Origin: Marinobacter oulmenensis
Lineage (GTDB): Bacteria; Pseudomonadota; Gammaproteobacteria; Pseudomonadales; Oleiphilaceae
DNA: 64,000 bases
Assembly (NCBI RefSeq): GCF_014201735.1
Contig: NZ_JACHFE010000002.1
Location: forward strand, 248,001 to 312,000
Reading direction: 5' to 3'
The notes beneath the pieces are model-generated. The model ran no database searches, was not told the origin of the DNA, and was given only the letters and a program-made list of their open reading frames with translations. The position numbers were made by a program, and so were the translations under genes. Below, in pieces: positions 1 through 64,000 of the stretch (positions within the stretch are counted from its first letter, which is position 1; every line of letters starts with the position of its first letter).

Positions 1-1
1 G

Positions 2-244
<243 letters not shown>

Positions 245-245
245 G

Positions 246-878
246 TCAGACCGCGCCTTCCTGCCGGCTGACGTTGGCGTAGAGTTTCAGATAATCCGTG
301 CTGGTGACAATGCCGGTCGGTTTGCCGGTGGTATCAACCACCAGTGCGGCGTTCAGCTGGTGGGCCAGCATCAGCCGGGCCAGTTGGTGGGCATCGGTTT
401 CCGGTGACGCGGTAAGAAAGGCGGGCAGCTCGATGTGCACGAGGGATTGGTTCATGCTGGCGGAGGTGTTCTCATGCAGCCAACTGAGCAGCCAGCGAAG
501 GTCCAGCAGCCCCGCGACGTTGTTCTCCGCCAGAATCACCAGGTGATGGACACCACTGTCCTCCATCAATCCCAGTGCTTCACCGACCGTGGCGGTGGCC
601 GGGGCTGTGTAAATGGCCGGAGAACTGATCTCCGATACCGGTAGATAGACTCGCTCCTCGGGTCGTTCCCCGGCGGCGGCACCATATTCCTGCAATGCTT
701 TCTGACGGCTGCCGCTATGAGCGGCCTGCTGGAACTCCGCGTCGGTTGCTTCACTGTGGCTGGCGGAAATGGGGCCGGCCTCGGTCAATTCGGTTACATC
801 CCCCACACGGCGATTGCGAAATACTTCCGGCAATCGCGTGCCGACCGGTCGGCCCGGCTCACTGACATGGATCGACAT
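246..878 (-). CDS. CBS-domain-containing protein
   Basis: 210 residues. The C-terminal half (about 85-205) holds two CBS repeats, recognisable from VYLPVSEISSPAIYTAP..TVGEALGLMEDSGVHHLVIL and the second VVDTTGKPTGIVTSTDYLKLY. CBS pairs bind adenine nucleotides and usually act as regulatory modules. The N-terminal ~80 residues are polar and carry no recognised domain. The start is supported by AGAGGTGTGCA just before the ATG. No enzyme or transporter domain is attached, so the partner is unknown. Gene neighbours give no strong clue. Confidence 0.8.
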   Translation of the reverse strand: MSIHVSEPGRPVGTRLPEVFRNRRVGDVTELTEAGPISASHSEATDAEFQQAAHSGSRQKALQEYGAAAGERPEERVYLPVSEISSPAIYTAPATATVGEALGLMEDSGVHHLVILAENNVAGLLDLRWLLSWLHENTSASMNQSLVHIELPAFLTASPETDAHQLARLMLAHQLNAALVVDTTGKPTGIVTSTDYLKLYANVSRQEGAV

Positions 879-982
879 TGCACACCTCTATGGATCATGG
901 CCTGGAAATCCTGCCGGGCCTCTTTCTTATTAACGGCAAGGCTCCGATTTCCTTCATACCCTAGTTGGTGGCAGGCGGCAAG

Positions 983-2851
983 TTACTTTGGGTAGAGTCG
1001 ATTCGGTTGCACCCGCCTGCACAGGTGCGCGGGAAGGCAGGATGGCTGACCGGTCAGGCAGTCAGCAAGGTGCTCTGCCAGCAGGGGAGCCCAGGCAAGC
1101 CCTTTGCTGCCAAACCCTCCGAGCAGATAAAGACCCGGCGGGCCAGACCCTCCTGCGCCGCTCAGGGGACCGGCGGCAGGCTGGTAGTCGTGGGTTGTGC
1201 AGCGGAAGGAGACCCGACCGGTCAATGTGTCTGGCTGCACTGTGTCATCGCCGACGACTGCAGGCAGCATTTGCCGGAGTTCCTGCAGGTTATGGCGGTG
1301 GCTTTCCGGCGTTTCCGACGGGTTGTCGTCGTGTAGATCAAAGGTTGCTCCGGTGACTGCGTGGTCGCCATGGGCGGGGTTCAGGTACTTGGTCCCGGAA
1401 ATGACAATGTCAGGAAGATTGAAGCGGGCGGCCGGCAGGCTGGATATCTGGCCCCGGATATTCTTGAGCCTGAGCCGGTCGCCTTCGGGCAGCAACGATG
1501 CACTTTGATGGCCGCCAGCCACCACCAGTCGGAGAGTTCTGATGGGCTCGCCCTGATCATGATGGACCAGCCAGTGTTCGCCCTGTCTTTCAATGTGGCT
1601 GACCTGGTGGCCAAACCGGCGCTCAATGTTGTCGTGCTGGGCCAGGGTGCGACAGGCTCTGGCTGGCTCCAGCCAGCCAGAACCGGGAAACCACAGCCCG
1701 TCGGATTCCACGGGCAGGCCGGCCAGTTCCGAGGCCTGCTCGGGGTTAACGGGCTTCAACAGCTGTTCCGGATACCGGTTACGGGCCAGAAAACGGCGTT
1801 GCCGGTCCGCCTCTTGTTCCGTGGTTGCCAGTTGCAGCAGTCCCGTCGGATGCCAGAACTGCCCCTGCCAGGGTTGATAGAATCGCTGACTGAACGCCAG
1901 GGCGGTGGCAGAAAGTTCGGTCTGGGCGTTGTACTCAATGCCCAGCTTGACGTACAGCGCCCCCTGGGGATTGCCTGATGCTTCTTCGCCCGGCTCCCGG
2001 GCACGGTCAAGCAGAATGACCTGAAGACCTCGGTCAGCGAGATTTCGGGCGAGGGTGGTCCCGGCGATACCGGCGCCAACGATAACAATCGGCTCATCGC
2101 CGGTTACAGAAGCCGGAGCCGGACCGTCCAGGTGACCGGTCAGCATGTCCCTTTTGCGGCCGAAGCCCGGAACTTTCGCCATCGCAAAGCCCGCCCCGGC
2201 CAGGGCGCGCCTTATCCGCCCGACGGCCGTGAAGGTTGCCAGGGTGCTGCCGGGTCGGCTGTGCTGGCGTATCAGTTTGATGGCCTGTTCCAGCCACATA
2301 TCCGGGTTTTTCGCCGGTGCAAACCCGTCGAGGAACCAGGCGTCTGCCTGGAAATCAAGGGCCTGCCAGGCGTCGAGGACATCCCCGAAGTACAGCGTTA
2401 GACGGACTCTGCCTCCAGCCAGGACCAAACGGTGGGTGCCTTTGAGTAAGGGGGGATAGTGTCGGATCAGTTCGTCAGCCTGATCGGAAAGCGCAGGCCA
2501 GAGTTCCAGAGCGCGGGCAAGATCTTCCCGGGTGAGCGGGTAACGCTCTACCGATACGAAGTGCAGGATGCCTTTGTCCTCTCCGGGGCGCTGGTCAAGC
2601 CATTCCTTCCAGGCACTCAGAAAGTTCAGGCCGGTGCCAAAACCCGTCTCTGCGATCACAAAATGGCTGCCGGCCGGCAGCGCACGGAAACGTTGAGGCA
2701 GGTTGTTACCGTCCAGAAAAACATGACGGGTTTCAGCCAGCCCGTCATCGCGGCTAAAATAGACATCCCCGAACTGCACGGATTCCGGGACGCCGTCTGA
2801 CCACCGAAGCTCTGCCGGTTCAAGGGCGGGGGATACGGGCTGATCTGCCAT
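983..2851 (-). CDS. mnmC: Bifunctional tRNA 5-methylaminomethyl-2-thiouridine biosynthesis protein MnmC
   Basis: 622 residues, normal length for the fused enzyme. The N-terminal methyltransferase half has the SAM-binding ETGFGTGLNFLSAW near residue 70 and a DAWFLDGFAPAKNP segment. The C-terminal half is an FAD-dependent oxidase starting with VIVGAGIAGTTLARNLADRG near 255 and ending in YLLGGFGSKGLAWAPL. MnmC removes the carboxymethyl group from cmnm5s2U and then methylates nm5s2U at the wobble position 34 of tRNAs. It lies 4 bp downstream of the cyclophilin gene, so the two may share a transcript. Confidence 0.95.
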   Translation of the reverse strand: MADQPVSPALEPAELRWSDGVPESVQFGDVYFSRDDGLAETRHVFLDGNNLPQRFRALPAGSHFVIAETGFGTGLNFLSAWKEWLDQRPGEDKGILHFVSVERYPLTREDLARALELWPALSDQADELIRHYPPLLKGTHRLVLAGGRVRLTLYFGDVLDAWQALDFQADAWFLDGFAPAKNPDMWLEQAIKLIRQHSRPGSTLATFTAVGRIRRALAGAGFAMAKVPGFGRKRDMLTGHLDGPAPASVTGDEPIVIVGAGIAGTTLARNLADRGLQVILLDRAREPGEEASGNPQGALYVKLGIEYNAQTELSATALAFSQRFYQPWQGQFWHPTGLLQLATTEQEADRQRRFLARNRYPEQLLKPVNPEQASELAGLPVESDGLWFPGSGWLEPARACRTLAQHDNIERRFGHQVSHIERQGEHWLVHHDQGEPIRTLRLVVAGGHQSASLLPEGDRLRLKNIRGQISSLPAARFNLPDIVISGTKYLNPAHGDHAVTGATFDLHDDNPSETPESHRHNLQELRQMLPAVVGDDTVQPDTLTGRVSFRCTTHDYQPAAGPLSGAGGSGPPGLYLLGGFGSKGLAWAPLLAEHLADCLTGQPSCLPAHLCRRVQPNRLYPK

Positions 2852-2855
2852 CCGC

Positions 2856-3446
2856 TCAGTCGTCCGGGTTCAGTCGTTTGACGCTCTGGATGACAACGGG
2901 CTCTCTCGGCACATCGGACATGCCGCCAACCCGGCCGGTCTCGACCCTGGCGATACGGTCGATCACCCCCATGCCTTCGGTCACTTTGCCGAAGACCGCA
3001 TAGCCAGGCCCGCGCACACCGGCGTTCAGGAAACCATTGTCGGCGACATTGATGAAAAACTGCGAGGTAGCGGAGTTCGGGTTACTGGTCCGGGCCATGG
3101 CAATGGTGCCCCTCAGATTGGGCAGGGTCTCAGAGGCTTCATTGGTGATGGGAGCGTCGGTAGTCTTGCGCGACATGGCCTTGTCAAAGCCGCCCCCCTG
3201 GATCATGAAGCCGGAAATCACCCGGTGGAACAGCGTATCGGCGTAGAACCCTTCGTCTACGTACGAGAGAAAGTTTTCGACCGTCTCCGGGGCCACGTCG
3301 GGCCGAAGTCTGACCACGAAGGCGCCTTCAGATGTGACAAAGCGGACACTGGGCAGCGGTTCAGCAGCATGGGCCGGGCCGCCCAGGGCCAGCAACGCCA
3401 CCAGAAAAGCTGAGACAAAATTGAGGGCAGGGGAAGCGTGTTTCAT
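2856..3446 (-). CDS. Periplasmic cyclophilin-type peptidyl-prolyl cis-trans isomerase
   Basis: 196 residues. A Sec signal peptide (about 1-27, hydrophobic core [14 protein letters not shown], AxA-type site at AHA-AE) precedes a bacterial cyclophilin domain. Family motifs visible are [14 protein letters not shown], the [20 protein letters not shown] stretch and [15 protein letters not shown]. The enzyme accelerates isomerisation at prolyl bonds during protein folding in the periplasm (PpiA class). An ATG follows the leader region at 3447-3560, where no further gene is seen. Confidence 0.92.
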
Positions 3447-3564
3447 GTCAGGACCACTCGACGCTATTGAACATTAACCATCGGCCCGGATGCCGGCAAA
3501 TGGGAACCGGGCCGGATATTAGCAGACTCCGGCCCGATGAATCATGATCAAAAGCAAAACGCTC

Positions 3565-4035
3565 TCAGGCGCTGGCCAGTACGGTGCTACTGGAGACCCT
3601 GGTCTGTTCGCCCTTGGCGCCGTAGAGTTTCTGTTGGCTGGAAGCGCCGCGGAAAATGTCTGTCAGTCTTCCCAGGCGTTTCTGCAGATGGCCGACAACG
3701 CGGCCATTGTTCTGGTTCAGGGATTGGCAGGCGCGAAGTTTTTCATCGGCCTGTTGCCAGAGCTGGTAGAGGTCGTCCATGCCGGCTGCGCGGATGAAGC
3801 GGGAAGGGGCGCCGGCAGTGGGCTTGTAGCCCATGCTGACGAGCAGGTGAATCTTGCGCTTGGCGCGTTCCCGGATAGCTTCGAGAATCGCGTTTTTTTC
3901 CGAAGTGATGCCCTGGAGCTCTGAAATGTCAGAGGACGAGAGTGTCGTTTTTTCCCGGGACAGGACATCCGTCAGATTGTCCAGTTGACGGATGTCCTCC
4001 TGGAGGAGTTGTTTCAGATCATCAATTGCGGCCAT
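3565..4035 (-). CDS. flgN: Flagellar chaperone FlgN
   Basis: 156 residues, mostly alpha-helical. LKQLLQEDIRQLDNLTDVLSREKTTL and ITSEKNAILEAI match the FlgN family, the export chaperone for the hook-filament junction proteins FlgK and FlgL. It follows flgM by 7 bp on the same strand, the usual flgMN pair. The far C-terminus is serine rich (VSSSTVLASA). Identification rests on helical pattern plus context, since FlgN proteins are poorly conserved. Confidence 0.88.
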   Translation of the reverse strand: MAAIDDLKQLLQEDIRQLDNLTDVLSREKTTLSSSDISELQGITSEKNAILEAIRERAKRKIHLLVSMGYKPTAGAPSRFIRAAGMDDLYQLWQQADEKLRACQSLNQNNGRVVGHLQKRLGRLTDIFRGASSQQKLYGAKGEQTRVSSSTVLASA

Positions 4036-4042
4036 GATTTAC

Positions 4043-4369
4043 TCACCCGAAAATGCTTTTATCCATCTCAAGCATTTTCTGGGCCAGTTTTTCCGCATCC
4101 ACCTTGTAGGTTCCGTCTTCAAGGGCCGAGCGAATCTCGGCTATACGGTCATCATCCATTTCTGGAGCCTCTCCGAGTTTCTGCTCCAGCTGCTTCAGGT
4201 TTTTGGCCTGACTGCTGAGGCTTACGTTATCACCGCGCGCTGCTGCTCCCTGAGCCTTGCTCTGCTCGCCGGCCGGTGCCTGTGAGTTCTGGCTACCGGA
4301 AGATTTGTCGGCCGTGGTTCTGGGGTTGTTGACCTGGCCCGGGCCAATTCCATTCAAGTCAACTGACAT
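4043..4369 (-). CDS. flgM: Anti-sigma-28 factor FlgM
   Basis: 108 residues. The N-terminal half is polar and disordered (VNNPRTTADKSSGSQNSQAPAG). The C-terminal half has the sigma-28-binding signature DNVSLSSQAKNLKQLEQKL and DDDRIAEIRSALEDGTYKVDAEKLAQKML. FlgM holds FliA inactive until the hook-basal body is complete and is then exported through it. A sigma-28 promoter at 4431-4457 lies just upstream, giving the well-known feedback in which FliA drives its own inhibitor. Confidence 0.95.
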   Translation of the reverse strand: MSVDLNGIGPGQVNNPRTTADKSSGSQNSQAPAGEQSKAQGAAARGDNVSLSSQAKNLKQLEQKLGEAPEMDDDRIAEIRSALEDGTYKVDAEKLAQKMLEMDKSIFG

Positions 4370-4430
4370 AAGAGTACCTGCTTGCCTTGGGCCACAGCGA
4401 TGGCTGTGGCGAATTCTGGTTTATAGCTAC

Positions 4431-4457
4431 TTAACGGCAACGGATCGCCATACTTTA
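4431..4457 (-). promoter_or_regulatory. Sigma-28 (FliA) promoter for flgM-flgN
   Basis: On the minus strand the sequence is TAAAGTAT, 11 bases, then GCCGTTAA. This matches the FliA consensus TAAAGTTT-N11-GCCGATAA with two mismatches and the exact spacing. It ends 61 bp before the flgM start codon. Confidence 0.85.
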
Positions 4458-4469
4458 GAATAAAACCGG

Positions 4470-4495
4470 AAAAAAATTGCCGCCCCGGAAGGCGG
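4470..4495 (-). terminator. Probable rho-independent terminator of flgA
   Basis: On the minus strand, CCGCC / GGCGG forms a 5-bp stem with a 6-nt loop, followed by CAA and a run of seven T. It lies 6 bp after the flgA stop and just upstream of the flgM promoter, so it would separate the two transcripts. The stem is short. Confidence 0.5.
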
Positions 4496-4500
4496 GCCTC

Positions 4501-5211
4501 TTACATAGGGATTTCCACCCTTCCTGGCGCGATTACCCTGGCCCTGACTGTTCGTGCCGAGCTCAGATTTTCAATCAGTACCTGATCGCCGACACTGGCG
4601 TTTGCCAGGGCCTTGCCTCGGGACTGAACCGAAAACGACTCGCTTCGAGCCACGATAATAACATGGTCGCCACGCTCAATGGCATCCGGTGCCTCCAGGA
4701 GGTCTGGCGTGATCAATGTGCCGGCCTTGACCGGACGGCGCAGGATCATGCCGGTAATCTGTTCCCTGTCGGTCAGCACGCCTTTATAGCTGGAGTTGAG
4801 CTGAACCTCCGAGACTTTCAGCAGGCTGTCCTGGAGAAGCTCCCCTCTTGCCAGCGGCCGTGCTGCAACCAGTCCCGGGCCGAAGATATCCAGATCGGCG
4901 GTGACGTACATTCGCCAGGGGCGGTTGCCGCTGCAGGCTACCAGAACCGAAGGTCGGGTTGAGCGCATGGGGTCCGTGCTGAAGCTGGTTTCCAGCTCCC
5001 CGGGGCAGTCCGCCAGTGAAACCCGGCTGTCAATGTGCCCGACCTCGAACTCAATCCGGATATTCCGGGAAGATTGCTCGTCCGCCCACTGCTGCAGGAA
5101 AAGGCGGGTCGCCTCCCGGATGTCATCGGCTTCAGTTGCCGCTGCTGCCCTTGTTCCCTGGAGGCTCAGCAATAGCCCGAGGGTAGCCAAAAAGATGGTT
5201 CGCTTCTGCAC
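4501..5211 (-). CDS. flgA: Flagellar basal-body P-ring formation chaperone FlgA
   Basis: 236 residues. The signal peptide (MQKRTIFLATLGLLLSLQGTRAAAA) directs it to the periplasm. The C-terminal two thirds contain the SAF-like domain, with ARPLARGELLQDSLLKVSEV, MILRRPVKAGTLITPDLLE and the closing QSRGKALANASVGDQVLIEN. FlgA is needed for assembly of FlgI into the P ring. It is transcribed away from cheV across a 189-bp divergent region. The arrangement flgMN / flgA / cheV-cheR matches the Pseudomonas-type flagellar cluster. Confidence 0.94.
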   Translation of the reverse strand: MQKRTIFLATLGLLLSLQGTRAAAATEADDIREATRLFLQQWADEQSSRNIRIEFEVGHIDSRVSLADCPGELETSFSTDPMRSTRPSVLVACSGNRPWRMYVTADLDIFGPGLVAARPLARGELLQDSLLKVSEVQLNSSYKGVLTDREQITGMILRRPVKAGTLITPDLLEAPDAIERGDHVIIVARSESFSVQSRGKALANASVGDQVLIENLSSARTVRARVIAPGRVEIPM

Positions 5212-5256
5212 CGGATTGTCCTATGCTGTCACCAAAAGGATAAATAAAATTAACCT

Positions 5257-5283
5257 TAATGAACGAGCGCTCCCCGCCGATAA
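5257..5283 (+). promoter_or_regulatory. Candidate sigma-28 promoter for cheV-cheR
   Basis: TAAT, 15 bases, then a perfect GCCGATAA -10 element, against a consensus of TAAA-N15-GCCGATAA. It reads rightward towards cheV, leaving a leader of about 110 nt. The -10 match is exact, while the -35 is only partly matched beyond the first bases. Confidence 0.6.
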
Positions 5284-5400
5284 AACCTGTATGGTTGCGG
5301 GGAAACGCGTCAACGTTTTGACCCATATCCGGGAAACGTCCGTATAGGACGGTATAAAGCAAATTCAATGCCGGCTTCGGCACGCCAGGAGTGAAAAATC

Positions 5401-6330
5401 ATGGCAGGTGTTTTGGACAGCGTTAACCAACGCACTCAAATGGTCGGGCAGAACCGGCTCGAGCTTCTGCTGTTCCGGCTTGTGGGCCAACAGGTATACG
5501 GCATTAACGTGTTCAAGGTGAGGGAAGTGCTGCCTTGCCCCAAGCTGTCGTCAATTCCCAATAGCCGAAGTGTGGTTCGGGGCGTTTCCCACGTACGGGG
5601 CGAGACCATCCCCATTATCGATCTGAGCATGGCCATTGGCCTGCCGGGCATTCCGCAGGAAAAGCTGTCGACCAGTTTTGTTATCATCACCGAGTACAAT
5701 CGCAAGACTCAGGGTTTCCTGGTGGCCGGCGTTGAGCGGATCATGAACATGAACTGGGAAAATATTCTTCCTCCACCCAAAGGGGCGGGCAAGGACGTAT
5801 ACCTGACTGCGGTTACCAAGGTTGATGAAAAACTCATTGAAGTCATCGATGTAGAAAAGATTCTTGCAGAAGTTTCTCCGCTGCGTGAAGATGTCACCGA
5901 AGAGCTGGTCGCTCGAAGCACGACTCGCGAGCCTGCGAACCTGCCTGTACTGGTGGTGGATGATTCATCCGTAGCCCGGCGCCAGATCCAGCGCTGTCTG
6001 ACAGCGATAGGTCTCGAGGTGGTGACCCGCAATGACGGCAAGCAGGCGCTGGAGCACCTCAGGGAAGTTACCCAGGATGGCTCCAAGGCAACCGATCATT
6101 TCGCGATGGTGATCTCGGATGTGGAGATGCCCGAGATGGATGGCTACACCCTGGTTACCCGGGTCAAGGAAAGTCCGGCATTGCACGATATTTATGTCAT
6201 GTTGCATACCTCCCTGAGTGGTGTGTTCAACAAAGCCATGGTACAAAAGGTCGGCGCTGACGACTTCATGGCCAAATTCAGCGCCGATGAGCTGGCGGAG
6301 CGGGTCATGGAGATCCTCGACAGGACATGA
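5401..6330 (+). CDS. cheV: Chemotaxis protein CheV (CheW domain plus receiver)
   Basis: 309 residues. Residues ~15-165 form a CheW domain (LELLLFRLVGQQVYGINVFKVREV; RGVSHVRGETIPIIDL). Residues ~180-305 form a response-regulator receiver with VDD at the start, an acceptor Asp240 in VISDVEMPEMDG, and a late lysine in DDFMAKFS. CheV couples receptors to CheA and adapts the signal through its receiver. The start codon follows CCAGGAGTGAAAAATC. Its stop overlaps the first possible cheR start (ATGA), indicating coupling. Confidence 0.95.
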   Translation: MAGVLDSVNQRTQMVGQNRLELLLFRLVGQQVYGINVFKVREVLPCPKLSSIPNSRSVVRGVSHVRGETIPIIDLSMAIGLPGIPQEKLSTSFVIITEYNRKTQGFLVAGVERIMNMNWENILPPPKGAGKDVYLTAVTKVDEKLIEVIDVEKILAEVSPLREDVTEELVARSTTREPANLPVLVVDDSSVARRQIQRCLTAIGLEVVTRNDGKQALEHLREVTQDGSKATDHFAMVISDVEMPEMDGYTLVTRVKESPALHDIYVMLHTSLSGVFNKAMVQKVGADDFMAKFSADELAERVMEILDRT

Positions 6331-7196
6331 GCTCGTCCGGACGTGTTCACTCCCACAGCAGAGATTCAATGAAAGCGGAAATAACGCCCCAGGAATACGA
6401 AGCGTTCAAAACGTTCCTGCAGGATGCATGTGGCATCCTGCTTGGAGACAATAAGCAGTATCTGGTGAAGAGTCGTCTGCGCCGGATTCTTGAGGAGAAC
6501 AGCCTGAATTCACTGGGCGAGTTGCTGGAGCGACTCAAACGCCCGGGCAGGAGTAACCTCAAGGAGGTGGTGATCGATGCAATGACCACCAATGAGACGC
6601 TCTGGTTCCGTGACAATCATCCTTTCCGGATCCTCCAGGAGAAACTGCTTCCCGAGTTTGCCGAGCGCAAGAACAATCAGCCGTTGCGGATATGGTCGGC
6701 GGCCTGTTCCACCGGCCAGGAACCCTATTCCGTGGCGATGGTGACCGAAGAGTTCCGTCGAAACCGGCCGGGAAGGTTGCGGGATGTGAAGATCGTCGCA
6801 ACCGACATCTCCAAAAGCGTTCTGGAAGTGGCCCGCCGGGGCGAGTATGAGATGCTTGCCATCGGCCGCGGTCTGTCGCCGGAACGGCAAAAGCAGTTCT
6901 TCGCGTCATCCGCCAATGGCGGTTGGCAGATCAAGCCGCAGATCAAATCCATGGTGGAGTTCAAGGAACTGAATCTGCTCGAGCGCTATCTGTTGGGCAA
7001 GTTCGATGTCATTCTTTGCCGGAATGTTCTGATTTATTTTTCCGCAGATCTCAAGAAAGACATCCTGACCCGTCTGCATGCTTCGCTGAATCCCGATGGT
7101 TACCTGATTCTTGGAGCCTCTGAGTCTCTTAATGGCCTGTCTCATCTGTACGAAATGGTGCAGTGTCACCCAGGCATCATCTATAGGAAAAAATAG
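6327..7196 (+). CDS. cheR: Chemotaxis protein methyltransferase CheR
   Basis: 289 residues from the ATGA-overlapping start at 6327. A second in-frame ATG at 6369 (MKAEITPQEYEAF) fits family alignments better and may be the real start. The N-terminal helical domain (FLQDACGILLGDNKQYLVKSRL) is followed by the SAM-dependent methyltransferase core: LRIWSAACSTGQEPYSVAM, IVATDISKSVLEVAR, FDVILCRNVLIYF. CheR methylates glutamates on chemoreceptors using SAM. It is paired with cheV, a common arrangement in this lineage. Confidence 0.95.
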   Translation: MSSSGRVHSHSRDSMKAEITPQEYEAFKTFLQDACGILLGDNKQYLVKSRLRRILEENSLNSLGELLERLKRPGRSNLKEVVIDAMTTNETLWFRDNHPFRILQEKLLPEFAERKNNQPLRIWSAACSTGQEPYSVAMVTEEFRRNRPGRLRDVKIVATDISKSVLEVARRGEYEMLAIGRGLSPERQKQFFASSANGGWQIKPQIKSMVEFKELNLLERYLLGKFDVILCRNVLIYFSADLKKDILTRLHASLNPDGYLILGASESLNGLSHLYEMVQCHPGIIYRKK

Positions 7197-7199
7197 CCC

Positions 7200-8381
7200 G
7201 TGCCCTTGAATGTATGGGTGCTGGTGGTCGCCCAGGCCCTGGCTATGTGCACGGCACCCTTTATTGTCTTTATTGGCAGTATCCAGGGGCGGCTGTTGGC
7301 GCCGGCCCCGGAGTACGCAACGCTCCCGGTCGGGTTGGTTGTGGTGGGCACGGTGCTCTCCATCAAGCCGGCAACCTGGCTGATGGCGCGGCTCGGACGC
7401 AAGCCTGTCATGCTGTTGGGTACCGTGGCCGGAATGGCCGCCGGCATGGTCGGTCTGCTGGCATCCTGGCAGTCGAGTTTCCTTCTAATGTGCCTTGCCG
7501 CACTGATGGGTGGCAGCGGGTTGGCGGTTGTCCACCAGTACCGTTTTGCCGCCATGGAGTCAGTCAAGCCGACCCTGGCGGGTTCTGCGGCTTCCCGGGT
7601 TCTTCTCGGCGGCCTGGGCGCTGCCTGGCTGGGGCCTGAAGTCGCCGCCCTGGGTGGTCATGAGGGTGACAGTTATCCATTTCTCTACAGTTGGGCAGGG
7701 CTGATTGCCGTTCAGGCCTGTGCCTTTGCGATTCTCTTTCTCGGATACCGGGCTGCCGGGGAATATACATCACACCGGGCCCCGTCCGGTGGTCGCCCTC
7801 TGAGCGAGATTCTCGCCAATCCTCTGGTCTGGACTGCCATTAGTGGTGCCGCCATCGGCTACGCGGTGATGAGTTTTATCATGACGGCCACGCCGCTGAG
7901 CATGACTGAGATGGCGGGCCATCCAATGGATGATGCCAAACGGGTTATCCAGTTACACATCATGGCCATGTACCTGCCTTCACTGATATCCGGCTGGTTG
8001 ACACGGGTAATGGGTATCCCGTTGATGATGGTCGTGGGGTTGGCGGCCTATACCGGCTGTGTGGTTCTGGCGGCCAATGGCATCAGTTTTCACCATTATC
8101 TGTCCGCTCTGCTGCTTCTCGGTGTTGGCTGGAACTTTCTGTTTGTCGGTGGAACGACGCTGCTACCGCAGGGCTATACCGACCAGGAGCGCTTTCGGGT
8201 TCAGGGTGTTAATGACATGCTGGTGTTTGGCACCCAGGCTTTGGCGGCCCTGAGTGCTGGCGCGGTTCTGGCGAATTTCGGGTGGATGCTGCTGGTTATT
8301 TTTACGGTTCCCCTGCTGGCGTTCCACAGCATTCTCATGGCGGTCTGGCTAACAGGGCGGACAAACCGCGGAACCGGATAA
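7200..8381 (+). CDS. Major facilitator superfamily transporter
   Basis: 393 residues with about 12 hydrophobic segments and a GTG start. MARLGRKPVMLLGT between the second and third segments is the MFS loop 2-3 motif (GxLaDrxGRkxxl-like). Later segments include LLLLGVGWNFLFVGGTTLLPQGYT, seen in several YfcJ/YhhS-like exporters. Substrate is unknown. It begins 4 bp after cheR on the same strand, but functional linkage to chemotaxis is doubtful. A LysR regulator follows 15 bp downstream. Confidence 0.85.
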   Translation: MPLNVWVLVVAQALAMCTAPFIVFIGSIQGRLLAPAPEYATLPVGLVVVGTVLSIKPATWLMARLGRKPVMLLGTVAGMAAGMVGLLASWQSSFLLMCLAALMGGSGLAVVHQYRFAAMESVKPTLAGSAASRVLLGGLGAAWLGPEVAALGGHEGDSYPFLYSWAGLIAVQACAFAILFLGYRAAGEYTSHRAPSGGRPLSEILANPLVWTAISGAAIGYAVMSFIMTATPLSMTEMAGHPMDDAKRVIQLHIMAMYLPSLISGWLTRVMGIPLMMVVGLAAYTGCVVLAANGISFHHYLSALLLLGVGWNFLFVGGTTLLPQGYTDQERFRVQGVNDMLVFGTQALAALSAGAVLANFGWMLLVIFTVPLLAFHSILMAVWLTGRTNRGTG

Positions 8382-8396
8382 GTTCAGGGGAGGTGT

Positions 8397-9296
8397 ATGG
8401 ATCAGCTTAATCTCAGGCATCTCTATTATTTCTGGATGATTAGCCGGGAAGGTTCCATTGCCCGAGCCAGCGAGGTTCTCGACCTGGCGCCCCAGACGCT
8501 TAGCGGACAGCTGTCAACGTTTGAAGCTCAGGTTGGCGGGCGCCTGTTCCGCCGGGAACGTCGTCGGCTGGTGCTGACCGATCTCGGGGAGATGGTTCAG
8601 GGCTATGCCGACGATATTTTTGCGCTGACGGGCGAGTTGCATGAAACTTTGCGCCTCGCGCCTTCTGATCGCCCACTCCATCTGTCTGCCGGTGTGTCGG
8701 CGACCATTCACAAGCTGATTGCCTATTATCTGCTGCAGCCCGCCATGCATTTGGATCGTACTATTCATCTGGACTGTCGAACCGGTCGGACCGAAGATCT
8801 GCTTCATAGCCTCAAGCGCCGGGAACTTGATGTGGTGTTAACTGACCGAATGCCAACACTGGAAGGTGTGGACCGGTTTGCTGTGCACCCTTTGTCCAGT
8901 TCGACGATCAGTCTGTTCGCCGCTCCGGCGCTCGCTGAAGCTTTGAGGGCAGGGTTTCCGGAATCCCTCAATGGCCGTCCTCTGCTTGCCAATGCCACAG
9001 ACACACCCTATTTCAGCAAGCTGATGAACTGGCTGACCCTGAACAATGTCAGGATGAACCTGGTTGCCCGAGTGGACGACAGTGCATTGATCAAGGTGTT
9101 TGGACGCGAGGGGTTCGGTGTATTTGCGGCGCCGACGCTGATCCAGGATGAAGTCTGCCGTCAGTATGAGGTGGAGCGGGTGGCCTCTTTGGATGAGGTG
9201 ACCGATCAGTTGTTTGCCGTGACTCGTAACCGCAGCCCCGCCCATGAGGGTGTTCGTGCCATCTGCGTGGCGGGAAACGTGGATAAGCGCGGATAA
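8397..9296 (+). CDS. LysR-family transcriptional regulator, NhaR-like
   Basis: 299 residues. The N-terminal winged helix-turn-helix (MDQLNLRHLYYFWMISREGSIARAS, LAPQTLSGQLSTFEAQVGGRLF) closely follows the NhaR subgroup pattern HLYYFW..YKEGS, PQT.(T/S)GQ...LE. The rest is the periplasmic-binding-like effector domain. NhaR activates Na+/H+ antiporter expression in enterics, but no nhaA is present here, so the regulon is unknown. The start follows CAGGGGAGGTGT. It is co-directional with the MFS gene, which is a plausible target. Confidence 0.87.
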   Translation: MDQLNLRHLYYFWMISREGSIARASEVLDLAPQTLSGQLSTFEAQVGGRLFRRERRRLVLTDLGEMVQGYADDIFALTGELHETLRLAPSDRPLHLSAGVSATIHKLIAYYLLQPAMHLDRTIHLDCRTGRTEDLLHSLKRRELDVVLTDRMPTLEGVDRFAVHPLSSSTISLFAAPALAEALRAGFPESLNGRPLLANATDTPYFSKLMNWLTLNNVRMNLVARVDDSALIKVFGREGFGVFAAPTLIQDEVCRQYEVERVASLDEVTDQLFAVTRNRSPAHEGVRAICVAGNVDKRG

Positions 9297-9401
9297 GCAT
9301 CGAAAAATACGATGCATAAAGATCAAGAAAGCTTATTTTGTCGAACTCTATTTTCCTTCATCCTGACCCTGTGTTCGATGCGAACCCGGAGGAGGGAAGC
9401 C

Positions 9402-9770
9402 ATGAAAACGATTCACAAGTTCCGTCTTGAAGCAGGTAAGGAGCCGACCAGTCTGACCCTGCGTGAAGGGTTTCAGGTGGTTCGGTGTGAATATCTGGTG
9501 CCCGAGAAATCCGTTTTCCTCTGGGTCCAGCAACCCCTGAATGTGACAACCCCGACGGTTGAGCGGCACTTCCGCGTCGCCATGTCCGGTGAGCCGGTAC
9601 CTGATAGCTACGGCTATGTTGATACTGCTCTTGACCCATTTGGTCCGGAGGCCTATCACGTGTTTGAAGTGCCTGAAGCTGAATTGCACGCCATGACCGA
9701 GGGTCACGGGCAGGCAGATAACCCCATACTGGATCAGTCCGGTTGGCGCGCTGCACGGTTTGTATTCTGA
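9402..9770 (+). CDS. Small conserved hypothetical protein
   Basis: 122 residues from the ATG at 9402, chosen because GGAGGAGGG precedes it; upstream starts in the same frame at 9312 and 9378 lack such a site. The sequence (MKTIHKFRLEAGKEPTSLTL, REGFQVVRCEYLVPEKSVFLWVQQPLN) looks like a compact beta-rich soluble protein without membrane segments. I do not recognise a characterised family. A strong terminator follows about 50 bp downstream. Confidence 0.7.
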   Translation: MKTIHKFRLEAGKEPTSLTLREGFQVVRCEYLVPEKSVFLWVQQPLNVTTPTVERHFRVAMSGEPVPDSYGYVDTALDPFGPEAYHVFEVPEAELHAMTEGHGQADNPILDQSGWRAARFVF

Positions 9771-9823
9771 GGAGAGTGTTGACCTGTCCTGGAGTGTTCT
9801 TGAAGACGTCTCACTGTGTGTCT

Positions 9824-9849
9824 GGGCCCCATTAGGGGCCCCTTTTTTT
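9824..9849 (+). terminator. Rho-independent terminator
   Basis: GGGCCCC, loop ATTA, GGGGCCC gives a perfect 7-bp stem, followed by C and seven T. It ends the rightward transcript carrying the LysR gene and the small hypothetical gene. It could also act for the leftward hydrolase only weakly, because the other side has no T run. Confidence 0.85.
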
Positions 9850-9855
9850 GCCTGT

Positions 9856-10386
9856 TCACTTGATTAGCGCCTGAACCTCCCGGAACCGGGGATGGCGGCA
9901 GTGGACCATCCACTCAAAGGCCACCATTTCAACCGTAACCGCCCGGGCCCCGCTCTGTTTCAGCCTCTCCAGGGCGGCATCCCGGTCACCATCGTCCCGG
10001 GAACCGGTCGCATCAGCCACCACCCATACCTTGTAGCCGGCATCCAGCAGACTGAGTGCCGTCTGCATCATGCATACGTGAGTTTCGCAGCCGGCAATCA
10101 CGATATGCTGACGCCCCTCCGGCATCTCTTCAACCAGGCCGTCAGGACAGGCATCAAAGTGGTATTTTGAAACGGTTACATCCGCCAGTTCCCTTATCTG
10201 CTCGGAATTGTGACCAAGTTTTTCCGGTAGTTGTTCGGTGGCAATAACCGGTACGTCAAGAAGCTGGGCAATTTGGGCGAGCTGTATACATCGCCGGGTG
10301 ACCGCCTGTCCGTGGCTGATCGCGGGCATCAGGCGGTCCTGAACGTCTATGAGAACGAGAAGGGACTGATCGGATTTTATTAGCAT
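9856..10386 (-). CDS. Isochorismatase-family cysteine hydrolase (YcaC-like)
   Basis: 176 residues from the ATG at 10386, chosen because GGGAGG precedes it; a longer frame reaches 10482 without a ribosome site. The cysteine-hydrolase triad is visible: Asp in LLVLIDVQDRL, Lys in DVTVSKYHFDA, Cys in VIAGCETHVCMMQTALSL. The cis-peptide signature IAGCETHVC is typical of the family, which hydrolyses amides or isochorismate-like substrates. The substrate here is unknown. The gene stands alone, convergent with the preceding unit. Confidence 0.88.
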   Translation of the reverse strand: MLIKSDQSLLVLIDVQDRLMPAISHGQAVTRRCIQLAQIAQLLDVPVIATEQLPEKLGHNSEQIRELADVTVSKYHFDACPDGLVEEMPEGRQHIVIAGCETHVCMMQTALSLLDAGYKVWVVADATGSRDDGDRDAALERLKQSGARAVTVEMVAFEWMVHCRHPRFREVQALIK

Positions 10387-10552
10387 TGTTTTGCCTCCCT
10401 GGTGGCGGTTTCTTCGGACAGCATACGCGATTCGGGCCAGCCCTGAATTTTTTTCAAAGAATTCTGGCTGTGGAGTTGCCAAATGCCGATAAAGACATTA
10501 CAGTATGCGACCTCAAATGAGCGGTAACATCGCTGATTTGAAACAGTTTATT

Positions 10553-10643
10553 GGAGAGGTGGCCGAGTGGCTGAAGGCGCACGCCTGGAAAGTGTGTATA
10601 CGTTAATAGCGTATCGAGGGTTCGAATCCCTCCCTCTCCGCCA
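10553..10643 (+). tRNA. tRNA-Ser (anticodon GGA)
   Basis: 91 nt including encoded CCA. The acceptor GGAGAGG pairs with CCTCTCC. The anticodon stem-loop CACGC-CTGGAAA-GTGTG carries GGA. A long variable arm (TATACGTTAATAGCGTATC) marks a type II tRNA, and GGTTCGAATCC is the T loop. Short frames crossing this gene are spurious. Confidence 0.97.
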
Positions 10644-10679
10644 ATACGAAACCCCGGCAACGCCGGGGTTTTTTATTGG
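10625..10679 (+). repeat. Direct repeat copy 1: tRNA-Ser 3' end plus terminator
   Basis: A 55-bp stretch (from the end of the T loop through CCA and the following hairpin) is identical to 10795-10849. Similarity continues imperfectly for about 10 bp further. The offset between copies is exactly 170 bp. Confidence 0.97.
10650..10674 (+). terminator. Terminator of tRNA-Ser (copy 1)
   Basis: AACCCCGGC, loop AAC, GCCGGGGTT, then four more T. The 9-bp stem lies 6 bp after the CCA of tRNA-Ser. Confidence 0.9.
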
Positions 10680-10794
10680 CTGATTGGCAGGGTAGAAAGA
10701 ACCCTCGCGGGTTCGACCGAAGCCTGCGCCGCAGGCTGAGGAACGCCGGAGCAGAGCGACGGCGGCCCGAAGGGTGAGGGCCGAAGGCCCGAAT
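10680..10794. other. GC-rich structured spacer between the tRNA-Ser 3'-end repeats
   Basis: Non-coding. It contains AGCCTGC-GCC-GCAGGCT and GGGCC-GAA-GGCCC hairpins plus ACCCTCGCGGGT. The part next to copy 2 resembles a T arm (GGCCCGAATAATCCC against GGTTCGAATCCC in the tRNA). Short frames through it have no support as genes. Confidence 0.6.
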
Positions 10795-10849
10795 AATCCC
10801 TCCCTCTCCGCCAATACGAAACCCCGGCAACGCCGGGGTTTTTTATTGG
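10795..10849 (+). repeat. Direct repeat copy 2: tRNA-Ser 3' end plus terminator
   Basis: Identical over 55 bp to 10625-10679. It includes the 3' acceptor strand and CCA of tRNA-Ser but not the 5' two thirds of the tRNA, so it is not a second tRNA gene. Confidence 0.97.
10820..10844 (+). terminator. Terminator in repeat copy 2
   Basis: Exact copy of the hairpin at 10650-10674 (AACCCCGGC-AAC-GCCGGGGTT plus T run), 170 bp downstream. It would catch read-through from the first terminator. Confidence 0.85.
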
Positions 10850-11040
10850 GTGATCGTCAGGGTGGCAACAGGCCTATCGATTCAATCTATTTTGGGCCAT
10901 TAACACTGCATTCAGATCAAGTCTGTTAACCTGTTCTCATCTCGGTTTTGATCCGGCGCATTTCCATCCTTTTTTCCTGTGCTAAGCTTGCCCCAAAAGC
11001 TAAATGTAACGATAACAATTACATATCATAGGACACTTTC

Positions 11041-12669
11041 ATGCTGATGCAAAACATCAAGGTTAGGGTAAAACTTGGCCTCCTGGTAGGCATGGCGGCT
11101 CTGATGATGGTTGCCATTACCTCTTATGCCCTTCTGGATATGCGCCAGTCCCTGACGGACGAACGCACTGCCCAGTTAGACGCTCTGCTGGATACCAAAA
11201 TCGATCTGCTGGAAACACTGAACGGCCGGGTGCGTGCGGGGGAGCTCACGATGGATGAAGCCCGGGCGGAAGCGAAAACCTTGCTGGAGTCGATGACCTT
11301 TGGTAATGACGACTATTTTTTCGTCCTCAACTCAGCCTCAATTCTGGCGGCCCATGGCGGGGACCCTGAGCAGGTGGGCAGGAATCTTCGGGATTTCCAG
11401 ACCGAAGACGGCCAGTTCCTGTTCCGTGATATGGCGGCTCTGCTGGATAGCAAGCGCGCCCGCGGTGAGTTCAGCTACCTGTGGCCCAAAGCCGGCAGCG
11501 ACAAACCCCAGCCAAAACTCACTGTCGCCAAGCCCTTCGAGCCCTGGGGCTGGGTTGTGGGAACCGGGGTCTACATGGACGACCTCAATAGTGCATTCAT
11601 GGAGGATGTCATCGGCATGGCGATGGTCTTGCTGGCGGCCCTGTTGGTCCTGACGGCGTTGTCGCTGTTTGTAGGGCGCAGCATTATCCGGCCGCTGGAT
11701 ACGATCCGTGGCGTTATGGTTCAGGTAGCTGACGGTAATCTCAAGGTCCGGACCCAGCTTGAGGGGAAAGATGAGTTGGCTGCTGTGGGCAGCCGGATTG
11801 ATGAGACCCTGTCGGTTTTCCATGATCTGGTGCAGCAGATTGGCCGTTCCGCTTCCGAAGTCTCTGACAGTGCCCGCGATCTGGCTCGCAGTGCGGACGA
11901 AACCAGCAAAACGCTGGATGAGCAGGCTCAGGAAGCCGAACAGTTGTCCACGGCCATGAACGAGATGGCTGCGAGCGTCCAGGAGGTGGCCCGGAGTGCC
12001 GGGGAGACGTCCTCCGCGATCGACAATGCGGACCACGAGGCTGACGAAGGTAATCATGACGTTGAGGAAACTGTCGAGCGTATTCAGGCTCTGGCTCGTG
12101 AAGTCAAGGAGGCCTCAGAGGTTATTGAGGCGCTGGAGGGTGATACCGAGCAGATCAGCCAGGTTCTCAGTGAAATCCAGGCGATTTCCGAGCAGACCAA
12201 CCTGCTGGCACTGAACGCTGCCATTGAAGCCGCCAGGGCCGGTGAGTCTGGACGGGGATTTGCCGTTGTTGCCGACGAAGTCCGGCAACTGGCGCAACGA
12301 ACCCAGGGTTCAACGGAAGAGATCCGTAACATGAATGAGCGGCTGCAGAGTGCTGCACGCAAGGCGGTTCAGGTTATGGAACGCTCCCGGGACCGGGCGG
12401 ATGAAAGCGTTGATTCCGCCCACCATGCGGGGCAGGAACTCGAACGAATCGTCGGCCAGATGGCCCGCATCAAGGACATGGGCATTCAGGTCGCTGCGGC
12501 TGCTGAAGAGCAGAGTCAGGTGTCCGAGGAAATGAGTGCCAATCTGGTACGGATTACGCAGGGTTCGGAAAATACCGTGGCAGCGGCCAACACGGTTGCC
12601 AGCAGCGGTGATCAATTGCAGTCATTGTCTGCGGAGCTGCAGAAACAGATCAACCGTTTCACGGTTTGA
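11041..12669 (+). CDS. Methyl-accepting chemotaxis protein with single Cache domain
   Basis: 542 residues. TM1 is near 12-30. A periplasmic single Cache (sCache_2-like) domain follows, with [29 protein letters not shown] and [20 protein letters not shown]2 is near 180-200, then HAMP ([15 protein letters not shown]). The signalling domain has the hairpin tip [22 protein letters not shown]-type sequence. It senses a small ligand, probably an organic acid given the Cache type, but this is inference. No CheB/R-tethering pentapeptide is present at the end (INRFTV). Confidence 0.93.
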
Positions 12670-12680
12670 CCGGATGTGCG

Positions 12681-13121
12681 TCAAGGGGCTGGAATCTGGC
12701 CGGCCCCGGATTCGGACCAGTAATCCAGGAGCGACTGGATCGACTGGGCGAACTCACCGATATCCATGGGTTTGACGACAAAACCGGAAGCTCCGAGGTC
12801 GTAGGACTCGACAATGTCCGCTTCCGCCTCCGAGGTGGTCAGGATGACCACCGGGATCTGGCGGAGCGTGTACAGCTTCCGGAAGTGGTCTAGAAACGCC
12901 TTGCCGCCCATCCGCGGCATATTCAGGTCCAGAAGGATCAGGTCCGGTGTGGGCATGTCGGAGTAGCAACCTTGGCGTTGCACAAAGGCGAGGGCCTCCA
13001 CGCCGTCCCCGACATCGTAAATGCTGAGGGAAACGCTGCAGGCATTTAGTGCCATCCGTGTAAGGTAGACGTCGGCGGGCTCATCTTCTACCACTAACAC
13101 CACAAATGGTTTGTTTGTCAT
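12681..13121 (-). CDS. CheY-like response regulator (Rcp1-type)
   Basis: 146 residues, a lone receiver. VEDEPADVYLTRMAL gives the acidic pair, LILLDLNMPRMGGKAF carries the acceptor aspartate, and VILTTSEAEAD plus GFVVKPMD give the conserved Thr/Ser and Lys. The wording LLDLNMPRMGG and the DIVESYDLGASGF segment match the Rcp1-like regulators that partner PAS and phytochrome kinases. It is the last gene of the five-frame signalling operon 18726-12681, 9 bp after the preceding kinase. Confidence 0.93.
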   Translation of the reverse strand: MTNKPFVVLVVEDEPADVYLTRMALNACSVSLSIYDVGDGVEALAFVQRQGCYSDMPTPDLILLDLNMPRMGGKAFLDHFRKLYTLRQIPVVILTTSEAEADIVESYDLGASGFVVKPMDIGEFAQSIQSLLDYWSESGAGQIPAP

Positions 13122-13130
13122 CGTTGCTGT

Positions 13131-14426
13131 CTACCTGGCCGCTGGGAGGTCAAAAATGATGGCCGTACCGCCGTCCATGCCATCCTCTATGCGTATGTGT
13201 CCGCCGACGGGGCGTAGTGCCTTGGCCACCAGGGCCAGGCCCATGCCAGTGCCTTCAGACGCAGTCGGAACCAGCCTGGTGAACAGTTCCAGAGCCTGAA
13301 GTCGGTACTCCGGCGCAATGCCGGAGCCATTATCCGCGATTCGGAGTTCAATTCGGTCATGCCGGGAACCGGCAGTTATCCTCACCACAAGTGGTCGATC
13401 TGCGTGCCGGTAGACCCAGGCATTGTGAAGTAATATCCGGAAAATCAATACCAGGCGGCGATGGTCGAAGTAGACCGCTGGCAAGGGCGCCGGCGTTTCC
13501 AGTCGGGCCTGCTGACGCATGTCGGCGAGGGTGTTGGTCTGTTCATAGGCCTGCTCAAGCACGGATCCGGTGTCCAGGACTGTCATCACCGGCCTGGCCC
13601 GGTCCAGCCCCAGATAACGCTGGACATCGCTGACAAGCTCGCTTAGCCGTCGGGCCTGCTCCTGGATGAAACCAACCACCACAGCCTGATCCTGTAGCCG
13701 GTCCGGCGCCGCGTCCCATCGGACAAGCTGTTGTGAAAGGCTGACCAGGCGGCGGCTCGGTTCCTGAAAATGATGGGCCATTACGTCGCCAAGCCGTTCC
13801 AGTTCACCGTTCCGGAAGGATAACTCCCCCAGCAGCTCATCGTTCTTGCGGTAGGCTCTTCGCAGACGCAGGATGACAACGATGAGAACGGCGATGATGA
13901 CGGTCTGGGTGAGGGCGCCGGCCACTGCCAGCCAGAACTGGAGAGTCTTAGCCTGCTGCAGTTGCTCGGTTTGCAGATCGACCTGCTCTTCGACCCGGGC
14001 GATATAGTGTCGCTCAGCAGCCGGATCAAAATCACTGGTATCGTAAACGGCAGAAATGAGCGTGTCCTGTCCACGGTATTCGAACGGCTCACTGTAGACA
14101 CCCATAACACGGACCTGGCCATCGGCGAGCCGGTGCCTGAAGAACAGGTGATTACGTTCCAGTGTGGCCGCCCGGTGCATTTCCTGTTCGACCTGATCCG
14201 GAGTGAGCATATTGATCTGGTTGATATTCATTCCCGCAACTTCCGAAAAGCCATAGAAAGCGCGGGCGGCAGGATTGGCCCGAAGAATTTGGCCATCTTC
14301 GACAGCGATGATCATCATCGGCATCGAGTGTTTGCTGAAAAACGTTTCAAAGGCCAGGTCTGCGTGGGTATTTGCCGACAGGGTCAGGAACAGTACAGCC
14401 AGAATGTGGATAGCAGACTGTTTCAT
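13131..14426 (-). CDS. PAS-domain sensor histidine kinase
   Basis: 431 residues. A signal peptide (MKQSAIHILAVLFLTLSANTHA) is followed by a PAS domain (IAVEDGQILRANPAARAFYGFSE) that would therefore lie outside the membrane. A TM segment (FWLAVAGALTQTVIIAVLIVVIL) follows near 165-185. The kinase core has an H box in DVMAHHFQEPSRRLVSL and an ATPase domain with HNAWVY, ADNGSGIAPE and GTGMGLALV. Start overlaps the stop of the upstream kinase (ATGA). Likely phosphorylates the regulator encoded next. Confidence 0.9.
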   Translation of the reverse strand: MKQSAIHILAVLFLTLSANTHADLAFETFFSKHSMPMMIIAVEDGQILRANPAARAFYGFSEVAGMNINQINMLTPDQVEQEMHRAATLERNHLFFRHRLADGQVRVMGVYSEPFEYRGQDTLISAVYDTSDFDPAAERHYIARVEEQVDLQTEQLQQAKTLQFWLAVAGALTQTVIIAVLIVVILRLRRAYRKNDELLGELSFRNGELERLGDVMAHHFQEPSRRLVSLSQQLVRWDAAPDRLQDQAVVVGFIQEQARRLSELVSDVQRYLGLDRARPVMTVLDTGSVLEQAYEQTNTLADMRQQARLETPAPLPAVYFDHRRLVLIFRILLHNAWVYRHADRPLVVRITAGSRHDRIELRIADNGSGIAPEYRLQALELFTRLVPTASEGTGMGLALVAKALRPVGGHIRIEDGMDGGTAIIFDLPAAR

Positions 14427-16762
14427 AAGCTGTCATCCTCTGCGGGCGGGGTGGCTGGAAGGGTGAAAATGAAGCAGCAGCCGCGATCGTCGCCTGGGGA
14501 CTCGACCCGTATCTTTCCTCCGTGGCGTTCCACGATCTTTCTGCAAATAGCCAGTCCCACACCATGGCCTTCATAGTCGGAGCGGGTGTGCAGGCGCTGG
14601 AATATATGAAACAGCCGGTCTGCCTGCTCAGGCGCAATACCGATGCCGTTGTCACAGACCCGGATTTCCCGGTATTTTTCATCGGGTGTGGCTCGCGCCA
14701 ATATTTCGATAACCGGCTTACAATTGGGGCGCCGGTATTTTTTGGCGTTGTGTATCAGGTTCTGGAGCAGTCGGGTCATTTCATCAGGACTTGCCATCAC
14801 TTCCGGCCAATCACCGGAAACCCGGATATCGGCCCCTGAAGCTTCAATGTCCGGATTGAGGAAATGAAGGGCCTCATCCAGCGCGTTCTTTAGTGGCATC
14901 CACTGCATCGGCTGGCCTTTTCGGCCTACACGGGAATAGGCCAGCAGTGACAGCAGCATGCCATCAATTCGCTGGGCACCGTCGATCAGGTAGTGCAGCA
15001 TAGTGGCCCCATCTTTATCCAGCGTGCCGCCGAGGTGGCGCTCGAGCAACTGGGCGTAACTGGTGACCATGCGCAGGGGCTGGCGCAGGTCGTGGGAGGT
15101 GGCGTAGGCAAAATGCTCCAGCTCCCGGTTCGACTGTTCCAGGGACTCCCGATACTGATCCAGTTGCTCCTGAATGGCGTGCTCTTCGGTGACATCGTGC
15201 AGATAGCCGTGCCAGATGGTGCTACCGTCAGCAAGACGTTCGGGCGAGGCAATGCCAGAGACCCACAACAGGTGGCCATCCGGGTGGTTGATCCGGTAGG
15301 TTGCCCGCCAGGTGGTGAGGTTTTCCAGGGAATCCTGGATAGTCTTCACCACGGCTCCGAAGTCCCGCTGATCAATAACCTTGAATACCGGGCTGGCGTC
15401 ATTTTTCACCTGTTCCGGGTGCACGCCGTAAATGGAATAAATACCCTGGCTCGCGTAGGGGAAGCTCGTTCTTCCATCCGGCTGCTGGCAATACTGATAA
15501 AGTGCGCCTGGAAGCAGCGCCGCGTGTTTGCGCAACTGACTGACCAGTTCGTTGACGCGGGTTTCGGCCTCCTTGCGTTGGGTGATGTCAGAATGGGTGC
15601 CGGCCATAAGCAGAGGTTCGCCCGACTCGCTACGGGAAACCACGCGGCCGCGGTCACGGACCCAGACCCAGTGGCCACTCTTGTGCCGCAGGCGTATCTC
15701 GACGTCGTAGCTTTCAAGTTCGCCTCGGAAATGGCTGTCGAGTACCGACTTTGAGTGCTCCAGGTCCTCCGGATGACACAGGGTTCGCCAGGTGTCGATG
15801 GTGGTTGGCTGGAGCTCTTCGAGCAGGTAACCGACCATGTCTGCCCAGCGGTCGTTAAGACGTGTTTCCCCGGTCTGTACATTCCATTCCCAGGTGCCGG
15901 CAGCCGTGCCCCACAGTATGTTTTGCAGCGTATTGCGCTCATCTTCGAGGGCCTGGTGGTCCAGAGTCTGTTGGGTGACGTCTTCAATGGCTGCCAGATA
16001 GAGCGGCTGTTCGGTCAGGGTATCGACAAATCGGTCGCCGCTCAGTCTGAGCAGGGTGACCTGTGTGAGCAGGGTCCTGCCCGTGACGCTCCGATGCTCC
16101 CAGAAAAACTTTCGCGGGGTCTCGCCAGTCGAAGCCAGTAGCCGGGCGGCCTTGGTCGTCGAAGTTTCACCATCGGGCTGGTGTAAGGGCGACAGCGCAA
16201 ACAGGTCCGTCCCAACCAGATCCTTGGGCTCCCCGAATCCAAACAGTGAGGTCGCGGTATGGTTGGCTTCTGAAATGACCGGCAGCCCTCCGGCGCTGAC
16301 CTGGAGCAGGAGCTTTGCGCTGGGGGAGAAGCAGAAGAGGGCGTTAAAATGGTGAAAAAGACGATTTTTCTTTAGATAAAGAATCAGCAGTGTGGCAATG
16401 GTCGCAAACAGCGCAAGGGTAAGCACCACGATTAGCCATAGATAGGGCCCGAAACGGTCGTGGATCTGTTGCCACAGGGAGTCATCATCGAATGGTGGCA
16501 GATTGAGCGCTCGGGCAGCTGCCTCAACGCTCAGGTAGTTCTGCGGTGGCGCAAAGCGCACCGGGCTTTCCTGGCTGTGCAGGGGGCTGTCCTGACTCAG
16601 GAGCGCATTGCTGACGCGCCGAATTTGCTCCATAGGGACGTGGGACATGGCAGCCAGGGCCCATTCCGGATAACGGTCTGTGGAATGGGCGAGAGGATAG
16701 AAAATGTTCGCTCGGGCCCGCAGCACCCTGAGCTCTCCTGGCGAGGTAAGGCCGGACCCCAT
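14423..16762 (-). CDS. PAS-domain sensor histidine kinase, C-terminal part of a PhnD-type kinase split by an in-frame TGA
   Basis: 779 residues if translation starts at the ATG directly after the TGA. The first ~55 residues (ELRVLRARANIFYPLAHSTDRYPEWALAAM) are the missing end of the PhnD-like domain encoded upstream in the same frame, so this polypeptide lacks a signal peptide of its own. TM segment YLWLIVVLTLALFATIATLL is near 115-135. Several PAS/PAC modules follow (HKSGHWVWVRDRGRVV, NHPDGHLLWVSG). The kinase core has H box FAYATSHDLRQPLRMV and ATPase motifs NLIHNAKKY, VCDNGIGIAPE, GHGVGLAICRKIVERHGG. Probably one gene with 16763-17377. Confidence 0.85.
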   Translation of the reverse strand: MGSGLTSPGELRVLRARANIFYPLAHSTDRYPEWALAAMSHVPMEQIRRVSNALLSQDSPLHSQESPVRFAPPQNYLSVEAAARALNLPPFDDDSLWQQIHDRFGPYLWLIVVLTLALFATIATLLILYLKKNRLFHHFNALFCFSPSAKLLLQVSAGGLPVISEANHTATSLFGFGEPKDLVGTDLFALSPLHQPDGETSTTKAARLLASTGETPRKFFWEHRSVTGRTLLTQVTLLRLSGDRFVDTLTEQPLYLAAIEDVTQQTLDHQALEDERNTLQNILWGTAAGTWEWNVQTGETRLNDRWADMVGYLLEELQPTTIDTWRTLCHPEDLEHSKSVLDSHFRGELESYDVEIRLRHKSGHWVWVRDRGRVVSRSESGEPLLMAGTHSDITQRKEAETRVNELVSQLRKHAALLPGALYQYCQQPDGRTSFPYASQGIYSIYGVHPEQVKNDASPVFKVIDQRDFGAVVKTIQDSLENLTTWRATYRINHPDGHLLWVSGIASPERLADGSTIWHGYLHDVTEEHAIQEQLDQYRESLEQSNRELEHFAYATSHDLRQPLRMVTSYAQLLERHLGGTLDKDGATMLHYLIDGAQRIDGMLLSLLAYSRVGRKGQPMQWMPLKNALDEALHFLNPDIEASGADIRVSGDWPEVMASPDEMTRLLQNLIHNAKKYRRPNCKPVIEILARATPDEKYREIRVCDNGIGIAPEQADRLFHIFQRLHTRSDYEGHGVGLAICRKIVERHGGKIRVESPGDDRGCCFIFTLPATPPAEDDSL

Positions 16763-17377
16763 TCAATCCTCAAGCATGCCTGTTCGTACAAACCCTGCCT
16801 TAACCCTGCCATCAAGTAACGCCCGCATGACAGCATCATGAGAGCCGAGAGCTGCATAGCGCGCGAATTGCTTCGGGTCGAACCCCTGCTGCCGGATTTC
16901 ATAAGCCTGGGCAAGGTATCCGTTCAGGCACCGTTTACCCGGAATGCCGATCAGGCTTCCTTTTAACTGGTCCAGAGTCTTCAGGTTGCTATCGGCTCGG
17001 GTCAGGATCACGCCGGCTGTGGTGCTCAGCGTGTAGCGGCCCTGAGTTTTCTGCAGTGTTGCCAAAGGGCCACTGACCTGGAAGGATCGGCGGATCACCA
17101 TAAAATGCAAAGGGTTGGTCAGTACGAAGTCGATTTTCGAGGAAGCAAGGGCGCTGTCAAGCTCCTGGGTATCCAGGACCAGCAGCCGGACATCCGACTC
17201 CGGCAGCGCGTTCTGTATAACCTGTGCGACCGGCTCGAACTGCTGGCGTACCTGGGCTTGGTCGCGGTAGGCATAAACGCCCAGGGTCGTGGTCTGGGCC
17301 TGGCAGGGGACGACAGCAGACAGCAACGCGAATGCCAGGGCCAACCGAACAAATAAACCCGGCAAGCTTTTGATCAA
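16763..17377 (-). pseudogene. PhnD-like periplasmic binding domain, N-terminal fragment of the split sensor kinase
   Basis: 204 residues. The signal peptide (SLPGLFVRLALAFALLSAVVPCQA) is followed by a phosphonate-binding-like domain: LGVYAYRDQAQVRQQFEPVAQ, DFVLTNPLHFMVIRR, KGSLIGIPGKRCLNGYLAQAYE, GRVKAGFVRTGMLED. Translation ends at TGA (16763-16765), and the same frame continues without any further gap into the kinase at 16762. In related PhnD-PAS-kinases this region is continuous. The TGA therefore looks like a nonsense change (for example from TGG or CGA), a sequencing error, or a true split. The start overlaps the upstream cyclase stop (ATGA). Confidence 0.75.
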
Positions 17378-18726
17378 AGGGCATTCTCCGATTCCGGAAA
17401 GGATGGATCGGGTTGCCCGGGGACTTGTGTGTCCGAATAGATCACGACTCTGTTTCGGCCCATATGCTTGGCCTGGTAAAGGGCCTGATCAGCCAGCACG
17501 AGGGCCTCATCCGGGCGTTCGTCATCCCGATGGAGGCCAGCTGCGCCAATGCTGGTGGTGATATGGATACCGGCATTACCGGTTCGGGTCTCCAGCCCTT
17601 CAATGGCCGAGCGCAGTTTTTCAGCAACCCGGGCGACACCGTCTCTATCGGTCTCCGGCAACAGGACGGCGAATTCCTCTCCGCTCAGACGACCGAAGAC
17701 GTCGTTCTCTCTGAGCTGTCGGTCGATGCAGTCAGCAAACGCCTTTAGGACCACATCCCCTACGGCGTGACCATAGCTGTCATTTACCCGCTTGAAATGG
17801 TCGATATCCAGCATCAGGAGGCCGACCGGATAATCCGGCCTGCGCATGACCCGACCGTACTCCCGGTCCATTTCCTGAATGAAACTGCGGCGATTAAGAA
17901 GCCCGGTCAGCTCATCGTGCATGGCCAGGTCCCGCAGCCGGGTCTCCATGGCTTTGCGGGCGGTAATATCCTGCTGAATGCCAACCAGCCGTTCCGGCTC
18001 GTCGCCATCCCAACTGACCACATGGCCTGAAATGAAATGCCAGGGCCAATGTCCATCCTTATGCTGAAGACGGAACTCGCACTGAAAGCGTGGACTTTCC
18101 CCCGCGAGATAAGCCTGCAGCGCCCCATGAAAGCCGGGGGCGTCGTCCTCGTGAATGCGCTTGATCAATGGTTCTGAATCCGGCTCCAGTTCTGAATCTC
18201 CCCGGGTGAAGCCAAGGGTGGCCAACAGCAGATCGCTCTTGTCACACTCACCGGATTTCAGGTTCCAGTCCCACACTCCCAGGTTGCCGCCTTCAATCGC
18301 TGCCGTCATCAGTTCTTCCGAGCGCTGCAGCCGACACTCCATCTGGTGCCTTTCAATGGCGTAGCGCATGGCCCGGATCAGGGCATCTCCCTCCAGACCA
18401 CTTTTAACCAGATAGTCCTGGGCTCCGGCTTCAAGAACCTTCAGGGAAAAGTCCATATTGTCATGGCCGGTCAGGACCACAATTGGGGTGTCAGGAACGA
18501 GGGATTTGCAACGGGTAACGGTGTCGATGCCGGTGGAATCAGGGAGATTGAGGTCGAGAAGAACAATGTCGGCGGCGGCGTTGGTCTGTCGCTGATGCGC
18601 CGAGAGCTCCGCCAGGCTCTGAACCCACTCAAGGTTGTGGTCATAACCGCTGAACCTGAGGCTGTATTGAATCAGGCTGGCGTCGCCCGGCTCATCCTCA
18701 ACCAGGGTGATATTCAGTGTCTTCAC
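17374..18726 (-). CDS. Response regulator with PAS and GGDEF domains (diguanylate cyclase)
   Basis: 450 residues. The receiver (1-125) has VEDEPGDASLI, acceptor Asp in DIVLLDLNLPDSTG and a late lysine in QDYLVKSGLEG. A PAS/PAC unit follows (VWDWNLKSGECDKSDLLLATLG; LQHKDGHWPWHFISG). The GGDEF domain is near 275-430 with active-site SGEEF, a permitted variant, and an RxxD inhibitory site (REND) exactly five residues before it. It should make c-di-GMP from GTP under receiver control. It is the first gene of the signalling operon. Confidence 0.92.
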   Translation of the reverse strand: MKTLNITLVEDEPGDASLIQYSLRFSGYDHNLEWVQSLAELSAHQRQTNAAADIVLLDLNLPDSTGIDTVTRCKSLVPDTPIVVLTGHDNMDFSLKVLEAGAQDYLVKSGLEGDALIRAMRYAIERHQMECRLQRSEELMTAAIEGGNLGVWDWNLKSGECDKSDLLLATLGFTRGDSELEPDSEPLIKRIHEDDAPGFHGALQAYLAGESPRFQCEFRLQHKDGHWPWHFISGHVVSWDGDEPERLVGIQQDITARKAMETRLRDLAMHDELTGLLNRRSFIQEMDREYGRVMRRPDYPVGLLMLDIDHFKRVNDSYGHAVGDVVLKAFADCIDRQLRENDVFGRLSGEEFAVLLPETDRDGVARVAEKLRSAIEGLETRTGNAGIHITTSIGAAGLHRDDERPDEALVLADQALYQAKHMGRNRVVIYSDTQVPGQPDPSFPESENAL

Positions 18727-18912
18727 GGTGCGCGATTCCTCGGGGTTTTAAGCCCGTACTTCCCGGAACTTGCTGTATCCACGCAGATCTCCGGCAGCCT
18801 GAATGGTTGGCATCCATAAGGCCAGCAAGGCATTAACACAATGTAACCAAATATAACATTCGGTTATCCGGAAAGGTAGAGGGCATCATATGGATGGTGA
18901 AGTAAGTCACGG

Positions 18913-19863
18913 TTAGGCAGCACCGGTCGACTGGAGCACAAATACACCGGCGGTCACAGTGATACTCGCCAGCAGAGTTGTCAGGGCCACAATGTTGGCC
19001 GCCAGCCGGTGGTTACCACCGAGGGCTTTGACCATGACAAAGCTGGCGGCGGCTGTCGGGCTGGCAAAAAACAGGAACATCAGTCCCAGTTCCCGTCCCT
19101 CAAAACCGGCGATCCATGCTCCGAGTGTGCAAATGACCGGCAGAATCACCATTTTCCAGGCAGAGGCGCCAAGCGCCGTGGCGCTATCGTTGCGAATGCT
19201 CTTCAGGGAGATGGTCGCACCTATGCAGAGCAGGGCCAGAGGCATGGTCAGAGAGGCAAAGTAATCGCCGGTGGTCGTCAGCCAGTCAGGTAGCGAAATC
19301 TCAAACGCGGCAAATGGAATGGCGATCATTACAGAGATTATCAGTGGGTTACGTACTATATCTCGAGCAGTGCCTGGAAGGTTCATGGAGCGGCCGGGAT
19401 GGTAGGCCAGCAGCACCACCACTGAGAGAGTGTTGTAGCTGATGATCACAAGTCCCAGCAGTAGCCCGCCAGCGGATAGCCCGTAATCGCCGTAAAGGCT
19501 GGCAGCGAGGGCCAGGCCGACGATGCCGCAGTTGCCCCGGAAAGCCCCCTGGACATAGACGCCCCGGTCTTCAGGGGTCACTCTTGGCAGGGCCCAGAGC
19601 CAGGCCAGGGCAAAGCTGGCGAGGGTGGCAGCCAGATAATATCCGAGCATGTGGGGATTAAAGGTGGTGTCCAGCTCCGCGCGGGTAATGCTGAGGAACA
19701 CCAGGGTTGGCAGTGTCGCCTTGAACACCAGTGCTGAGGCTGTGCTGACGAATGCCTGGTCAATCCAGCCAACTCGCCTCAGACCGATGCCGAGAAAGAC
19801 CATGGCGAAGACGGGCAGGGTGGTTTCCAGGGTTTTAAGGAAAGTGTCCAGAAGTGAAATCAA
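18913..19863 (-). CDS. AEC-family transporter (auxin efflux carrier fold)
   Basis: 316 residues with about ten TM segments. Typical features are MVFLGIGLRRVGWIDQAFV at the N-terminus, GAFRGNCGIVGLALA in the first half and the terminal MFLFFASPTAAASFVMVKALGG stretch of the bacterial AEC permeases (MdcF/YfdV type). Members move organic acids such as malonate or malate; the substrate here is not known. The ATGA overlap with acylphosphatase (19860-19863) shows translational coupling. Confidence 0.88.
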   Translation of the reverse strand: MISLLDTFLKTLETTLPVFAMVFLGIGLRRVGWIDQAFVSTASALVFKATLPTLVFLSITRAELDTTFNPHMLGYYLAATLASFALAWLWALPRVTPEDRGVYVQGAFRGNCGIVGLALAASLYGDYGLSAGGLLLGLVIISYNTLSVVVLLAYHPGRSMNLPGTARDIVRNPLIISVMIAIPFAAFEISLPDWLTTTGDYFASLTMPLALLCIGATISLKSIRNDSATALGASAWKMVILPVICTLGAWIAGFEGRELGLMFLFFASPTAAASFVMVKALGGNHRLAANIVALTTLLASITVTAGVFVLQSTGAA

Positions 19864-20138
19864 TGACGCGCCCCGAAGTCCGTGAATTCTCCGGTGGCGG
19901 TATGGTTCCGGGCATCAATCTCAGTGACGTCGGCGCGCTCCGGGCCTTGATGACACCAGTCTTTGAGGGCCTGCAGAGCCTCCGTCGTGCCTTCGGCAAT
20001 GATTTCCACACGACCGTCGGGCAGGTTGCGAACATAACCGGTCAGGCCCAGTTCGCGGGCTTTGTGTTCAGTCGAAGCACGGTAGTACACCCCCTGTACC
20101 TTGCCGGATACCAGAAGGTGCCAGCGTTGGTGGGTCAT
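19860..20138 (-). CDS. acyP: Acylphosphatase
   Basis: 92 residues from the ATG at 20138, chosen for the AAGGAG 6 bp upstream; an upstream ATG at 20177 lacks one. Motifs LLVSGKVQGVYYRASTEHKARELGLTG (phosphate-binding loop and catalytic arginine), GYVRNLPDGRVEII and the conserved asparagine in VRNL are present. It hydrolyses carboxyl-phosphate bonds in small molecules such as acetyl- or carbamoyl-phosphate. Its length is the family norm. Confidence 0.94.
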   Translation of the reverse strand: MTHQRWHLLVSGKVQGVYYRASTEHKARELGLTGYVRNLPDGRVEIIAEGTTEALQALKDWCHQGPERADVTEIDARNHTATGEFTDFGARH

Positions 20139-20175
20139 GGACGTCTCCTTGACAGCTGTTGAATTCGGCATCATC

Positions 20176-20201
20176 AAAAAGGCCTCCGTGAAGGAGGCCT
20201 T
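20176..20201 (-). terminator. Rho-independent terminator of the tsdB-tsdA transcript
   Basis: On the minus strand AAGGCCTCC, loop TTCAC, GGAGGCCTT makes a 9-bp stem followed by TTTG. It lies 25 bp after the tsdA stop and before acyP. Confidence 0.85.
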
Positions 20202-20225
20202 GCGGGTGCATTATAACGCGGAAAG

Positions 20226-21248
20226 CTATTTGAAGCTGCGGGGCTGGATGTTGTCCGGCTTCAGAAAAGGCTTGCTGCCGGTATTATCGTGGTCCCCGAG
20301 CAACCTGCCATCACTGTCCCGCACCTTGCCGTACATGGAATGCTTGTGAAAGTTGCTGTGTTTCTCGGCAGTGGCTTTCACATCGCCGGTGTAGCGTGGA
20401 TCCTGAGGGCGCTCCTGGCTGACCATGAAGTAGGCAATGTCCCAGGCCTCCTGGTCAGACAGGGACCGCGGCTGGCCCAGAGGCATGTTGTTCTTGATAA
20501 AGCCCGCAGCGGTGAAGATCCGGACCATGCCGGCGCCCCAGTTGTTGGAGCCATCGCCCCACAGTGCCGGATAGGCGGTCTGGTCATCCACCCGCATCCC
20601 GGAACCGTCCTCCTGGTGGCATACCGCACAGTTCTCGGCGTAGAGTTCCTTGCCCCGGCTGTAACTCAGCTCTTCCGGCCGCTCAGGCGCAGGGAACCCC
20701 CGGCCGTAAATGGCTTGTTTGGGATACATTTCGACGCCCGTGGCCAGCCAGGAGTGATAGGCGGACAGTGCGATCATATTGTCACTGCCATAGGCTGGCG
20801 GCTTTCCGTTCATCGAATAGGCAAAACAACCGGCAATACGCTCCTCCAGACTGTTGACGTGACCGTTCTTGCCCCGGTAATCGGGCAGGGTGACCGCCGC
20901 CGGCCAGATTGGCGCGCTGAAAGGCATGCGCCCTTCGCCCAGGTGGCAGCTGGAGCAGTTCATGTTGTTGAACACGTTTTCGCCGCGCAGTTGCTGGGTA
21001 TTGGTAAACAGGTCGTAGCCCCGCCGGATGACCCGTTTCAGCTCCGGGTGAATATCGGCGTCCTCGAGGTCCTCCATGGTGGGGGGGATATGAACCAGTT
21101 GATTCTCTTTCGGTGCGGGAAACCCCATGTCGGTCAATGTCTTGATGTAGTCCTGAGCGGCGGCGTCGTTCGGCTGGGCGTGGGCCGGAATACAGGCCCA
21201 GGTGAGAAGGGCGCCCGACAGTGCGGTCTGTAAAAGTGTGCGAATCAT
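20226..21248 (-). CDS. tsdA: Dihaem c-type cytochrome, TsdA-like thiosulfate dehydrogenase
   Basis: 340 residues with a signal peptide (cleavage near AHA-QP). Two haem c sites are present: C98-SS-C101-H102 and C207-AV-C210-H211. Between them, ERIAGCFAYSMNG carries C141, which matches the distal cysteine ligand of the active-site haem in TsdA (known of that family). TsdA oxidises thiosulfate to tetrathionate or runs in reverse. It sits 14 bp after a second dihaem cytochrome, the usual TsdB partner. Without the cysteine one would call it a generic class I cytochrome. Confidence 0.78.
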   Translation of the reverse strand: MIRTLLQTALSGALLTWACIPAHAQPNDAAAQDYIKTLTDMGFPAPKENQLVHIPPTMEDLEDADIHPELKRVIRRGYDLFTNTQQLRGENVFNNMNCSSCHLGEGRMPFSAPIWPAAVTLPDYRGKNGHVNSLEERIAGCFAYSMNGKPPAYGSDNMIALSAYHSWLATGVEMYPKQAIYGRGFPAPERPEELSYSRGKELYAENCAVCHQEDGSGMRVDDQTAYPALWGDGSNNWGAGMVRIFTAAGFIKNNMPLGQPRSLSDQEAWDIAYFMVSQERPQDPRYTGDVKATAEKHSNFHKHSMYGKVRDSDGRLLGDHDNTGSKPFLKPDNIQPRSFK

Positions 21249-21262
21249 GTCAGTCAGCTCCC

Positions 21263-21907
21263 TTATTCAGCCTCAGGTGTCCGGGTTGCCAGCCATGCGG
21301 CAACGGCTTCGATATCCTCATCGGTCATGCGTTTGGCGATGGCACCCATGAGATTCTGCGGGTCATTGGAGCGGGTGCCCGCCTGCCAGGCTTTGAGCTG
21401 GGCTTTTATATAGCCTGCATGCTGACCGGCGATGCCCGGGAAGGTGTCACCGGCGCCCCGGCTACCCGGACCATGGCAGCTTTTGCAGGAAACGATGTAC
21501 CGGGACCAATCCCCTCGTTCTGCAATCTGCTGACCCCGGTCCAGCACGGCCTGTGGGGTTTCTTCGCCGCCTTGTCCCTGGGTGGGCTCCAGTTGGGCAT
21601 AGTAGGCGGCCACGTCGGCAATCTGTTGATCACCCAGCGTGTTGGCGAATGGCATCATCGATGGGTTCTGACGGGAGCCTTCCTTGAAACTGTGAAGCTG
21701 TTTGGCGATGTAGGTGGCGTTCAGTCCGGCAAGCCTGGGCCAGGATTCACCGCCTTCGACATGCTTGCCGCCCCCATCCGACTGGTGGCAGGCAACACAC
21801 ATGGCGGCCGTTTCGGCCCCTTTCTCAGGATTCCCTGATGCCGCTTGCACGTCACCGACAGCAGCGGACAGCCCGAGCAGGGCCACTGCGGGTATGAAAT
21901 TTTTCAC
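21263..21907 (-). CDS. tsdB: Dihaem cytochrome c4-type protein, TsdB-like electron acceptor
   Basis: 214 residues. The signal peptide ends near VQA-AS. Two haem sites are C37-VA-C40-H41 and C141-KS-C144-H145, each followed by a c4-like fold with MMPFANTLGDQQIADVAAYYA and MGAIAKRMTDEDIEAVAAWLA, whose methionines are probable axial ligands. It is upstream of and co-transcribed with the TsdA-like gene, so it probably takes electrons from it. An ANR/FNR-type box precedes it. Confidence 0.8.
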   Translation of the reverse strand: MKNFIPAVALLGLSAAVGDVQAASGNPEKGAETAAMCVACHQSDGGGKHVEGGESWPRLAGLNATYIAKQLHSFKEGSRQNPSMMPFANTLGDQQIADVAAYYAQLEPTQGQGGEETPQAVLDRGQQIAERGDWSRYIVSCKSCHGPGSRGAGDTFPGIAGQHAGYIKAQLKAWQAGTRSNDPQNLMGAIAKRMTDEDIEAVAAWLATRTPEAE

Positions 21908-21984
21908 GGTCTGTTCCTCTCTTTAGCGCATTTTTGTGTTTTGTAATAACGTTATTCCCGCGCAATGGGAAAGGGTATTGTCAC

Positions 21985-21998
21985 TTGACCGTGATCAA
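21985..21998 (-). promoter_or_regulatory. ANR/FNR-type box upstream of tsdB-tsdA
   Basis: Read on the minus strand it is TTGATCACGGTCAA, which differs from the FNR consensus TTGAT-N4-ATCAA at one base. It is centred about 85 bp upstream of the tsdB start codon. The 22-kb azlD gene ends at 22016 on the same strand, so the target is tsdB. Confidence 0.6.
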
Positions 21999-22015
21999 TT
22001 AATCAAATCTTAGAG

Positions 22016-22339
22016 TCACATCTGCTGGAATGCCATGTAGGTTGCTGTACCGACAGCAATGGACAGAAGGGCGTTTCGTCGCCACAGATGAATGCACACC
22101 ACAAGGAGGCCCGATACCATCGCGTCGGCTCCCGGCAGAGGCATCTGCCAGTCTGCGGACCGTTGCAGGAAGACGGTGGCCAGCAAGGCCATGACAGCGG
22201 CCGGCAGAAAACGCCCCAAATGAATGACCAACGGGTGATCGGTGTGTCGCTGGAAGAACAGAAAAGGCACCACCCGTGTGGCAAAGGTTGCCAGTGCGGA
22301 TACTGCGATGAATGCGGCCAGATAGTGGCTATCCGTCAT
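22016..22339 (-). CDS. azlD: AzlD-family branched-chain amino acid transport subunit
   Basis: 107 residues with four hydrophobic segments. YLAAFIAVSALATFATRVVPF is the family's N-terminal signature, and FLPAAVMALLATVFL follows. AzlD is the small membrane partner of AzlC in an exporter of branched-chain amino acids. The start overlaps the end of azlC by 11 bp on the same strand. Confidence 0.9.
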   Translation of the reverse strand: MTDSHYLAAFIAVSALATFATRVVPFLFFQRHTDHPLVIHLGRFLPAAVMALLATVFLQRSADWQMPLPGADAMVSGLLVVCIHLWRRNALLSIAVGTATYMAFQQM

Positions 22340-23036
22340 TGGATGAGGCCTCCGGTTTGGTCCTGGAGCGATGCCAGAGGTAGTGGATCAGCAGTACAGC
22401 CGTCACGACCGCAATGGCTGCGATCAACTGATGGGGCTGGGGAACAGCGAGTATCGCCAGGCCGGCTGCTGCGGCTCCCGCCCAGAGGGGGAAACTGTCA
22501 CCCAGAGACTTGTACTGCTCGATGGTCAGGACAATAAACAGGGCCACCAGGGCAAACTCGATACCCGCGCTGTTGAAGGCGACCATTCGTCCCAGCAGGG
22601 CGCCGGCGGTACAGCCAATCAACCAGTAGAGCTGGTTGAATGCCGTGATCCTGAAGTCCACATGCTGTTCATGAACCCGGTCTCTGCCCCTGGGCCGACT
22701 GGTGAGCAGAGAGTAGGTCTCATCGGTCAGGCCAAAGATAAGGTAAGCCTTGCGCCAGCCTGCTCCCCGGAATTGCCCGAGAAGTGATAGTCCATAGAAC
22801 AGGTGCCGGGCATTCAGCACAAACATGGCGACCGCCACCTCCAGCAGTCCGGCGTTAGCTGCTAGCAGACTGACCGCCAGAATCTGTCCGGCACCGGCAT
22901 AGATCACCAGCCCCATGAACGGAGCTATCCACCAGGCGTGGTCCAGTTGCGTGGTGAACAGCACGCCAAAAGCCGTACCAAGCGGCAGATAGCCAAAGAG
23001 AATAGGCAGTGTCAGACGAAATGCGGTGTTATTCAT
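22329..23036 (-). CDS. azlC: AzlC-family branched-chain amino acid exporter subunit
   Basis: 235 residues, six or seven TM segments. LPILFGYLPLGTAFGVLF near the start, then GLVIYAGAGQILAVSLLAAN and VLNARHLFYGLSLL, are characteristic of AzlC. With AzlD it exports branched-chain amino acids (known of E. coli YgaZH, which exports valine). It is divergent from the chemoreceptor at 23206. The inter-gene region of 169 bp holds no recognised operator. Confidence 0.92.
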   Translation of the reverse strand: MNNTAFRLTLPILFGYLPLGTAFGVLFTTQLDHAWWIAPFMGLVIYAGAGQILAVSLLAANAGLLEVAVAMFVLNARHLFYGLSLLGQFRGAGWRKAYLIFGLTDETYSLLTSRPRGRDRVHEQHVDFRITAFNQLYWLIGCTAGALLGRMVAFNSAGIEFALVALFIVLTIEQYKSLGDSFPLWAGAAAAGLAILAVPQPHQLIAAIAVVTAVLLIHYLWHRSRTKPEASSNDG

Positions 23037-23205
23037 TAGCTTTCAAACGGTGGCCGGGGCCGGAATGATATTGAAACCCTTCCGTTTTTGAAAGGCGGTA
23101 ACAGCCATTGCCCATCTACAGACACGTTAATTGACGCGACAGCTTACACAAAAGTGTCATAAAACTGGCATACCCTCCGGAGAATATGCCCTTCTCGGAG
23201 ATAGC

Positions 23206-24813
23206 ATGCTCAAGACCGTACGTGCCCGAATCCTGTTCTTCGCTTTTCTTTCTCTGGCTGCCGTCGCGGGTCTGGCGGCGATGTCCTGGCTGATTATCGT
23301 GAAAGCTGAAAGCACGTCGGACAGCCTGATACGCCACAATCTGCAGGAATCCTGGATGCTGGTGGATCTCGAGCAGGACCACAGGCAGTTGCAGGAACTG
23401 GCTTTCAAGATCAAGGCCCAACTCATGCTGTGGGACGAGATCGAAGCGGAATACGCCCGGCTTGATGAGGCCCTGGCCGATCACTGGCTGGCCGTTGAGC
23501 AGACCCCGAGTCTGAAGCCCTGGACGGACGAACATGAAGCTACTTTCGAGGCCGTACAGGGGCTAATGACCAAAATGAAGTCCGGGATCGATGAGAAGAG
23601 CTATTACCGTGTCGGCCAGGTAGTGGACTTCGAGCTGTTCCCGGCGCTGGGCCCCATGCTGGAAGCGATCAGCCAACGGCAGCAGATCAGCCGCGAAGAA
23701 GTCACGGCCGGGTCCCGGGAACTACTGGGGTTTCTTGATAACCAGCAGCGCTACCTGTTGGCCGGGTCGCTCGGGTTTCTGGTAGTGGTGGTGGCAATGA
23801 CCCTGTGGTTGCGCCGGTCGGTCATCCTCCGCCTGCAGGTGGTTGAGCGCCAGTTGATCCGCATGGAGGAAAACGCGGACCTGACACTGACTCCCAAACT
23901 CCGGGGCCGGGATGAAGTGGCCGGCGTGGCGGGCGCCCTGGAAGGACTGGTGAGCCGGTTTGAAAATTTCATCCGGGACGTGCGGCTGGCAGCCGGCGGG
24001 CTTGATGAGCGTTCGGGCCGGCTCGATGAAAGCGCCGAGGCATTGCAGACTGCTTCCGAAGCCACGCGAAAACAGGTGGGGGATGTTACCACGTCGATGG
24101 CTGCTATCGCGGATCAGGCTTCTCACATTGAATCGGCAACGGATCAATCCGCGACCACCGTTCGTCAGGCAGTTGAAGCCAACGCTGAAGTGGGGGAGGG
24201 CCTGAAACAGAGTGAACAGGGCGCCGAGCATGCCATTGAGGTCATTGGGCGGGTGTCGTCGTCCATTCACAGCCTGAACGAATCCACGGGCAAAATCGAA
24301 CAGGTGATCGATGTCATCGCGGACATTGCTGAGCAGACCAATCTGCTGGCACTGAACGCCGCCATTGAAGCCGCCCGTGCCGGTGAACATGGCAGGGGGT
24401 TTGCCGTGGTGGCCGATGAGGTGAGGACCCTGTCCCGAAGGACCTCCGAATCCACCGGAAACATTCGCCAATGGGTACAGGATCTCGTTTCCGGGGTTGG
24501 CGAGGTGGATGGGTTGCTGGCGGATATGAGTGATGCCGGTGAGCAGAACCGCACCAATCTGCTGGCTCTGAAGAGCCACCTGGAGCAACTGGCCAGTCAG
24601 TTTGATGAACTGCAGCAGCAAAGCGAAACCATTCGCTCGTCGGTGGGCCTTCAGCGTGACGAAATTGGCCGGGTGGGCCGGCGCTCCGATGCTCTGTCAG
24701 CCAGCGCTGAAACCCTGGCAGAGCAGGTACGCAGTGCCCGCGCCGTCAGCGATGCCCTGCGCCAGGAGTCCATTTCCATGCGCCGTCTGACCGCCGGTTT
24801 CAAGACCCGATAG
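23206..24813 (+). CDS. Methyl-accepting chemotaxis protein
   Basis: 535 residues from the ATG at 23206, which follows TCGGAGAT; a TTG at 23131 extends the frame but adds a non-hydrophobic leader. TM1 is [23 protein letters not shown] ~150-residue helical periplasmic domain follows ([22 protein letters not shown]). TM2 is [19 protein letters not shown] with HAMP after it. The signalling tip is [21 protein letters not shown]. Ligand unknown. No receptor-tethering C-terminal pentapeptide is seen. Confidence 0.91.
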
Positions 24814-24849
24814 AAAGTCGTAACATGGCGCCTTTGATCAGGAGGCGCC

Positions 24850-25107
24850 ATGACCGACGAGACCCAGCAGCAACCGGAAGCCGATCCCCGCCAGGAAAAG
24901 TTTGTAGTGGACGCCAGTCTCCTGACTGACGACCAGCTCGAAGGGCTGGCCGAGGAATACTGCACCCGTTACCACGGACTGAACGATACGGAATCGCCCC
25001 TGGCCGAACGGGAAGGGGTGCTGGCCGCCGTGCGCCGGGGGGAACTGGTGGTCTGGTTTGACCCGGTGGAAAACTCCGCCGGTCTGGGTACCCCGCCAAA
25101 CGTATAG
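24850..25107 (+). CDS. YheU-family (UPF0270) small protein
   Basis: 85 residues, starting after CAGGAGGCGCC. The central LLTDDQLEGLAEEYCTRYHG, the glutamate-rich segment and AAVRRGELVVWFDP match the YheU pattern ([33 protein letters not shown]). No function is established for the family. It is soluble and acidic. Confidence 0.72.
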   Translation: MTDETQQQPEADPRQEKFVVDASLLTDDQLEGLAEEYCTRYHGLNDTESPLAEREGVLAAVRRGELVVWFDPVENSAGLGTPPNV

Positions 25108-25181
25108 TAATGACCTCCTATCCCGTTAGTGCGCTAAGCGATACAATCACACTGTTTTGTAACCCGAGTGCGAGGTGAGCT

Positions 25182-25838
25182 TTGATCAGGGTGCTGGTTG
25201 TTGATGATCATGAACTGGTGCGCTCCGGTATTACCCGCATGCTGGCGGACAACCCCGATATTGAGGTGGTCGGTCAGGCGGCGTCCGGTGAAGAGGCTGT
25301 GGACTCTGTTCGCAGTGTCCGCCCGGATATTGTGTTGATGGATATCCGCATGCCCGGTATCGGTGGCCTGGAAGCCTCCCGCCGTATTCTCAGGATCGAT
25401 GATTCCATCCGGATTATCGTGGTAACCGCCTGCGCGGACGACCCCTATCCCGCCCGCGTTATGCAGTGTGGCGCCCGCGCCTATATCACCAAGGGTGCGG
25501 ATATCCAGGAAATGCTGCGCGCCATCCGCAGAGTACACACAGGCCAGCGCTACATATCCCCCGAAATTGCCCAGAAGATGGCGCTCAAACAGTTGTCCGG
25601 TGACGGTGAGGAAAGCGAGCTGTCCCTGTTTGAACGGCTTTCAGAGCGTGAAATGCAGATCGCCATGATGGTGGTGGACTGCCAGAAAGTGCAGGACATT
25701 TCCGACAAACTGTGCCTGAGCCCGAAAACCGTCAATACCTACCGCTACCGGATATTCGAAAAGCTGGAAATCTCCAGCGACGTGGAACTGGCCCTCATGG
25801 CTGTAAGACTCGGGTTGCTTGATGCCGACAAGGTCTGA
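25182..25838 (+). CDS. gacA: Response regulator GacA/UvrY
   Basis: 218 residues with a TTG start preceded by GCGAGGTGAGC. The receiver carries VVDDHELVRSG and acceptor Asp54 in VLMDIRMPG. The C-terminal LuxR-type HTH is LSEREMQIAMMVVDCQKVQDISDKLCLSPKTVNTYRYRIF, shown here in part as the motif LSPKTVNTYR. GacA activates small RNAs that sequester CsrA/RsmA. The gacA-uvrC-pgsA order is conserved in pseudomonads and relatives. Its end overlaps the beginning of uvrC. Confidence 0.95.
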   Translation: MIRVLVVDDHELVRSGITRMLADNPDIEVVGQAASGEEAVDSVRSVRPDIVLMDIRMPGIGGLEASRRILRIDDSIRIIVVTACADDPYPARVMQCGARAYITKGADIQEMLRAIRRVHTGQRYISPEIAQKMALKQLSGDGEESELSLFERLSEREMQIAMMVVDCQKVQDISDKLCLSPKTVNTYRYRIFEKLEISSDVELALMAVRLGLLDADKV

Positions 25839-27684
25839 TTCGCCGCAGCAAGCCTCCGGGGAGTTCGACAGTAAAAACTTCCTGAAACAGTTGACCGAAC
25901 GCCCCGGCGTCTACCGTATGTATGACGCCGGAGGGAACGTGCTATACGTGGGCAAGGCCCGGAACCTGAAGAACCGGGTCAGCAGCTATTTCCGAAAGAG
26001 CGGCCTGGCTCCGAAGACCGAAGCCCTGGTCGCCCGCATCCAGTCCATTGAAGTGACCATCACCGGCAGCGAAACCGAGGCTCTGCTGCTGGAGCAGAAC
26101 CTGATCAAATCGCTCCGGCCGCCTTACAACATCCTGCTCAGGGATGACAAATCCTACCCCTACATCTACCTGTCATCCCACGATGATTATCCGTCGTTGA
26201 CCTTCCGGCGGGGGCGTACGAAAAAAGGCGGCGGCACCTGGTTTGGCCCCTTCCCAAGCTCCGGAGCTGTCAAGGAAAGTCTTAATGTTCTACAAAAGAT
26301 TTTCCGTATAAGGTCCTGTAGTGAAAGCTATTTCAGGAATCGGACCCGCCCCTGTCTCCAGTACCAGATCAACCGGTGTACCGCCCCCTGTGTGGGCTTT
26401 ATCAGCCCCGAGGACTACCAGGAGGATATCCGGCACGCCACCATGTTCCTGGAAGGCAAGAACCCGGCGATCATCCATGACCTGATGAACGCCATGGAGG
26501 AGGCCTCCCGCGAACTGCAGTTCGAGAAGGCTGCTGCCTATCGCGACCAGATCAGCCACCTGCGTCATGTCCAGGAACAGCAGTCGGTTGAAGGTGAGGG
26601 CGGAGATGCCGATGTTATTGCCATTGCCCAGGAGGCGGGAGTCGTCTGCGTGGTGGTCATCATTGTTCGCGGCGGCCGGGTGCTGGGGACCAAGGATTAC
26701 TTCCCGAAATTTTCCCTGGAACAGTCGGAGGGCGAACTGCTGGCAGCGTTTCTCGGCCAGTATTATTTTGGTGGCGATGCCCGCCGGGAAATACCCAGGG
26801 ATATTCTTGTTCCGGTAGACGTGGAGGGCCAGGCGCTATTGTCCCAGGCGCTGAGCGATGCCGCCAACCGGGAAACCCGCATTCGCGGTAACGTGCGTGG
26901 GGAGCGCCGGCGCTGGCTGGAACTGGCCATGACCAACGCCCGTCAGACACTGCTCACGCATCTGGCCAGCAAAGAGACTGTATACCGTCGGCTGCTGGCA
27001 TTGCGGGATCTGCTGGACCTCCCGGAAACGCCCGGGCGCATGGAGTGCTTCGACATCAGTCACAGCCAGGGCGAGAATACGGTCGCATCCTGTGTGGTTT
27101 TCGACGAGAATGGCCCACTGAAAAGCGATTACCGATTGTATAACATTGAAGATGTGAAGGCCGGGGATGATTACGCCGCCATGCGTCAGGTGTTGACCCG
27201 GCGCTATCGTCGCATGGTCAATGGCGAAGGCAAGCGTCCGGATCTGGTGTTCATTGACGGTGGTAAAGGGCAGTTGAACATTGCCCGGGAAGTCTTTGAC
27301 GAACTTCAGGTTTCTGATATCCCGCTGATTGGTGTGGCGAAGGGCGTGACGCGCCGGGCTGGCATGGAGCAGTTGATCGATGCCATGACCGGGGATGTCT
27401 TCCGGGTGCCGGCGGATTCGCCGGCGCTGCATCTGATCCAGCATATCCGGGACGAATCGCACCGGTTTGCGATCACCGGACACCGGGCCCGTCGGGACAA
27501 AAAACGACGGCAGTCCACGCTCGAAGGTATTGAAGGCGTGGGGCCCAAGCGCCGTCGGGAACTGATCCGTTATTTCGGTGGCCTGCAGGGAATCCGCAAG
27601 GCCAGTGTTGATGAGATGACCAAGGTACAGGGCATCAGTAAGGCGCTGGCAGAAACCATCTACGCAGCACTGCACAACGAATAG
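25822..27684 (+). CDS. uvrC: UvrABC excinuclease subunit C
   Basis: 620 residues from the ATG at 25822. The N-terminal GIY-YIG nuclease is clear (RPGVYRMYDAGGNVLYVGKARNLKNRV). A UVR motif lies near 210-245 (FEKAAAYRDQISHLRHV). The RNase H-like second nuclease has MECFDISHSQGE and FIDGGKGQLN, and the C-terminal helix-hairpin-helix pair ends in GVGPKRRRELIRYFGG. UvrC makes both incisions in nucleotide excision repair. It overlaps gacA by 17 bp. Confidence 0.97.
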   Translation: MPTRSDSPQQASGEFDSKNFLKQLTERPGVYRMYDAGGNVLYVGKARNLKNRVSSYFRKSGLAPKTEALVARIQSIEVTITGSETEALLLEQNLIKSLRPPYNILLRDDKSYPYIYLSSHDDYPSLTFRRGRTKKGGGTWFGPFPSSGAVKESLNVLQKIFRIRSCSESYFRNRTRPCLQYQINRCTAPCVGFISPEDYQEDIRHATMFLEGKNPAIIHDLMNAMEEASRELQFEKAAAYRDQISHLRHVQEQQSVEGEGGDADVIAIAQEAGVVCVVVIIVRGGRVLGTKDYFPKFSLEQSEGELLAAFLGQYYFGGDARREIPRDILVPVDVEGQALLSQALSDAANRETRIRGNVRGERRRWLELAMTNARQTLLTHLASKETVYRRLLALRDLLDLPETPGRMECFDISHSQGENTVASCVVFDENGPLKSDYRLYNIEDVKAGDDYAAMRQVLTRRYRRMVNGEGKRPDLVFIDGGKGQLNIAREVFDELQVSDIPLIGVAKGVTRRAGMEQLIDAMTGDVFRVPADSPALHLIQHIRDESHRFAITGHRARRDKKRRQSTLEGIEGVGPKRRRELIRYFGGLQGIRKASVDEMTKVQGISKALAETIYAALHNE

Positions 27685-27691
27685 GAAGGCC

Positions 27692-28246
27692 ATGAATCTG
27701 CCTAACATACTGACGCTGTCCCGCATCCTGATGATTCCGGTCTTCGTGGTGGTGTTCTACCTGCCGGTACCGTGGAGCTTCATGGGTAGCGCGATCATTT
27801 TTGCCCTGGCGGGGCTGACGGACTGGCTGGATGGTTACCTCGCACGCAAACTGGACCAGAGCACGCCCTTCGGCGCCTTTCTTGACCCGGTGGCTGACAA
27901 GCTGATGGTCGCCGTGGCACTGGCTGTGCTGATTGAAGAGTATTCCACGGTTCTGCTGACTATTCCGGCGACCGTCATCATTGGCCGTGAAATCGTCATT
28001 TCAGCGCTGCGGGAATGGATGGCGGAGATCGGCAGCCGCGCCAGCGTGGCGGTGTCCTACATTGGCAAGATCAAGACAACGGCCCAAATGGCGGCCATTG
28101 TCGGCCTGTTGGCGTTCCCTCCCGGCCAGTTCTGGGCCTATGTCGCGATTGGCCTGCTTTATCTGGCTGCCGCGCTGACCTTGTGGTCCATGTTTCTCTA
28201 TCTCAAGGCCGCCTGGGCGGATCTGTTCCCCGACAGCAAGGCCTGA
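27692..28246 (+). CDS. pgsA: CDP-diacylglycerol--glycerol-3-phosphate 3-phosphatidyltransferase
   Basis: 184 residues with four or more TM segments. The CDP-alcohol phosphotransferase signature D-G-x2-A-R-x8-G-x3-D-x3-D is visible in WLDGYLARKLDQSTPFGAFL and the following DPVADK. PgsA makes phosphatidylglycerol phosphate, the first committed step to phosphatidylglycerol and cardiolipin, at the inner membrane. It follows uvrC by 7 bp with GGAAGG before the ATG. It ends 4 bp from the convergent lipoprotein gene. Confidence 0.96.
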   Translation: MNLPNILTLSRILMIPVFVVVFYLPVPWSFMGSAIIFALAGLTDWLDGYLARKLDQSTPFGAFLDPVADKLMVAVALAVLIEEYSTVLLTIPATVIIGREIVISALREWMAEIGSRASVAVSYIGKIKTTAQMAAIVGLLAFPPGQFWAYVAIGLLYLAAALTLWSMFLYLKAAWADLFPDSKA

Positions 28247-28250
28247 CTCC

Positions 28251-28859
28251 CTAGCGCTCCGCCAGGCAGGCATGGGCCCATTCCAGGGTGTGTCGCGCCA
28301 GTCGTTCGGCGCCTTCGCTGAAGGCCGGCATCAGACTCTGCACGGCGGTTGAGCTTGCCGGAATTTCGATGGTCTGATCGGTAACACATAGGGTCTCGCG
28401 CGTACGGTTGTCCATCAGTTCGCTGTGCATGGCGACAACGACGGTGGGCGCTGGGCCGATTCTTTGTGCATGAAAGCTGTCCAGTTCACTGACCAGGCTG
28501 ATTGTTGCTGTGGCGGGACTGGTTGCCGAGATGACATTGGCAAATCCCCGGCTGGCGCGAAACCGTTGAACCAGGAAGTCTTCAACCACCGTCGGCAGGC
28601 TGTCCCTCCAGCGAACCCCCGGAATGGCCTGATATTCGTAGCTTTCCGGTTTGATCAGAACCAGCGTTCCGCTGAGGGGCGACGACGCCAGCGGTGTTTC
28701 CACGCGCACGGTGTCACCACGCTGGGGCTCGGGCGCCGGGAAGGCAGCATCGGAGGTCAGATCAACCACCCGGGGCGGATCGGATTTCGGCAGCAATGTG
28801 CAGGCGCTCAGGCTGGCAATAGCCAGAGCCATAGCGAGCTTTCTTGCAGGCTTGATCAT
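28251..28859 (-). CDS. ABC-type transport auxiliary lipoprotein (PqiC/DUF330-like)
   Basis: 202 residues. The lipobox LSAC at residues 17-20 marks a lipoprotein. The body (VRVETPLASSPLSGTLVLI, YQAIPGVRWRDSLPTVVEDFLVQRFR) matches the lipoprotein that accompanies MCE/Mla-type importers. It would sit in the periplasm and probably help lipid transfer between the membranes. Its ATG overlaps the stop of the MCE-domain gene, so it is the last gene of that operon. Confidence 0.85.
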   Translation of the reverse strand: MIKPARKLAMALAIASLSACTLLPKSDPPRVVDLTSDAAFPAPEPQRGDTVRVETPLASSPLSGTLVLIKPESYEYQAIPGVRWRDSLPTVVEDFLVQRFRASRGFANVISATSPATATISLVSELDSFHAQRIGPAPTVVVAMHSELMDNRTRETLCVTDQTIEIPASSTAVQSLMPAFSEGAERLARHTLEWAHACLAER

Positions 28860-29794
28860 TCCCTGTACTCCTTGATGCTGTCCTCGCCCAGCAGGGTGCC
28901 AAAGGTGTCCTGCTCAAGCTTGCGGGTGAAGGAATTAAGATTGCGCAGGGTGCCACGCAGTTCGCGTAGCGTCGGACCCAGCTCGCCAATGCCCTGCAGG
29001 CCCTGATCCAGTGCCTGGCCATTGTCAGCACTAAGCTGATTCAGCCGGTCCAGGGTGGGCTGCAATGTCTGTATGGCGGTATTCAGGCTGATCAGCACCG
29101 GCTCGACGCCGTCATCGAGTACCGCGCTGGCCCGGTCAGCGGCAGCCGACACTTTGATCGCGGCTTCTTCGGTGCGCACGCCGGCGGAATCGAATTGCGC
29201 CATCAGCGCCAGCAGATCATCCCGGCTGGCTACCAGGGCTTCACTGGCAATCCGGGTGTTCTCCAGAATGCCCGCGACATTGTCCAGGTTGTCCTCCGAG
29301 AGCAGGTTATTGGCGCTGGCCAGTAACTGGTCGGCCTTGGTTAGCAGGGTTTCGCTGTTCGAGAGCAGGTTGCTGATGGTGGACGGCTGGGCCTGAATCA
29401 ACGGCGGATTGCTCCGGTCACCGGGTATAATCGGGCTATCCGGTGAGCCGCCGGTAAACTGGATGCTCATGCTGCCGGTAATGTTGGCCATGACCAGTCC
29501 GGCTTTGGTGTTCTTTCGGATGGGCACGCTTTTGTCGACGCGCACCAACGCGCGAACATGGGCGGGATTCTCTGGCGCCAGGGTCAGGTCCTCAACGGTG
29601 CCGATGTTGACCCCGCTGTAGAGCACTGGATTGCCTTCGGCAAGCCCGCCAACCGGATGGTCAAAACCTACTCGGTACCAGGCCCACTCCGTGTCGCCGG
29701 AAGATTTCCCCAGCCAGAGGGCAAACAGTAGCGCGGCAGCAACGGCGGCCAGGGTAAAAAAGCCGATGACAACGTGATGTGCTCTGGGTTCCAT
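28856..29794 (-). CDS. MlaD/MCE-domain substrate-binding protein
   Basis: 312 residues. One TM anchor near 10-28 (VVIGFFTLAAVAAALLFALWL) is followed by the MCE domain (FDHPVGGLAEGNPVLYSGVNIGTVEDLTL...VRIDK-like VRALVRVDKSVPIRKN...ITGSMSIQFTGG). A long helical tail follows (SNLLSNSETLLTKADQLLASANNLL). The MCE ring binds lipids and the helices span the periplasm. It shares a one-base stop/start contact with the ATPase gene. Confidence 0.9.
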   Translation of the reverse strand: MEPRAHHVVIGFFTLAAVAAALLFALWLGKSSGDTEWAWYRVGFDHPVGGLAEGNPVLYSGVNIGTVEDLTLAPENPAHVRALVRVDKSVPIRKNTKAGLVMANITGSMSIQFTGGSPDSPIIPGDRSNPPLIQAQPSTISNLLSNSETLLTKADQLLASANNLLSEDNLDNVAGILENTRIASEALVASRDDLLALMAQFDSAGVRTEEAAIKVSAAADRASAVLDDGVEPVLISLNTAIQTLQPTLDRLNQLSADNGQALDQGLQGIGELGPTLRELRGTLRNLNSFTRKLEQDTFGTLLGEDSIKEYRE

Positions 29795-30609
29795 TAACCG
29801 GGCTCCGTGTTGTTCTGCCGCTCATGGGCGGTCATGGCGGCCCGCCCCCGCGGGCCGTGGAAATAGGCCTGCACCCACTCATCCCGGGTGTCAGCCACAG
29901 CATCCAGAGTGTCCGCCACCAGCACTTTTTGCCGGGACAGTACCGCTACCCGGTCACAGGTGCTGTACAGGGTGTCCAGGTCGTGGGTCACCAGGAATAC
30001 GGTCAGCCCCAGGGCGTCTCTCAGGGTGACTATCAATTCGTCGAAGGCCGCTGCGCCAATCGGATCAAGCCCGGCGGTCGGCTCGTCGAGAAACAGGATT
30101 TCCGGATCCAACGCCAGGGCGCGGGCCAGGGAAGCCCTTTTGACCATGCCGCCCGACAACTCGGACGGATGGTTCTTCGCCGCCTCGGGCGGCAGTCCGG
30201 TCAGTGCCAGCTTCATTAATGCCAGTTCCTCCGCCTCCGGGCGGCTGAGGCCGGCGTGCTCGATCAGGGGCAGGGCAATGTTTTCGGCCAGGTTCAGTGA
30301 TGTGAACAGGGCGCCGCCCTGGTACAGGACCCCAAAACGCTGCTCCAGTCGGGAGCGCTCGTCTGGTGCCAATGCCATGAGGTCTTCGCCGAGCACCCGG
30401 ATGGTGCCAGCCGATGGGTGCTGAAGACCGACAATGCTTCGCAGCAGGACCGACTTGCCGGTGCCCGATCCGCCGACCACACCGAGAATCTCTCCCTGGT
30501 ACAGGTCCAGATCCAGTTGGTCGTGAACCACCAGATCACCAAAACGGTTAATCAGCCCCCGCACCTGGATAACGGGTTGAGCCGACTGTCTGTCCGGTTC
30601 CGAATGCAT
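29794..30609 (-). CDS. MlaF-like ABC transporter ATP-binding protein
   Basis: 271 residues. Walker A GGSGTGKSVLLRS, signature LSGGMVKRASLARALAL and Walker B EILFLDEPTAGLDP are intact, with the switch histidine in LVTHDLDTLY. LSGGMvKRa is typical of the MlaF subgroup. It powers retrograde or anterograde phospholipid movement with the permease encoded 3 bp upstream. The C-terminus is polar and extended compared with MlaF. Confidence 0.92.
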   Translation of the reverse strand: MHSEPDRQSAQPVIQVRGLINRFGDLVVHDQLDLDLYQGEILGVVGGSGTGKSVLLRSIVGLQHPSAGTIRVLGEDLMALAPDERSRLEQRFGVLYQGGALFTSLNLAENIALPLIEHAGLSRPEAEELALMKLALTGLPPEAAKNHPSELSGGMVKRASLARALALDPEILFLDEPTAGLDPIGAAAFDELIVTLRDALGLTVFLVTHDLDTLYSTCDRVAVLSRQKVLVADTLDAVADTRDEWVQAYFHGPRGRAAMTAHERQNNTEPG

Positions 30610-30612
30610 CGT

Positions 30613-31761
30613 TTACCAGCCCATTTCCATGAAGAACAGTGCCGCAATGGAGTCCAGAAGAATCACCATGAAAATGGACTGTACCACGCTCGATGTTGTG
30701 TGTTCGCCCACCGAGCGGGCACTGCCGCTGACCTTGAAGCCTTCGAGACAGCCGATCACTGCAATCAGAAAGGCGAAAACCGGCGCCTTCGACATGCCGG
30801 TGACAAAATGCTGAAGCGCGATGTCCCTGTGAATAATGGCCACGAACTGTGTCAGCGGGATGTCCAGGGTCAGGACGCAGACCAGGCCTCCGCCGACAAT
30901 GCCTGACATCATGCCGACAAACGTCAGGATAGGCAGGCTGACCATCAGGGCAAGAACCCTGGGGACCACCAGCAGCTCGACGGGGCTGAGCCCGAGGGTG
31001 CGAATGGCGTCCAGCTCTTCATTGACCTTCATGGCACCAATGTGAGCGGTAAACGAGCTGGCGGTGCGCCCGGCCAGCAGGATGGCTGCCAGAAGCACAC
31101 CGAATTCGCGCAGGAACGAGAAGGCCACCAGGTTGACGGTATAGATGGTCGCCCCGAAGTTTTCCAGTACCGTGGCGCCCAGGAAGGCGACGACCGCCCC
31201 CACCAGGAAGGTCAGGAGAGCCACAATGGGCAGGGCATTCAGGCCGGTATCGTGTACGGCGGCCACAAACGACGTCACGCGCCAGCGCCCGGGGCGCGGG
31301 AATATCGCAAACAGGGTGGCCAGCGTCTGACCCATGAACCCAGCGAGCAGCCAGTGTTGCCGGCCAAGTCGGGACATCCGCTCACCGATCAGGGCCAGCA
31401 TGTGGATCAGCCCCTGGCGGGGCTCATTGTCGCCGGCTGGTTTGACGTCTGACTCCGCCACCAGGCGTAGCAGTGCTCTCTGAGCTTCCGGCAGGCTGGT
31501 GCGGGCGAGGGCTTCGAGCACGGTTTCCGGACCCGCGAGCCTGACGATCAGCGAGGCACCTGCGGTGTCCAGTCGCCCGATCTGGTCGAGATCCAGGGAT
31601 TTTTCACTGGCCAGATCCCGGGAAGCCAGGGTCCGGCGCTTGAGCGCGGAATAATGCGGCAGTGTCCAGTCACCTTTGAGGGCGAGTGCGTCGCCAAGGT
31701 CCTCGATGATGCCTGGCCGGGCCGAATCAGCGGTTGGGGCAGTGCCTGGGTGTTTTGCCAC
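30613..31761 (-). CDS. MlaE-family ABC permease with N-terminal STAS-like domain
   Basis: 382 residues from a GTG at 31761, preceded by AAGGA at a longish spacing. A frame-consistent ATG at 31869 is possible but would overlap thiQ by 71 bp. Residues 1-115 resemble a STAS domain (LKGDWTLPHYSALKRR; LDQIGRLDTAGASLIVRL). The permease body has the family signature FLVGAVVAFLGATVLENFGA and FTAHIGAMKVNEELDAIRTLG. Four or five TM segments follow. It starts the Mla-like operon, 37 bp after thiQ. Confidence 0.87.
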   Translation of the reverse strand: MAKHPGTAPTADSARPGIIEDLGDALALKGDWTLPHYSALKRRTLASRDLASEKSLDLDQIGRLDTAGASLIVRLAGPETVLEALARTSLPEAQRALLRLVAESDVKPAGDNEPRQGLIHMLALIGERMSRLGRQHWLLAGFMGQTLATLFAIFPRPGRWRVTSFVAAVHDTGLNALPIVALLTFLVGAVVAFLGATVLENFGATIYTVNLVAFSFLREFGVLLAAILLAGRTASSFTAHIGAMKVNEELDAIRTLGLSPVELLVVPRVLALMVSLPILTFVGMMSGIVGGGLVCVLTLDIPLTQFVAIIHRDIALQHFVTGMSKAPVFAFLIAVIGCLEGFKVSGSARSVGEHTTSSVVQSIFMVILLDSIAALFFMEMGW

Positions 31762-31798
31762 GGGGTCGAGCAGATCCTTCTGAAAGTTAACTGCCAGC

Positions 31799-32413
31799 TT
31801 AAAGATTCCAGTGCCGGTCTGCCAGTACACGACGATCTTCCTCATCGTGACTGGCGAGCACAAGGGCAACGCCCCGGGCTTTTTCTTCGGTCAGCATCCG
31901 GTACAGGGTGGATCGTGTTTGCGTGTCCAGGCCCGTCAGTGGCTCATCCAGAAGCAGCACCAGCTGGCGCCTGAGGATCGAGCGCAGCAAGGCAACACGC
32001 TGGCGTTGGCCGCCGGACAATTCCCCGGGCCGTCGTTGACCGAAACCTTCAAGGCCGACGCGGGTCAGCCCCTGGTTGATGGCGGACGCCTGTTCCGGGT
32101 TCAGCTTCATGCCCGGATGCAGGCCAAGCCCAATGTTGGTGAATACATCCAGGTGTTCAAACAGATTATGATCCTGAAACACGCTGGTGACCGGTCGCTG
32201 CCAGGGTGACAGATTGTGTATCGCCTGCCCCTGCCAGAGGATTTCGCCGCGATCCGGCGCCAGGAAGCCTGCGATCAGTCCCAGCAGCGTGGATTTACCG
32301 GAACCGCTCGGGCCCTGGATCGCCAGGCATTCCCCGGGTGCGACGGAGAATCCGAACGTCCAGCCAGAGGACTGACCGGGATAGCAAAAGCTGAGCTGGC
32401 GGATTTCAAGCAT
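31799..32413 (-). CDS. thiQ: Thiamine ABC transporter ATP-binding protein ThiQ
   Basis: 204 residues. Walker A GPSGSGKSTLLGLIAGF, signature LSGGQRQRVALLRSIL, Walker B LVLLLDEPLTGLD and switch ASHDEEDRRVLADR are present. The short length and FQDHNLFEHLDVFTNIGLGLHPG closely follow the ThiQ subgroup. It energises thiamine, TMP and TPP uptake. The start overlaps the thiP stop by 8 bp. Confidence 0.94.
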   Translation of the reverse strand: MLEIRQLSFCYPGQSSGWTFGFSVAPGECLAIQGPSGSGKSTLLGLIAGFLAPDRGEILWQGQAIHNLSPWQRPVTSVFQDHNLFEHLDVFTNIGLGLHPGMKLNPEQASAINQGLTRVGLEGFGQRRPGELSGGQRQRVALLRSILRRQLVLLLDEPLTGLDTQTRSTLYRMLTEEKARGVALVLASHDEEDRRVLADRHWNL

Positions 32414-34061
32414 ACGGGCTCCTCCTTTGGATTGTCCGGAAAACGCCTTTCGGGCGTGTCAGCCCCGACAGCCCTGCAAAGATGATCAGCAGCAGCGCCA
32501 GCAGCCACAGCGCCGTGCCGGCAGCAGACTCAACACGATAGCTGCCCAACTGCTGATACAGCAGAACCGGAAGGGTTGGCTGGCCGGGTGAGCCGAAAAT
32601 CGCGATGACACCAAAATCCCCCATGGACAGCGTGATGCCGTAAGCTAGCCCCAGGGCCATCGGGCGGCGAAGCAATGGCCAGAAAATCCAGCGCCAGCGG
32701 TGCCAGCCCAGAATGCCCAGTTGATCGGCCTGGCGCAGCGTATGGGCGTCAACTGACAGGAACGGACCCCGCAGGACCTGCAGGACAAACGGCACCGCCA
32801 TCAGGCTATTGATCAGTGACACCAGAACCCAGCCTTCGGAGGGCGTGCCCGGGCTCGGCCGCAGCAGGATAAAAAGCCCGGTCCCAAGCACCAGGGGCGG
32901 AATAATCAGCGGGAGATAACCGGTAACGACCGGCAGTCCGGAATGCCACCGGCCCTCGCTTTGCCGGGCTGCCGCCAGCGTCAGCAGCGCAATCACGACT
33001 GAGCCCAGACCCGCCGGCACGGCAATAAGCAGGCTGCGCCCGGTGGCGGGTAGTAACTGGTTCTGGATGGCCGCCAGCCCCTCTGGGGAAAAAAGGGCCG
33101 GGAGACCGCGGGCAGTGGTCGCAACCAGGGGGGCCAGGAGGAATGCCGAAAACAGGCCCACAAGGGCGCCGTTGATCAGCGTCTGTCCCGGCCAGCCTGG
33201 CACTTGAAGATGGGGCGTGCGGGCTGAGGTGGGTAGCAGACCGGTATCGGCCCTGCACCGGAACGCCAGCCACCACAGGCTGGCGCAGATGGCCAACTGG
33301 ATAAGTGCCAGAATGGCAGCCTGGGAGAAATCCATCTCGAAGCGGAGAGACTGGTAGATGGCCACTTCCAGCGTGGTGGCCGAGGGTCCGCCACCGAGTG
33401 TCATGATAATGGCGAAACTGGTGAAACACAGGGTGAAAACCAGGGCGATCACCCCGGGCAGGACGGGTTTCAGAGCTGGCCACTGTACCGCGCGCCAAAG
33501 CCAGACGCTCTGTAGACCAAGCTGTGCTGCTATCCGCAGGCGTGGCTCGGGAACGGACTCCAGCGCCTGGAGCAGTATCCGGGCTGCCAGGGGCGCATTG
33601 AAGAACACGTGGGCCAGCAGGATGCCATTGAGCCCGTAGAGGTTCCAGCCATGGTCGGGTAGCCAGGCGGAGACGGCGCTGGTGAACCAGCCCTGACGAC
33701 CGTAGACCACAATGATGCCCGAGACGGCCACGATGGTCGGCAGCACCAGGCTCAATTCCATCAGCCGCAGCAGGGCTGACCGACCGGGGAAGCGAGAGTG
33801 GCGCGCAAGGGCGAGTGCGATCGGCAGGGCCAGCCCAAGGCTCATAAGCACGGACAGCAGCGCCTGCCAGACCGTGAAGGTTACGACGCCACGCAGGTAA
33901 CGATTGCCCAGCACGTTGGACGGGTCCAGCGAGCCGGCGGCCTGCAACAGACTGACAAGGCCCGCCAGGACCAGTACAAGAAACGACAGGGCAATCAGCA
34001 TTCCCGGCCAGAAGCGCCAGCGCGGGTGGCTGAAGACTGCGGCTGAAACCGTCTCCGTCAT
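32406..34061 (-). CDS. thiP: Thiamine ABC transporter permease ThiP
   Basis: 551 residues from ATG 34061; an ATG at 34082 gives seven more residues and overlaps thiB, and neither has a strong ribosome site. About 12 TM segments form two fused permease halves, each with a binding-protein-dependent loop (YGLNGILLAHVFFNAPLAARI in the first half; LRQADQLGILGWHRWR in the second). Length suits ThiP. It lies between thiB and thiQ in the riboswitch-controlled operon. Confidence 0.93.
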   Translation of the reverse strand: MTETVSAAVFSHPRWRFWPGMLIALSFLVLVLAGLVSLLQAAGSLDPSNVLGNRYLRGVVTFTVWQALLSVLMSLGLALPIALALARHSRFPGRSALLRLMELSLVLPTIVAVSGIIVVYGRQGWFTSAVSAWLPDHGWNLYGLNGILLAHVFFNAPLAARILLQALESVPEPRLRIAAQLGLQSVWLWRAVQWPALKPVLPGVIALVFTLCFTSFAIIMTLGGGPSATTLEVAIYQSLRFEMDFSQAAILALIQLAICASLWWLAFRCRADTGLLPTSARTPHLQVPGWPGQTLINGALVGLFSAFLLAPLVATTARGLPALFSPEGLAAIQNQLLPATGRSLLIAVPAGLGSVVIALLTLAAARQSEGRWHSGLPVVTGYLPLIIPPLVLGTGLFILLRPSPGTPSEGWVLVSLINSLMAVPFVLQVLRGPFLSVDAHTLRQADQLGILGWHRWRWIFWPLLRRPMALGLAYGITLSMGDFGVIAIFGSPGQPTLPVLLYQQLGSYRVESAAGTALWLLALLLIIFAGLSGLTRPKGVFRTIQRRSPYA

Positions 34062-34065
34062 TGGC

Positions 34066-35070
34066 TTACCGGGTGAGGGCATTCAGCCATTCATCCACCA
34101 GGCTCCTGCGCTTGGCAGCGACCTCTGCAGGGTCCATGTACAGGACCTTTTCCGGCGTGATGAGCCGTTCGAACACCGGCGGCAGGTTGTCTCCAAGATC
34201 AATGGCCGGGTACATGACATTCTTCAGGGGAATGTGTTGCTGGAACGCCGGCGTCAGCATGAAGTCCAGAAACCGGCGTGCCAGCTCCGGTTTGTCGGAG
34301 GTTTTTACCAGGGCCGCGACTTCCACCTGCAGATAGTGGCCTTCCTCGAAAGCGACGGCCTGGTACCGATCGGTTTTATCGATGGCCATGTGGTACGCCG
34401 GAGAGGTGCTGTAGGACAGTATCATCGGCGCTTCGCCGTTCATGAACAGTGAATAGTAGCCGTCACTCCAGCTTTGCGTCGTCGCCAGAATGTGGTCTTC
34501 AAGCTGGCGCCATTTTGCCCCCGCCTGATCGCCATAAACCGAGTGCATCCAGAGCAGCAGCCCCAGGCCCGGCGTGGAGGTCCTGGGGTCCTGGATGATG
34601 ATTTTCAGATCATCCGGGGCATTGAGCAGGGCTTCGAAACTGGTCGGGGGTTCTGGCAGCTGTTCGGTGTCGTAGACGAAGGCAAAGTAGCCCCAGTCAT
34701 AGGGCACGAACACCTCATCGGTCCATTCAATCGGCAGATTGAGATTATCCAGATTCCGTTCGTGTTGGCCTAGCAGGCCGGTCTGCCGGGCGGTCTCCAT
34801 GGTGCCGGTGTCCAGTCCGAGAACGACGTCGGCCCCGGTGCCTTCGCCCTCAAGGCGCAGGCGCTGAAGAATATCGCCGCCGCTTTCCAGCACGGTGTAG
34901 TTGACGATGCAGTCGCACTGGTCTTCGAAGGCCTGCTTTACCGCAGGCCCGGGGCCCCATTCTGCGGCAAACGACGGATGGGTATAGACGTTCAGCACAG
35001 CCGATGGCTGAGCGGCACCGACAGCGGGCAGGGCGGCCAGAAGAAAACCGGCAAAAGCTGGGAAACGCAT
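34066..35070 (-). CDS. thiB: Thiamine-binding periplasmic protein ThiB
   Basis: 334 residues from the ATG at 35070, which begins a signal peptide (MRFPAFAGFLLAALPAVGAAQ). The open frame continues upstream through the TPP riboswitch and is not coding there. Features of ThiB: LNVYTHPSFAAEWGPGPAVKQAFE, FVPYDWGYFAFVYD, MILSYSTSPAYH. It delivers thiamine and its phosphates to ThiPQ. First gene of the operon. Confidence 0.95.
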   Translation of the reverse strand: MRFPAFAGFLLAALPAVGAAQPSAVLNVYTHPSFAAEWGPGPAVKQAFEDQCDCIVNYTVLESGGDILQRLRLEGEGTGADVVLGLDTGTMETARQTGLLGQHERNLDNLNLPIEWTDEVFVPYDWGYFAFVYDTEQLPEPPTSFEALLNAPDDLKIIIQDPRTSTPGLGLLLWMHSVYGDQAGAKWRQLEDHILATTQSWSDGYYSLFMNGEAPMILSYSTSPAYHMAIDKTDRYQAVAFEEGHYLQVEVAALVKTSDKPELARRFLDFMLTPAFQQHIPLKNVMYPAIDLGDNLPPVFERLITPEKVLYMDPAEVAAKRRSLVDEWLNALTR

Positions 35071-35126
35071 GGTTCTGATACCTGAGTCTGAATGGGGGAC
35101 CAGACCGCGGCAACCACTGGGATGGC

Positions 35127-35206
35127 CACTCAATCCCTGCGCCGGTACAAACCGTATCAGGTTCCGCGGGTATGGTCTCAGCCCGCAAAGGGCACCCCGT
35201 TGAGTG
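35127..35206 (-). promoter_or_regulatory. TPP riboswitch (Thi box) upstream of thiBPQ
   Basis: On the minus strand the aptamer reads GGGGTGCCCTTTGCGGGCTGAGA in pieces: GGGGTGCCC, GGGCTGAGA, ACCCGCGGAACCTGAT and GCAGGGA. These are the conserved TPP elements. A 7-bp closing helix P1 pairs CACTCAA (35206-35200) with TTGAGTG (35133-35127). The element ends 56 bp before the thiB start, leaving room for an expression platform that would turn uptake down when TPP is plentiful. Confidence 0.95.
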
Positions 35207-35359
35207 TGGGAGGAGTTTAACACAGCTTGATCGACGCTCGTGAAGCTGGTCAGTTTTCGGCCAGATTCGCCGTTAAAACAGAAACTTGAAAAAAAGTGTT
35301 GACGGCCGGGACGGAATCCGTAGAATACGCAGCCGTTGATGAGGCACCGCCTCAAGCAA

Positions 35360-35435
35360 GCGGGAATAGCTCAGTTGGTAGAGCACAACCTTGCCAAGGT
35401 TGGGGTCGCGAGTTCGAATCTCGTTTCCCGCTCCA
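35360..35435 (+). tRNA. tRNA-Gly (anticodon GCC)
   Basis: 76 nt with encoded CCA. GCGGGAA pairs with TTCCCGC. The anticodon stem-loop CAACC-TTGCCAA-GGTTG carries GCC, and GAGTTCGAATCTC forms the T arm. It is 82 bp upstream of tRNA-Cys, the same pair found near pgsA in related genera. Confidence 0.97.
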
Positions 35436-35517
35436 ATTTCTCTCCGGTTTGCCGGGTGGAAATCACAATCCAGTCTCTCAAGCCCCCTGAGAGCAAAAGT
35501 CAGTTCCTGACTTCCCC

Positions 35518-35591
35518 GGCGCGGTGGCAGAGTGGTTATGCAGCGGACTGCAACTCCGTGTACGCCGGTTCGATTCCGACCCGCGCCTCCA
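35518..35591 (+). tRNA. tRNA-Cys (anticodon GCA), prophage integration target
   Basis: 74 nt with encoded CCA. GGCGCGG pairs with CCGCGCC. The anticodon loop CTGCAAC carries GCA, and CGGTTCGATTCCG is the T arm. The tRNA is intact. The prophage integrase gene lies directly downstream, so the 3' half of this tRNA is the likely attachment core. The other junction is outside the window, so the core cannot be measured. Confidence 0.96.
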
Positions 35592-35647
35592 TTTTTTCCC
35601 TTTTAAATCCAGTACTTTGCAGCGGTAGCAACGCTCGGCCGTTTGAA

Positions 35648-35680
35648 TGTCGACATCATGTCGACAACAGGTCGACATCC
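35648..35680. repeat. Three tandem 11-bp repeats with GTCGACA core
   Basis: TGTCGACATCA, TGTCGACAACA and GGTCGACATCC lie head to tail at a period of exactly 11 bp. They sit 57 bp after tRNA-Cys and 20 bp before the integrase stop. Position suggests arm-type binding sites for integrase or excisionase. Confidence 0.85.
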
Positions 35681-35699
35681 TTTTGCTGTTTTCCCCGGT

Positions 35700-36941
35700 T
35701 CATGCCTGCTTTTTCTTGATGTACTTCAGCGTTGATTTGCTGCGTTTCGGTGGCCGCACCAGGCGGTAGTGTTTGCGCATGGCTTCGGTTTCGTGGCCGC
35801 CCTTGTCGTTCTCGCCCTGGGACAGGAATTCATCGGTAAGGCCTTTCTTCCGTAAGTCGGACAGGTGGTACTGGCCTTTGTAGCCGGCATCTTCACAGGC
35901 CTGCGCCCAGGACAGCTGCATGAAGCGGTGCTTCACCGGTTTGGTGCGGCTGCGTTTGTCGAAGTAGTTGGGGTAGACCATCAGGTACGGGCTGATGATG
36001 CCCTGTTGGCGCTTGAAGTTGCGGAACCAGTCCACCAGGTCGCGCAGTTCCTGGTTCATTTCCAGGACGATGCCCACGGCGGTTTTGTGCCTGGCGAAGT
36101 GGATCTCCCCGTGTTCGCCTTCCTGGTCATGGATCTGGTCTTCCCGTAGGCCGAAAACATCGATGGGCTGCTGGCTCATCATGTAGATCATGTCGCAGAT
36201 CTTGGCGCGCCAGGTGCCGTCGTGCTCGCGTTTGTTGAGCTTGTGCAGGCACAGGTGGGCGGTGATTTCGGCGTAGGCGTCGTCGGGTATCAGCACATCC
36301 CGCTTCGGCTCCGCTACCTTCTTGATGTCTGGTATCGGGTTGGCGTCGATCAGGCCGTCCTGGACGGCGTGGGCAAACACGCGGGAAAGGGTGTTCCGGA
36401 GGCCGTTGTAGTGTACGGGCTTGGTGATCCAGGGCGATAGTAGCCGCCGGACCTTTCGCAAAATCCGCGGGTCTGTGAGTGTGAATGCGGAATCCTTGCT
36501 TTCTTCCAGCTGGCGCGCGTCGTTCGCGTAGTCTCGCCGGGTGGGTATGGCAATGGGCTTGCCCCTGTTCCGGCCGCGTTCTGACAGCACGTGGCATTCG
36601 GCCCAGGTAACGCCGTTTTTGGTGGGCCGGTGGCCGAGTACATCGGTTCGCCAGTGTTTGAGGTAGTCGCGCAAGGTGGTGCGGCTGCCTGCGCCAGCGG
36701 GGCGGGCTGCGGCCATGTTGCCGGCCATCAGCTGGGCGTCGAAGTCTGGCGTTTCCTGTTCCCACATTTGCTGCAGGATGGCCCAGCGGCGGATGGCCGT
36801 TTGCCGGTCCCGGGTTTTCAGGCTGCCTTGCTTACGGGTAATAGGATGGCGCACGTGGAATACGCCATCGCGGGAATTGATGTAAAGGCCAGGGTAGCGG
36901 TTAAGCCACTCCTGGCCGGGCTTTCTGCGTGGTGGTGCCAT
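35700..36941 (-). CDS. int: Tyrosine-recombinase integrase (divergent)
   Basis: 413 residues. An N-terminal arm-binding-like region (YPGLYINSRDGVFHVRHPITRK) is followed by a core-binding domain (TLRDYLKHWRTDV) and the catalytic domain. At the C-terminus SDLRKKGLTDEF, GGHETEAMRKHYRL match the R, H and tyrosine nucleophile region. The box where most integrases have G-x-R-x-x-(D/E)-L reads SQQPIDVFGL, and the HxxR box reads SDLR, so two usual catalytic residues appear replaced. It faces the attachment tRNA. Downstream of the excisionase-like gene. Confidence 0.88.
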   Translation of the reverse strand: MAPPRRKPGQEWLNRYPGLYINSRDGVFHVRHPITRKQGSLKTRDRQTAIRRWAILQQMWEQETPDFDAQLMAGNMAAARPAGAGSRTTLRDYLKHWRTDVLGHRPTKNGVTWAECHVLSERGRNRGKPIAIPTRRDYANDARQLEESKDSAFTLTDPRILRKVRRLLSPWITKPVHYNGLRNTLSRVFAHAVQDGLIDANPIPDIKKVAEPKRDVLIPDDAYAEITAHLCLHKLNKREHDGTWRAKICDMIYMMSQQPIDVFGLREDQIHDQEGEHGEIHFARHKTAVGIVLEMNQELRDLVDWFRNFKRQQGIISPYLMVYPNYFDKRSRTKPVKHRFMQLSWAQACEDAGYKGQYHLSDLRKKGLTDEFLSQGENDKGGHETEAMRKHYRLVRPPKRSKSTLKYIKKKQA

Positions 36942-36943
36942 GG

Positions 36944-37183
36944 CTACTGCAACTGTTCTGCGAGGTCCTGAAGTAATCCTAGCTCCTGCGGGTTTTCCGG
37001 CAAGCCTCGGATGCGGCGTTCCATTGTTTCGAAATAGGTGTCCAGGTCAATACGCCAGCGCCGGCCGTCGCGGAACGCGCCCGGGATTTCCGGGCAGCGT
37101 CTGCGGATGGTGGCAGGCGAGGGCGGTTCGTTGTCGTCGCAGTACACCACCTGGATGAAGGTCTGGATGGAGACCGGTCTCAC
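36944..37183 (-). CDS. Excisionase-like DNA-binding protein
   Basis: 79 residues. The sequence SPATIRRRCPEIPGAFRDGRRWRIDLDTYFETMERR reads as a small winged helix of the excisionase/MerR-like type, with the W-R-I-D recognition wing. It lies 2 bp before the integrase gene. It overlaps the upstream gene stop (ATGA-like contact at 37180-37183). In temperate phages this protein directs integrase to excision. Confidence 0.7.
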   Translation of the reverse strand: MRPVSIQTFIQVVYCDDNEPPSPATIRRRCPEIPGAFRDGRRWRIDLDTYFETMERRIRGLPENPQELGLLQDLAEQLQ

Positions 37184-37470
37184 TGTGTGGCTTCCTCCCG
37201 CCGGTCTTGCCGGGCTTTCCAGCGGTTGAAGTGGGCTTTGATCTGCCGGAACTTGGTGGCGGCCTGCACGTTGTGGTCCAGTTCCGCCCGGCTTGCTATG
37301 TTGCAGGCCGTTACGATCAGATCCCGCGCGTCTTCCTCGGAGTGGGTGCCATCGGGGATGTGCACGCCGCCCTTGTGGCTTTGGGCCCTGTCGAGGTAGC
37401 GCCGGAACTCTGGGTTTTGGCAGAGCATGGCTGCGGATCTGGCCAGGTGGCCGCCTTTATTATCGGACAT
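37180..37470 (-). CDS. Phage hypothetical protein
   Basis: 96 residues, helical and basic at its end (AAMLCQNPEFRRYLDRA; IVTACNIASRAELDHNVQAA; FRQIKAHFNRWKARQDRR). No motif I can assign. The overlap with the excisionase-like gene implies coupled translation. Confidence 0.65.
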   Translation of the reverse strand: MSDNKGGHLARSAAMLCQNPEFRRYLDRAQSHKGGVHIPDGTHSEEDARDLIVTACNIASRAELDHNVQAATKFRQIKAHFNRWKARQDRREEATQ

Positions 37471-37482
37471 TGCCTGCCCCCC

Positions 37483-37800
37483 TTATCGCCGAATGTAGCC
37501 TGGGTCATTGAAACTATCCCAGTCAGAGCAGTTGTCGGCGATTCTCCTTGGCCCCTTGAGAGGCCACTGTTCACGCATTGCACTAACGTCTTTACGCTGT
37601 TCTGCAGCTGCCCAGTTTGAGGCATAGTCACTGAAAGGTACGGGCTTATCCTGCCTCATCCAGTGGGCAATCATAGTGACCGTCTCATGCAAACACTGTC
37701 CGTAAGCCGCGAAGCGTTTCAATTCTTCGCGTTCCTGGTAAGTCATTTTGAATCCAATATTGTTTGCTCTTTTCATGCTCACGCTGCTCTCTATTTTCAT
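37483..37800 (-). CDS. Phage hypothetical protein, possible ribbon-helix-helix
   Basis: 105 residues. The segment KRANNIGFKMTYQEREELK followed by FAAYGQCLHETVTMIAHWM has the beta-helix-helix spacing of ribbon-helix-helix proteins, but I cannot be certain. The C-terminal half is polar. Base composition is noticeably less GC-rich than the genes on either side, as is that of the following nuclease-like gene. Confidence 0.55.
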   Translation of the reverse strand: MKIESSVSMKRANNIGFKMTYQEREELKRFAAYGQCLHETVTMIAHWMRQDKPVPFSDYASNWAAAEQRKDVSAMREQWPLKGPRRIADNCSDWDSFNDPGYIRR

Positions 37801-37834
37801 AATCTGATTTACGGGCTACTTAGGGTCACTCCAC

Positions 37835-38581
37835 TTATGTAGTCATTGCCTTGTCACCAGGATCTAAAAATCTTGGGCTGTCATAGTTACCACTGACAAA
37901 GCCTTTCATCCTGATCCGGCACAGAGTCTCGTCAGCCAGAGGCTCATCATTGAAGTAAATGCCCGGCTCGCCACAAGACCATGAGTTAAAGTAGCTGGCA
38001 GAACTAAAGTCCCTGAACTTCACCCCTTCGAAAGCGTGAAGTTCGGCCTGTAATACTTTGATGTTTCTACCGATGAAGCCATACATCGCCGGGTCCACTT
38101 TAGTGCCTATTAGAACTCCAACTATGGCACTGTTAAGCCTTTCATCACCTTCTTTTAAAATGCCCATCTGTATTAGCCAAAGGCGGGCGGCAGCCATGTA
38201 TCTGGTTATTTGTTTTATATTCCTGAAGCCGATGGAGCCCCTTTTAAGCTCATACACATAAACACGCCTTTCACCCTTTTCTTCACCTAGTGCGACCAGA
38301 TCGGCTATCCCGTAGTCGCCAAATCGGACCTGCCTGAAAACTCCCGCATTACCAGGCAATGGTAATCCGCGGTCCCTAAGCTGAGACTGGTCCTTAAACC
38401 CCTCAAAAATTGCGGTTTCGATTATGTTCTCTGTAATCATTTCATTGCCCGCCTGATCGGATATTAATCCTTTCTTTTCTTCCGCTTGTTTGGGTAGCAG
38501 GTGCTTTAACCTTTCCGGGCTTTTAGATTGCCCAGATGTATTGCAGTGGCTTGCCTTAAAACTGTTGTCGCTGTTATTCAT
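37835..38581 (-). CDS. PD-(D/E)XK-like nuclease
   Basis: 248 residues from the ATG at 38581, which overlaps the stop of the preceding gene (ATGA). The frame is open further upstream but that part belongs to the neighbouring gene. The core NIIETAIFEGF, then GDYGIADLVALGEEKGERRVYVYELKRGS and NIKQITRYM, matches a PD-(D/E)XK nuclease: Glu, Asp in IADL, ELK and the following Q-x3-Y. The N-terminal ~50 residues look flexible. GC content is clearly lower than in its neighbours, suggesting recent acquisition. Substrate unknown. Confidence 0.7.
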   Translation of the reverse strand: MNNSDNSFKASHCNTSGQSKSPERLKHLLPKQAEEKKGLISDQAGNEMITENIIETAIFEGFKDQSQLRDRGLPLPGNAGVFRQVRFGDYGIADLVALGEEKGERRVYVYELKRGSIGFRNIKQITRYMAAARLWLIQMGILKEGDERLNSAIVGVLIGTKVDPAMYGFIGRNIKVLQAELHAFEGVKFRDFSSASYFNSWSCGEPGIYFNDEPLADETLCRIRMKGFVSGNYDSPRFLDPGDKAMTT

Positions 38582-39186
38582 GCCGCTTGTTCCTCTTCCA
38601 ATTCCCGCTTCCGCTCTTCCAGGTAACGGGTGTTGAATTCCTGCCAGCGTTGCTGGCGCTCTTGTGAGTAGTCCGGGCCGGCGAGGCGTTGGACTTGGCG
38701 TTCGTTGTCCAGGGCCTGGCGAATGATGCCGGCCGGGGCGTCGTGGTAGTGCCAGAGTTCCAGGGGGTCTTCTGGCTTTTCGCCTATCCAGGTGCGGCAG
38801 ATCCAGCCGATGTCGTATACCTGGTCTGTGCGCTGGGCGTTGAGTACTTCGGCGCGCAGGTTGTGGTAGGCGTCCTGGATGCGCTGGATGTTGTAGCTGG
38901 GCAGGTCGAACACGCAGCTTTCCATCCATTCCTTTCCGTCGATGTTGCGGCACAGGGCGCGGACGCCGATGGACCAGTTGCGGGGGTAGTCCAGCATGTG
39001 CTGGGCCAGGTCTTGCCCCATGTCGATCCAGCCGAACGGGGTGTAGCGCTGGGAGGTGACTACCTGAAGGCCGGTTTCCGGGCTGGGCATGCCTTCCCAT
39101 GTCCACACGCGGGAGTTGGCAAACAGGCGCTGGTCGCGCGCCTGGTTGCTGTTCCGTTTCTTTCGGGTTTGGCGTTTTTTGCTCAT
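38578..39186 (-). CDS. Phage protein of unknown function between methyltransferase and nuclease-like gene
   Basis: 202 residues. A basic N-terminus (SKKRQTRKKRNSNQARDQ) precedes a tryptophan-rich body (SRVWTWEGMPSPETGLQVVT; WSIGVRALCRNIDGKEWMES; YDIGWICRTWIGEKPEDPLELW) and a charged helix at the end. No domain recognised. It overlaps the methyltransferase stop (ATGA at 39183-39186) and the nuclease start, so the three are translated together. Confidence 0.7.
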   Translation of the reverse strand: MSKKRQTRKKRNSNQARDQRLFANSRVWTWEGMPSPETGLQVVTSQRYTPFGWIDMGQDLAQHMLDYPRNWSIGVRALCRNIDGKEWMESCVFDLPSYNIQRIQDAYHNLRAEVLNAQRTDQVYDIGWICRTWIGEKPEDPLELWHYHDAPAGIIRQALDNERQVQRLAGPDYSQERQQRWQEFNTRYLEERKRELEEEQAA

Positions 39187-40841
39187 GCTGTGGCTCCTTC
39201 GGAAATTCGGGGTGCCTGCGCTGTTGCCCTGTGGGCCTCACGGCATATGGCTGCCATGGGGTGGGGGCTCACTGAGTTGCCGACGAATAGCACCTGCTTT
39301 GTTTTGGTGAGCTTGCGGCCGTCGTGCCCGTGGTCGATCACATAGGAGGGGGGGAAGCCCTGGGCGTTGTACAGCTCCCGGGGCGTGAGCATGCGCAGGC
39401 CGATGTCCACGATCACATAGGACTGGCCCTTGATCGTCACGGTGACCAGAGCCAGGCGGTCTTTGGTGGTGATGGTGCCCAGTGGCTTGTTCAGGTCGCC
39501 CCACTGACCGCCGGTGCTGTAGTAGTGCATCAGGAATGCGGCCACCTGCAGGGCGCCGGCTTCCTGTTCGGGGGACAGGGTGCATTGCACCAGGGCACTC
39601 TTACCCCCGCCGCCTGCGGTGATGGTCGGTGCTGGCGTCGTCACATCGCTGCCGATGCTGGCGCCAAACTGGCGAGACAGGAACGCGGTCACCAACTGCT
39701 GCTGGCTGCCGGTGCTGGTGATGGCTGTCATGGGTTTGCGCAGGTCGTGGCCTGGTGTTTCGTTGTAGCCGCCGTTCATCTGGGCCATGTAGGCTGTCAC
39801 CAGTGAGAATGACCCGCCACGGGGCCATGCGGTGATAGTGCGCAGCGGCTCATTAATCGGCTGCACAGATTCACCAGCGCCGTAGTTCGCGATGGGCACT
39901 ATGAAAGGCTCGGCGTTGTCCAAAACAAACCTCCGGATGCCCTTGGCGATCCGGCGCAGGGTGTTGTCTGCCAGCGGCCGTTTGCGGGTGAAAATGCTCG
40001 GCACCGGAATGGACCAATCAATGCTGTCGGCAGCGGTGACCCACTTTTTCTGGCCAGTCTTTGGGTGCTTGGCATGCGTGGGCTTGGGCCAGGTAATTGG
40101 CAGGCCATCGCGGCGAGCGATGAGGAACAGGCGTTCCCGGGTGGTGCCGGCGCCGTAATCACAGGCGCGGAGAGTTCGCCACTGAACCTGGTACCCCATG
40201 GCACGGAGGCCTTCCACAAAATGCTTCCAGTTTTGGCCTTTGCGCTTTTTGCAGGGAACCAGGTACTGATTGGTAACCGGCACGCGCTCGCCTGGCTCGG
40301 CCACACGGTAGGTTTTGCGGCCGGTTTTCGGGTGAATAATGGTCTCGAGCGTAACAACGCGGCCGGTACTCGGGCAGCGCTTTGCTACCAGCGGCGCCCA
40401 GTTCAGCATTTGTTCAACGTTTTCCATGGTGATGATCCGGGGCTTGGCCCGGCCGGCCCACTTGTGGACTACCCAGGCCAGTGAGCGAATGGCCTTTTTC
40501 CTGGGCTGACCACCGGCAGCTTGGCTATGGTCAGTGCAATCTGGGGAGGCATGGAGGTGGCCGACAAGGCGACCACCAAACTCAGCAACAACCAGGTGCG
40601 GATCCACCTCAAAGACATCGCTCACGTAATGACGACACCCTGGATGGTTTGCTTGGTGCTGGCTGATGGCGTCCTCGTTGTGGTTGATGGCAAAGTGAAC
40701 CGGCTGCCCGGTTCCTAGCTCAACGCCAGTGCTGGCGCCACCGCCGCCCGCGAAAAGGTCGCCGTTGATCTCGCCTTCAAAGCTGAGGCCGTACTGGGTC
40801 TTAAATTCGCGGGACCGGATGTTGGAAACCGTCGCTTTCAC
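39183..40841 (-). CDS. C5-cytosine DNA methyltransferase
   Basis: 552 residues. Motif I is GDLFAGGGGASTGVE near 28. Motif IV carries the catalytic cysteine in SPDCTDHSQAAGG, PDC instead of the usual PCQ. Motif VI is ENVEQ, motif VIII is TTRERLFLIARRD, and motifs IX-X end with LTPRELYNAQGFPPSYVI and GNSVSPHPM. A large variable target-recognition region lies between. It would methylate phage or host DNA and could protect against restriction. The start overlaps the upstream gene by 4 bp. Confidence 0.9.
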   Translation of the reverse strand: MKATVSNIRSREFKTQYGLSFEGEINGDLFAGGGGASTGVELGTGQPVHFAINHNEDAISQHQANHPGCRHYVSDVFEVDPHLVVAEFGGRLVGHLHASPDCTDHSQAAGGQPRKKAIRSLAWVVHKWAGRAKPRIITMENVEQMLNWAPLVAKRCPSTGRVVTLETIIHPKTGRKTYRVAEPGERVPVTNQYLVPCKKRKGQNWKHFVEGLRAMGYQVQWRTLRACDYGAGTTRERLFLIARRDGLPITWPKPTHAKHPKTGQKKWVTAADSIDWSIPVPSIFTRKRPLADNTLRRIAKGIRRFVLDNAEPFIVPIANYGAGESVQPINEPLRTITAWPRGGSFSLVTAYMAQMNGGYNETPGHDLRKPMTAITSTGSQQQLVTAFLSRQFGASIGSDVTTPAPTITAGGGGKSALVQCTLSPEQEAGALQVAAFLMHYYSTGGQWGDLNKPLGTITTKDRLALVTVTIKGQSYVIVDIGLRMLTPRELYNAQGFPPSYVIDHGHDGRKLTKTKQVLFVGNSVSPHPMAAICREAHRATAQAPRISEGATA

Positions 40842-41128
40842 TGAGAAGGCTCCTCCTTCAAGCTTGTGCCGCAGAAAGGGCAGTAGTTCATGAACACATT
40901 GATACTGTCTTTGGTGAGGTTCTTGTGCGGCTCGCCTGACTTCTTGATCTTCTGAAACTCATAGGAGATAGGGAGCCCGATTTTGGTGGTTAGCTCTTCC
41001 TCACCAAAGACTATGGTTTTGTTCTGCCAGTCAGCTTTGAAGCTCGCCGATTCCGACTCCGGAATTCGGCCTCTCAGTTTATTGGCGACTTTCGCCAGTA
41101 CTTCGTCAAAGCATTTGCATTCGCTCAT
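40838..41128 (-). CDS. Phage hypothetical protein with C-terminal CxxC
   Basis: 96 residues. CKC near the start and CPFCG near the end suggest a metal-binding or disulfide pair. The middle has no recognised domain (FGEEELTTKIGLPISYEFQ). Less GC-rich than the methyltransferase it precedes. ATGA overlap with that gene. Confidence 0.65.
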   Translation of the reverse strand: MSECKCFDEVLAKVANKLRGRIPESESASFKADWQNKTIVFGEEELTTKIGLPISYEFQKIKKSGEPHKNLTKDSINVFMNYCPFCGTSLKEEPSQ

Positions 41129-41140
41129 GGGCCAGGCTCC

Positions 41141-41509
41141 TTATCGCGCTACCAGCGGGCGGTTGGTTTCCAGGATTTGGTCTAGGTACTCGCTGAAAGC
41201 GCGGCCCTTCTGAATTTCTTCCTGGTACATATCCCTGGCAAAGCTGGTGTCTTTCAGACCATCCATCAGGTAGCAGGGCATCCAGAGGCTGGCGAGCCTA
41301 TCGGGGAACTGGTCCTTATTTGTGAAGTTGGCACCAGCCTCGAAAACATCCGCGTCCAGAACGTCAATGTGGCCCGCATATTTAATGTTCACCACGGCGA
41401 GCTTTCGGGCGTTAATGGTCACGGCCAGCAGGAATATTTCCTCCGCCATGATCCGCAGGTTTTCCAGCATGTCTTCTGGGGTCAGTTTTTCTTGCGTCGC
41501 TTCTGTCAT
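41141..41509 (-). CDS. Phage hypothetical protein
   Basis: 122 residues from the ATG at 41509, picked because GGAGAAAAAGAAA precedes it. Amphipathic helices (EDMLENLRIMAEEIFLLAVTI) are followed by FLNIKYAGHIDVL-like segments. I recognise no family. It lies between the small TraR-like protein and the CxxC protein in the early operon. Confidence 0.6.
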   Translation of the reverse strand: MTEATQEKLTPEDMLENLRIMAEEIFLLAVTINARKLAVVNIKYAGHIDVLDADVFEAGANFTNKDQFPDRLASLWMPCYLMDGLKDTSFARDMYQEEIQKGRAFSEYLDQILETNRPLVAR

Positions 41510-41523
41510 TTTCTTTTTCTCCG

Positions 41524-41739
41524 TTACCGGTAGTTTCTGTTTGCTGTGTCCAGCAGCTGCTGGCATTCAATGCAGTGGGCGCAGCCCGGTAGGGCTTCCC
41601 GCCGGGCGGCGGGGATTTCTTCGCCGCATTCCAGGCAGTCCGGGGTGTTGTTGGCCGGCTGCAGGGCGCGGGTTTGTTTGGCGATGTTGGCGGCCGTGGT
41701 TTCGTCGATCAGCTCGCCGGCGATGTCTGCTTTATCCAT
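41524..41739 (-). CDS. TraR/DksA-type zinc-finger protein
   Basis: 71 residues. The zinc ligands are in TPDCLECGEEIPAARREALPGCAHCIECQ, with C-x2-C-x17-C-x2-C spacing, characteristic of the short phage and plasmid TraR-like proteins. Its relatives bind the RNA polymerase secondary channel and adjust transcription. The N-terminal part (DIAGELIDETTAANIA) is the usual helix. Part of the early operon. Confidence 0.85.
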   Translation of the reverse strand: MDKADIAGELIDETTAANIAKQTRALQPANNTPDCLECGEEIPAARREALPGCAHCIECQQLLDTANRNYR

Positions 41740-41947
41740 GGTTCAGGTGCTCCGTGGCGTCGGCTTGCAGGTCCAGGGCCGGTACCAGCTTTACCTGGCC
41801 GGCTTCCATGCAGGCGGCTGCCTGTTCCTGGCTGTCGAAAACCAGCACCATGGCCACCTTGTGGTGGGTGCGGCCGTGGTCGTCGTTGATCACGGTCAGT
41901 TCGCCGACGTCGTGCAGGCGGGCGGCTGGGGTGTTTACTGCTTCCAT
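41732..41947 (-). CDS. Phage hypothetical protein
   Basis: 71 residues. Two short beta-rich segments (GELTVINDDHGRTHHKVAMV; VFDSQEQAAACMEAG). No motif known to me. It overlaps the TraR-like gene start by 8 bp and sits 30 bp after the primase-helicase. Confidence 0.55.
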   Translation of the reverse strand: MEAVNTPAARLHDVGELTVINDDHGRTHHKVAMVLVFDSQEQAAACMEAGQVKLVPALDLQADATEHLNHG

Positions 41948-41977
41948 GGGTTTCTCCTTTTGGTTCCGGCCTTGGGC

Positions 41978-44686
41978 CTATGCTTCTTTCTCAAAAATCC
42001 AGCAGCGCACGGTGTCTTTGGCCCCGTTGTTGAGGCCCTGGCGTATCACGCTGCGCACAGTGCGGCTGCTGTCGACAAACTTCCGGCTGCGGCTGGTTTT
42101 GAGGTGCCGCTTGAGCTCTGTCAGTGGCGGGGTGCGGATCTTCATGTCGGCGCACACCTGTTCGAAGTGCTTCAGATTCACGGCAATCAGCTTTTCATCG
42201 CCGTGGTGGTCCAACATTGGGTAGCCGTTCAGGCCCTCGATGTAGTCGAACGCTTCCCAGAATTCCTGCACCATCGGGTGGTCTGCGTTCACGCTGGTCT
42301 GGCGCTCCAGGGCCATGGACTGGACCATTTCCCGGGCAGGTTCCAGGTAGCTTTCCGGCAGCAGGTTCAGGCATTCGCGGCCCAAGCAATCCACCAGGGC
42401 CTGCAGCTGGCCGTGGTTCTTGGCGATCCGGAGAATGCGGATTTCCGGCAGTTCGGCCAGGGCCTTTTCGTACAGCGGCGCGCGCTCTTTCAGCAGGCGC
42501 ATGACGCCGGCCTCGCTGGTGGTGGCCTGCAGGGCAAAGCCGCTCACAGAGTCCATGGCTGTGCGTTCCAGCTTTTCGGCCAGGGCCTTGGTGGTGTCGT
42601 TGTGGCTTTCACGAGTGAAGGTCAGGTGGCAGATGCGCTGCATGACCGCCGGGCTGGCGCTTACCTGGGCGTTCTGGCTGATCAGAATGGCGCCCCGGAA
42701 GGGTGGTTCGTAGGTGTCGTTGCCGCCATTCTTCTGGCCACGGCTGCGCACGCTGCGGCCGTTGTAGGCGGTTTTGAGTTCGTCCCAGTCGAACTGCTTC
42801 TGCTTGGCGCCGGCGTCCTGGTCCCGGTCTGATTCGATCAGTACAACCGGCAGATTGCTCACCTGGGCGAAGTTCCTCGCCCGGGCGGCCAGCGTGGCTT
42901 TGCTGGGGTCAAACCCTTCGTAGTCCTGCCGGCCGACCAGCTTCCAGAGGAATTCGATCAGCGTGGACTTGCCGGACCCGGCTTCACCGACGATCTCCAG
43001 GAACGGGAAAGACTTGTGTTCCCTTCGGATCTGTTCGGCAAACAGGGTGCCCAGCCAGAACGCCAGCGCCACCACGCCTTTGGGGCCGAAACAGTCGGCC
43101 AGATCCCGCGCCCAGCCATGCTCGTAATCGGCGGTTTTGCGGTTGATGTTCAGGCCCACGGATTCGGATAGCGTTTTCACGCTCATGCGGCCGATGTCGT
43201 AGTAGTCCTCGTTGTTGAGCTCGAACACCTGGCCGGCGTGTACGGCCAGCTCGGGGAACACCCACGTTTGGTGCTCTTTGCTGTAACCGATGAAATCGAT
43301 GGTCTCTACGGTTTTAATGCCGCTGATTTGCTGCTTCAGCAGGCGGTCCAGTTGCTGGCTGGAGCCGGTCCAGACTGCGCCCGGGGCGATGCCCAGCAGG
43401 CGTTTTTTAAACTCGCTGGCGCTGGCCAACTGGCCACCGGAGAAGGTGTTTTTTACGGGGGTGCCGTCGTGCGGGAAATCCACCCGGCTGTAGTACCAGG
43501 ACTCGTCCGTTACCTTGTTGGCCAGGTAGTACAGGAACGTGGGGTAGCAGTTGGCGATTTCTGATACCGCGTTGCATTGCTCCAGGGCCTTGTCCTTGAT
43601 TTCTCGATCCGTCAGGGCCTCGCTGCTTTCCTCGAGTTCGTTAATGGCCTGCTGGTATTCGTCCATCTTGAGCCTGAACCAGAACAGGCGGTTGCCGAAC
43701 CCGAAAGGGAATTCGCGGCGGCCGGTGTGGCTGAAGATTAGCGAGGCTTTTTCGCCAGCACTGCGGGCAATCACCAAATCACCCTGGTACAGGTATTCGC
43801 GGGTGTTTACCTCGCCGTCTTCGCTGACAAGTTCCTTACGTTGCCAGGCGTCGTTCCAGTCGCGCTTTGTTTTGCCTTCCTGGGGGATGGTGGCAGCGCC
43901 GACTTTCCAGCCTTCCGCGCTGGCCATGTTGGCAAATTTGCGCATATAGGCGGTGCCGGCCTTGTCGCCGTCCAGCGCCCAGATAATCTTCGGGGGTTTG
44001 GTGCCCGCTTCCTCGCACGCGGCGGCGATTCTGGCCAGCAACTTTTCCGGGTAGTTGTTGCAACTGAAAGCGGCCACGGCCGGAATGCCTGCGTGGTATA
44101 GGGCGATGGCATCGAAGATGCCTTCCACCACCCAAAGCTCGGACAACTGGGAAAGGTCCAGCGCCGGCGGAACCCAGGCATCGCCACGGAAGGCGGCACC
44201 CCGGTTAAAGTGGGCCTTCATCTTTCCGAAGCGCTCCGGCTTGTCGATCAGCCGTTCCCAGAAGTCCCGATCGTTGATCTGGAAACGCACGGTGGCGCTG
44301 GAAATGTTGCGGTCGTAATCCCAGTAGGTTTCCTGGGTGTACCAGCCGCAGATCTTGGCCAGATCAAAACCACGACCGTCGGCCATGTAGGCATCAGCCA
44401 CTTCGGTACCGGTGGGCTTTTCGCCGGGCTTTCTGTCCCGGTTGGCGACTCGCTCTGTCCAACTATTGAACAGATCCGGGAACAGCTCCTTCACGTGGTG
44501 CTGTTCACCACACCGGGACTGACGGCCGCAGGCCAGCATCCAGGGTGCGTCCAGTGCGATGAACGCTTCCTTTTTGCCGCAGCTCGGGCAGCGGAGGCGG
44601 CGCATGTATTTGCCGTCGCTGCTTTCCTTGCCGTCAAAGTCTGTGCGCAGACGGGTGAGAATGTCTGCCCGTAGTTGGTCCTGCAT
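41978..44686 (-). CDS. TOPRIM primase-helicase
   Basis: 902 residues. An N-terminal zinc ribbon (C33, C36, C53, C59) is followed by a TOPRIM domain with WVVEGIFDAIALYHAG and WALDGDKAGTAY. The C-terminal half is an ATPase with Walker A FLEIVGEAGSGKSTLIEF near 570 and VVLIESDRDQDAG. It combines priming and unwinding for phage DNA replication. P2 itself uses the rolling-circle nickase gpA, so this is a different replication module. It is the largest early gene. Confidence 0.88.
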   Translation of the reverse strand: MQDQLRADILTRLRTDFDGKESSDGKYMRRLRCPSCGKKEAFIALDAPWMLACGRQSRCGEQHHVKELFPDLFNSWTERVANRDRKPGEKPTGTEVADAYMADGRGFDLAKICGWYTQETYWDYDRNISSATVRFQINDRDFWERLIDKPERFGKMKAHFNRGAAFRGDAWVPPALDLSQLSELWVVEGIFDAIALYHAGIPAVAAFSCNNYPEKLLARIAAACEEAGTKPPKIIWALDGDKAGTAYMRKFANMASAEGWKVGAATIPQEGKTKRDWNDAWQRKELVSEDGEVNTREYLYQGDLVIARSAGEKASLIFSHTGRREFPFGFGNRLFWFRLKMDEYQQAINELEESSEALTDREIKDKALEQCNAVSEIANCYPTFLYYLANKVTDESWYYSRVDFPHDGTPVKNTFSGGQLASASEFKKRLLGIAPGAVWTGSSQQLDRLLKQQISGIKTVETIDFIGYSKEHQTWVFPELAVHAGQVFELNNEDYYDIGRMSVKTLSESVGLNINRKTADYEHGWARDLADCFGPKGVVALAFWLGTLFAEQIRREHKSFPFLEIVGEAGSGKSTLIEFLWKLVGRQDYEGFDPSKATLAARARNFAQVSNLPVVLIESDRDQDAGAKQKQFDWDELKTAYNGRSVRSRGQKNGGNDTYEPPFRGAILISQNAQVSASPAVMQRICHLTFTRESHNDTTKALAEKLERTAMDSVSGFALQATTSEAGVMRLLKERAPLYEKALAELPEIRILRIAKNHGQLQALVDCLGRECLNLLPESYLEPAREMVQSMALERQTSVNADHPMVQEFWEAFDYIEGLNGYPMLDHHGDEKLIAVNLKHFEQVCADMKIRTPPLTELKRHLKTSRSRKFVDSSRTVRSVIRQGLNNGAKDTVRCWIFEKEA

Positions 44687-44702
44687 TGGGGATGGCTCCG
44701 GT

Positions 44703-45041
44703 TCAGGCGTTCAGGTAGTGCTTGGTGGCCTGTTCGCGCAGGGCCAGCAGTTCTCGAACGGAAAAGATGCTGGTGCGGCCGGTGCTGGGGTCTTGTATGA
44801 CCACCATGTTGCCGCTGGTGCAGGTGGTATCGACGTAGGCCCCGGCGGTGGCGGCCCTGTCGAGGTCAGTCCATGCGGTGACTGCGATGAACGTGGCCCG
44901 GCGCAGGCTGCAACTGAATTCCTCCACCAGGGTTTCGGCCACCATGGTGATGGCGCTTTCCGCCCTGGTGCCGGAATCGCGCAGGGCGATCAGTTGGCTG
45001 TAGGCGGCGTTGTGGATGGCGTTTTGGGCAGTGGCTGTCAT
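44703..45041 (-). CDS. Phage hypothetical protein
   Basis: 112 residues. Helical N-terminal half (AAYSQLIALRDSGTRAESAIT) and a C-terminal strand (MVVIQDPSTGRTSIFSVREL). Unknown family. The start overlaps the Ogr-like gene stop (ATGA at 45038-45041). Confidence 0.6.
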   Translation of the reverse strand: MTATAQNAIHNAAYSQLIALRDSGTRAESAITMVAETLVEEFSCSLRRATFIAVTAWTDLDRAATAGAYVDTTCTSGNMVVIQDPSTGRTSIFSVRELLALREQATKHYLNA

Positions 45042-45349
45042 TGGTCGTTTCCTTCCTTGCTTGCGTCGCTTTCGTCACCGATCAGGGCTATTTGCAGGTG
45101 GCGCTTCAGGGATTCGGTGTATGGGATGCGCTTATCTTTCTCTTTGCCGGTGGCCGACAGGCGGGCCACGTGCTCGATGTGGATCGAGCCCCGGTAGCCG
45201 CACTCGATGTCCTGGCACATCACGTAGGCCCGGCGCAGGAGCGAATCCAGCTTCTGGCTGGTTCGCACCCGGCAGACTTCCCCGCAGTCCGGGCAGAAGA
45301 TGCGCAAGTAATTGCGCTTGATGGGTTTCTTTACTCTGGCCTCGGTCAC
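45038..45349 (-). CDS. ogr: Ogr/Delta-type zinc-finger late transcription activator
   Basis: 103 residues from a GTG at 45349 that overlaps the previous stop (GTGA). The frame is open further upstream but that part duplicates the neighbour. The core FCPDCGEVCRVRTSQKLDSLLRRAYVMCQDIECGYRGSIHIEH, shown as motif C-x2-C ... C-x4-C, is the Ogr/Delta pattern. P2 Ogr activates the late promoters. Unlike P2, the gene is in the early operon, not at the late-operon end. Its likely targets are the 21-bp motifs upstream of genes V and FI. Confidence 0.82.
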   Translation of the reverse strand: MTEARVKKPIKRNYLRIFCPDCGEVCRVRTSQKLDSLLRRAYVMCQDIECGYRGSIHIEHVARLSATGKEKDKRIPYTESLKRHLQIALIGDESDASKEGNDQ

Positions 45350-45534
45350 TTGCGGGGGCCTCCTACTGCGTGAAGGGCGCGGTTTCGCCCGGTGAGTTTC
45401 AGGCTCGAGCCTTTTAACCGTTGCTTGACCAGCCACTCGGCGGCCTGGTCCTGAGTCTCCAGCCCCTGCTGCTGCCGTATGGTTTCGAGGAGGCGTTGTT
45501 CCTCCGGTGTCAGCTCTAAGGAGATTTCCGGCAT
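45346..45534 (-). CDS. Small phage protein
   Basis: 62 residues. LELTPEEQRLLETIRQQQGLETQDQAAEWLVKQRL has helices with heptad spacing; the tail is basic. Possibly a DNA-binding protein. It overlaps the Ogr-like gene by four bases. Confidence 0.55.
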   Translation of the reverse strand: MPEISLELTPEEQRLLETIRQQQGLETQDQAAEWLVKQRLKGSSLKLTGRNRALHAVGGPRK

Positions 45535-45544
45535 TTTCAGGACC

Positions 45545-45766
45545 TCAAAAGGTGCGAATGTGCGCCTCGGTATTCCCGGCGCCAGCGGTCATGCTTTCTC
45601 CCGTGGGCAGCAAGGCGGACTCAGCCTGGGCTATCAGCATCTGGCGAATCAGCCCGGCCCGGTCGGTGCCGGTGTAATCCACCAGGGCGTTGATCAAAGC
45701 GGCTTCGTAGTCGTCCAGATTGATGCTGACGCGGTTTTTCCGGATTCGTTTGGGGTCCTGATACAT
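45545..45766 (-). CDS. Ribbon-helix-helix-like protein
   Basis: 73 residues. RKNRVSINLDDYEAALINALVDYTGTDRAGLIRQML fits the ribbon-helix-helix pattern (beta-strand VSINL, two helices, glycine before helix two). Likely a small repressor or antirepressor of the early operon. Confidence 0.65.
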   Translation of the reverse strand: MYQDPKRIRKNRVSINLDDYEAALINALVDYTGTDRAGLIRQMLIAQAESALLPTGESMTAGAGNTEAHIRTF

Positions 45767-45783
45767 GGCGTTTTCCTTAGGTC

Positions 45784-45984
45784 TCAGGCTTGCTGGCCGC
45801 TTTTGTACTGCTCCAGTCCCTGCAAAAAGAAGATGCGGGCCTGGGCAGCCATGGAGCGGCTTTCCTTTTTGGCGATGTCGTGCAGCTCGTCGCGTTCCTG
45901 TTCCATCAGGCGGAGCGCAACCGGTTTGCCGACAACAACGCCGGATGGGGCGCGGGAGAAGACGGGTTTATTGGCGGCAGCCAT
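45784..45984 (-). CDS. Ribbon-helix-helix-like protein, first gene divergent from the repressor
   Basis: 66 residues. GKPVALRLMEQERDELHDIAKKESRSMAAQARIFFLQGL is compatible with an Arc/MetJ-type fold. It is the first gene of the early operon, back to back with the CI-like gene across the 100-bp control region, where a Cro or Cox function would be expected. That role is inference. Confidence 0.62.
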   Translation of the reverse strand: MAAANKPVFSRAPSGVVVGKPVALRLMEQERDELHDIAKKESRSMAAQARIFFLQGLEQYKSGQQA

Positions 45985-45994
45985 GGTGTATCCT

Positions 45995-46017
45995 CTGTGT
46001 TATGTCGTGTTACACAG
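45995..46017. promoter_or_regulatory. Candidate operator in the repressor / early control region
   Basis: CTGTGT, 11 bases, ACACAG forms an inverted repeat. GTGTTA occurs twice inside it, 10 bp apart (45997 and 46007). It lies between the divergent early operon and the repressor gene. No experimental support. Confidence 0.45.
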
Positions 46018-46084
46018 AATGATAGACGCATAAATGGTTGCCGGTAAACAAACATGCGATTTTATTTATCTATCGGAAATATAA

Positions 46085-46756
46085 ATGAGTGACGAAAAAT
46101 ATAATGGGTTATCAATAGTAACCAGAATGAAAGAGTGCCTGGGGCTTGACCGAGATAAAGATCTGGCGGCGCATTTCGGGGTTAACCCACAGATGGTTTA
46201 CAACTGGAAGGCTCGGGGCACGATCCCTCTGGACCAGTGCATTCAACTGCGGGAAGAAAAGGGCCTTAGCCTGGACTGGTTGCTTTTGGGCGTGGGTATA
46301 TCAGAACCGGTTAGAGAGCCATCGGCAGGCTACTACGTAGACCAGGAATACACAGAAGTTCCTCTATATGACGTTGAAGCCAGCGCCGGCGACGGCTCTT
46401 TCTTTGAAGACGAAAACATTGTTGGTTACCGGAAATTCTCCAACGACTGGCTCACCCGGGAGGGGCTGAACAAGGCCACGCTGGCGCTTATTCGTGTTGC
46501 CGGCGATTCCATGGATAGCACACTGCATGATGGGGATACCGTCCTGGTCGATCTATCAAAGAGAAAGCCTGACGGCGTTTTCGCTCTTCGTTTTGGTGAT
46601 GCGCTTCGGATCAAGCGACTACAGCGGATGACGGATGGTTCGCTGAGGGTGTCCAGCGACAACGAGATGTACCGGGAAGAGGTGGTCCATCCGGAAAACC
46701 TGGACCAGATCGAGATTATCGGCCTGTGCCATTGGCGCGGCGGGCGCGTTTTCTAG
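46085..46756 (+). CDS. cI: CI-type repressor with S24 (LexA-like) autocleavage domain
   Basis: 223 residues. The N-terminal helix-turn-helix (MKECLGLDRDKDLAAHFGVNPQMVYNWKARGTIPLDQCIQL) belongs to the phage CI_repr group. The C-terminal S24 peptidase has a candidate cleavage site EASAGDGSF, catalytic Ser in VAGDSMDSTLHDGD and catalytic Lys in ALRIKRLQ. Such repressors cut themselves when RecA is activated by DNA damage. It therefore keeps lysogeny and is likely SOS-inducible, unlike the P2 C repressor. Codon and base use are AT-richer than the early operon. Confidence 0.9.
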   Translation: MSDEKYNGLSIVTRMKECLGLDRDKDLAAHFGVNPQMVYNWKARGTIPLDQCIQLREEKGLSLDWLLLGVGISEPVREPSAGYYVDQEYTEVPLYDVEASAGDGSFFEDENIVGYRKFSNDWLTREGLNKATLALIRVAGDSMDSTLHDGDTVLVDLSKRKPDGVFALRFGDALRIKRLQRMTDGSLRVSSDNEMYREEVVHPENLDQIEIIGLCHWRGGRVF

Positions 46757-46802
46757 AAGAAGAAATGAGAATTGGGTGTTGGCTGACTCAGGGAGTAATG
46801 GC

Positions 46803-47267
46803 ATGGAAATCATCTGTTTTAACTACACTGATTCGCGAGGCCATACCACGGACTGGCGGCTTTCGGAGTGGAAAGAATCGGGCCGCTACCTACAAGGAGT
46901 GTGTTCTGTCGATGGCCGGTTCCGGACCTTCCGGAAGGATCGGGTGAACTCTTACCTGGATGCTGGCGCAGACGTCTTAACGGAGCCTTATTCACCGCCG
47001 CCACCGACAATCGATACCCGTCCGGAGATCTGCTTCACTGGATTCCCAAAGGTTCAAAGAGGCGCCCTTGAGGATATGGCTCGTAGCCACGAAATGGCCG
47101 TTAAAAAGGATGTGACCAAAGACCTGGCTTTCCTCTGTTGTGGTCCGAATGCCGGGCCGGCAAAAGTTGCCAAGGCAAGGGAGCGGGGCTGCTTAATTAT
47201 TGATGAGCCGGGGTTGAAGATGATGCTGGATACCGGGGAAATCCCGGAATCCTGGGAGTATGAATAG
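46803..47267 (+). CDS. WYL-like / BRCT-domain fusion protein, prophage cargo
   Basis: 154 residues from the ATG at 46803 (GGGAGTAATGGC before it). The first ~50 residues (FNYTDSRGHTTDWRLSEWKESGRYLQGVC, then RTFRKDRV) resemble a WYL-domain beta-barrel. Residues ~75-150 form a BRCT domain (ICFTGFPKVQRGALEDMA; LAFLCCGPNAGPAKVAKARERGCLIIDEPGL) like the one ending LigA at the left of this window. It has no ligase catalytic domain. It lies after cI on the same strand, so it may be expressed in the lysogen. Confidence 0.75.
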   Translation: MEIICFNYTDSRGHTTDWRLSEWKESGRYLQGVCSVDGRFRTFRKDRVNSYLDAGADVLTEPYSPPPPTIDTRPEICFTGFPKVQRGALEDMARSHEMAVKKDVTKDLAFLCCGPNAGPAKVAKARERGCLIIDEPGLKMMLDTGEIPESWEYE

Positions 47268-47320
47268 CCCGTCATATTCCGGAAAATGGATAGTCATAAA
47301 AGCGAAAATGGAGCAGTACC

Positions 47321-47854
47321 ATGGCAATGACCAAATGCAAAGAGTGCAAACAGGAAGTATCCACCACCGCCAAGAAGTGCCCGCATTGCGGCGTTTCAAA
47401 CCCCGGGGTGACCGCCAAGGAAATGGCCATCGGCACTGCTGTGGTGGTCGTTGTTTTGTTTGGTTTTGGGGCGTGGCTGGTGTCTGATGATGAATCGGAG
47501 GCGGCGGTATCAGAAGCCGATGCAGTGAAAGCGGAAGCCCAGATGGATGCAGAAGCCTGCCGGCAGGATCTTCAGTGCTGGGGCAAGGAAAACTGGGCGG
47601 CGGCCACTAACCGCTGCCAGAAGCAGATCGAGCGCCAGGCGCAGTATGAAGTGAAGTGGACCGACTCATACCCCGATACCAAGCTAACCCGCAGGGCCTG
47701 GCTGGACCAGGAAGAGGGCACGCTGACTTACTACGGTGACCGGGTTCAGTTCTCCAACGCCTATGGTGCTTTCCAGAACTACATTTACCGCTGTGACTAT
47801 GATCCGTTCACCAAAACGGTGATCAATCTGGAAATGGAGCCGGGGCGGATCTGA
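47321..47854 (+). CDS. Membrane-anchored zinc-ribbon protein, prophage cargo
   Basis: 177 residues. An N-terminal zinc ribbon (C6-x2-C9 and C20-x2-C23, in CKECKQEV and KCPHCGVSN) is followed by one TM helix (MAIGTAVVVVVLFGFGAWLV, residues ~36-55) and a ~120-residue domain, probably periplasmic, with four or more cysteines (ACRQDLQCWGKENW; NRCQKQIERQ; YRCDYDPF). Zinc ribbon inside, sensor or plug outside is plausible. GGAGCAGTACC precedes the ATG. Downstream of the BRCT gene and 3 bp from convergent gene D. Confidence 0.7.
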   Translation: MAMTKCKECKQEVSTTAKKCPHCGVSNPGVTAKEMAIGTAVVVVVLFGFGAWLVSDDESEAAVSEADAVKAEAQMDAEACRQDLQCWGKENWAAATNRCQKQIERQAQYEVKWTDSYPDTKLTRRAWLDQEEGTLTYYGDRVQFSNAYGAFQNYIYRCDYDPFTKTVINLEMEPGRI

Positions 47855-47857
47855 CCG

Positions 47858-48844
47858 TTACCCATTCCCGGTTTCAGCCTCCAGGCTGGACACTAAACCG
47901 CTGTCGCTCACGCTGTGGGCGACAGAAACCACCACCCATTCCCGTTCGTTAATCTGCCGTTTCAGCCCCTGTACCCGCATCCGGAATTCCGGGCCGATGT
48001 CTGGCCGGCCGGTGGCCAGGGTGATGCTGAACTCCGCCTCCCCGCGTTTTATCCGGTTGAGCTCTGCCACGGCTGCGGCGTTGGCCTCCTGTTGGTTGGC
48101 GTAGGTGCCGCGCAGGCGTTTGGTCCGTTCGTCGGTGCCGGCCTGCACGGGCTTTTGCTCCCCCGCGTCCAGGTCATTGTAGTAGGCCACCACGCCGGTG
48201 TAGTTGTCGCGGTCTTTCTCGCTGTAGTTGTACCCGTCGCCATCGCCCGGGGTGATGGTGATCAGCGGCATGGCCTGCCCGGAGACGGTTTCGGCCTGGC
48301 CTTTTGGCAGGAACAGCAGGCGGCCGGATTTCACGGTTGCGATGGCGTCGTGCTGTTCGGCCAGGCGGGTGACCAGGTTCAGGTCGCTTTCGTCGGTCTG
48401 GTCCAGGTGTTCGATGGTGCGGCCCGCCAGGGCGCTGCCGATCACTGGCTCCAGGCTGTGGTTGTCGGCGATGGTGGCCACCAGGTCGCCCACGTTGGTT
48501 TGGTGCCAGCTGCGGGTTTTGCGGGTGGGCAGATCGCCGCGCATGTCTGCAGCGCGCGCGCTGATGCTGATGACATCCGGCGGGCCGCTGAAGCTGGCGT
48601 CGTCTACCGTGAAAAGGCCTTTTTCTTCCAGGGGCTGGCCGCGCCAGCCGAACGCCACCTGGATTTCTGCGCCCTTGGGCGGGATCTCCAGGGCGCCGTC
48701 GTGGTCGCTGAGTGTGATGCTGAGGGTGTCGGCCTCGTCTCCACGTTTGGTGCTGACTGTGAGGTCGATCAGGCGGCCGTTTACTTTGGGCGTGATGTCC
48801 TGGCCGTTCACCACCAGGCGGTAGTCCGGGGCTTTGTGGTTCAT
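47858..48844 (-). CDS. D: P2 gpD-like tail protein (late control D)
   Basis: 328 residues. PDYRLVVNGQDITPKVNGRLIDLTVSTKRGDEADTL is the characteristic start, and VAFGWRGQPLEEKGLFTVDDASFSGPP the family core. gpD is part of the P2 tail tip/baseplate region. The last late gene in this orientation, overlapping U by 4 bp. Confidence 0.93.
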   Translation of the reverse strand: MNHKAPDYRLVVNGQDITPKVNGRLIDLTVSTKRGDEADTLSITLSDHDGALEIPPKGAEIQVAFGWRGQPLEEKGLFTVDDASFSGPPDVISISARAADMRGDLPTRKTRSWHQTNVGDLVATIADNHSLEPVIGSALAGRTIEHLDQTDESDLNLVTRLAEQHDAIATVKSGRLLFLPKGQAETVSGQAMPLITITPGDGDGYNYSEKDRDNYTGVVAYYNDLDAGEQKPVQAGTDERTKRLRGTYANQQEANAAAVAELNRIKRGEAEFSITLATGRPDIGPEFRMRVQGLKRQINEREWVVVSVAHSVSDSGLVSSLEAETGNG

Positions 48845-49323
48845 GCCAGCGAGCCTCCGCCACCATTACGGCGTGGCTGGTAGAGGCCCAGGCCGATGGC
48901 GGCGTCCTGGTTGTTTGCGGCCTGGTCTCGGAAGTCCTGGAAGTTGCTGTCGTCTACCCGAATCAGGCTGATGCTGAATTCGATTTTCCGTGGGGTGCCG
49001 TCGCTGAAAAACACGGTGCTGGTTTCGGTCACGCTGGTGATGCTCCAGAATCCGTACACCCGCCCGCTGCCTTCGATCAGCGGCCATGCTTTGCCCTCGT
49101 CGGCCATGATTCGCACGTCGTCCAGTGTCATGCGGCCGCCGGTGAGCTCCGGGTACAGGGTGCCAGAGAGCTGGATGGTGTCTTCCCCGGGGCCGGTGAA
49201 CTGGTACGCGGGGCGCTGGCCTACGCGGGCCTGGCTGGGGTGGCGCCATTGCGTGGCCCGCTGCAGTTGCTGATAGGGCAGGGATTGGGTTTCGAACACG
49301 AACATGCCAAGGGTCATCATCAT
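48841..49323 (-). CDS. U: P2 gpU-like tail protein
   Basis: 160 residues. Family pattern: MMTLGMFVFETQSLPYQQLQRATQWRHPSQARV at the N-terminus, DTIQLSGTLYPELTGGRMTLDDVR, YGFWSITSV. Involved in tail completion. Adjacent to D and T as in P2. Confidence 0.93.
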   Translation of the reverse strand: MMMTLGMFVFETQSLPYQQLQRATQWRHPSQARVGQRPAYQFTGPGEDTIQLSGTLYPELTGGRMTLDDVRIMADEGKAWPLIEGSGRVYGFWSITSVTETSTVFFSDGTPRKIEFSISLIRVDDSNFQDFRDQAANNQDAAIGLGLYQPRRNGGGGSLA

Positions 49324-49329
49324 TGCGGT

Positions 49330-51564
49330 TTAGTCCCTGTCGTACAGTGCGCTGCCGGCGCGGCGGGCCTTTTGGCGGTCCCGCTCTGCCAGTGCTCGGC
49401 GGACTTCGGCGGCGATGTCTTGGGCGTTTTGCTCTGGCGCGGCATGCACGTGGATGGTGATGTTGTCGCCACCTGCTGGCGCTGCCTGGGTTGCTGGCGC
49501 AGCCACAGGCGGGCGACTGTCTACCTGCACGGTACCGGCGGCCACGGGCATGGCGGCTGCGCCCATGGCAATTCCGGCCCCGGCGTTGCGCATGCGCTTG
49601 CCGAAGCTGTTGACTTGCTTCAGCGCGTCCGGCTCTTTCTGTGCCAGGCCCCGGCGGTAGCCTTCCAGGGTGTCGTTGCCTGCGGCCATGAATACGCGGC
49701 TGGGTGATTTGATGCCCAGAACGTCTTTGAACCAGCCGATGGTTTTCTTGCCGGCGTTCACCACGGTGTCTTTTACCTTTTTCAAGCCGCCGGTAAGGCC
49801 GCTTACCAGGCCGTCCAGGATCTGGCCACCGAAGCCGGTGAAGGTGTCTGGCAGGTCTACGCCGAACCAGTTCATGACGCCTTTGAATGCCTTGTAAAAC
49901 AAGCCCACTGGTGACCAGTTAAGTATCAGTTTGCCGATGCCGGCCAGGCCGCCGCTGAATGCCTGTTTCACTTCTTTCCAGCGGTCCAGAAAAAAGGAGG
50001 CGATACCATCCCAGTTCCGGTAGATGAGATACGCCGCACCGGCTATTGCCATAACGGTGACGCCGATGGGGTTGGATGTGAGGGCCACGCCAATGGCTTT
50101 AATACCGGCGGCTACGGCTGGCATGCCACCAGCCAGGCCGACCACGGCGCTAGTGGCTGTAAATATGGACTTGGCAAAACCGGCGATGGCCAGGGCGGGT
50201 TTCATGGCAATCAGGAAGGCCAGAATCATGCCCAGGTTGTCGAAGCCGCCGACCAGATCGGCCAAGCCGCTGGTAATTCTGCCCAACGTGCGGGCCGTTG
50301 CGGCTGCACCGGTGGCAATGCTTTTCAGTACGGGGATGGCGTCACGCAGGCCGGTGCCGAATTCCTTGGCCCAGGCTTTGACCTGGTCCCGGTTTTCTCG
50401 CATCCATGCGGAGGCGTCACCCATCAGCCCGCTGATGGCCGGCATGAGCTCTGCGCCGATGGTGTTCTTCATGCCGGCAATGCCCATCTGGGCGTTCAGC
50501 AGGGCATCCTGGAACACTTCGGCGTCCCGCGCGGTTTTAGTGGACAGAACATTGCCTGTGGCTTGGGCTTCGATCCCGTATTGTTTCAGGCCCTCGCGGC
50601 CGTCCTTGAGCATGTTGACCATGTTCATGCCGCTTCGGCTGAACATGTCGGCGGCCAGGCTGGCGCGACGGGCCGGGTCGTCCACATCTTTCATGCGCTC
50701 GGCCACTTCGGCCAGGGCTTCATCGGGTGACAGTTGGGTGAGGGCGTCTGCAGATAGGCCCAGGGATTCCAGGGCGTCTTTCGCCCTTCCGGTACCGCGT
50801 GCGGCTTCGCCGAGACGTTTGGTGAAGGCCTGGATGTTGCTGTCAAAGTTGTTGATGCCGGAGCGCTTGGCGGCGTAGCTCAGCTCCTGGTATTTGCCGA
50901 TCTGGATGCCCAGGGCGTCGGAACTCTTGGCCACCTGGTCACCCAGTACAGCGGTGGAGTTGGCAATACCGAAAATGCCAGCGGCGGTACCGGCGGTGAC
51001 GAACGCAGCACGGCGGCCGAACCGGCCTACGGCGCTGGTCATGTTGCTGAACTTCCCGGAAACGTCGGCCTTGCCCAGCTGCGCCAGGTATTTTTGCTGG
51101 CGCTTGATGCGCCCGTTGGCAGCCTCCATGCGCTTTTCCAGCTTGGCCTGGGCCTCGCCCAGGTTGCGGGAATCAATGCCTGCATTCTTCAGGCTTTTGC
51201 GCACGTGCCCCAGCTCTTTGCGCTGGTCCTGGCCTTTGCGGGTGAATTTCTCAACATCGCCCCGGGCCTTCTGGTACTGCTTGCGCATCTGTTCGGTGGG
51301 GTTTTTGGTGTTGCGCAGAGCATTACCCAGCTTGCGCTGGCGCTCCTGGGCTTCGGCCAGGGCGCGGCTGTTGTCCCTCAATGCCCCGTCCATCTTCCGG
51401 AACGCGGAAATGTCGCGCTGGGCCGATTTGAGGCCTTTGATTTCCTGCTGGCTGCGTTTGATGGCCCGTGCGGTACCGGTGGATGTGGCGTTGATTTTCT
51501 TCAGCGGCGCGGTGATTTTATCGCGGGCGGCCAGGATTACGTTCAGGTCCAGGGATTTGGCCAT
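49330..51564 (-). CDS. T: P2 gpT-like tape measure protein
   Basis: 744 residues from the ATG at 51564, which follows GGAGGAATA. Long coiled-coil N-terminal part (AAIKRSQQEIKGLKSAQRD; KLEKRMEAANGRIKRQQ) and several hydrophobic helices in the C-terminal half (MILAFLIAMKPALAIAGF). Sets tail length. Length is similar to P2 gpT (815). The gene ends with the DUF-like region VHAAPEQNAQDIAAEVRRAL. Confidence 0.92.
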   Translation of the reverse strand: MAKSLDLNVILAARDKITAPLKKINATSTGTARAIKRSQQEIKGLKSAQRDISAFRKMDGALRDNSRALAEAQERQRKLGNALRNTKNPTEQMRKQYQKARGDVEKFTRKGQDQRKELGHVRKSLKNAGIDSRNLGEAQAKLEKRMEAANGRIKRQQKYLAQLGKADVSGKFSNMTSAVGRFGRRAAFVTAGTAAGIFGIANSTAVLGDQVAKSSDALGIQIGKYQELSYAAKRSGINNFDSNIQAFTKRLGEAARGTGRAKDALESLGLSADALTQLSPDEALAEVAERMKDVDDPARRASLAADMFSRSGMNMVNMLKDGREGLKQYGIEAQATGNVLSTKTARDAEVFQDALLNAQMGIAGMKNTIGAELMPAISGLMGDASAWMRENRDQVKAWAKEFGTGLRDAIPVLKSIATGAAATARTLGRITSGLADLVGGFDNLGMILAFLIAMKPALAIAGFAKSIFTATSAVVGLAGGMPAVAAGIKAIGVALTSNPIGVTVMAIAGAAYLIYRNWDGIASFFLDRWKEVKQAFSGGLAGIGKLILNWSPVGLFYKAFKGVMNWFGVDLPDTFTGFGGQILDGLVSGLTGGLKKVKDTVVNAGKKTIGWFKDVLGIKSPSRVFMAAGNDTLEGYRRGLAQKEPDALKQVNSFGKRMRNAGAGIAMGAAAMPVAAGTVQVDSRPPVAAPATQAAPAGGDNITIHVHAAPEQNAQDIAAEVRRALAERDRQKARRAGSALYDRD

Positions 51565-51680
51565 TATTCCTCCGGCTCGTGGCGCTTGCGGGCCTGCTCT
51601 CGCCACTCCATCAGTTCGGAAATGCTCATGTCGGCCATGGCCTGCGGTGACCAGTGAAAGATCACCGCGATGTCTGCCAT
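51564..51680 (-). CDS. E': P2 GpE'-type tail assembly segment, reached by -1 frameshift
   Basis: The frame encodes MADIAVIFHWSPQAMADMSISELMEWREQARKRHEPEE, whose ADIAVIFHW opening and SELMEWRE are the GpE' signature, here given in pieces. In P2 it is made as an E+E' fusion by -1 frameshifting, and the same signal is present here. The frame is also open upstream to 51755. Its stop overlaps the T start (51564). Confidence 0.85.
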   Translation of the reverse strand: MADIAVIFHWSPQAMADMSISELMEWREQARKRHEPEE

Positions 51681-51692
51681 GGCGTCTTCAAC

Positions 51693-51734
51693 GCGGCGAG
51701 GGATTACCCCTTCAGCCGCTTCGGTAGCAAAAAA
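51693..51734 (-). other. Programmed -1 frameshift signal (slippery T6G plus hairpin) at E/E' junction
   Basis: On the minus strand AG-TTTTTTG (51734-51728) is a slippery heptamer in the right phase (zero frame TTT TTG). Eight bases further, GCGGC-TGAA-GGG-GTAAT-CCC-TC-GCCGC (51719-51693) folds into a two-stage hairpin. Slipping back one base joins the E frame to the E' frame. Confidence 0.88.
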
Positions 51735-51988
51735 CTGGAGATCTCGCCGCCGCACGCCACCAGGTCTGCTGGGTCCATGTTGCGGGCTTCCTGCTCAGTC
51801 AGCACGGGGGTGCTGATGCGGGGCAGTACGCGGGTGATGGCGTCTACTTCCAGGTTCAGGAGGTCGGCCAGGCTGAGTCCTCGCAGCTCGCCAGACATGG
51901 GCTTGCGCAGGGTGAGGGTGGTTACGTCGCCGCCGTCACGTTTGATGGGGCTGTCCAGCTCTACTTCTGCTGTTGCTTGTTTGCTCAT
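51704..51988 (-). CDS. E: P2 gpE-like tail assembly protein (unshifted product)
   Basis: 94 residues. KRDGGDVTTLTLRKPMSGELRGLSLADLLNLEVDAI is the tail-assembly family pattern. Normal termination occurs 28 bases after the slippery site. Tail chaperone function is known for this pair in P2-like and lambda-like phages. Confidence 0.9.
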   Translation of the reverse strand: MSKQATAEVELDSPIKRDGGDVTTLTLRKPMSGELRGLSLADLLNLEVDAITRVLPRISTPVLTEQEARNMDPADLVACGGEISSFLLPKRLKG

Positions 51989-52000
51989 GGTTTGGGCTCC

Positions 52001-52510
52001 CTACAGGCCGATGTTCTGGCGGTGTTCTTCCAGGCGGTCTACGCCGCGCACTTTTTCGATCATGCCCGGCACGTCGATTTCCACTACGTCTTCACCGGCG
52101 ATGGTGAGCTTGTAGTAGGAGAGGGTGGTGGTTACAGAGCCGGTGTTGTTGCCGCCGGATTCCGCATCCCCCATGCCGATGGTGGAGTGCCGGCCTCGGG
52201 CCACGATTTCCACCGGTACGGTTTCGGCGGTGTCGTCGCGCTGGTAGCTGCCGGCAAAGCGCAGCAGCTCGGCGTCTGCCTGGGAGGTGCCGAAGTTCTC
52301 GAACACCTCCGGGATCAGGCCGGCGGGCGTCCACTGGAATTCCAGCTTCTGCATGCCCATGTCGATGTCCACCGGGGCGTTCATGCCGCCGCCGCGATAC
52401 TCTTCCATCTGCCGGGCCAGCTCGGGGATGGTGAGGCTGGCAATTTCGCCCTGCCAGTTATTGCCGTTGCCGAACAGGTTGAAGTGCTTCAGCTTCTTAG
52501 GGAGTGCCAT
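52001..52510 (-). CDS. FII: P2 gpFII-like major tail tube protein
   Basis: 169 residues. ALPKKLKHFNLFGNGNNWQGEIASLTIPELARQMEEYRGGGMNAPVDIDMGMQKLEF is the standard FII start. Forms the inner tail tube. Next to sheath gene. Confidence 0.94.
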   Translation of the reverse strand: MALPKKLKHFNLFGNGNNWQGEIASLTIPELARQMEEYRGGGMNAPVDIDMGMQKLEFQWTPAGLIPEVFENFGTSQADAELLRFAGSYQRDDTAETVPVEIVARGRHSTIGMGDAESGGNNTGSVTTTLSYYKLTIAGEDVVEIDVPGMIEKVRGVDRLEEHRQNIGL

Positions 52511-52521
52511 GTTTCAGCTCC

Positions 52522-54036
52522 TTATGCGTTCACGCGGCTTGCGAAGTTGGCCAGGTACCGGTCTGTGATGCGCTGCCGGAACTGCAGGTTCTCCAGTGGT
52601 GGTACCGGGGTGTAGTCGTAATCGATGTAGAGTTTGCCGGCCTTCAGGGTGTCTTTGGTGTTGATTTCCGGGTCCAGCCAGGCGTCGCCATCGATCAGCA
52701 GGCCCAGGTTCTTGAGCTCCCGGAACTTGGCGCGGATGCCTTCCAGGATGTCTTTGGCCAGGGACGGGTGCAGGGGCTTATCGACGGCCCACATGTGCGC
52801 TTCGGCGATGCTGTCGGCCAGAATCTGAGCGGTGCGGGTGTAGTTCTCGAACGCGAACAGCGGGTCTGCGCTGCAGGTGCGGGAGCCCCAGAAGCGGAAG
52901 CCGTCGCGCTGGATGAGGGTGGTTACCTCGTTAGCGTTCAGTAGGCCGGCGTCTGTGTTGGGGTCTTGCAGATCCCAGCTTACGTCCTTGTTGATGCCGG
53001 TTACGCCTTGTACGGCTACGTTGGAGATGGTTTTGTGCCAGCCGATGGTCTGGTCGATGTAGGCGCGCAAGCCCATGGCGCGAGCCACGGCATAGGCGAT
53101 TTCGGTGGTGGCGGTGTTGACGTTGAACGCCTCGAACTCTGGCCAGATGGGCATCAGTTCGCGATTGCCGAACTGGTCGCGGTAGGCGATTGCTTCGCTG
53201 ATGGTCTGGCAGCCGTGGGTGTAGAAGTACCCGAAGGCTCGCAGTTTGGCGGCAATGCTGCCCATTTCTGCAGTGACTGCCTGCGTGTCCAGGCCGGGGC
53301 AGCCCAGAATGCGGGGCTTAACACCCAGTTTCTGTTCAGCGGACAGCAGCGCCTGCAGGCCGGTTTTCTTTCCGTCTTCGTTGGTGGTGCCGATGACGTT
53401 GGCCGTTTGCTGGTTTTCTTCCTCGGATTCTTCCACGCGGATGATGACAGTGGGCGTTTTAACCTGGTCGCCGATGGCGTCCAACGCTACCGCCAGGGTG
53501 CCTTTGGTGCCGGCGTTGCCGATGGCGCGGCTGATGTCGGTTGCCAGTACGGCGGTATTCAGCGGGAAGGGCTCGTCTTCGCCGCCGGAAAGCTGGGTGA
53601 AGTCTTCGGGATTGGCCAGGCCTTCGCCGCTGTTGCCGTCTGCCAGATCTGCGACTACCAGGGCTCCGGCTTCGGCGCTGGCGTTAATGGCGTCGACCAC
53701 TTCGGCGGCGGTGCTGGCAATGGCGCCTTCGGCGTCTGTGGCGAGGGTTACGGTGATGTCGTTGCCGGAGACGGCCACGGCCAGGGCTTCGCTGGTGGTG
53801 CCGGGGTCTACCAGTTTGATGCGGATTTTGTTTCCATCGGTGCCGGTGGCGGCGGCGGTGATCACCATGTCTGCATCTGCAGCAATGGAGTTAATCAGCG
53901 CTTCGGCGGCGACGCCGGGCAGTGCATCTGGGGCGGTTGCCACCAGGCCGATAACTGCCGTGGCAACGGTTCGGATGGTGCGGGTGCCGTCACTGACTTC
54001 GGTCACTCGCACGCCGTGGTGATATTGGTCTGGCAT
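52522..54036 (-). CDS. FI: P2 gpFI-like tail sheath protein with inserted domain
   Basis: 504 residues, about 110 longer than P2 FI (396). The sheath start is [34 protein letters not shown] and the C-terminal half has [32 protein letters not shown] and [16 protein letters not shown]. The extra length is residues ~45-140, a compact domain ([34 protein letters not shown]) without similarity to P2. The start lies 77 bp after a candidate late-promoter motif. Confidence 0.93.
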
Positions 54037-54112
54037 GACGCCTCCTGGTGTGGTTTTGCCGGGTAGTTAGCGCCATGATGAACGACTCGCGCGGGGTTGC
54101 GAGGGGCGGGGT

Positions 54113-54133
54113 TTGTGCGGCTTGCGTGGACAA
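54113..54133 (-). promoter_or_regulatory. Candidate late-activator site upstream of FI (P2 PF position)
   Basis: On the minus strand TTGTC-N8-CCGCACAA, identical in its 13 fixed bases to the site before gene V. P2-like activators bind TGT-N12-ACA near -55; here the spacing within is 13. It is centred about 87 bp upstream of the FI start. Confidence 0.6.
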
Positions 54134-54155
54134 CTAGAGGGCTTGCAGGAGAACT

Positions 54156-54176
54156 AGGGGCCAGACTCTGGCCCCT
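54156..54176. repeat. Perfect 10-bp inverted repeat between fibre genes and FI
   Basis: AGGGGCCAGA-C-TCTGGCCCCT on the plus strand. It follows the stop of the DUF4376 protein by 16 bp and precedes the FI promoter. A terminator or transcript-end hairpin is likely, although no T run follows on the minus strand. Confidence 0.6.
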
Positions 54177-54192
54177 GTTATTTGGCAGGATG

Positions 54193-54810
54193 TTACCAGG
54201 AAATAGCTTCGATCCCCTCCCGATCCCCGGCATCCAACGACGCGTTCACCTCGTCCTTCAGGTCCCACGACTTCTTGTAGATGGCTTTTACGCCGTCCAG
54301 GGCGGCGTTGGTCATGGTTATGGCCTGGTCTGGGGTGAGCCAGTAGGTTTTGTTCGCGGCTGACCGGAACTCGATTACCTGGCCGGTTTCGTCGGCGGCC
54401 TTCAGCTCTCGCGCTTCCATGGCGATGGCCAGAAGGTTGGACTTATCTTCCGGACGGATCTGGATGTGGTCGGCGGTGCCGTCCGGGAATGTGTACGCGG
54501 TGCCGGCCTTGAACGCATCCGCGCGGGCGGTGTCGATTTCGCGGTGCTTGTCGTCGGCCAGCTCCTGGATGGTTTTGGGCTCTTCTTCAATGGGCGCGTG
54601 GTACCACCCGCCGTTCTGCCACACCGGTTCCTCGTGGCCGTCGATTTTTGCCGGTTTGGTGGTGAGGATCATATTGCCGCCGTGGACCTTCACCATGTTG
54701 TCCTCGTCGGCCAGTACGTGCGCCCGGGCCTCGTTGTACTTTTCCTCCGAGATGGGCACGCCGCCATCGATTGGGCCTTTGCTTACTCGGTCGTCAGCTG
54801 CGTAGGGCAT
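54193..54810 (-). CDS. DUF4376 protein, probable fibre-associated or tail fibre assembly
   Basis: 205 residues. The C-terminal DUF4376 region is clear (LADDKHREIDTARADAFKAGTAYTFPDG; WLTPDQAITMTNAALDGVKAIYKKSWDLKDEV). The N-terminal half (MILTTKPAKIDGHEEPVWQNGGWY) looks like a tail fibre assembly domain. It abuts the fibre gene by one base. Confidence 0.75.
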   Translation of the reverse strand: MPYAADDRVSKGPIDGGVPISEEKYNEARAHVLADEDNMVKVHGGNMILTTKPAKIDGHEEPVWQNGGWYHAPIEEEPKTIQELADDKHREIDTARADAFKAGTAYTFPDGTADHIQIRPEDKSNLLAIAMEARELKAADETGQVIEFRSAANKTYWLTPDQAITMTNAALDGVKAIYKKSWDLKDEVNASLDAGDREGIEAISW

Positions 54811-56000
54811 TATGCGATCCTCATGTAGTGGGTGGCTTCGATGCGCTTGACGTTGGTGTGGTCACCGGTGCGTGCGTTGGGGGAGTTGGCTGAGTCAAAT
54901 TCAATTAACCTAGTCTTTGAAGACCCAACGTCAGCGTTATGCGTCCCTATTTCTGGTGTTGAGAAAGCGCCTTGAGTCTGGGACATCCCACCGTATAAGA
55001 ATGCGCCGCTGGGTCCACCGGCAGTACCGGTAATCTGCTGCATCTGGTCATTTGCAGCTGTACCACTGCTCTCGCCAGGTGCGATGTAGCGTTTTTCGGA
55101 GTTGATCAGATGCACGATGGCGCCCTCGCTCGGGCCGGTGGCGATTTCGGCGGTTATTTCGACGGTTGGCCCGCTGCCGGTCACGGTTTCGTTAATCAGC
55201 AGGCCCTCGTTATAGCCTCCCGCACCGTCCTCACCGGCGGTGAGTTTGATGAATTTGGCCGTGCCGGCGTTGCTGGGCGGGTTTACGCCTGTGAGATGGT
55301 CGAACACCGGGAACGGTTTGCCCGGGGCTTCGGCCAGGTAGGGGTTGGCTTGGATGGCGGCCAGGACCTCTTTTGCGTCTGGGAATTTATCGGCGGTGCC
55401 CTGTTTGGCCTCTGTGGGCGTTGCCTTTTCAACGATGCCGGCGGTGGTGGTGGTTGCCACTGAGCCTGTGTGGATCACGGCTTTGCCGGCTGGGATGCCG
55501 TGTACGCCTTCGGTTTCGGCGGCGTGGTTTTCCACTGCCGTGTCGGCATAGTCTCGGGTGGCTAGCACCACGGATGGGTCCACTTTCAGGGTGACCGCAG
55601 CGGTGTCGGACACTTCCATGACAAACCGGATGGTTTGGGTTCGGCTGCTGCCTTCGGCCAGTACCGGCTTGTAGGTTTCGGGGTAGTTGCCGTAACCGAT
55701 CAGGTCGCCGTCTACGTCATAAATGCCGACTTCGCGGATGGTCCAGCCCCCTACATCGGGCGGGAGCACCTGTTCAACCACCACCCAGTTAGGGTTCTGG
55801 TCGTCTACCTCGCTGCGGTTGATGGCCGCGCGGCGGACTTCGTTAATCAGGGCGGTGCGGTCGGTCTCCGGGGTTGGCAGGGAGCCACTGCCATCGCCCA
55901 CGGCCAGTTCGGCGATGTCGATGGTCTGGCCCAGGGCCACGGCGTTGGCCAGTTTGCTTTGGCCAACCTCGGTTAGCACGGTGTAATAAGTTGCTGGCAT
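54810..56000 (-). CDS. H: P2 gpH-like tail fibre protein
   Basis: 396 residues. The N-terminal tail-collar fibre domain is well conserved (YYTVLTEVGQSKLANAVALGQTIDIAELAVGDG; NEVRRAAINRSEVDDQNPNWVVVEQVLP; GGWTIREVGIYDVDGDLIGYGNYPETYKP). The C-terminal part is glycine- and serine-rich and short relative to P2 gpH (669), implying a different receptor. Usually the most variable gene of such phages. Confidence 0.88.
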   Translation of the reverse strand: MPATYYTVLTEVGQSKLANAVALGQTIDIAELAVGDGSGSLPTPETDRTALINEVRRAAINRSEVDDQNPNWVVVEQVLPPDVGGWTIREVGIYDVDGDLIGYGNYPETYKPVLAEGSSRTQTIRFVMEVSDTAAVTLKVDPSVVLATRDYADTAVENHAAETEGVHGIPAGKAVIHTGSVATTTTAGIVEKATPTEAKQGTADKFPDAKEVLAAIQANPYLAEAPGKPFPVFDHLTGVNPPSNAGTAKFIKLTAGEDGAGGYNEGLLINETVTGSGPTVEITAEIATGPSEGAIVHLINSEKRYIAPGESSGTAANDQMQQITGTAGGPSGAFLYGGMSQTQGAFSTPEIGTHNADVGSSKTRLIEFDSANSPNARTGDHTNVKRIEATHYMRIA

Positions 56001-56008
56001 AGCTGCTC

Positions 56009-56635
56009 CTATAGGGGGTAAACCGTTGCCGAGTCGTTACTGTCTGTGGCGATGCCCAAATGGACGATGCCGGTGGATATCAGGTCGCCCGGGATATAGG
56101 GCATAACGGCGGTTACATCGCCGTCATAGGTGGCCATGCCGGCGTAGAATTTGCCGAAGGTTTCGCCGGCCAGGTCCAGGCCAGTGATGTGGCGGCTGCA
56201 GGGTTTGGCGTCGTCTATCAGGCGCTCGAGCTCCAGGTACATTTCCTGGGTTATGCCCTTATCCAGCACGCCGATCTTGAGCGCGAATGTTCCCGGGGTA
56301 CCTTCGGGCGTCGCTTCCCACCACTCGATGACCTCCAGGAGGTAGCCCAAGGGCTCCACCACGCGCCGCAGGGCGGAAATCGTCCCTTTCTTTTTATGCA
56401 CGTAGAAGCTGGTGGCGATGACTTCGCGCTTGGCGGCTTCTGTCCAGGCCGGGTCCCAGCGGTCGACGCTGAAGGCCCAGGCCAGATAGGGCAGTAGCGG
56501 GACGGGGCATTCCCACGGGTTCCAGAGTGTGTGCAGCGGTACCGGTACCCGCTGGATTTCGGCCAGGGCTTCGGCGGCGGCGCGTTCCAGCGGGGTGCTG
56601 TTATTGGGTAGCAGGGGCGTGCGGTCGTCACTCAT
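56009..56635 (-). CDS. I: P2 gpI-like baseplate protein
   Basis: 208 residues. PLLPNNSTPLERAAAEALAEIQRVPVPLHTLWNPWECPVPLLPYLAWAFSVDRWD contains the gpI motif LWNPWECP..LLPYLAWA. Ends the J-I pair, overlapping J by 8 bp. Confidence 0.94.
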   Translation of the reverse strand: MSDDRTPLLPNNSTPLERAAAEALAEIQRVPVPLHTLWNPWECPVPLLPYLAWAFSVDRWDPAWTEAAKREVIATSFYVHKKKGTISALRRVVEPLGYLLEVIEWWEATPEGTPGTFALKIGVLDKGITQEMYLELERLIDDAKPCSRHITGLDLAGETFGKFYAGMATYDGDVTAVMPYIPGDLISTGIVHLGIATDSNDSATVYPL

Positions 56636-57539
56636 CGTAGCCCCCGATTCTCAGGTTAATGGCGGTGCAGTGCCCGGCTTCGGTGTTGGTGATTACAAGG
56701 TCTGCCGCTGGCTGGGTGAGCTCCACACGCTGGACGCCTTCCACATGCAGGGCGGCGTGCAGTGCTGAGATTCGGATGTCCCGGCCGATGCGGCGCTGTT
56801 CGCTGATGTACTTTTCCAGTGATGCCTGGGCGGCGGCCAGGATCGGTTCTTGCTCCGGGCCGGGGTATACGTAAAGCGTGGCGTCTACCTGGTAATCGAT
56901 GATGGTGGCCGATTGCACGGTCAGGCGGTCGCCTACTGGGCGGATGTCTTCTGCTGACAGTGCCGAATCCACTATATCGATCTCTTCCGCACTGGCGGTG
57001 CCGTCGCCCTCTGTAGAAAGCAGGGTCACGGTCACGTAGCACGGGTCAGGGCTTATGGCTTTGGCGTCTGCAACGCGGCCATCAGCTGACAGGGCGTGGT
57101 ATTCGTAGGCCTTGGTGGGACCGGCCACACTGAGGCCTTCCCAGCTTTGCTGCGAGCGCAGGCGCAGTTTTTCGTTGCTTTCGTAGGTGGGCGGAACCGG
57201 TGGTACCGCGTCCGGGTCGCCGGGGTCTACCATCAGGCGTTCGGTTTCGAAGTTGGCTACCAGGTTGTCCAGGTCTTCGTCTTCGGAGTAGGCCAGCATG
57301 CCGGCGGTGGCGGCCTGGTTCACCCGGCGGCGCCAGACGATTTCCCGGTAGGCGTTTTCCTGCAGCTGGATGGTAAGCGGTTCGGTTTCCAGTGCCAGGG
57401 TTTCCTGTACTTCGGCCTGCCGGTCTTCCGGTACCAGGGAAAGCAGCTTCTGTTTGCGCTGTTCCAGGATGGTTTCGAAGTCCAGTTCTTCGATCACATT
57501 GGGCTTCGGCAGGCGGGACAGATCAATCGGGCCGCTCAT
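56628..57539 (-). CDS. J: P2 gpJ-like baseplate assembly protein
   Basis: 303 residues. IDLSRLPKPNVIEELDFETILEQRKQKLLSL is the family start. The body has VWRRRVNQAATAGMLAYSEDEDLD and ALSADGRVADAKAISP. Overlaps W by 4 bp. Confidence 0.94.
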   Translation of the reverse strand: MSGPIDLSRLPKPNVIEELDFETILEQRKQKLLSLVPEDRQAEVQETLALETEPLTIQLQENAYREIVWRRRVNQAATAGMLAYSEDEDLDNLVANFETERLMVDPGDPDAVPPVPPTYESNEKLRLRSQQSWEGLSVAGPTKAYEYHALSADGRVADAKAISPDPCYVTVTLLSTEGDGTASAEEIDIVDSALSAEDIRPVGDRLTVQSATIIDYQVDATLYVYPGPEQEPILAAAQASLEKYISEQRRIGRDIRISALHAALHVEGVQRVELTQPAADLVITNTEAGHCTAINLRIGGYDE

Positions 57540-57880
57540 TGCGCACCCCCGGCCGGTACGGTGGTGTTGATGGGTTCGCCGCTTTTACGGTCTACACCGT
57601 GGATTTCCAGGGCGAACTTGCCGTCCGCCGTTACGGCGCGGCGCACTTCGGTGATTTTTACTCGGGGTTCCCACTGCTGGATGGCCACTACGGCGGCGCT
57701 GTAGGTGCGCAGGATGGTGGCGGCGTTCAGGGGCTGGTCGATCAGGGCCGGGATGAGTGAGCCAAAGTCCCGGCGCATAACGCGGGAGCCAATCGGGGTG
57801 GCCAGGATCTTGCCCATGCTCTGGCTGATGTGGTCTGCACGGGAGATGGTGCGGCCGGTTGCTGCGTTCATTGCCATCAT
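57536..57880 (-). CDS. W: P2 gpW-like baseplate protein
   Basis: 114 residues. DHISQSMGKILATPIGSRVMRRDFGSLIPALIDQPLN is the GPW/gp25 lysozyme-like baseplate signature. Its start overlaps the small unknown gene. Confidence 0.94.
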   Translation of the reverse strand: MMAMNAATGRTISRADHISQSMGKILATPIGSRVMRRDFGSLIPALIDQPLNAATILRTYSAAVVAIQQWEPRVKITEVRRAVTADGKFALEIHGVDRKSGEPINTTVPAGGAQ

Positions 57881-58074
57881 TCCACCTGATAGGTTCCGGC
57901 GCTGGAGCCGCTGGTTACGGGTACTTGCGCGTTCTGCTGCACTTCATCTACCACGGCGTTGGCCAGGGCTTCGGCCAGTTCTTCTACCCAGCTGTATTGA
58001 CCGGTGCTTTTGAAGCCTATGCCTTCCATTTCGCTGATGATTCGGCCTTTCAGGCTGCTTTTGCTGAGTGCCAT
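57877..58074 (-). CDS. Phage hypothetical protein between V and W
   Basis: 65 residues: KSSLKGRIISEMEGIGFKSTGQYSWVEELAEALANAVVDEVQ. Many P2-like marine phages carry a small gene at this point. No function known to me. Overlaps W by 4 bp; 2 bp from V. Confidence 0.65.
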   Translation of the reverse strand: MALSKSSLKGRIISEMEGIGFKSTGQYSWVEELAEALANAVVDEVQQNAQVPVTSGSSAGTYQVE

Positions 58075-58076
58075 GG

Positions 58077-58649
58077 TTATTTGCCTGCTGTTACTGTGCT
58101 GGAGCCGTCACCGTGCGGTTTGCCGGTGAGGTGGCAGATGTGGGCGGTGGTTACCACCGGGTTGCCGTCGTTGTGGTGGATCATTTCGGCGTTCACTTTG
58201 CAGATGCCGCCCACGGCGGTGGTGGCGTTGCCGCCCACGTTCACGGTGGCGTCTCCGGTGATGTTCACGTTGGCTTTGCCGGGCAGGTTGGCCACCAGCT
58301 CTTTCTTCACGTGGTCGTAGTTGATGGTGGCGCCGTCCGGGTACACGCGCCTGTGTTCGTCTTTGCTGCTGGATGGCGCATTGCTGGTGAACAGCCCGAC
58401 CAGAATCACCGCCTGGGCCAGGTCGCCACCTGGTGACAGCAGCACGACCTGTTCGCCCACGGTGGGCGGATTCCACTCGGTGGTGGTTCCGGCGCGCAGG
58501 GTTACCCACTTCTGCCAGCCGGTGGTGTTGCCGCCGGTTTTCACGCGGGCACGGGCTGCCTGGTGGTCCACTTCAACGATGGTGCCGATGCGGATCAGGT
58601 TATTCAGGAGCCGGTACAGGTCGGCGATTTTTCGGGCTAGTGATTTCAT
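58077..58649 (-). CDS. V: P2 gpV-like baseplate spike protein
   Basis: 190 residues from the ATG at 58649, matching the start of P2 gpV (ARKIADLYRLLNNLIRIGTIVEVD). The frame is open further upstream without coding character. The middle (GEQVVLLSPGGDLAQAVILVGLF) is the OB fold. The C-terminus is a repetitive beta-helix (NITGDATVNVGGNATTAVGG) ending in HICHLTGKPHGDGSS, with HxH-like metal ligands. It is the membrane-piercing spike. Confidence 0.9.
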   Translation of the reverse strand: MKSLARKIADLYRLLNNLIRIGTIVEVDHQAARARVKTGGNTTGWQKWVTLRAGTTTEWNPPTVGEQVVLLSPGGDLAQAVILVGLFTSNAPSSSKDEHRRVYPDGATINYDHVKKELVANLPGKANVNITGDATVNVGGNATTAVGGICKVNAEMIHHNDGNPVVTTAHICHLTGKPHGDGSSTVTAGK

Positions 58650-58693
58650 GCCCCCAGTTTGAGGTGCTACGCGCGTGAGTGAAGCGGGGCGGG

Positions 58694-58714
58694 TTGTGCG
58701 GGGCAGCCAGACAA
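58694..58714 (-). promoter_or_regulatory. Candidate late-activator site upstream of V (P2 PV position)
   Basis: TTGTC-N8-CCGCACAA on the minus strand, the same 13 fixed bases as before FI. It lies between S and V, where P2 has its PV promoter. Centre is about 55 bp before the V start, so a -55 activator would leave almost no leader. Confidence 0.6.
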
Positions 58715-58719
58715 ATTCG

Positions 58720-59169
58720 CTACAGGCTGACGTGCTCCAAAACCTTGTCGGTGATGATTTCCAGGTCGGATTTGGCGAAGCCCAGCAGCTTGCGCGATGG
58801 GTAGGCGTATACCGGGCCGTTCTTGTCGACTTTGGCACGCAGGCCATAGTGATGGATGGCCGCGATCCGCCCGGCGGGGCCCACGAAGGAAAGCCCGGCG
58901 TTGTCTGGGCTGGTGCGGATTTTCAGGTATTTGGCCGTGCGCAGCTTACTGAACATGGCTTTCTTGCGGATGCGGCCACGTTCGCGCAGGCGGGGTTTTC
59001 TCGGGGCCCAGGCCTGGCCGTCTGGCCCCTGCTGTTCTTTCATGCGGCGCTGGTTCTCCCGGCGCAGTTCCCGGGAGATGTCTTTCATGAGCTTGCGCCG
59101 CTCGGCGGGTTCCATTTTCCGGAGGATGGGTTCTACCCAGTCGGCAAGGGCGTCGATGTCGTCAGTCAT
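58720..59169 (-). CDS. S: P2 gpS-like tail completion protein
   Basis: 149 residues. Phage virion morphogenesis family: DIDALADWVEPILRKMEPAERRKLMKDISRELRRENQRRMKEQ and APRKPRLRER. Forms part of the tail head-proximal end. Overlaps R by 8 bp. Confidence 0.92.
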   Translation of the reverse strand: MTDDIDALADWVEPILRKMEPAERRKLMKDISRELRRENQRRMKEQQGPDGQAWAPRKPRLRERGRIRKKAMFSKLRTAKYLKIRTSPDNAGLSFVGPAGRIAAIHHYGLRAKVDKNGPVYAYPSRKLLGFAKSDLEIITDKVLEHVSL

Positions 59170-59626
59170 CGCCGGCTACCGGTTCGTTGAAACCCTGCAG
59201 GTCTGAGATGATCTGCCATTCGGCGTCGTCGTTCATCTGCATGGCTGGCTCTGGCAACACATGTTCCACTTCCAGCCCGGCTTCTGTGGCCCGCACGATC
59301 ACGCGTTCAGTGATGTTGACGGTGATGGCTATGTCGTAGGTGTTGTTGCTCAGGATTTCCGCTTCGAAGCTGATCGAGTTTTCCGGGTCCAGACCGGGTT
59401 CCCGGTATGACATCCAAGCCAGGAGGGGGACCATAACGGAATCCATGCTGGCGCTGAAATCGGTGATGATCAGGCGAACGGGCAGGGTGTAATTGTGGCT
59501 CAGGTTGCCACCGCGCCAGTATTCGACCTGGCCATCTTCGATGAAGGTGACCAGCTTTTCCGGGTTTTTGTGCAGCTCTGGCACGTTGGCCAACAGGTGG
59601 GCTCGGAGGTCTGCCAGTTTTTTCAT
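59162..59626 (-). CDS. R: P2 gpR-like tail completion protein
   Basis: 154 residues. KKLADLRAHLLANVPELHKNPEKLVTFIEDGQVEYWRGGNLS and SFEYRYPLRLIITDF-like YTLPVRLIITDFS are the gpR pattern. Overlaps the Rz1-like gene by 4 bp. Confidence 0.93.
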   Translation of the reverse strand: MKKLADLRAHLLANVPELHKNPEKLVTFIEDGQVEYWRGGNLSHNYTLPVRLIITDFSASMDSVMVPLLAWMSYREPGLDPENSISFEAEILSNNTYDIAITVNITERVIVRATEAGLEVEHVLPEPAMQMNDDAEWQIISDLQGFNEPVAGDD

Positions 59627-59922
59627 GGCTGTTCCTGGTCGCTCAGTTTCTTGGCCCTCTGGGCGCAGCTGTCGATTTCAGCGCGGATTTCGCCCATGCG
59701 GTCGTTCTGGGTGGTCAGTTTGATGTCGTACTGGTCAATCAGGTCCAGCAGGTCTCCGTTCTGGGTGGCCGCCTGCCGACTTGGGTGTTGCTCTTCCGCT
59801 GCCAGGGCTTTCACGTTCCCGCACACCAGGTACTCCGTTTTCTGCTCGTATCGGACCTTTCCGGAGCAGGCGGACAACAGCATCAGGCAGCTCAGTGCGA
59901 GACCAATCACGATAGGCTTCAT
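59623..59922 (-). CDS. Rz1-like outer-membrane spanin lipoprotein (LysC)
   Basis: 99 residues from the ATG at 59922. The lipobox LLSAC (SCLMLLSACSGK) marks lipidation. The rest is proline- and charge-poor, unlike classical Rz1, but the length suits LysC. About 190 bp overlap the Rz-like gene in another frame, as in P2 lysB/lysC. Confidence 0.82.
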   Translation of the reverse strand: MKPIVIGLALSCLMLLSACSGKVRYEQKTEYLVCGNVKALAAEEQHPSRQAATQNGDLLDLIDQYDIKLTTQNDRMGEIRAEIDSCAQRAKKLSDQEQP

Positions 59923-60205
59923 TTTCTTTCTCCAGTTGGGCGCGGCTGGCACGTTCGGATTGCAGAGCGGATTCCAGGCGGGCTTCGTTGGCTTGGATTC
60001 GGTGAAGGCGATTCGCGAGGCGGTCCCGCTCGGCCTGCATTTCCCTCAGGCGGTTTCTGGTTTCCTTCGCTTCCTGTTCCTGCTTATCCAGAGCCACGTT
60101 TGTAGAGGCCAGTTCTGCCCGGGCCTCGGTGGTCTGCTCAATGCTGTACCAGAGGGCGCCGGCGAGTGAGAGCACCACCAGGCCGACCACGATGTAGACC
60201 TTCAT
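59735..60205 (-). CDS. Rz-like inner-membrane spanin (LysB)
   Basis: 156 residues. N-terminal TM (VYIVVGLVVLSLAGALWYSI) and long periplasmic coiled coil (KQEQEAKETRNRLREMQAERDRLANRLHRIQANEARL). With the nested lipoprotein it would fuse the two membranes at lysis. Starts 4 bp inside the small TM gene upstream. Confidence 0.85.
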   Translation of the reverse strand: MKVYIVVGLVVLSLAGALWYSIEQTTEARAELASTNVALDKQEQEAKETRNRLREMQAERDRLANRLHRIQANEARLESALQSERASRAQLEKENEAYRDWSRTELPDAVVRLLRKGPIRAENGVPGVRERESPGSGRATPKSAGGHPERRPAGPD

Positions 60206-60411
60206 TCCCGATTACCTCCGCTGTTCACGTACAGGCCGAACCAGGCAGCACCCGCGCCCACCACGGTGGACACAAACGCGGACTGGGGCGCGGTTGGGTC
60301 TGGCAGGGTCATGAACCATTCAACGATTCGCCAGACCATGACGCCATACATGGCCACCAGGAGGCGCGGGACGATGCGCCAGGCGTCCAGCTGCTGGGGC
60401 GTGAGCTTCAT
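60202..60411 (-). CDS. Holin-like or LysA-like small membrane protein
   Basis: 69 residues with two TM segments (LLVAMYGVMVWRIVEWFMTL; FVSTVVGAGAAWFGLYV). It sits at the P2 lysA position between the endolysin and the spanins. It may be a holin or an antiholin; the sequence cannot tell which. Overlaps the endolysin by 4 bp. Confidence 0.7.
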   Translation of the reverse strand: MKLTPQQLDAWRIVPRLLVAMYGVMVWRIVEWFMTLPDPTAPQSAFVSTVVGAGAAWFGLYVNSGGNRE

Positions 60412-61205
60412 ACAATGCGCTCCATCTCGTTGTGGCGCTGGTAGGCTGCGGCCATGCGGGTGTCGTACTGGTTGCGGCGGTAGGCCGGGCCGTTGTAGTA
60501 ACGGGCGAAGGTTGCCCAGTCCTTCTGCTGCAGCGCCTGGTGCAGGCGGTGATCCTTCTGGATGAACTTCACGAACGCGGCCAACTGGTCGCCCTCGCTG
60601 CGGTGCATGGCTTCCGAGAAATCAGAAACGGATGCGTAGCCCAGGTGTGCCCAGTGAAAGCCCATGATCTGAAACAAGCCCCAGCTTGCTGACTGGATGG
60701 CGGCTTCGCGGTCGATGCTGCAGGCGCGTTTCAGGCGGCGCCACTCGGATTCTCCGCCCACATAGCCGCCGGGTTTTGAGTTGACCAAAGCAGGGAATGA
60801 CGCGGCCTGGATGCTGCGAGTGTCTGCAGGCAACTGCCGGTACATGACATGGCGCTCGAACAGAATCACCGGTAGACCGGACTCCAGGAATCCGGATTCC
60901 CGGCTTTCGACTTCCGTCACGGCCTTAATGGCGGCGATGTCGACATTAAGGCGAGTGGCGGAATTCTTTATGTCAACTTCGGTAAGGGCTTTAAGGTCTA
61001 GGTGATGTGACAGCGCCTGGAATGTGGCGGGCCCGGCCACGCCGTCAACAAACAGTCCGTTCTTGCGCTGAAAGCGGATTACGGCTTTCTCGGTTTCGTC
61101 ACCGAACCAGCCGTCCGGATCCAAGTCGTGGCCGTGGGCTGTCAGGAGCTTTTGTAGGTTTTCGACTTTGGCGCCTACGTCGCCGTGTTCCAGGATCATG
61201 ATCAT
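60408..61205 (-). CDS. Endolysin, N-acetylmuramidase with peptidoglycan-binding domain
   Basis: 265 residues. An N-terminal peptidoglycan-binding domain (GDVGAKVENLQKLLTAHGHDLDPDGWFGDETEKAVIRFQRKNGL) is followed by an N-acetylmuramidase (DUF3380) domain with AVTEVESRESGFLESGLPVILFERHVMY, ASWGLFQIMGFHWAHLGY and YYNGPAYRRNQYD. The Glu of TEVES is the expected catalytic acid. It cuts glycan strands. Unlike P2 gpK (a lysozyme-type lysin), so it is a replacement at the same site. Confidence 0.9.
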   Translation of the reverse strand: MIMILEHGDVGAKVENLQKLLTAHGHDLDPDGWFGDETEKAVIRFQRKNGLFVDGVAGPATFQALSHHLDLKALTEVDIKNSATRLNVDIAAIKAVTEVESRESGFLESGLPVILFERHVMYRQLPADTRSIQAASFPALVNSKPGGYVGGESEWRRLKRACSIDREAAIQSASWGLFQIMGFHWAHLGYASVSDFSEAMHRSEGDQLAAFVKFIQKDHRLHQALQQKDWATFARYYNGPAYRRNQYDTRMAAAYQRHNEMERIV

Positions 61206-61651
61206 TTACCTCCAAATGCGATAGCCATCACTTGAACCACTTCGCTTCTGAATGCGAAAACGACGCCGGCGATCCCCAGGAACGCCCATATAGCGCCTGC
61301 CGCAAAGGCGACTTTCCTGGCGAGCTTTTCCACTTTCACGGTCAGGCTTGTGATGGCGTTTGTGGTTGCTGTTGCGGTTTCGTTCAGGGCATTCACCGTG
61401 TCCCGGTTGTCGTGGTCCATGCGTTTCCGGAATGAGTTCAGTGCAGCATGGGTTTCACGGTGTGATTCCTGTTGTTCCGCGCGGGCCTCCCGGAAGTCGT
61501 ACCGGATTTCCGCTACTGCCTGTTCCAGGGAATTAACCCGTGGATGCAGCTTTTCCAGGTCACGCAGGCGGGCTGCGAGGTCCTGGGCCACTACGCGGTA
61601 AAGCCTTTCTTCTGGTGTCTGATTCTGCTCAGGGGGCACGGTCACTCCCAC
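61202..61651 (-). CDS. Coiled-coil protein with one C-terminal TM helix, lysis cassette
   Basis: 149 residues. Long coiled coil (LEQAVAEIRYDFREARAEQQESHRETHAALNS; TVNALNETATATTNAITSL) and a TM helix near the end (VAFAAGAIWAFLGIAGVVFAF). It occupies the P2 gene Y (holin) position. Could be a holin with one TM or a spanin regulator. Overlaps X and the endolysin gene. Confidence 0.68.
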   Translation of the reverse strand: MGVTVPPEQNQTPEERLYRVVAQDLAARLRDLEKLHPRVNSLEQAVAEIRYDFREARAEQQESHRETHAALNSFRKRMDHDNRDTVNALNETATATTNAITSLTVKVEKLARKVAFAAGAIWAFLGIAGVVFAFRSEVVQVMAIAFGGK

Positions 61652-61848
61652 AACTGCACGGTTTGTTTCGTTGGTTTCGCCTCAACGGCTGGCATACGCA
61701 CGACGGTTCCCATGGGCAGAATGGGGCCCAGTTTGGCCAGGCCGGGGTTTGCTTCCAGTACGGCTTCGGTTACGCCGGCAGTGCGGCCGTAGTAGCGGTG
61801 GCAGATGCGGTCTACGGTGTCGCCCTGGATGGCTCGCACTTCCTGCAT
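61642..61848 (-). CDS. X: P2 gpX-like tail protein
   Basis: 68 residues from the ATG at 61848, which overlaps the L stop. A LysM-like tail protein X: DTVDRICHRYYGRTAGVTEAVLEANPGLAKLGPILPMGTVVRMPA, with the characteristic LPxGTxxxxP ending. The longer open frame upstream is L in another frame. Confidence 0.92.
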   Translation of the reverse strand: MQEVRAIQGDTVDRICHRYYGRTAGVTEAVLEANPGLAKLGPILPMGTVVRMPAVEAKPTKQTVQLWE

Positions 61849-62312
61849 CAGATCAACTCCACGGTGGCCCGGCGGCGGCCGGTGATGTCTGCGATTGCCC
61901 AGGCGGCGTCGCGGCGGTAGTCGTCGGCTACGGGGTCCAGCTTGTCGGCTTTGTTGTCGCCTTCGCCGGAGCTGTCGTAGTCGCGGTAGCGTTCGATCAG
62001 GCTGGCTTTGGCGGTGGCGTACACGGCGCGCAGGTAAAGCCGTTGGTAGGCGCCAGCGGGTAGCCAAGGCGGGGGCTGCACCGCGTCGATGCTGGCCGCT
62101 CCGGCTTCCTGCTTTTCGGCTGCCCAGGTGGCCAGCTGTTGGTTTACGTCATACAGGGCGGATTCCAGGGCGTGGGTGGCGCGGCCATCGGTGATGGTGC
62201 CGTCTACGCGCATGGCTGCCCGGAATTCGGCCACCTTCAGGGGCGGGAAAAATTCGGCATTGTCGACGGTGGCGGTGCTTTCGGTTTCGCCGCCTGCGGC
62301 TATCAGGCTCAT
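61848..62312 (-). CDS. L: P2 gpL-like head completion/stabilisation protein
   Basis: 154 residues. AEFRAAMRVDGTITDGRATHALESALYDVNQQLATW and LYLRAVYATAKASLIERYRDYD are the family pattern. Placed after M as in P2. Confidence 0.93.
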   Translation of the reverse strand: MSLIAAGGETESTATVDNAEFFPPLKVAEFRAAMRVDGTITDGRATHALESALYDVNQQLATWAAEKQEAGAASIDAVQPPPWLPAGAYQRLYLRAVYATAKASLIERYRDYDSSGEGDNKADKLDPVADDYRRDAAWAIADITGRRRATVELI

Positions 62313-62336
62313 ACTGCCTCCGGTTGAAGGCGGTGG

Positions 62337-62381
62337 ACGGGGCCGTAGAGCTTCCGGCGTGGCCTTGGCTCAGGGCCCCGT
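62337..62381. repeat. Inverted repeat between M and L
   Basis: ACGGGGCC (62337-62344) and GGCCCCGT (62374-62381) are complementary, with 29 bases between. The 103-bp gap between M and L otherwise shows nothing. May form a transcript hairpin. Confidence 0.45.
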
Positions 62382-62415
62382 GCCGCCTGGCGTCGGGGTG
62401 CCGACTCGGGTCCGG

Positions 62416-63264
62416 TTATTGGCCGGAATTCTTGAGTTGCTTTTCCAGTGCCTGGATGTCCATTTTCACGCCGGCGCGTTCGTCCAGTTCCAGGGCCTTT
62501 TTCAGTGACTCCACCGCCCGTTCGGGCTGTTCCGCTTCGCGCAGCAGATAGCCGTGGGCCTTGTAGAGTTTGGCCTTGATCTGGTCGTGCATGTCGGATT
62601 CGCCGAAGTTGATCAAGGCGCGGCTTACCTGGGCCAGGTACTCGGCGGGTTCTTCACCTTCGCCGCGCTCTTTCAGCACGAAATCGGCCACCTCTTCGGA
62701 TACCAGGGCGGCGGTGCTGCGCTGGTACCGGTCCGGGGTTTCCAGGCCGTGCTTTGCCGCGTACTCGGCGATATCCAGGCCTTTTTCCAACTGGCCGGTG
62801 TCCAGGTACCAGACCATGATGTTCATGATCACGTCATCCTGATGGCCTGTGCCGCCTTCCATTACGCCCGCCACGTAGTCTTCGTACTTGGGCAGGAGTT
62901 CGCGCTTGCGCTCGATTTTGCCTTGAACGCTTTCGATATCGTGCAGGGCTCGCATGTCTTCCATCATGGATGCGTAGTGCAGGTCGTAAGCGCTGCCGTG
63001 CGGCTGGCTATCGGTTGCCCCCTGGGCTTCCTTCTTGGCCTGCTGCTGCGTGCGCACCTTTTTGGCCGGGCTGTTCGCCGGGGCTGAGACCGGGCCGGAT
63101 TCCTGGGCGCTGGGCGGCTGGCTGATCTGGTGCTTCTGCCGGCGCTCTTCCAGTTCCTTCTGGCGCTTTTCAGCCTCCAGGCGGGCCTGCTTTTCGGCCT
63201 GCTCCTGGGCCGCCACGCGGGCGACCCTCTTTTTCTCAAACGCTTTCTTTGCTGGGCTTACCAT
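62416..63264 (-). CDS. M: P2 gpM-like terminase small subunit (endonuclease)
   Basis: 282 residues, about 35 longer than P2 gpM because of a low-complexity charged N-terminus (KKAFEKKRVARVAAQEQAEKQARLEAEKRQKELEERRQKHQ). The body has LHYASMMEDMRALHDIESVQGKIERKRELLPKYEDYVAGV and VWYLDTGQLEKGLDIAEYAAKHGL. It partners the large terminase subunit, gene P, which lies beyond the window. Confidence 0.92.
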   Translation of the reverse strand: MVSPAKKAFEKKRVARVAAQEQAEKQARLEAEKRQKELEERRQKHQISQPPSAQESGPVSAPANSPAKKVRTQQQAKKEAQGATDSQPHGSAYDLHYASMMEDMRALHDIESVQGKIERKRELLPKYEDYVAGVMEGGTGHQDDVIMNIMVWYLDTGQLEKGLDIAEYAAKHGLETPDRYQRSTAALVSEEVADFVLKERGEGEEPAEYLAQVSRALINFGESDMHDQIKAKLYKAHGYLLREAEQPERAVESLKKALELDERAGVKMDIQALEKQLKNSGQ

Positions 63265-63274
63265 GGGTTACCCC

Positions 63275-64000
63275 TTACACCAGAGTGATGTTCTCGACGA
63301 CAGCTCCCAGGCCGTAGTCCTCGACCACGTAATCATCATTGGAGCTTTCGAAGTTCTCGATGCGGTCCCGTTTCGGGTTGTCGATGATCTGACGGCGGCG
63401 CGATCCGATCTGGTAGTAAATAGACAGGTTGTCCAGCGTGGTGATCATCATTGCGCCGGCAGGCATGAACGGCACCTGTGCCACCTGAAGGTTGCCCATG
63501 CGCTTCTGGCTGACGATCATCTGCAGCGCCACCTGTTCAGTCGGGGCGTTGTCCTGGTCGATAATCGGGAAATACTTGTCGGCCATCAGGTCACGGCCAA
63601 CGAGGACGACCAGCGACGGGTCTTCCTGATGCCACGGGTCAATCATGTTGTTCGTGACATCGAATACCAGCGCGTCCAGGTTTTTGTAGTCGCCAGTCGA
63701 GCCCACGTTCACTTTGCCGGATGAATCCACCACCTCGGAAAGAACGTTTTCCGGTTTGTTTTCCCGGTATTTCTGGAGCCAGCCCTTGTTAACGTCCTGC
63801 AGCATAGGATTTGCCTGCCGATCAGTTTCGGCAGCTACACTGGTGCCATTGAAGCCGATCATGATGCGGTCCAGGGCCTGCCGGCGGAGGATGGCGTTGC
63901 GAACACGCACCTGGAAGTCAGGGAATTTCGCCCATGCATCAATGGTCTTGTAGCGGAGCGTGGTGTCGAAGTTCGTCTGAACGCACTCGTAGGTGTTCGA
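63275..64000 (-). CDS. N: P2 gpN-like major capsid protein (5' part beyond window)
   Basis: The frame is open through the last base; the ATG-like start at 63910 is internal. Visible sequence (TTLRYKTIDAWAKFPDFQVRVRNAILRRQALDRIMIGFNGTSVAAETD; FMPAGAMMITTLDNLSIYYQIGSRRRQIIDNPKRDRIENFESSNDDYVVEDYG) matches P2 gpN. About 242 residues of an expected ~350 are here. Confidence 0.95.
   Translation of the reverse strand, partial: SNTYECVQTNFDTTLRYKTIDAWAKFPDFQVRVRNAILRRQALDRIMIGFNGTSVAAETDRQANPMLQDVNKGWLQKYRENKPENVLSEVVDSSGKVNVGSTGDYKNLDALVFDVTNNMIDPWHQEDPSLVVLVGRDLMADKYFPIIDQDNAPTEQVALQMIVSQKRMGNLQVAQVPFMPAGAMMITTLDNLSIYYQIGSRRRQIIDNPKRDRIENFESSNDDYVVEDYGLGAVVENITLV

Follow-up and report, generated by a model that had tools for sequence, protein, structure and literature searches.

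In the genome of Marinobacter oulmenensis, the cI-type repressor gene of a P2-like prophage was followed by a gene for a small protein, P0001, in which a WYL module is joined to a BRCT domain, and by a gene for a membrane protein, P0002, which in related prophages behaves as a separate cassette. We propose that the WYL-BRCT protein is a lysogen-expressed, non-enzymatic, predicted binder of 5'-phosphorylated ends and single-stranded DNA that acts in inter-phage competition or defence; the probability of this reading is estimated at about 0.45. Small genes adjacent to repressors are known to supply anti-phage functions. The PHROGs families of both proteins and prophage cargo beside the repressor were known already, but the WYL-BRCT architecture, its binding residues and the cassette behaviour were not found described in the titles and beginnings of abstracts covered; no WYL-BRCT phage protein was described there, and the nearest record was PMC13345283.

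Repressor-to-tail slot of the prophage

The window, i.e., the whole stretch of 64,000 nucleotides that was analyzed, is part of contig C2 of a 3.7-Mb genome and contains the prophage. Both open reading frames of the plus strand to which the sequence-only reading had drawn attention were confirmed (Table 1), and their position as cargo on the repressor strand, from cI to the convergent gpD, was borne out by the Pfam matches of both flanking genes. The gaps were 46 bp between cI and P0001 and 53 bp between P0001 and P0002, and the stop codon of P0002 was located 3 bp short of the gpD end. A simple scan of positions 45700–48000 detected neither a promoter-like site on the plus strand nor a terminator-like site. 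Because of the short gaps and the lack of such sites in this interval, cI, P0001, and P0002 are probably co-transcribed and hence expressed in the lysogen.

Table 1. Features of the slot between the repressor and tail genes (positions in the window)
Feature	Position	Strand	Evidence
cI-type repressor with S24 (LexA-like) domain	46085..46756	+	Pfam Phage_CI_repr 8.9e-16, Peptidase_S24 1.7e-17; phrog_4 5.5e-43
P0001, WYL-BRCT protein, 154 aa	46803..47267	+	phrog_2561; AlphaFold pLDDT 91.8
WYL (Sm-like) module of P0001, residues 1–55, with Y29, R41, R44, R47	46803..46967	+	PafBC 6.8e-5; conservation
BRCT domain of P0001, residues 72–146, pocket T79, G80, R86, K121	47016..47240	+	RFC1/LigA matches; conservation
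P0002, zinc-ribbon/one-TM/outer-domain protein, 177 aa	47321..47854	+	phrog_13160; AlphaFold pLDDT 88.2
Zinc ribbon of P0002, residues 5–24	47333..47392	+	PF10571 1.1e-5, PF13248 6e-5, both below curated cut-offs; all four Cys invariant (43 sequences)
TM helix of P0002, residues 32–51	47414..47473	+	helix in model; hydropathy scan
Outer domain of P0002, residues 80–177	47558..47851	+	undistinctive fold matches (cystatin, NTF2, VirB8-like); best VIA Z 7.4
gpD tail gene, convergent, closes the slot	47858..48844	-	PF05954 6.9e-15; phrog_52

Elsewhere in the same prophage, a C5 cytosine DNA methyltransferase with many PADLOC methyltransferase matches was encoded (39183–40841). A TPP riboswitch, tRNA-Gly, and tRNA-Cys (35117–35591) adjoined the prophage integrase (35700–36941), and this stretch beside the integrase is a likely attachment site of the prophage.

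Architecture and conserved residues of the two proteins

P0001 matched phrog_2561 over nearly its entire length in the PHROGs profile search (E = 7.1e-38). As a single protein, it scored 19.9 bits with the BRCT model PF00533, just below the Pfam cut-off of 21.3; the family profile of 55 sequences matched solved structures of RFC1 (1.5e-9) and of DNA ligases (from 1.8e-7) over the BRCT part. The AlphaFold model (51 sequences) showed a barrel of five strands and a BRCT of canonical form. Foldseek ranked the RFC1 BRCT first (7u1a, 3.2e-5) and PafBC 20th (probability 0.99, E = 4.1e-3), while VIA gave the BRCT domain Z values of 10.9 to RFC1 (2ebu) and 12.2 to the Rad4 BRCT (4bu0). The domain was thus recognized both by the family profile and by the predicted fold.

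With the WYL model PF13280, the whole protein scored 14.6 bits and its N-terminal part alone 18.2 bits, the cut-off being 21.8. Two relatives, L072 (33.1 bits) and L175 (27.5 bits), were above this cut-off, and E values of 0.01 or lower with the Pfam WYL model were obtained for 23 of the 44 N-terminal modules (best 8.7e-10). The profile of the 44 modules, compared with solved structures, matched PafBC first (6.8e-5), then PafC (0.01), with chain 8bnv of an AAA ATPase in third place (0.11). The Sm-like five-stranded WYL fold was seen in the predicted model (strands 4–9, 15–26, 29–34, 40–44, and 48–52).

A catalytic domain of P0001 was not found in searches with Pfam, PHROGs, TIGR, and PADLOC models. 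The NAD-dependent ligase model TIGR00575 was matched by the BRCT end only (positions 589–651 of 652), and P0001, L206, and L211 matched the PADLOC candidate model PDC-S48 through the BRCT. Relatives are named DNA ligase in three records of P2-like phages of E. coli and Mannheimia, and other names in use for the WYL-BRCT family are exonuclease, BRCT protein, and hypothetical. For P0001, with its WYL-plus-BRCT architecture, the label DNA ligase looks wrong, because no ligase catalytic domain was found; identity as a DNA ligase was rejected, an adenylation domain not having been found with these models either. The sequence-only description of a WYL module fused to a ligase-type BRCT, non-catalytic, is supported by the family profiles and the predicted fold, with RFC1 as a further kin of the BRCT.

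The BRCT pocket was conserved throughout the 55-sequence alignment, from which L172 and L211 were left out: T79 was present in 54 sequences with a serine in the remaining one, and G80, a basic residue at position 86 (36 R, 19 K), and K121 were present in all 55. This is the pattern of the phosphate-binding BRCTs of RFC1 and XRCC1, i.e., T/S-G after strand 1, a basic residue in helix 1, and a lysine before helix 2. In the alignment with human RFC1, R86 and K121 pair with an arginine and a lysine 35 residues apart, presumably R423 and K458. The BRCT of RFC1 (p140) was the best solved match to P0001 both by sequence and by Foldseek and shares the pocket T, G, R/K, and K; however, RFC1 is a large clamp-loader subunit with AAA+ domains, whereas P0001 is a protein of 154 aa with a WYL module in their place. 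The reported ligands of the conserved BRCT pocket are DNA ends for RFC1, poly(ADP-ribose) for XRCC1, and phosphopeptides for several BRCTs (PMC6334254), and since the same pocket takes all three, it does not by itself fix the ligand. Within the whole RFC, the BRCT was reported to contact DNA mainly by another face (PMC9293009, PMC9293004). Given its RFC1/LigA kind, the BRCT of P0001 is predicted most likely to hold the 5'-phosphate of a nick or of a DNA end.

Among the same 55 sequences, Y29 was found in 43, R/K41 in 52, R/K44 in 51, and R47 in 51. In P0001, the tyrosine and the three arginines have a spacing identical to that of Y196, R208, R211, and R214 of PafB, the WYL of PafBC being the nearest solved relative of the module. 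The PafB variants R211A/R214A and Y196A and the triple variant R181A/R204A/R208A were reported to lose binding to single-stranded DNA (PMC11804915), and the WYL domain of a Pif1 helicase is cited as binding the 5' end of single-stranded DNA (PMC9964779). PafBC is a transcription activator with HTH and WCX domains (PMC6789036, PMC11804915), whereas neither of these domains of WYL transcription regulators was found in the 154 aa of P0001. Single-stranded DNA is, accordingly with these likenesses, the most likely predicted ligand of the WYL module.

P0002 matched phrog_13160 over residues 10–171 of 177 (E = 2e-18); this family, for which PHROGs gives no function, and the zinc-ribbon/TM proteins of PF10571 and PF13248 were the nearest to it. 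The zinc ribbon scored 25.9 bits with PF10571 (cut-off 29) and 22.8 bits with PF13248 (cut-off 27), and its C6, C9, C20, and C23 were invariant across 43 aligned sequences. In the AlphaFold model, one long helix, which fits a TM segment, preceded an outer alpha+beta domain bearing cysteines (TM calls here and below are those of a hydropathy scan). The earlier description of a zinc ribbon, one TM helix, and a cysteine-containing outer domain thus agrees with the invariant cysteines, the model, and the hydropathy. The fold search with the outer domain reached a best E of 0.1 in Foldseek, and the near-tied VIA rows included cystatin, TraM, DotI, and VirB8; such matches can reflect a common arrangement, and no function was drawn from the fold. 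We take P0002 to be a separate inner-membrane cargo protein whose outer domain probably works at the envelope, and superinfection exclusion is our guess for its function.

Repressor neighbourhood and the proposed role of WYL-BRCT

For the neighbourhood survey, 124 WYL-BRCT loci were collected from genomes, viral contigs, and records of phages and were grouped at 80% identity into 57 clusters, one of which (L172) shows the BRCT part only. The viral contigs were represented by the best 80 of 175 matches for WYL-BRCT, 80 of 223 for P0002, and 80 of 372 for gpD. Dropped beforehand were L183–L188 (Bacteroidetes, BRCT only), L065–L067 (BRCT without WYL), L062 and L063 (from genomes already represented by L156 and L153), and L069 and L070 (plasmid records). 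Of the 293 genomes of the order that were searched with phrog_2561, 288 were positive, since LigA also matches through its BRCT; nine places besides the window were followed up (L022–L025, L027–L030, L039).

In 29 of the 57 clusters, WYL-BRCT directly followed a cI-type gene on the same strand, with gaps of -26 to 100 bp (median 28); the label cI-type was assigned from BLAST matches to a small set of reference proteins. The cI gene was within two genes in 8 further clusters, and no cI was recognized close upstream in the other 20, of which L159, L160, and L172 lie less than 2 kb from the locus end. P0002 homologues directly followed cI in 22 of 52 clusters, or in 21 of the 41 with more than 1 kb upstream. 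For K139/PhiO18P-like prophages, the interval from cI to int was reported as an antiviral hotspot in a paper that does not mention BRCT in its main text (Rousset 2022, PMC9122126); WYL-BRCT was likewise located between cI and int in four clusters (L054, L170, L176, L206), whereas the slot in the window is bounded by gpD.

The position directly after cI would also suit a DNA-damage sensor of the lysis–lysogeny switch, binding single-stranded DNA or ends made by damage and modulating the repressor or induction. The WYL of the PafBC kind is consistent with such a role, as PafBC senses single-stranded DNA (PMC11804915), and a 2026 preprint proposes a DNA-damage response for BRCT proteins of Roseobacter prophage regulatory modules, which are likened to ours by BRCT content alone (PMC13345283). 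We regard this role as the main alternative, but as less likely than the one preferred below. The cI of the window already has an S24 domain. A link of WYL-BRCT to short repressors was rejected: 18 of the 29 repressors beside WYL-BRCT and 16 of the 22 beside P0002 homologues were short (Fisher p = 0.55). Two prophages, L076 and L078, are 90.7% identical from the repressor through the P0002 homologue and 94.1% identical from there into the tail genes, and L078 has an additional WYL-BRCT gene between P0002's homologue and gpD (another divergent stretch is found further upstream).

In the E. coli prophages inspected, moreover, the gene is not a neighbour of cI. Of 5,426 complete E. coli genomes, 173 had a match to the homologue from Escherichia phage Cartapus, with a query cover of 80% or more in 168. 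In all four regions inspected, WYL-BRCT was the first gene after ssrA, at the ssrA edge 123 bp from the tmRNA gene, and convergent with ogr, with neither cI nor a membrane gene beside it; the adjacent ogr-D segment was found with at least 80% query cover in 197 genomes. As the E. coli protein stands alone, it could therefore act, if at all, as a single gene, and the 168 carriers make its role accessible in laboratory strains. Taken together, the stand-alone sites, the presence and absence of the gene while cI is kept, and the similar mix of repressors make cargo more probable than a component of the switch.

The reading that we prefer is the DNA-end binder with a role in inter-phage competition or defence. 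The cI-to-tail slot of the P2-like prophage would be occupied by two independent single-gene cassettes, transcribed with cI and expressed in the lysogen. The BRCT would take the 5'-phosphate at an end or nick and the WYL module the single strand, and both modules together would suit a duplex end or a gap next to a single strand. One candidate target would be the genome ends of a phage that is entering the cell or replicating; rival phages might be affected by occupation of these ends or by signalling of the ends to neighbours, which vary among phages. If the end-sensing reading is true, immunity through recognition of DNA ends without catalysis would, as far as we know, be a new tactic for a prophage. 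The conserved residues offer clean mutants.

A more far-reaching but unlikely version of this reading is that the protein is a bivalent enzyme-free recognizer that by itself caps single-strand-flanked, 5'-phosphorylated duplex ends of the incoming phage genome. Circularization or replication would then be blocked, and the TM-fused or membrane-paired forms described below would act at the site of DNA entry; WYL-BRCT would in that case represent prophage immunity in a minimal form, disseminated on a cassette of ~0.5 kb.

Cassette exchange and neighbouring genes

According to the sequence-only reading, P0001 and P0002 could form one exclusion or defence pair of a sensor and a membrane protein. 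The genes are adjacent in the window; however, close relatives showed that one can replace the other. Prophages L207 and L110 were 94.9% identical up to the repressor end and 98.5% identical from the next cargo gene onward, and the interval between these flanks contained either WYL-BRCT or P0002's homologue, one per prophage. Other close relatives had WYL-BRCT only (L002, L003, L271) or P0002 only (L006 to L010). These swaps, together with the presence and absence of the gene in near-identical prophages and with each gene alone in relatives, speak against one fixed two-protein system. The swapped prophages L207 and L110 represent a natural experiment on each cassette.

The survey anchored on gpD comprised the best 80 of 372 loci, 66 of them with 2 kb beyond gpD (one row of the gpD alignment is a partial gpD). 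WYL-family genes were present in 14 of the 66 loci, P0002 homologues in 10, and both in 4 (odds ratio 3.1, Fisher p = 0.20). After removal of gpD more than 95% identical, both were present in 2 of 41 loci (p = 0.20), and after removal at more than 85% in 2 of 28 (p = 0.25). The 14 WYL-family loci consisted of eight with WYL and BRCT, five with WYL only, and one with BRCT only. In the strict count restricted to the eight, both genes were found in 3 of 66 loci (odds ratio 4.4, p = 0.09), these three being two near-identical contigs and the phage of the window itself; this recount slightly raised our estimate for the pair. Thus, with p from 0.09 to 0.20 over the 66 loci, the association expected of a pair was not significant, and co-occurrence in the slot is at most a possible, non-significant tendency in small numbers. 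Among 100 genomes of the genus, P0001 was full length in three, with its BRCT part in one more, and P0002 was full length only in the genome of the window (G000), with its N-terminal part in three others. No genome besides G000 had both, which is weak evidence because full-length P0002 was seen once.

A zinc-ribbon/TM gene was located within 1.2 kb of WYL-BRCT in 5 of the 57 clusters, after it in the window and L205 and before it in L077, L136, and L156; three of these five neighbours matched P0002 over the full length, and in L205 the stop and start of the two genes overlap. TM helices were fused N-terminally to WYL-BRCT in 4 of the 57 clusters (L061, L175, L177, L179), a call inside the BRCT of L160 not being counted, and in L072 a WYL protein with TM helices adjoins P0002's homologue. 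WYL-BRCT may therefore have an optional link to the membrane through such neighbours or its own helices. A fixed P0001–P0002 pair was rejected, mainly by the cassette swaps, while the small surveys do not support it, and we consider one joint system quite unlikely. The titles of the TM-fused records L175, L177, and L179 refer to a Pasteurellaceae bacterium, Ursidibacter, and Pasteurella.

An accessory repair factor, helping ligation or protecting ends of the phage's own genome, is improbable: the BRCT is of the LigA/RFC1 kind and the family is labelled DNA ligase in PHROGs and some records, but the gene shares its strand with the repressor and not with the late genes, is absent from a close relative of one such phage (L076/L078), and has no catalytic domain found.

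Known or candidate defence genes were sought with PADLOC (< 1e-6, within two genes) in 18 loci hand-picked from the 57 clusters plus L270, and were detected near WYL-BRCT in five of them: Drt3a in L197, PDC-S39 in L170, an AriA-like protein matched over part of its length in L161, AbiTii in L059, and PDC-S15 and a PglW-like protein in L270. At this threshold, none was found in L060, L136, L151, L152, L155, L156, L166, L172, L173, L198, L201, L207, or the window. In L270, a 66% identical relative from the same genus, NERD and FRG genes were present, each two genes away, on the upstream and the downstream side, respectively; other neighbours were a GHKL ATPase (L156) and a RES-annotated gene (phage Cartapus). 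PADLOC was also applied to 74 cargo proteins of the gpD slot, hand-picked from 129 with most P0001/P0002 homologues and most short proteins omitted; only methyltransferase-type models were matched, by 2 members, among the 25 of 115 families listed, a result of little weight.

Several other genes were noted. A two-gene unit encoding proteins of 356 aa and of 176 aa with 3 predicted TM helices (L207:3896-5500, L108:5539-7143, L110:5539-7143) follows WYL-BRCT or P0002's homologue in near-identical prophages; neither gene had a PADLOC or Pfam match at the limits used, and the unit is a candidate for an undescribed system. A protein of 310–313 aa (L072:4028-4969; also L281, L283, L284, L285) recurred between cI and gpD; it has a WYL module at its C terminus, a helical region in the middle, and predicted TM helices, and no BRCT was seen by profile. 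Proteins of 681 aa (L156:6759-8804) and 674 aa (L137:5638-7662), 46% identical, were encoded after cI and P0002-type genes; the former is the GHKL-type ATPase mentioned above and had no PADLOC match, and the L357 copy of the latter had weak PADLOC matches only. In several close relatives (L003:4474-5079, L006:1632-2237), the cargo is separated from gpD by a reverse-strand gene of 201 aa, which the window lacks.
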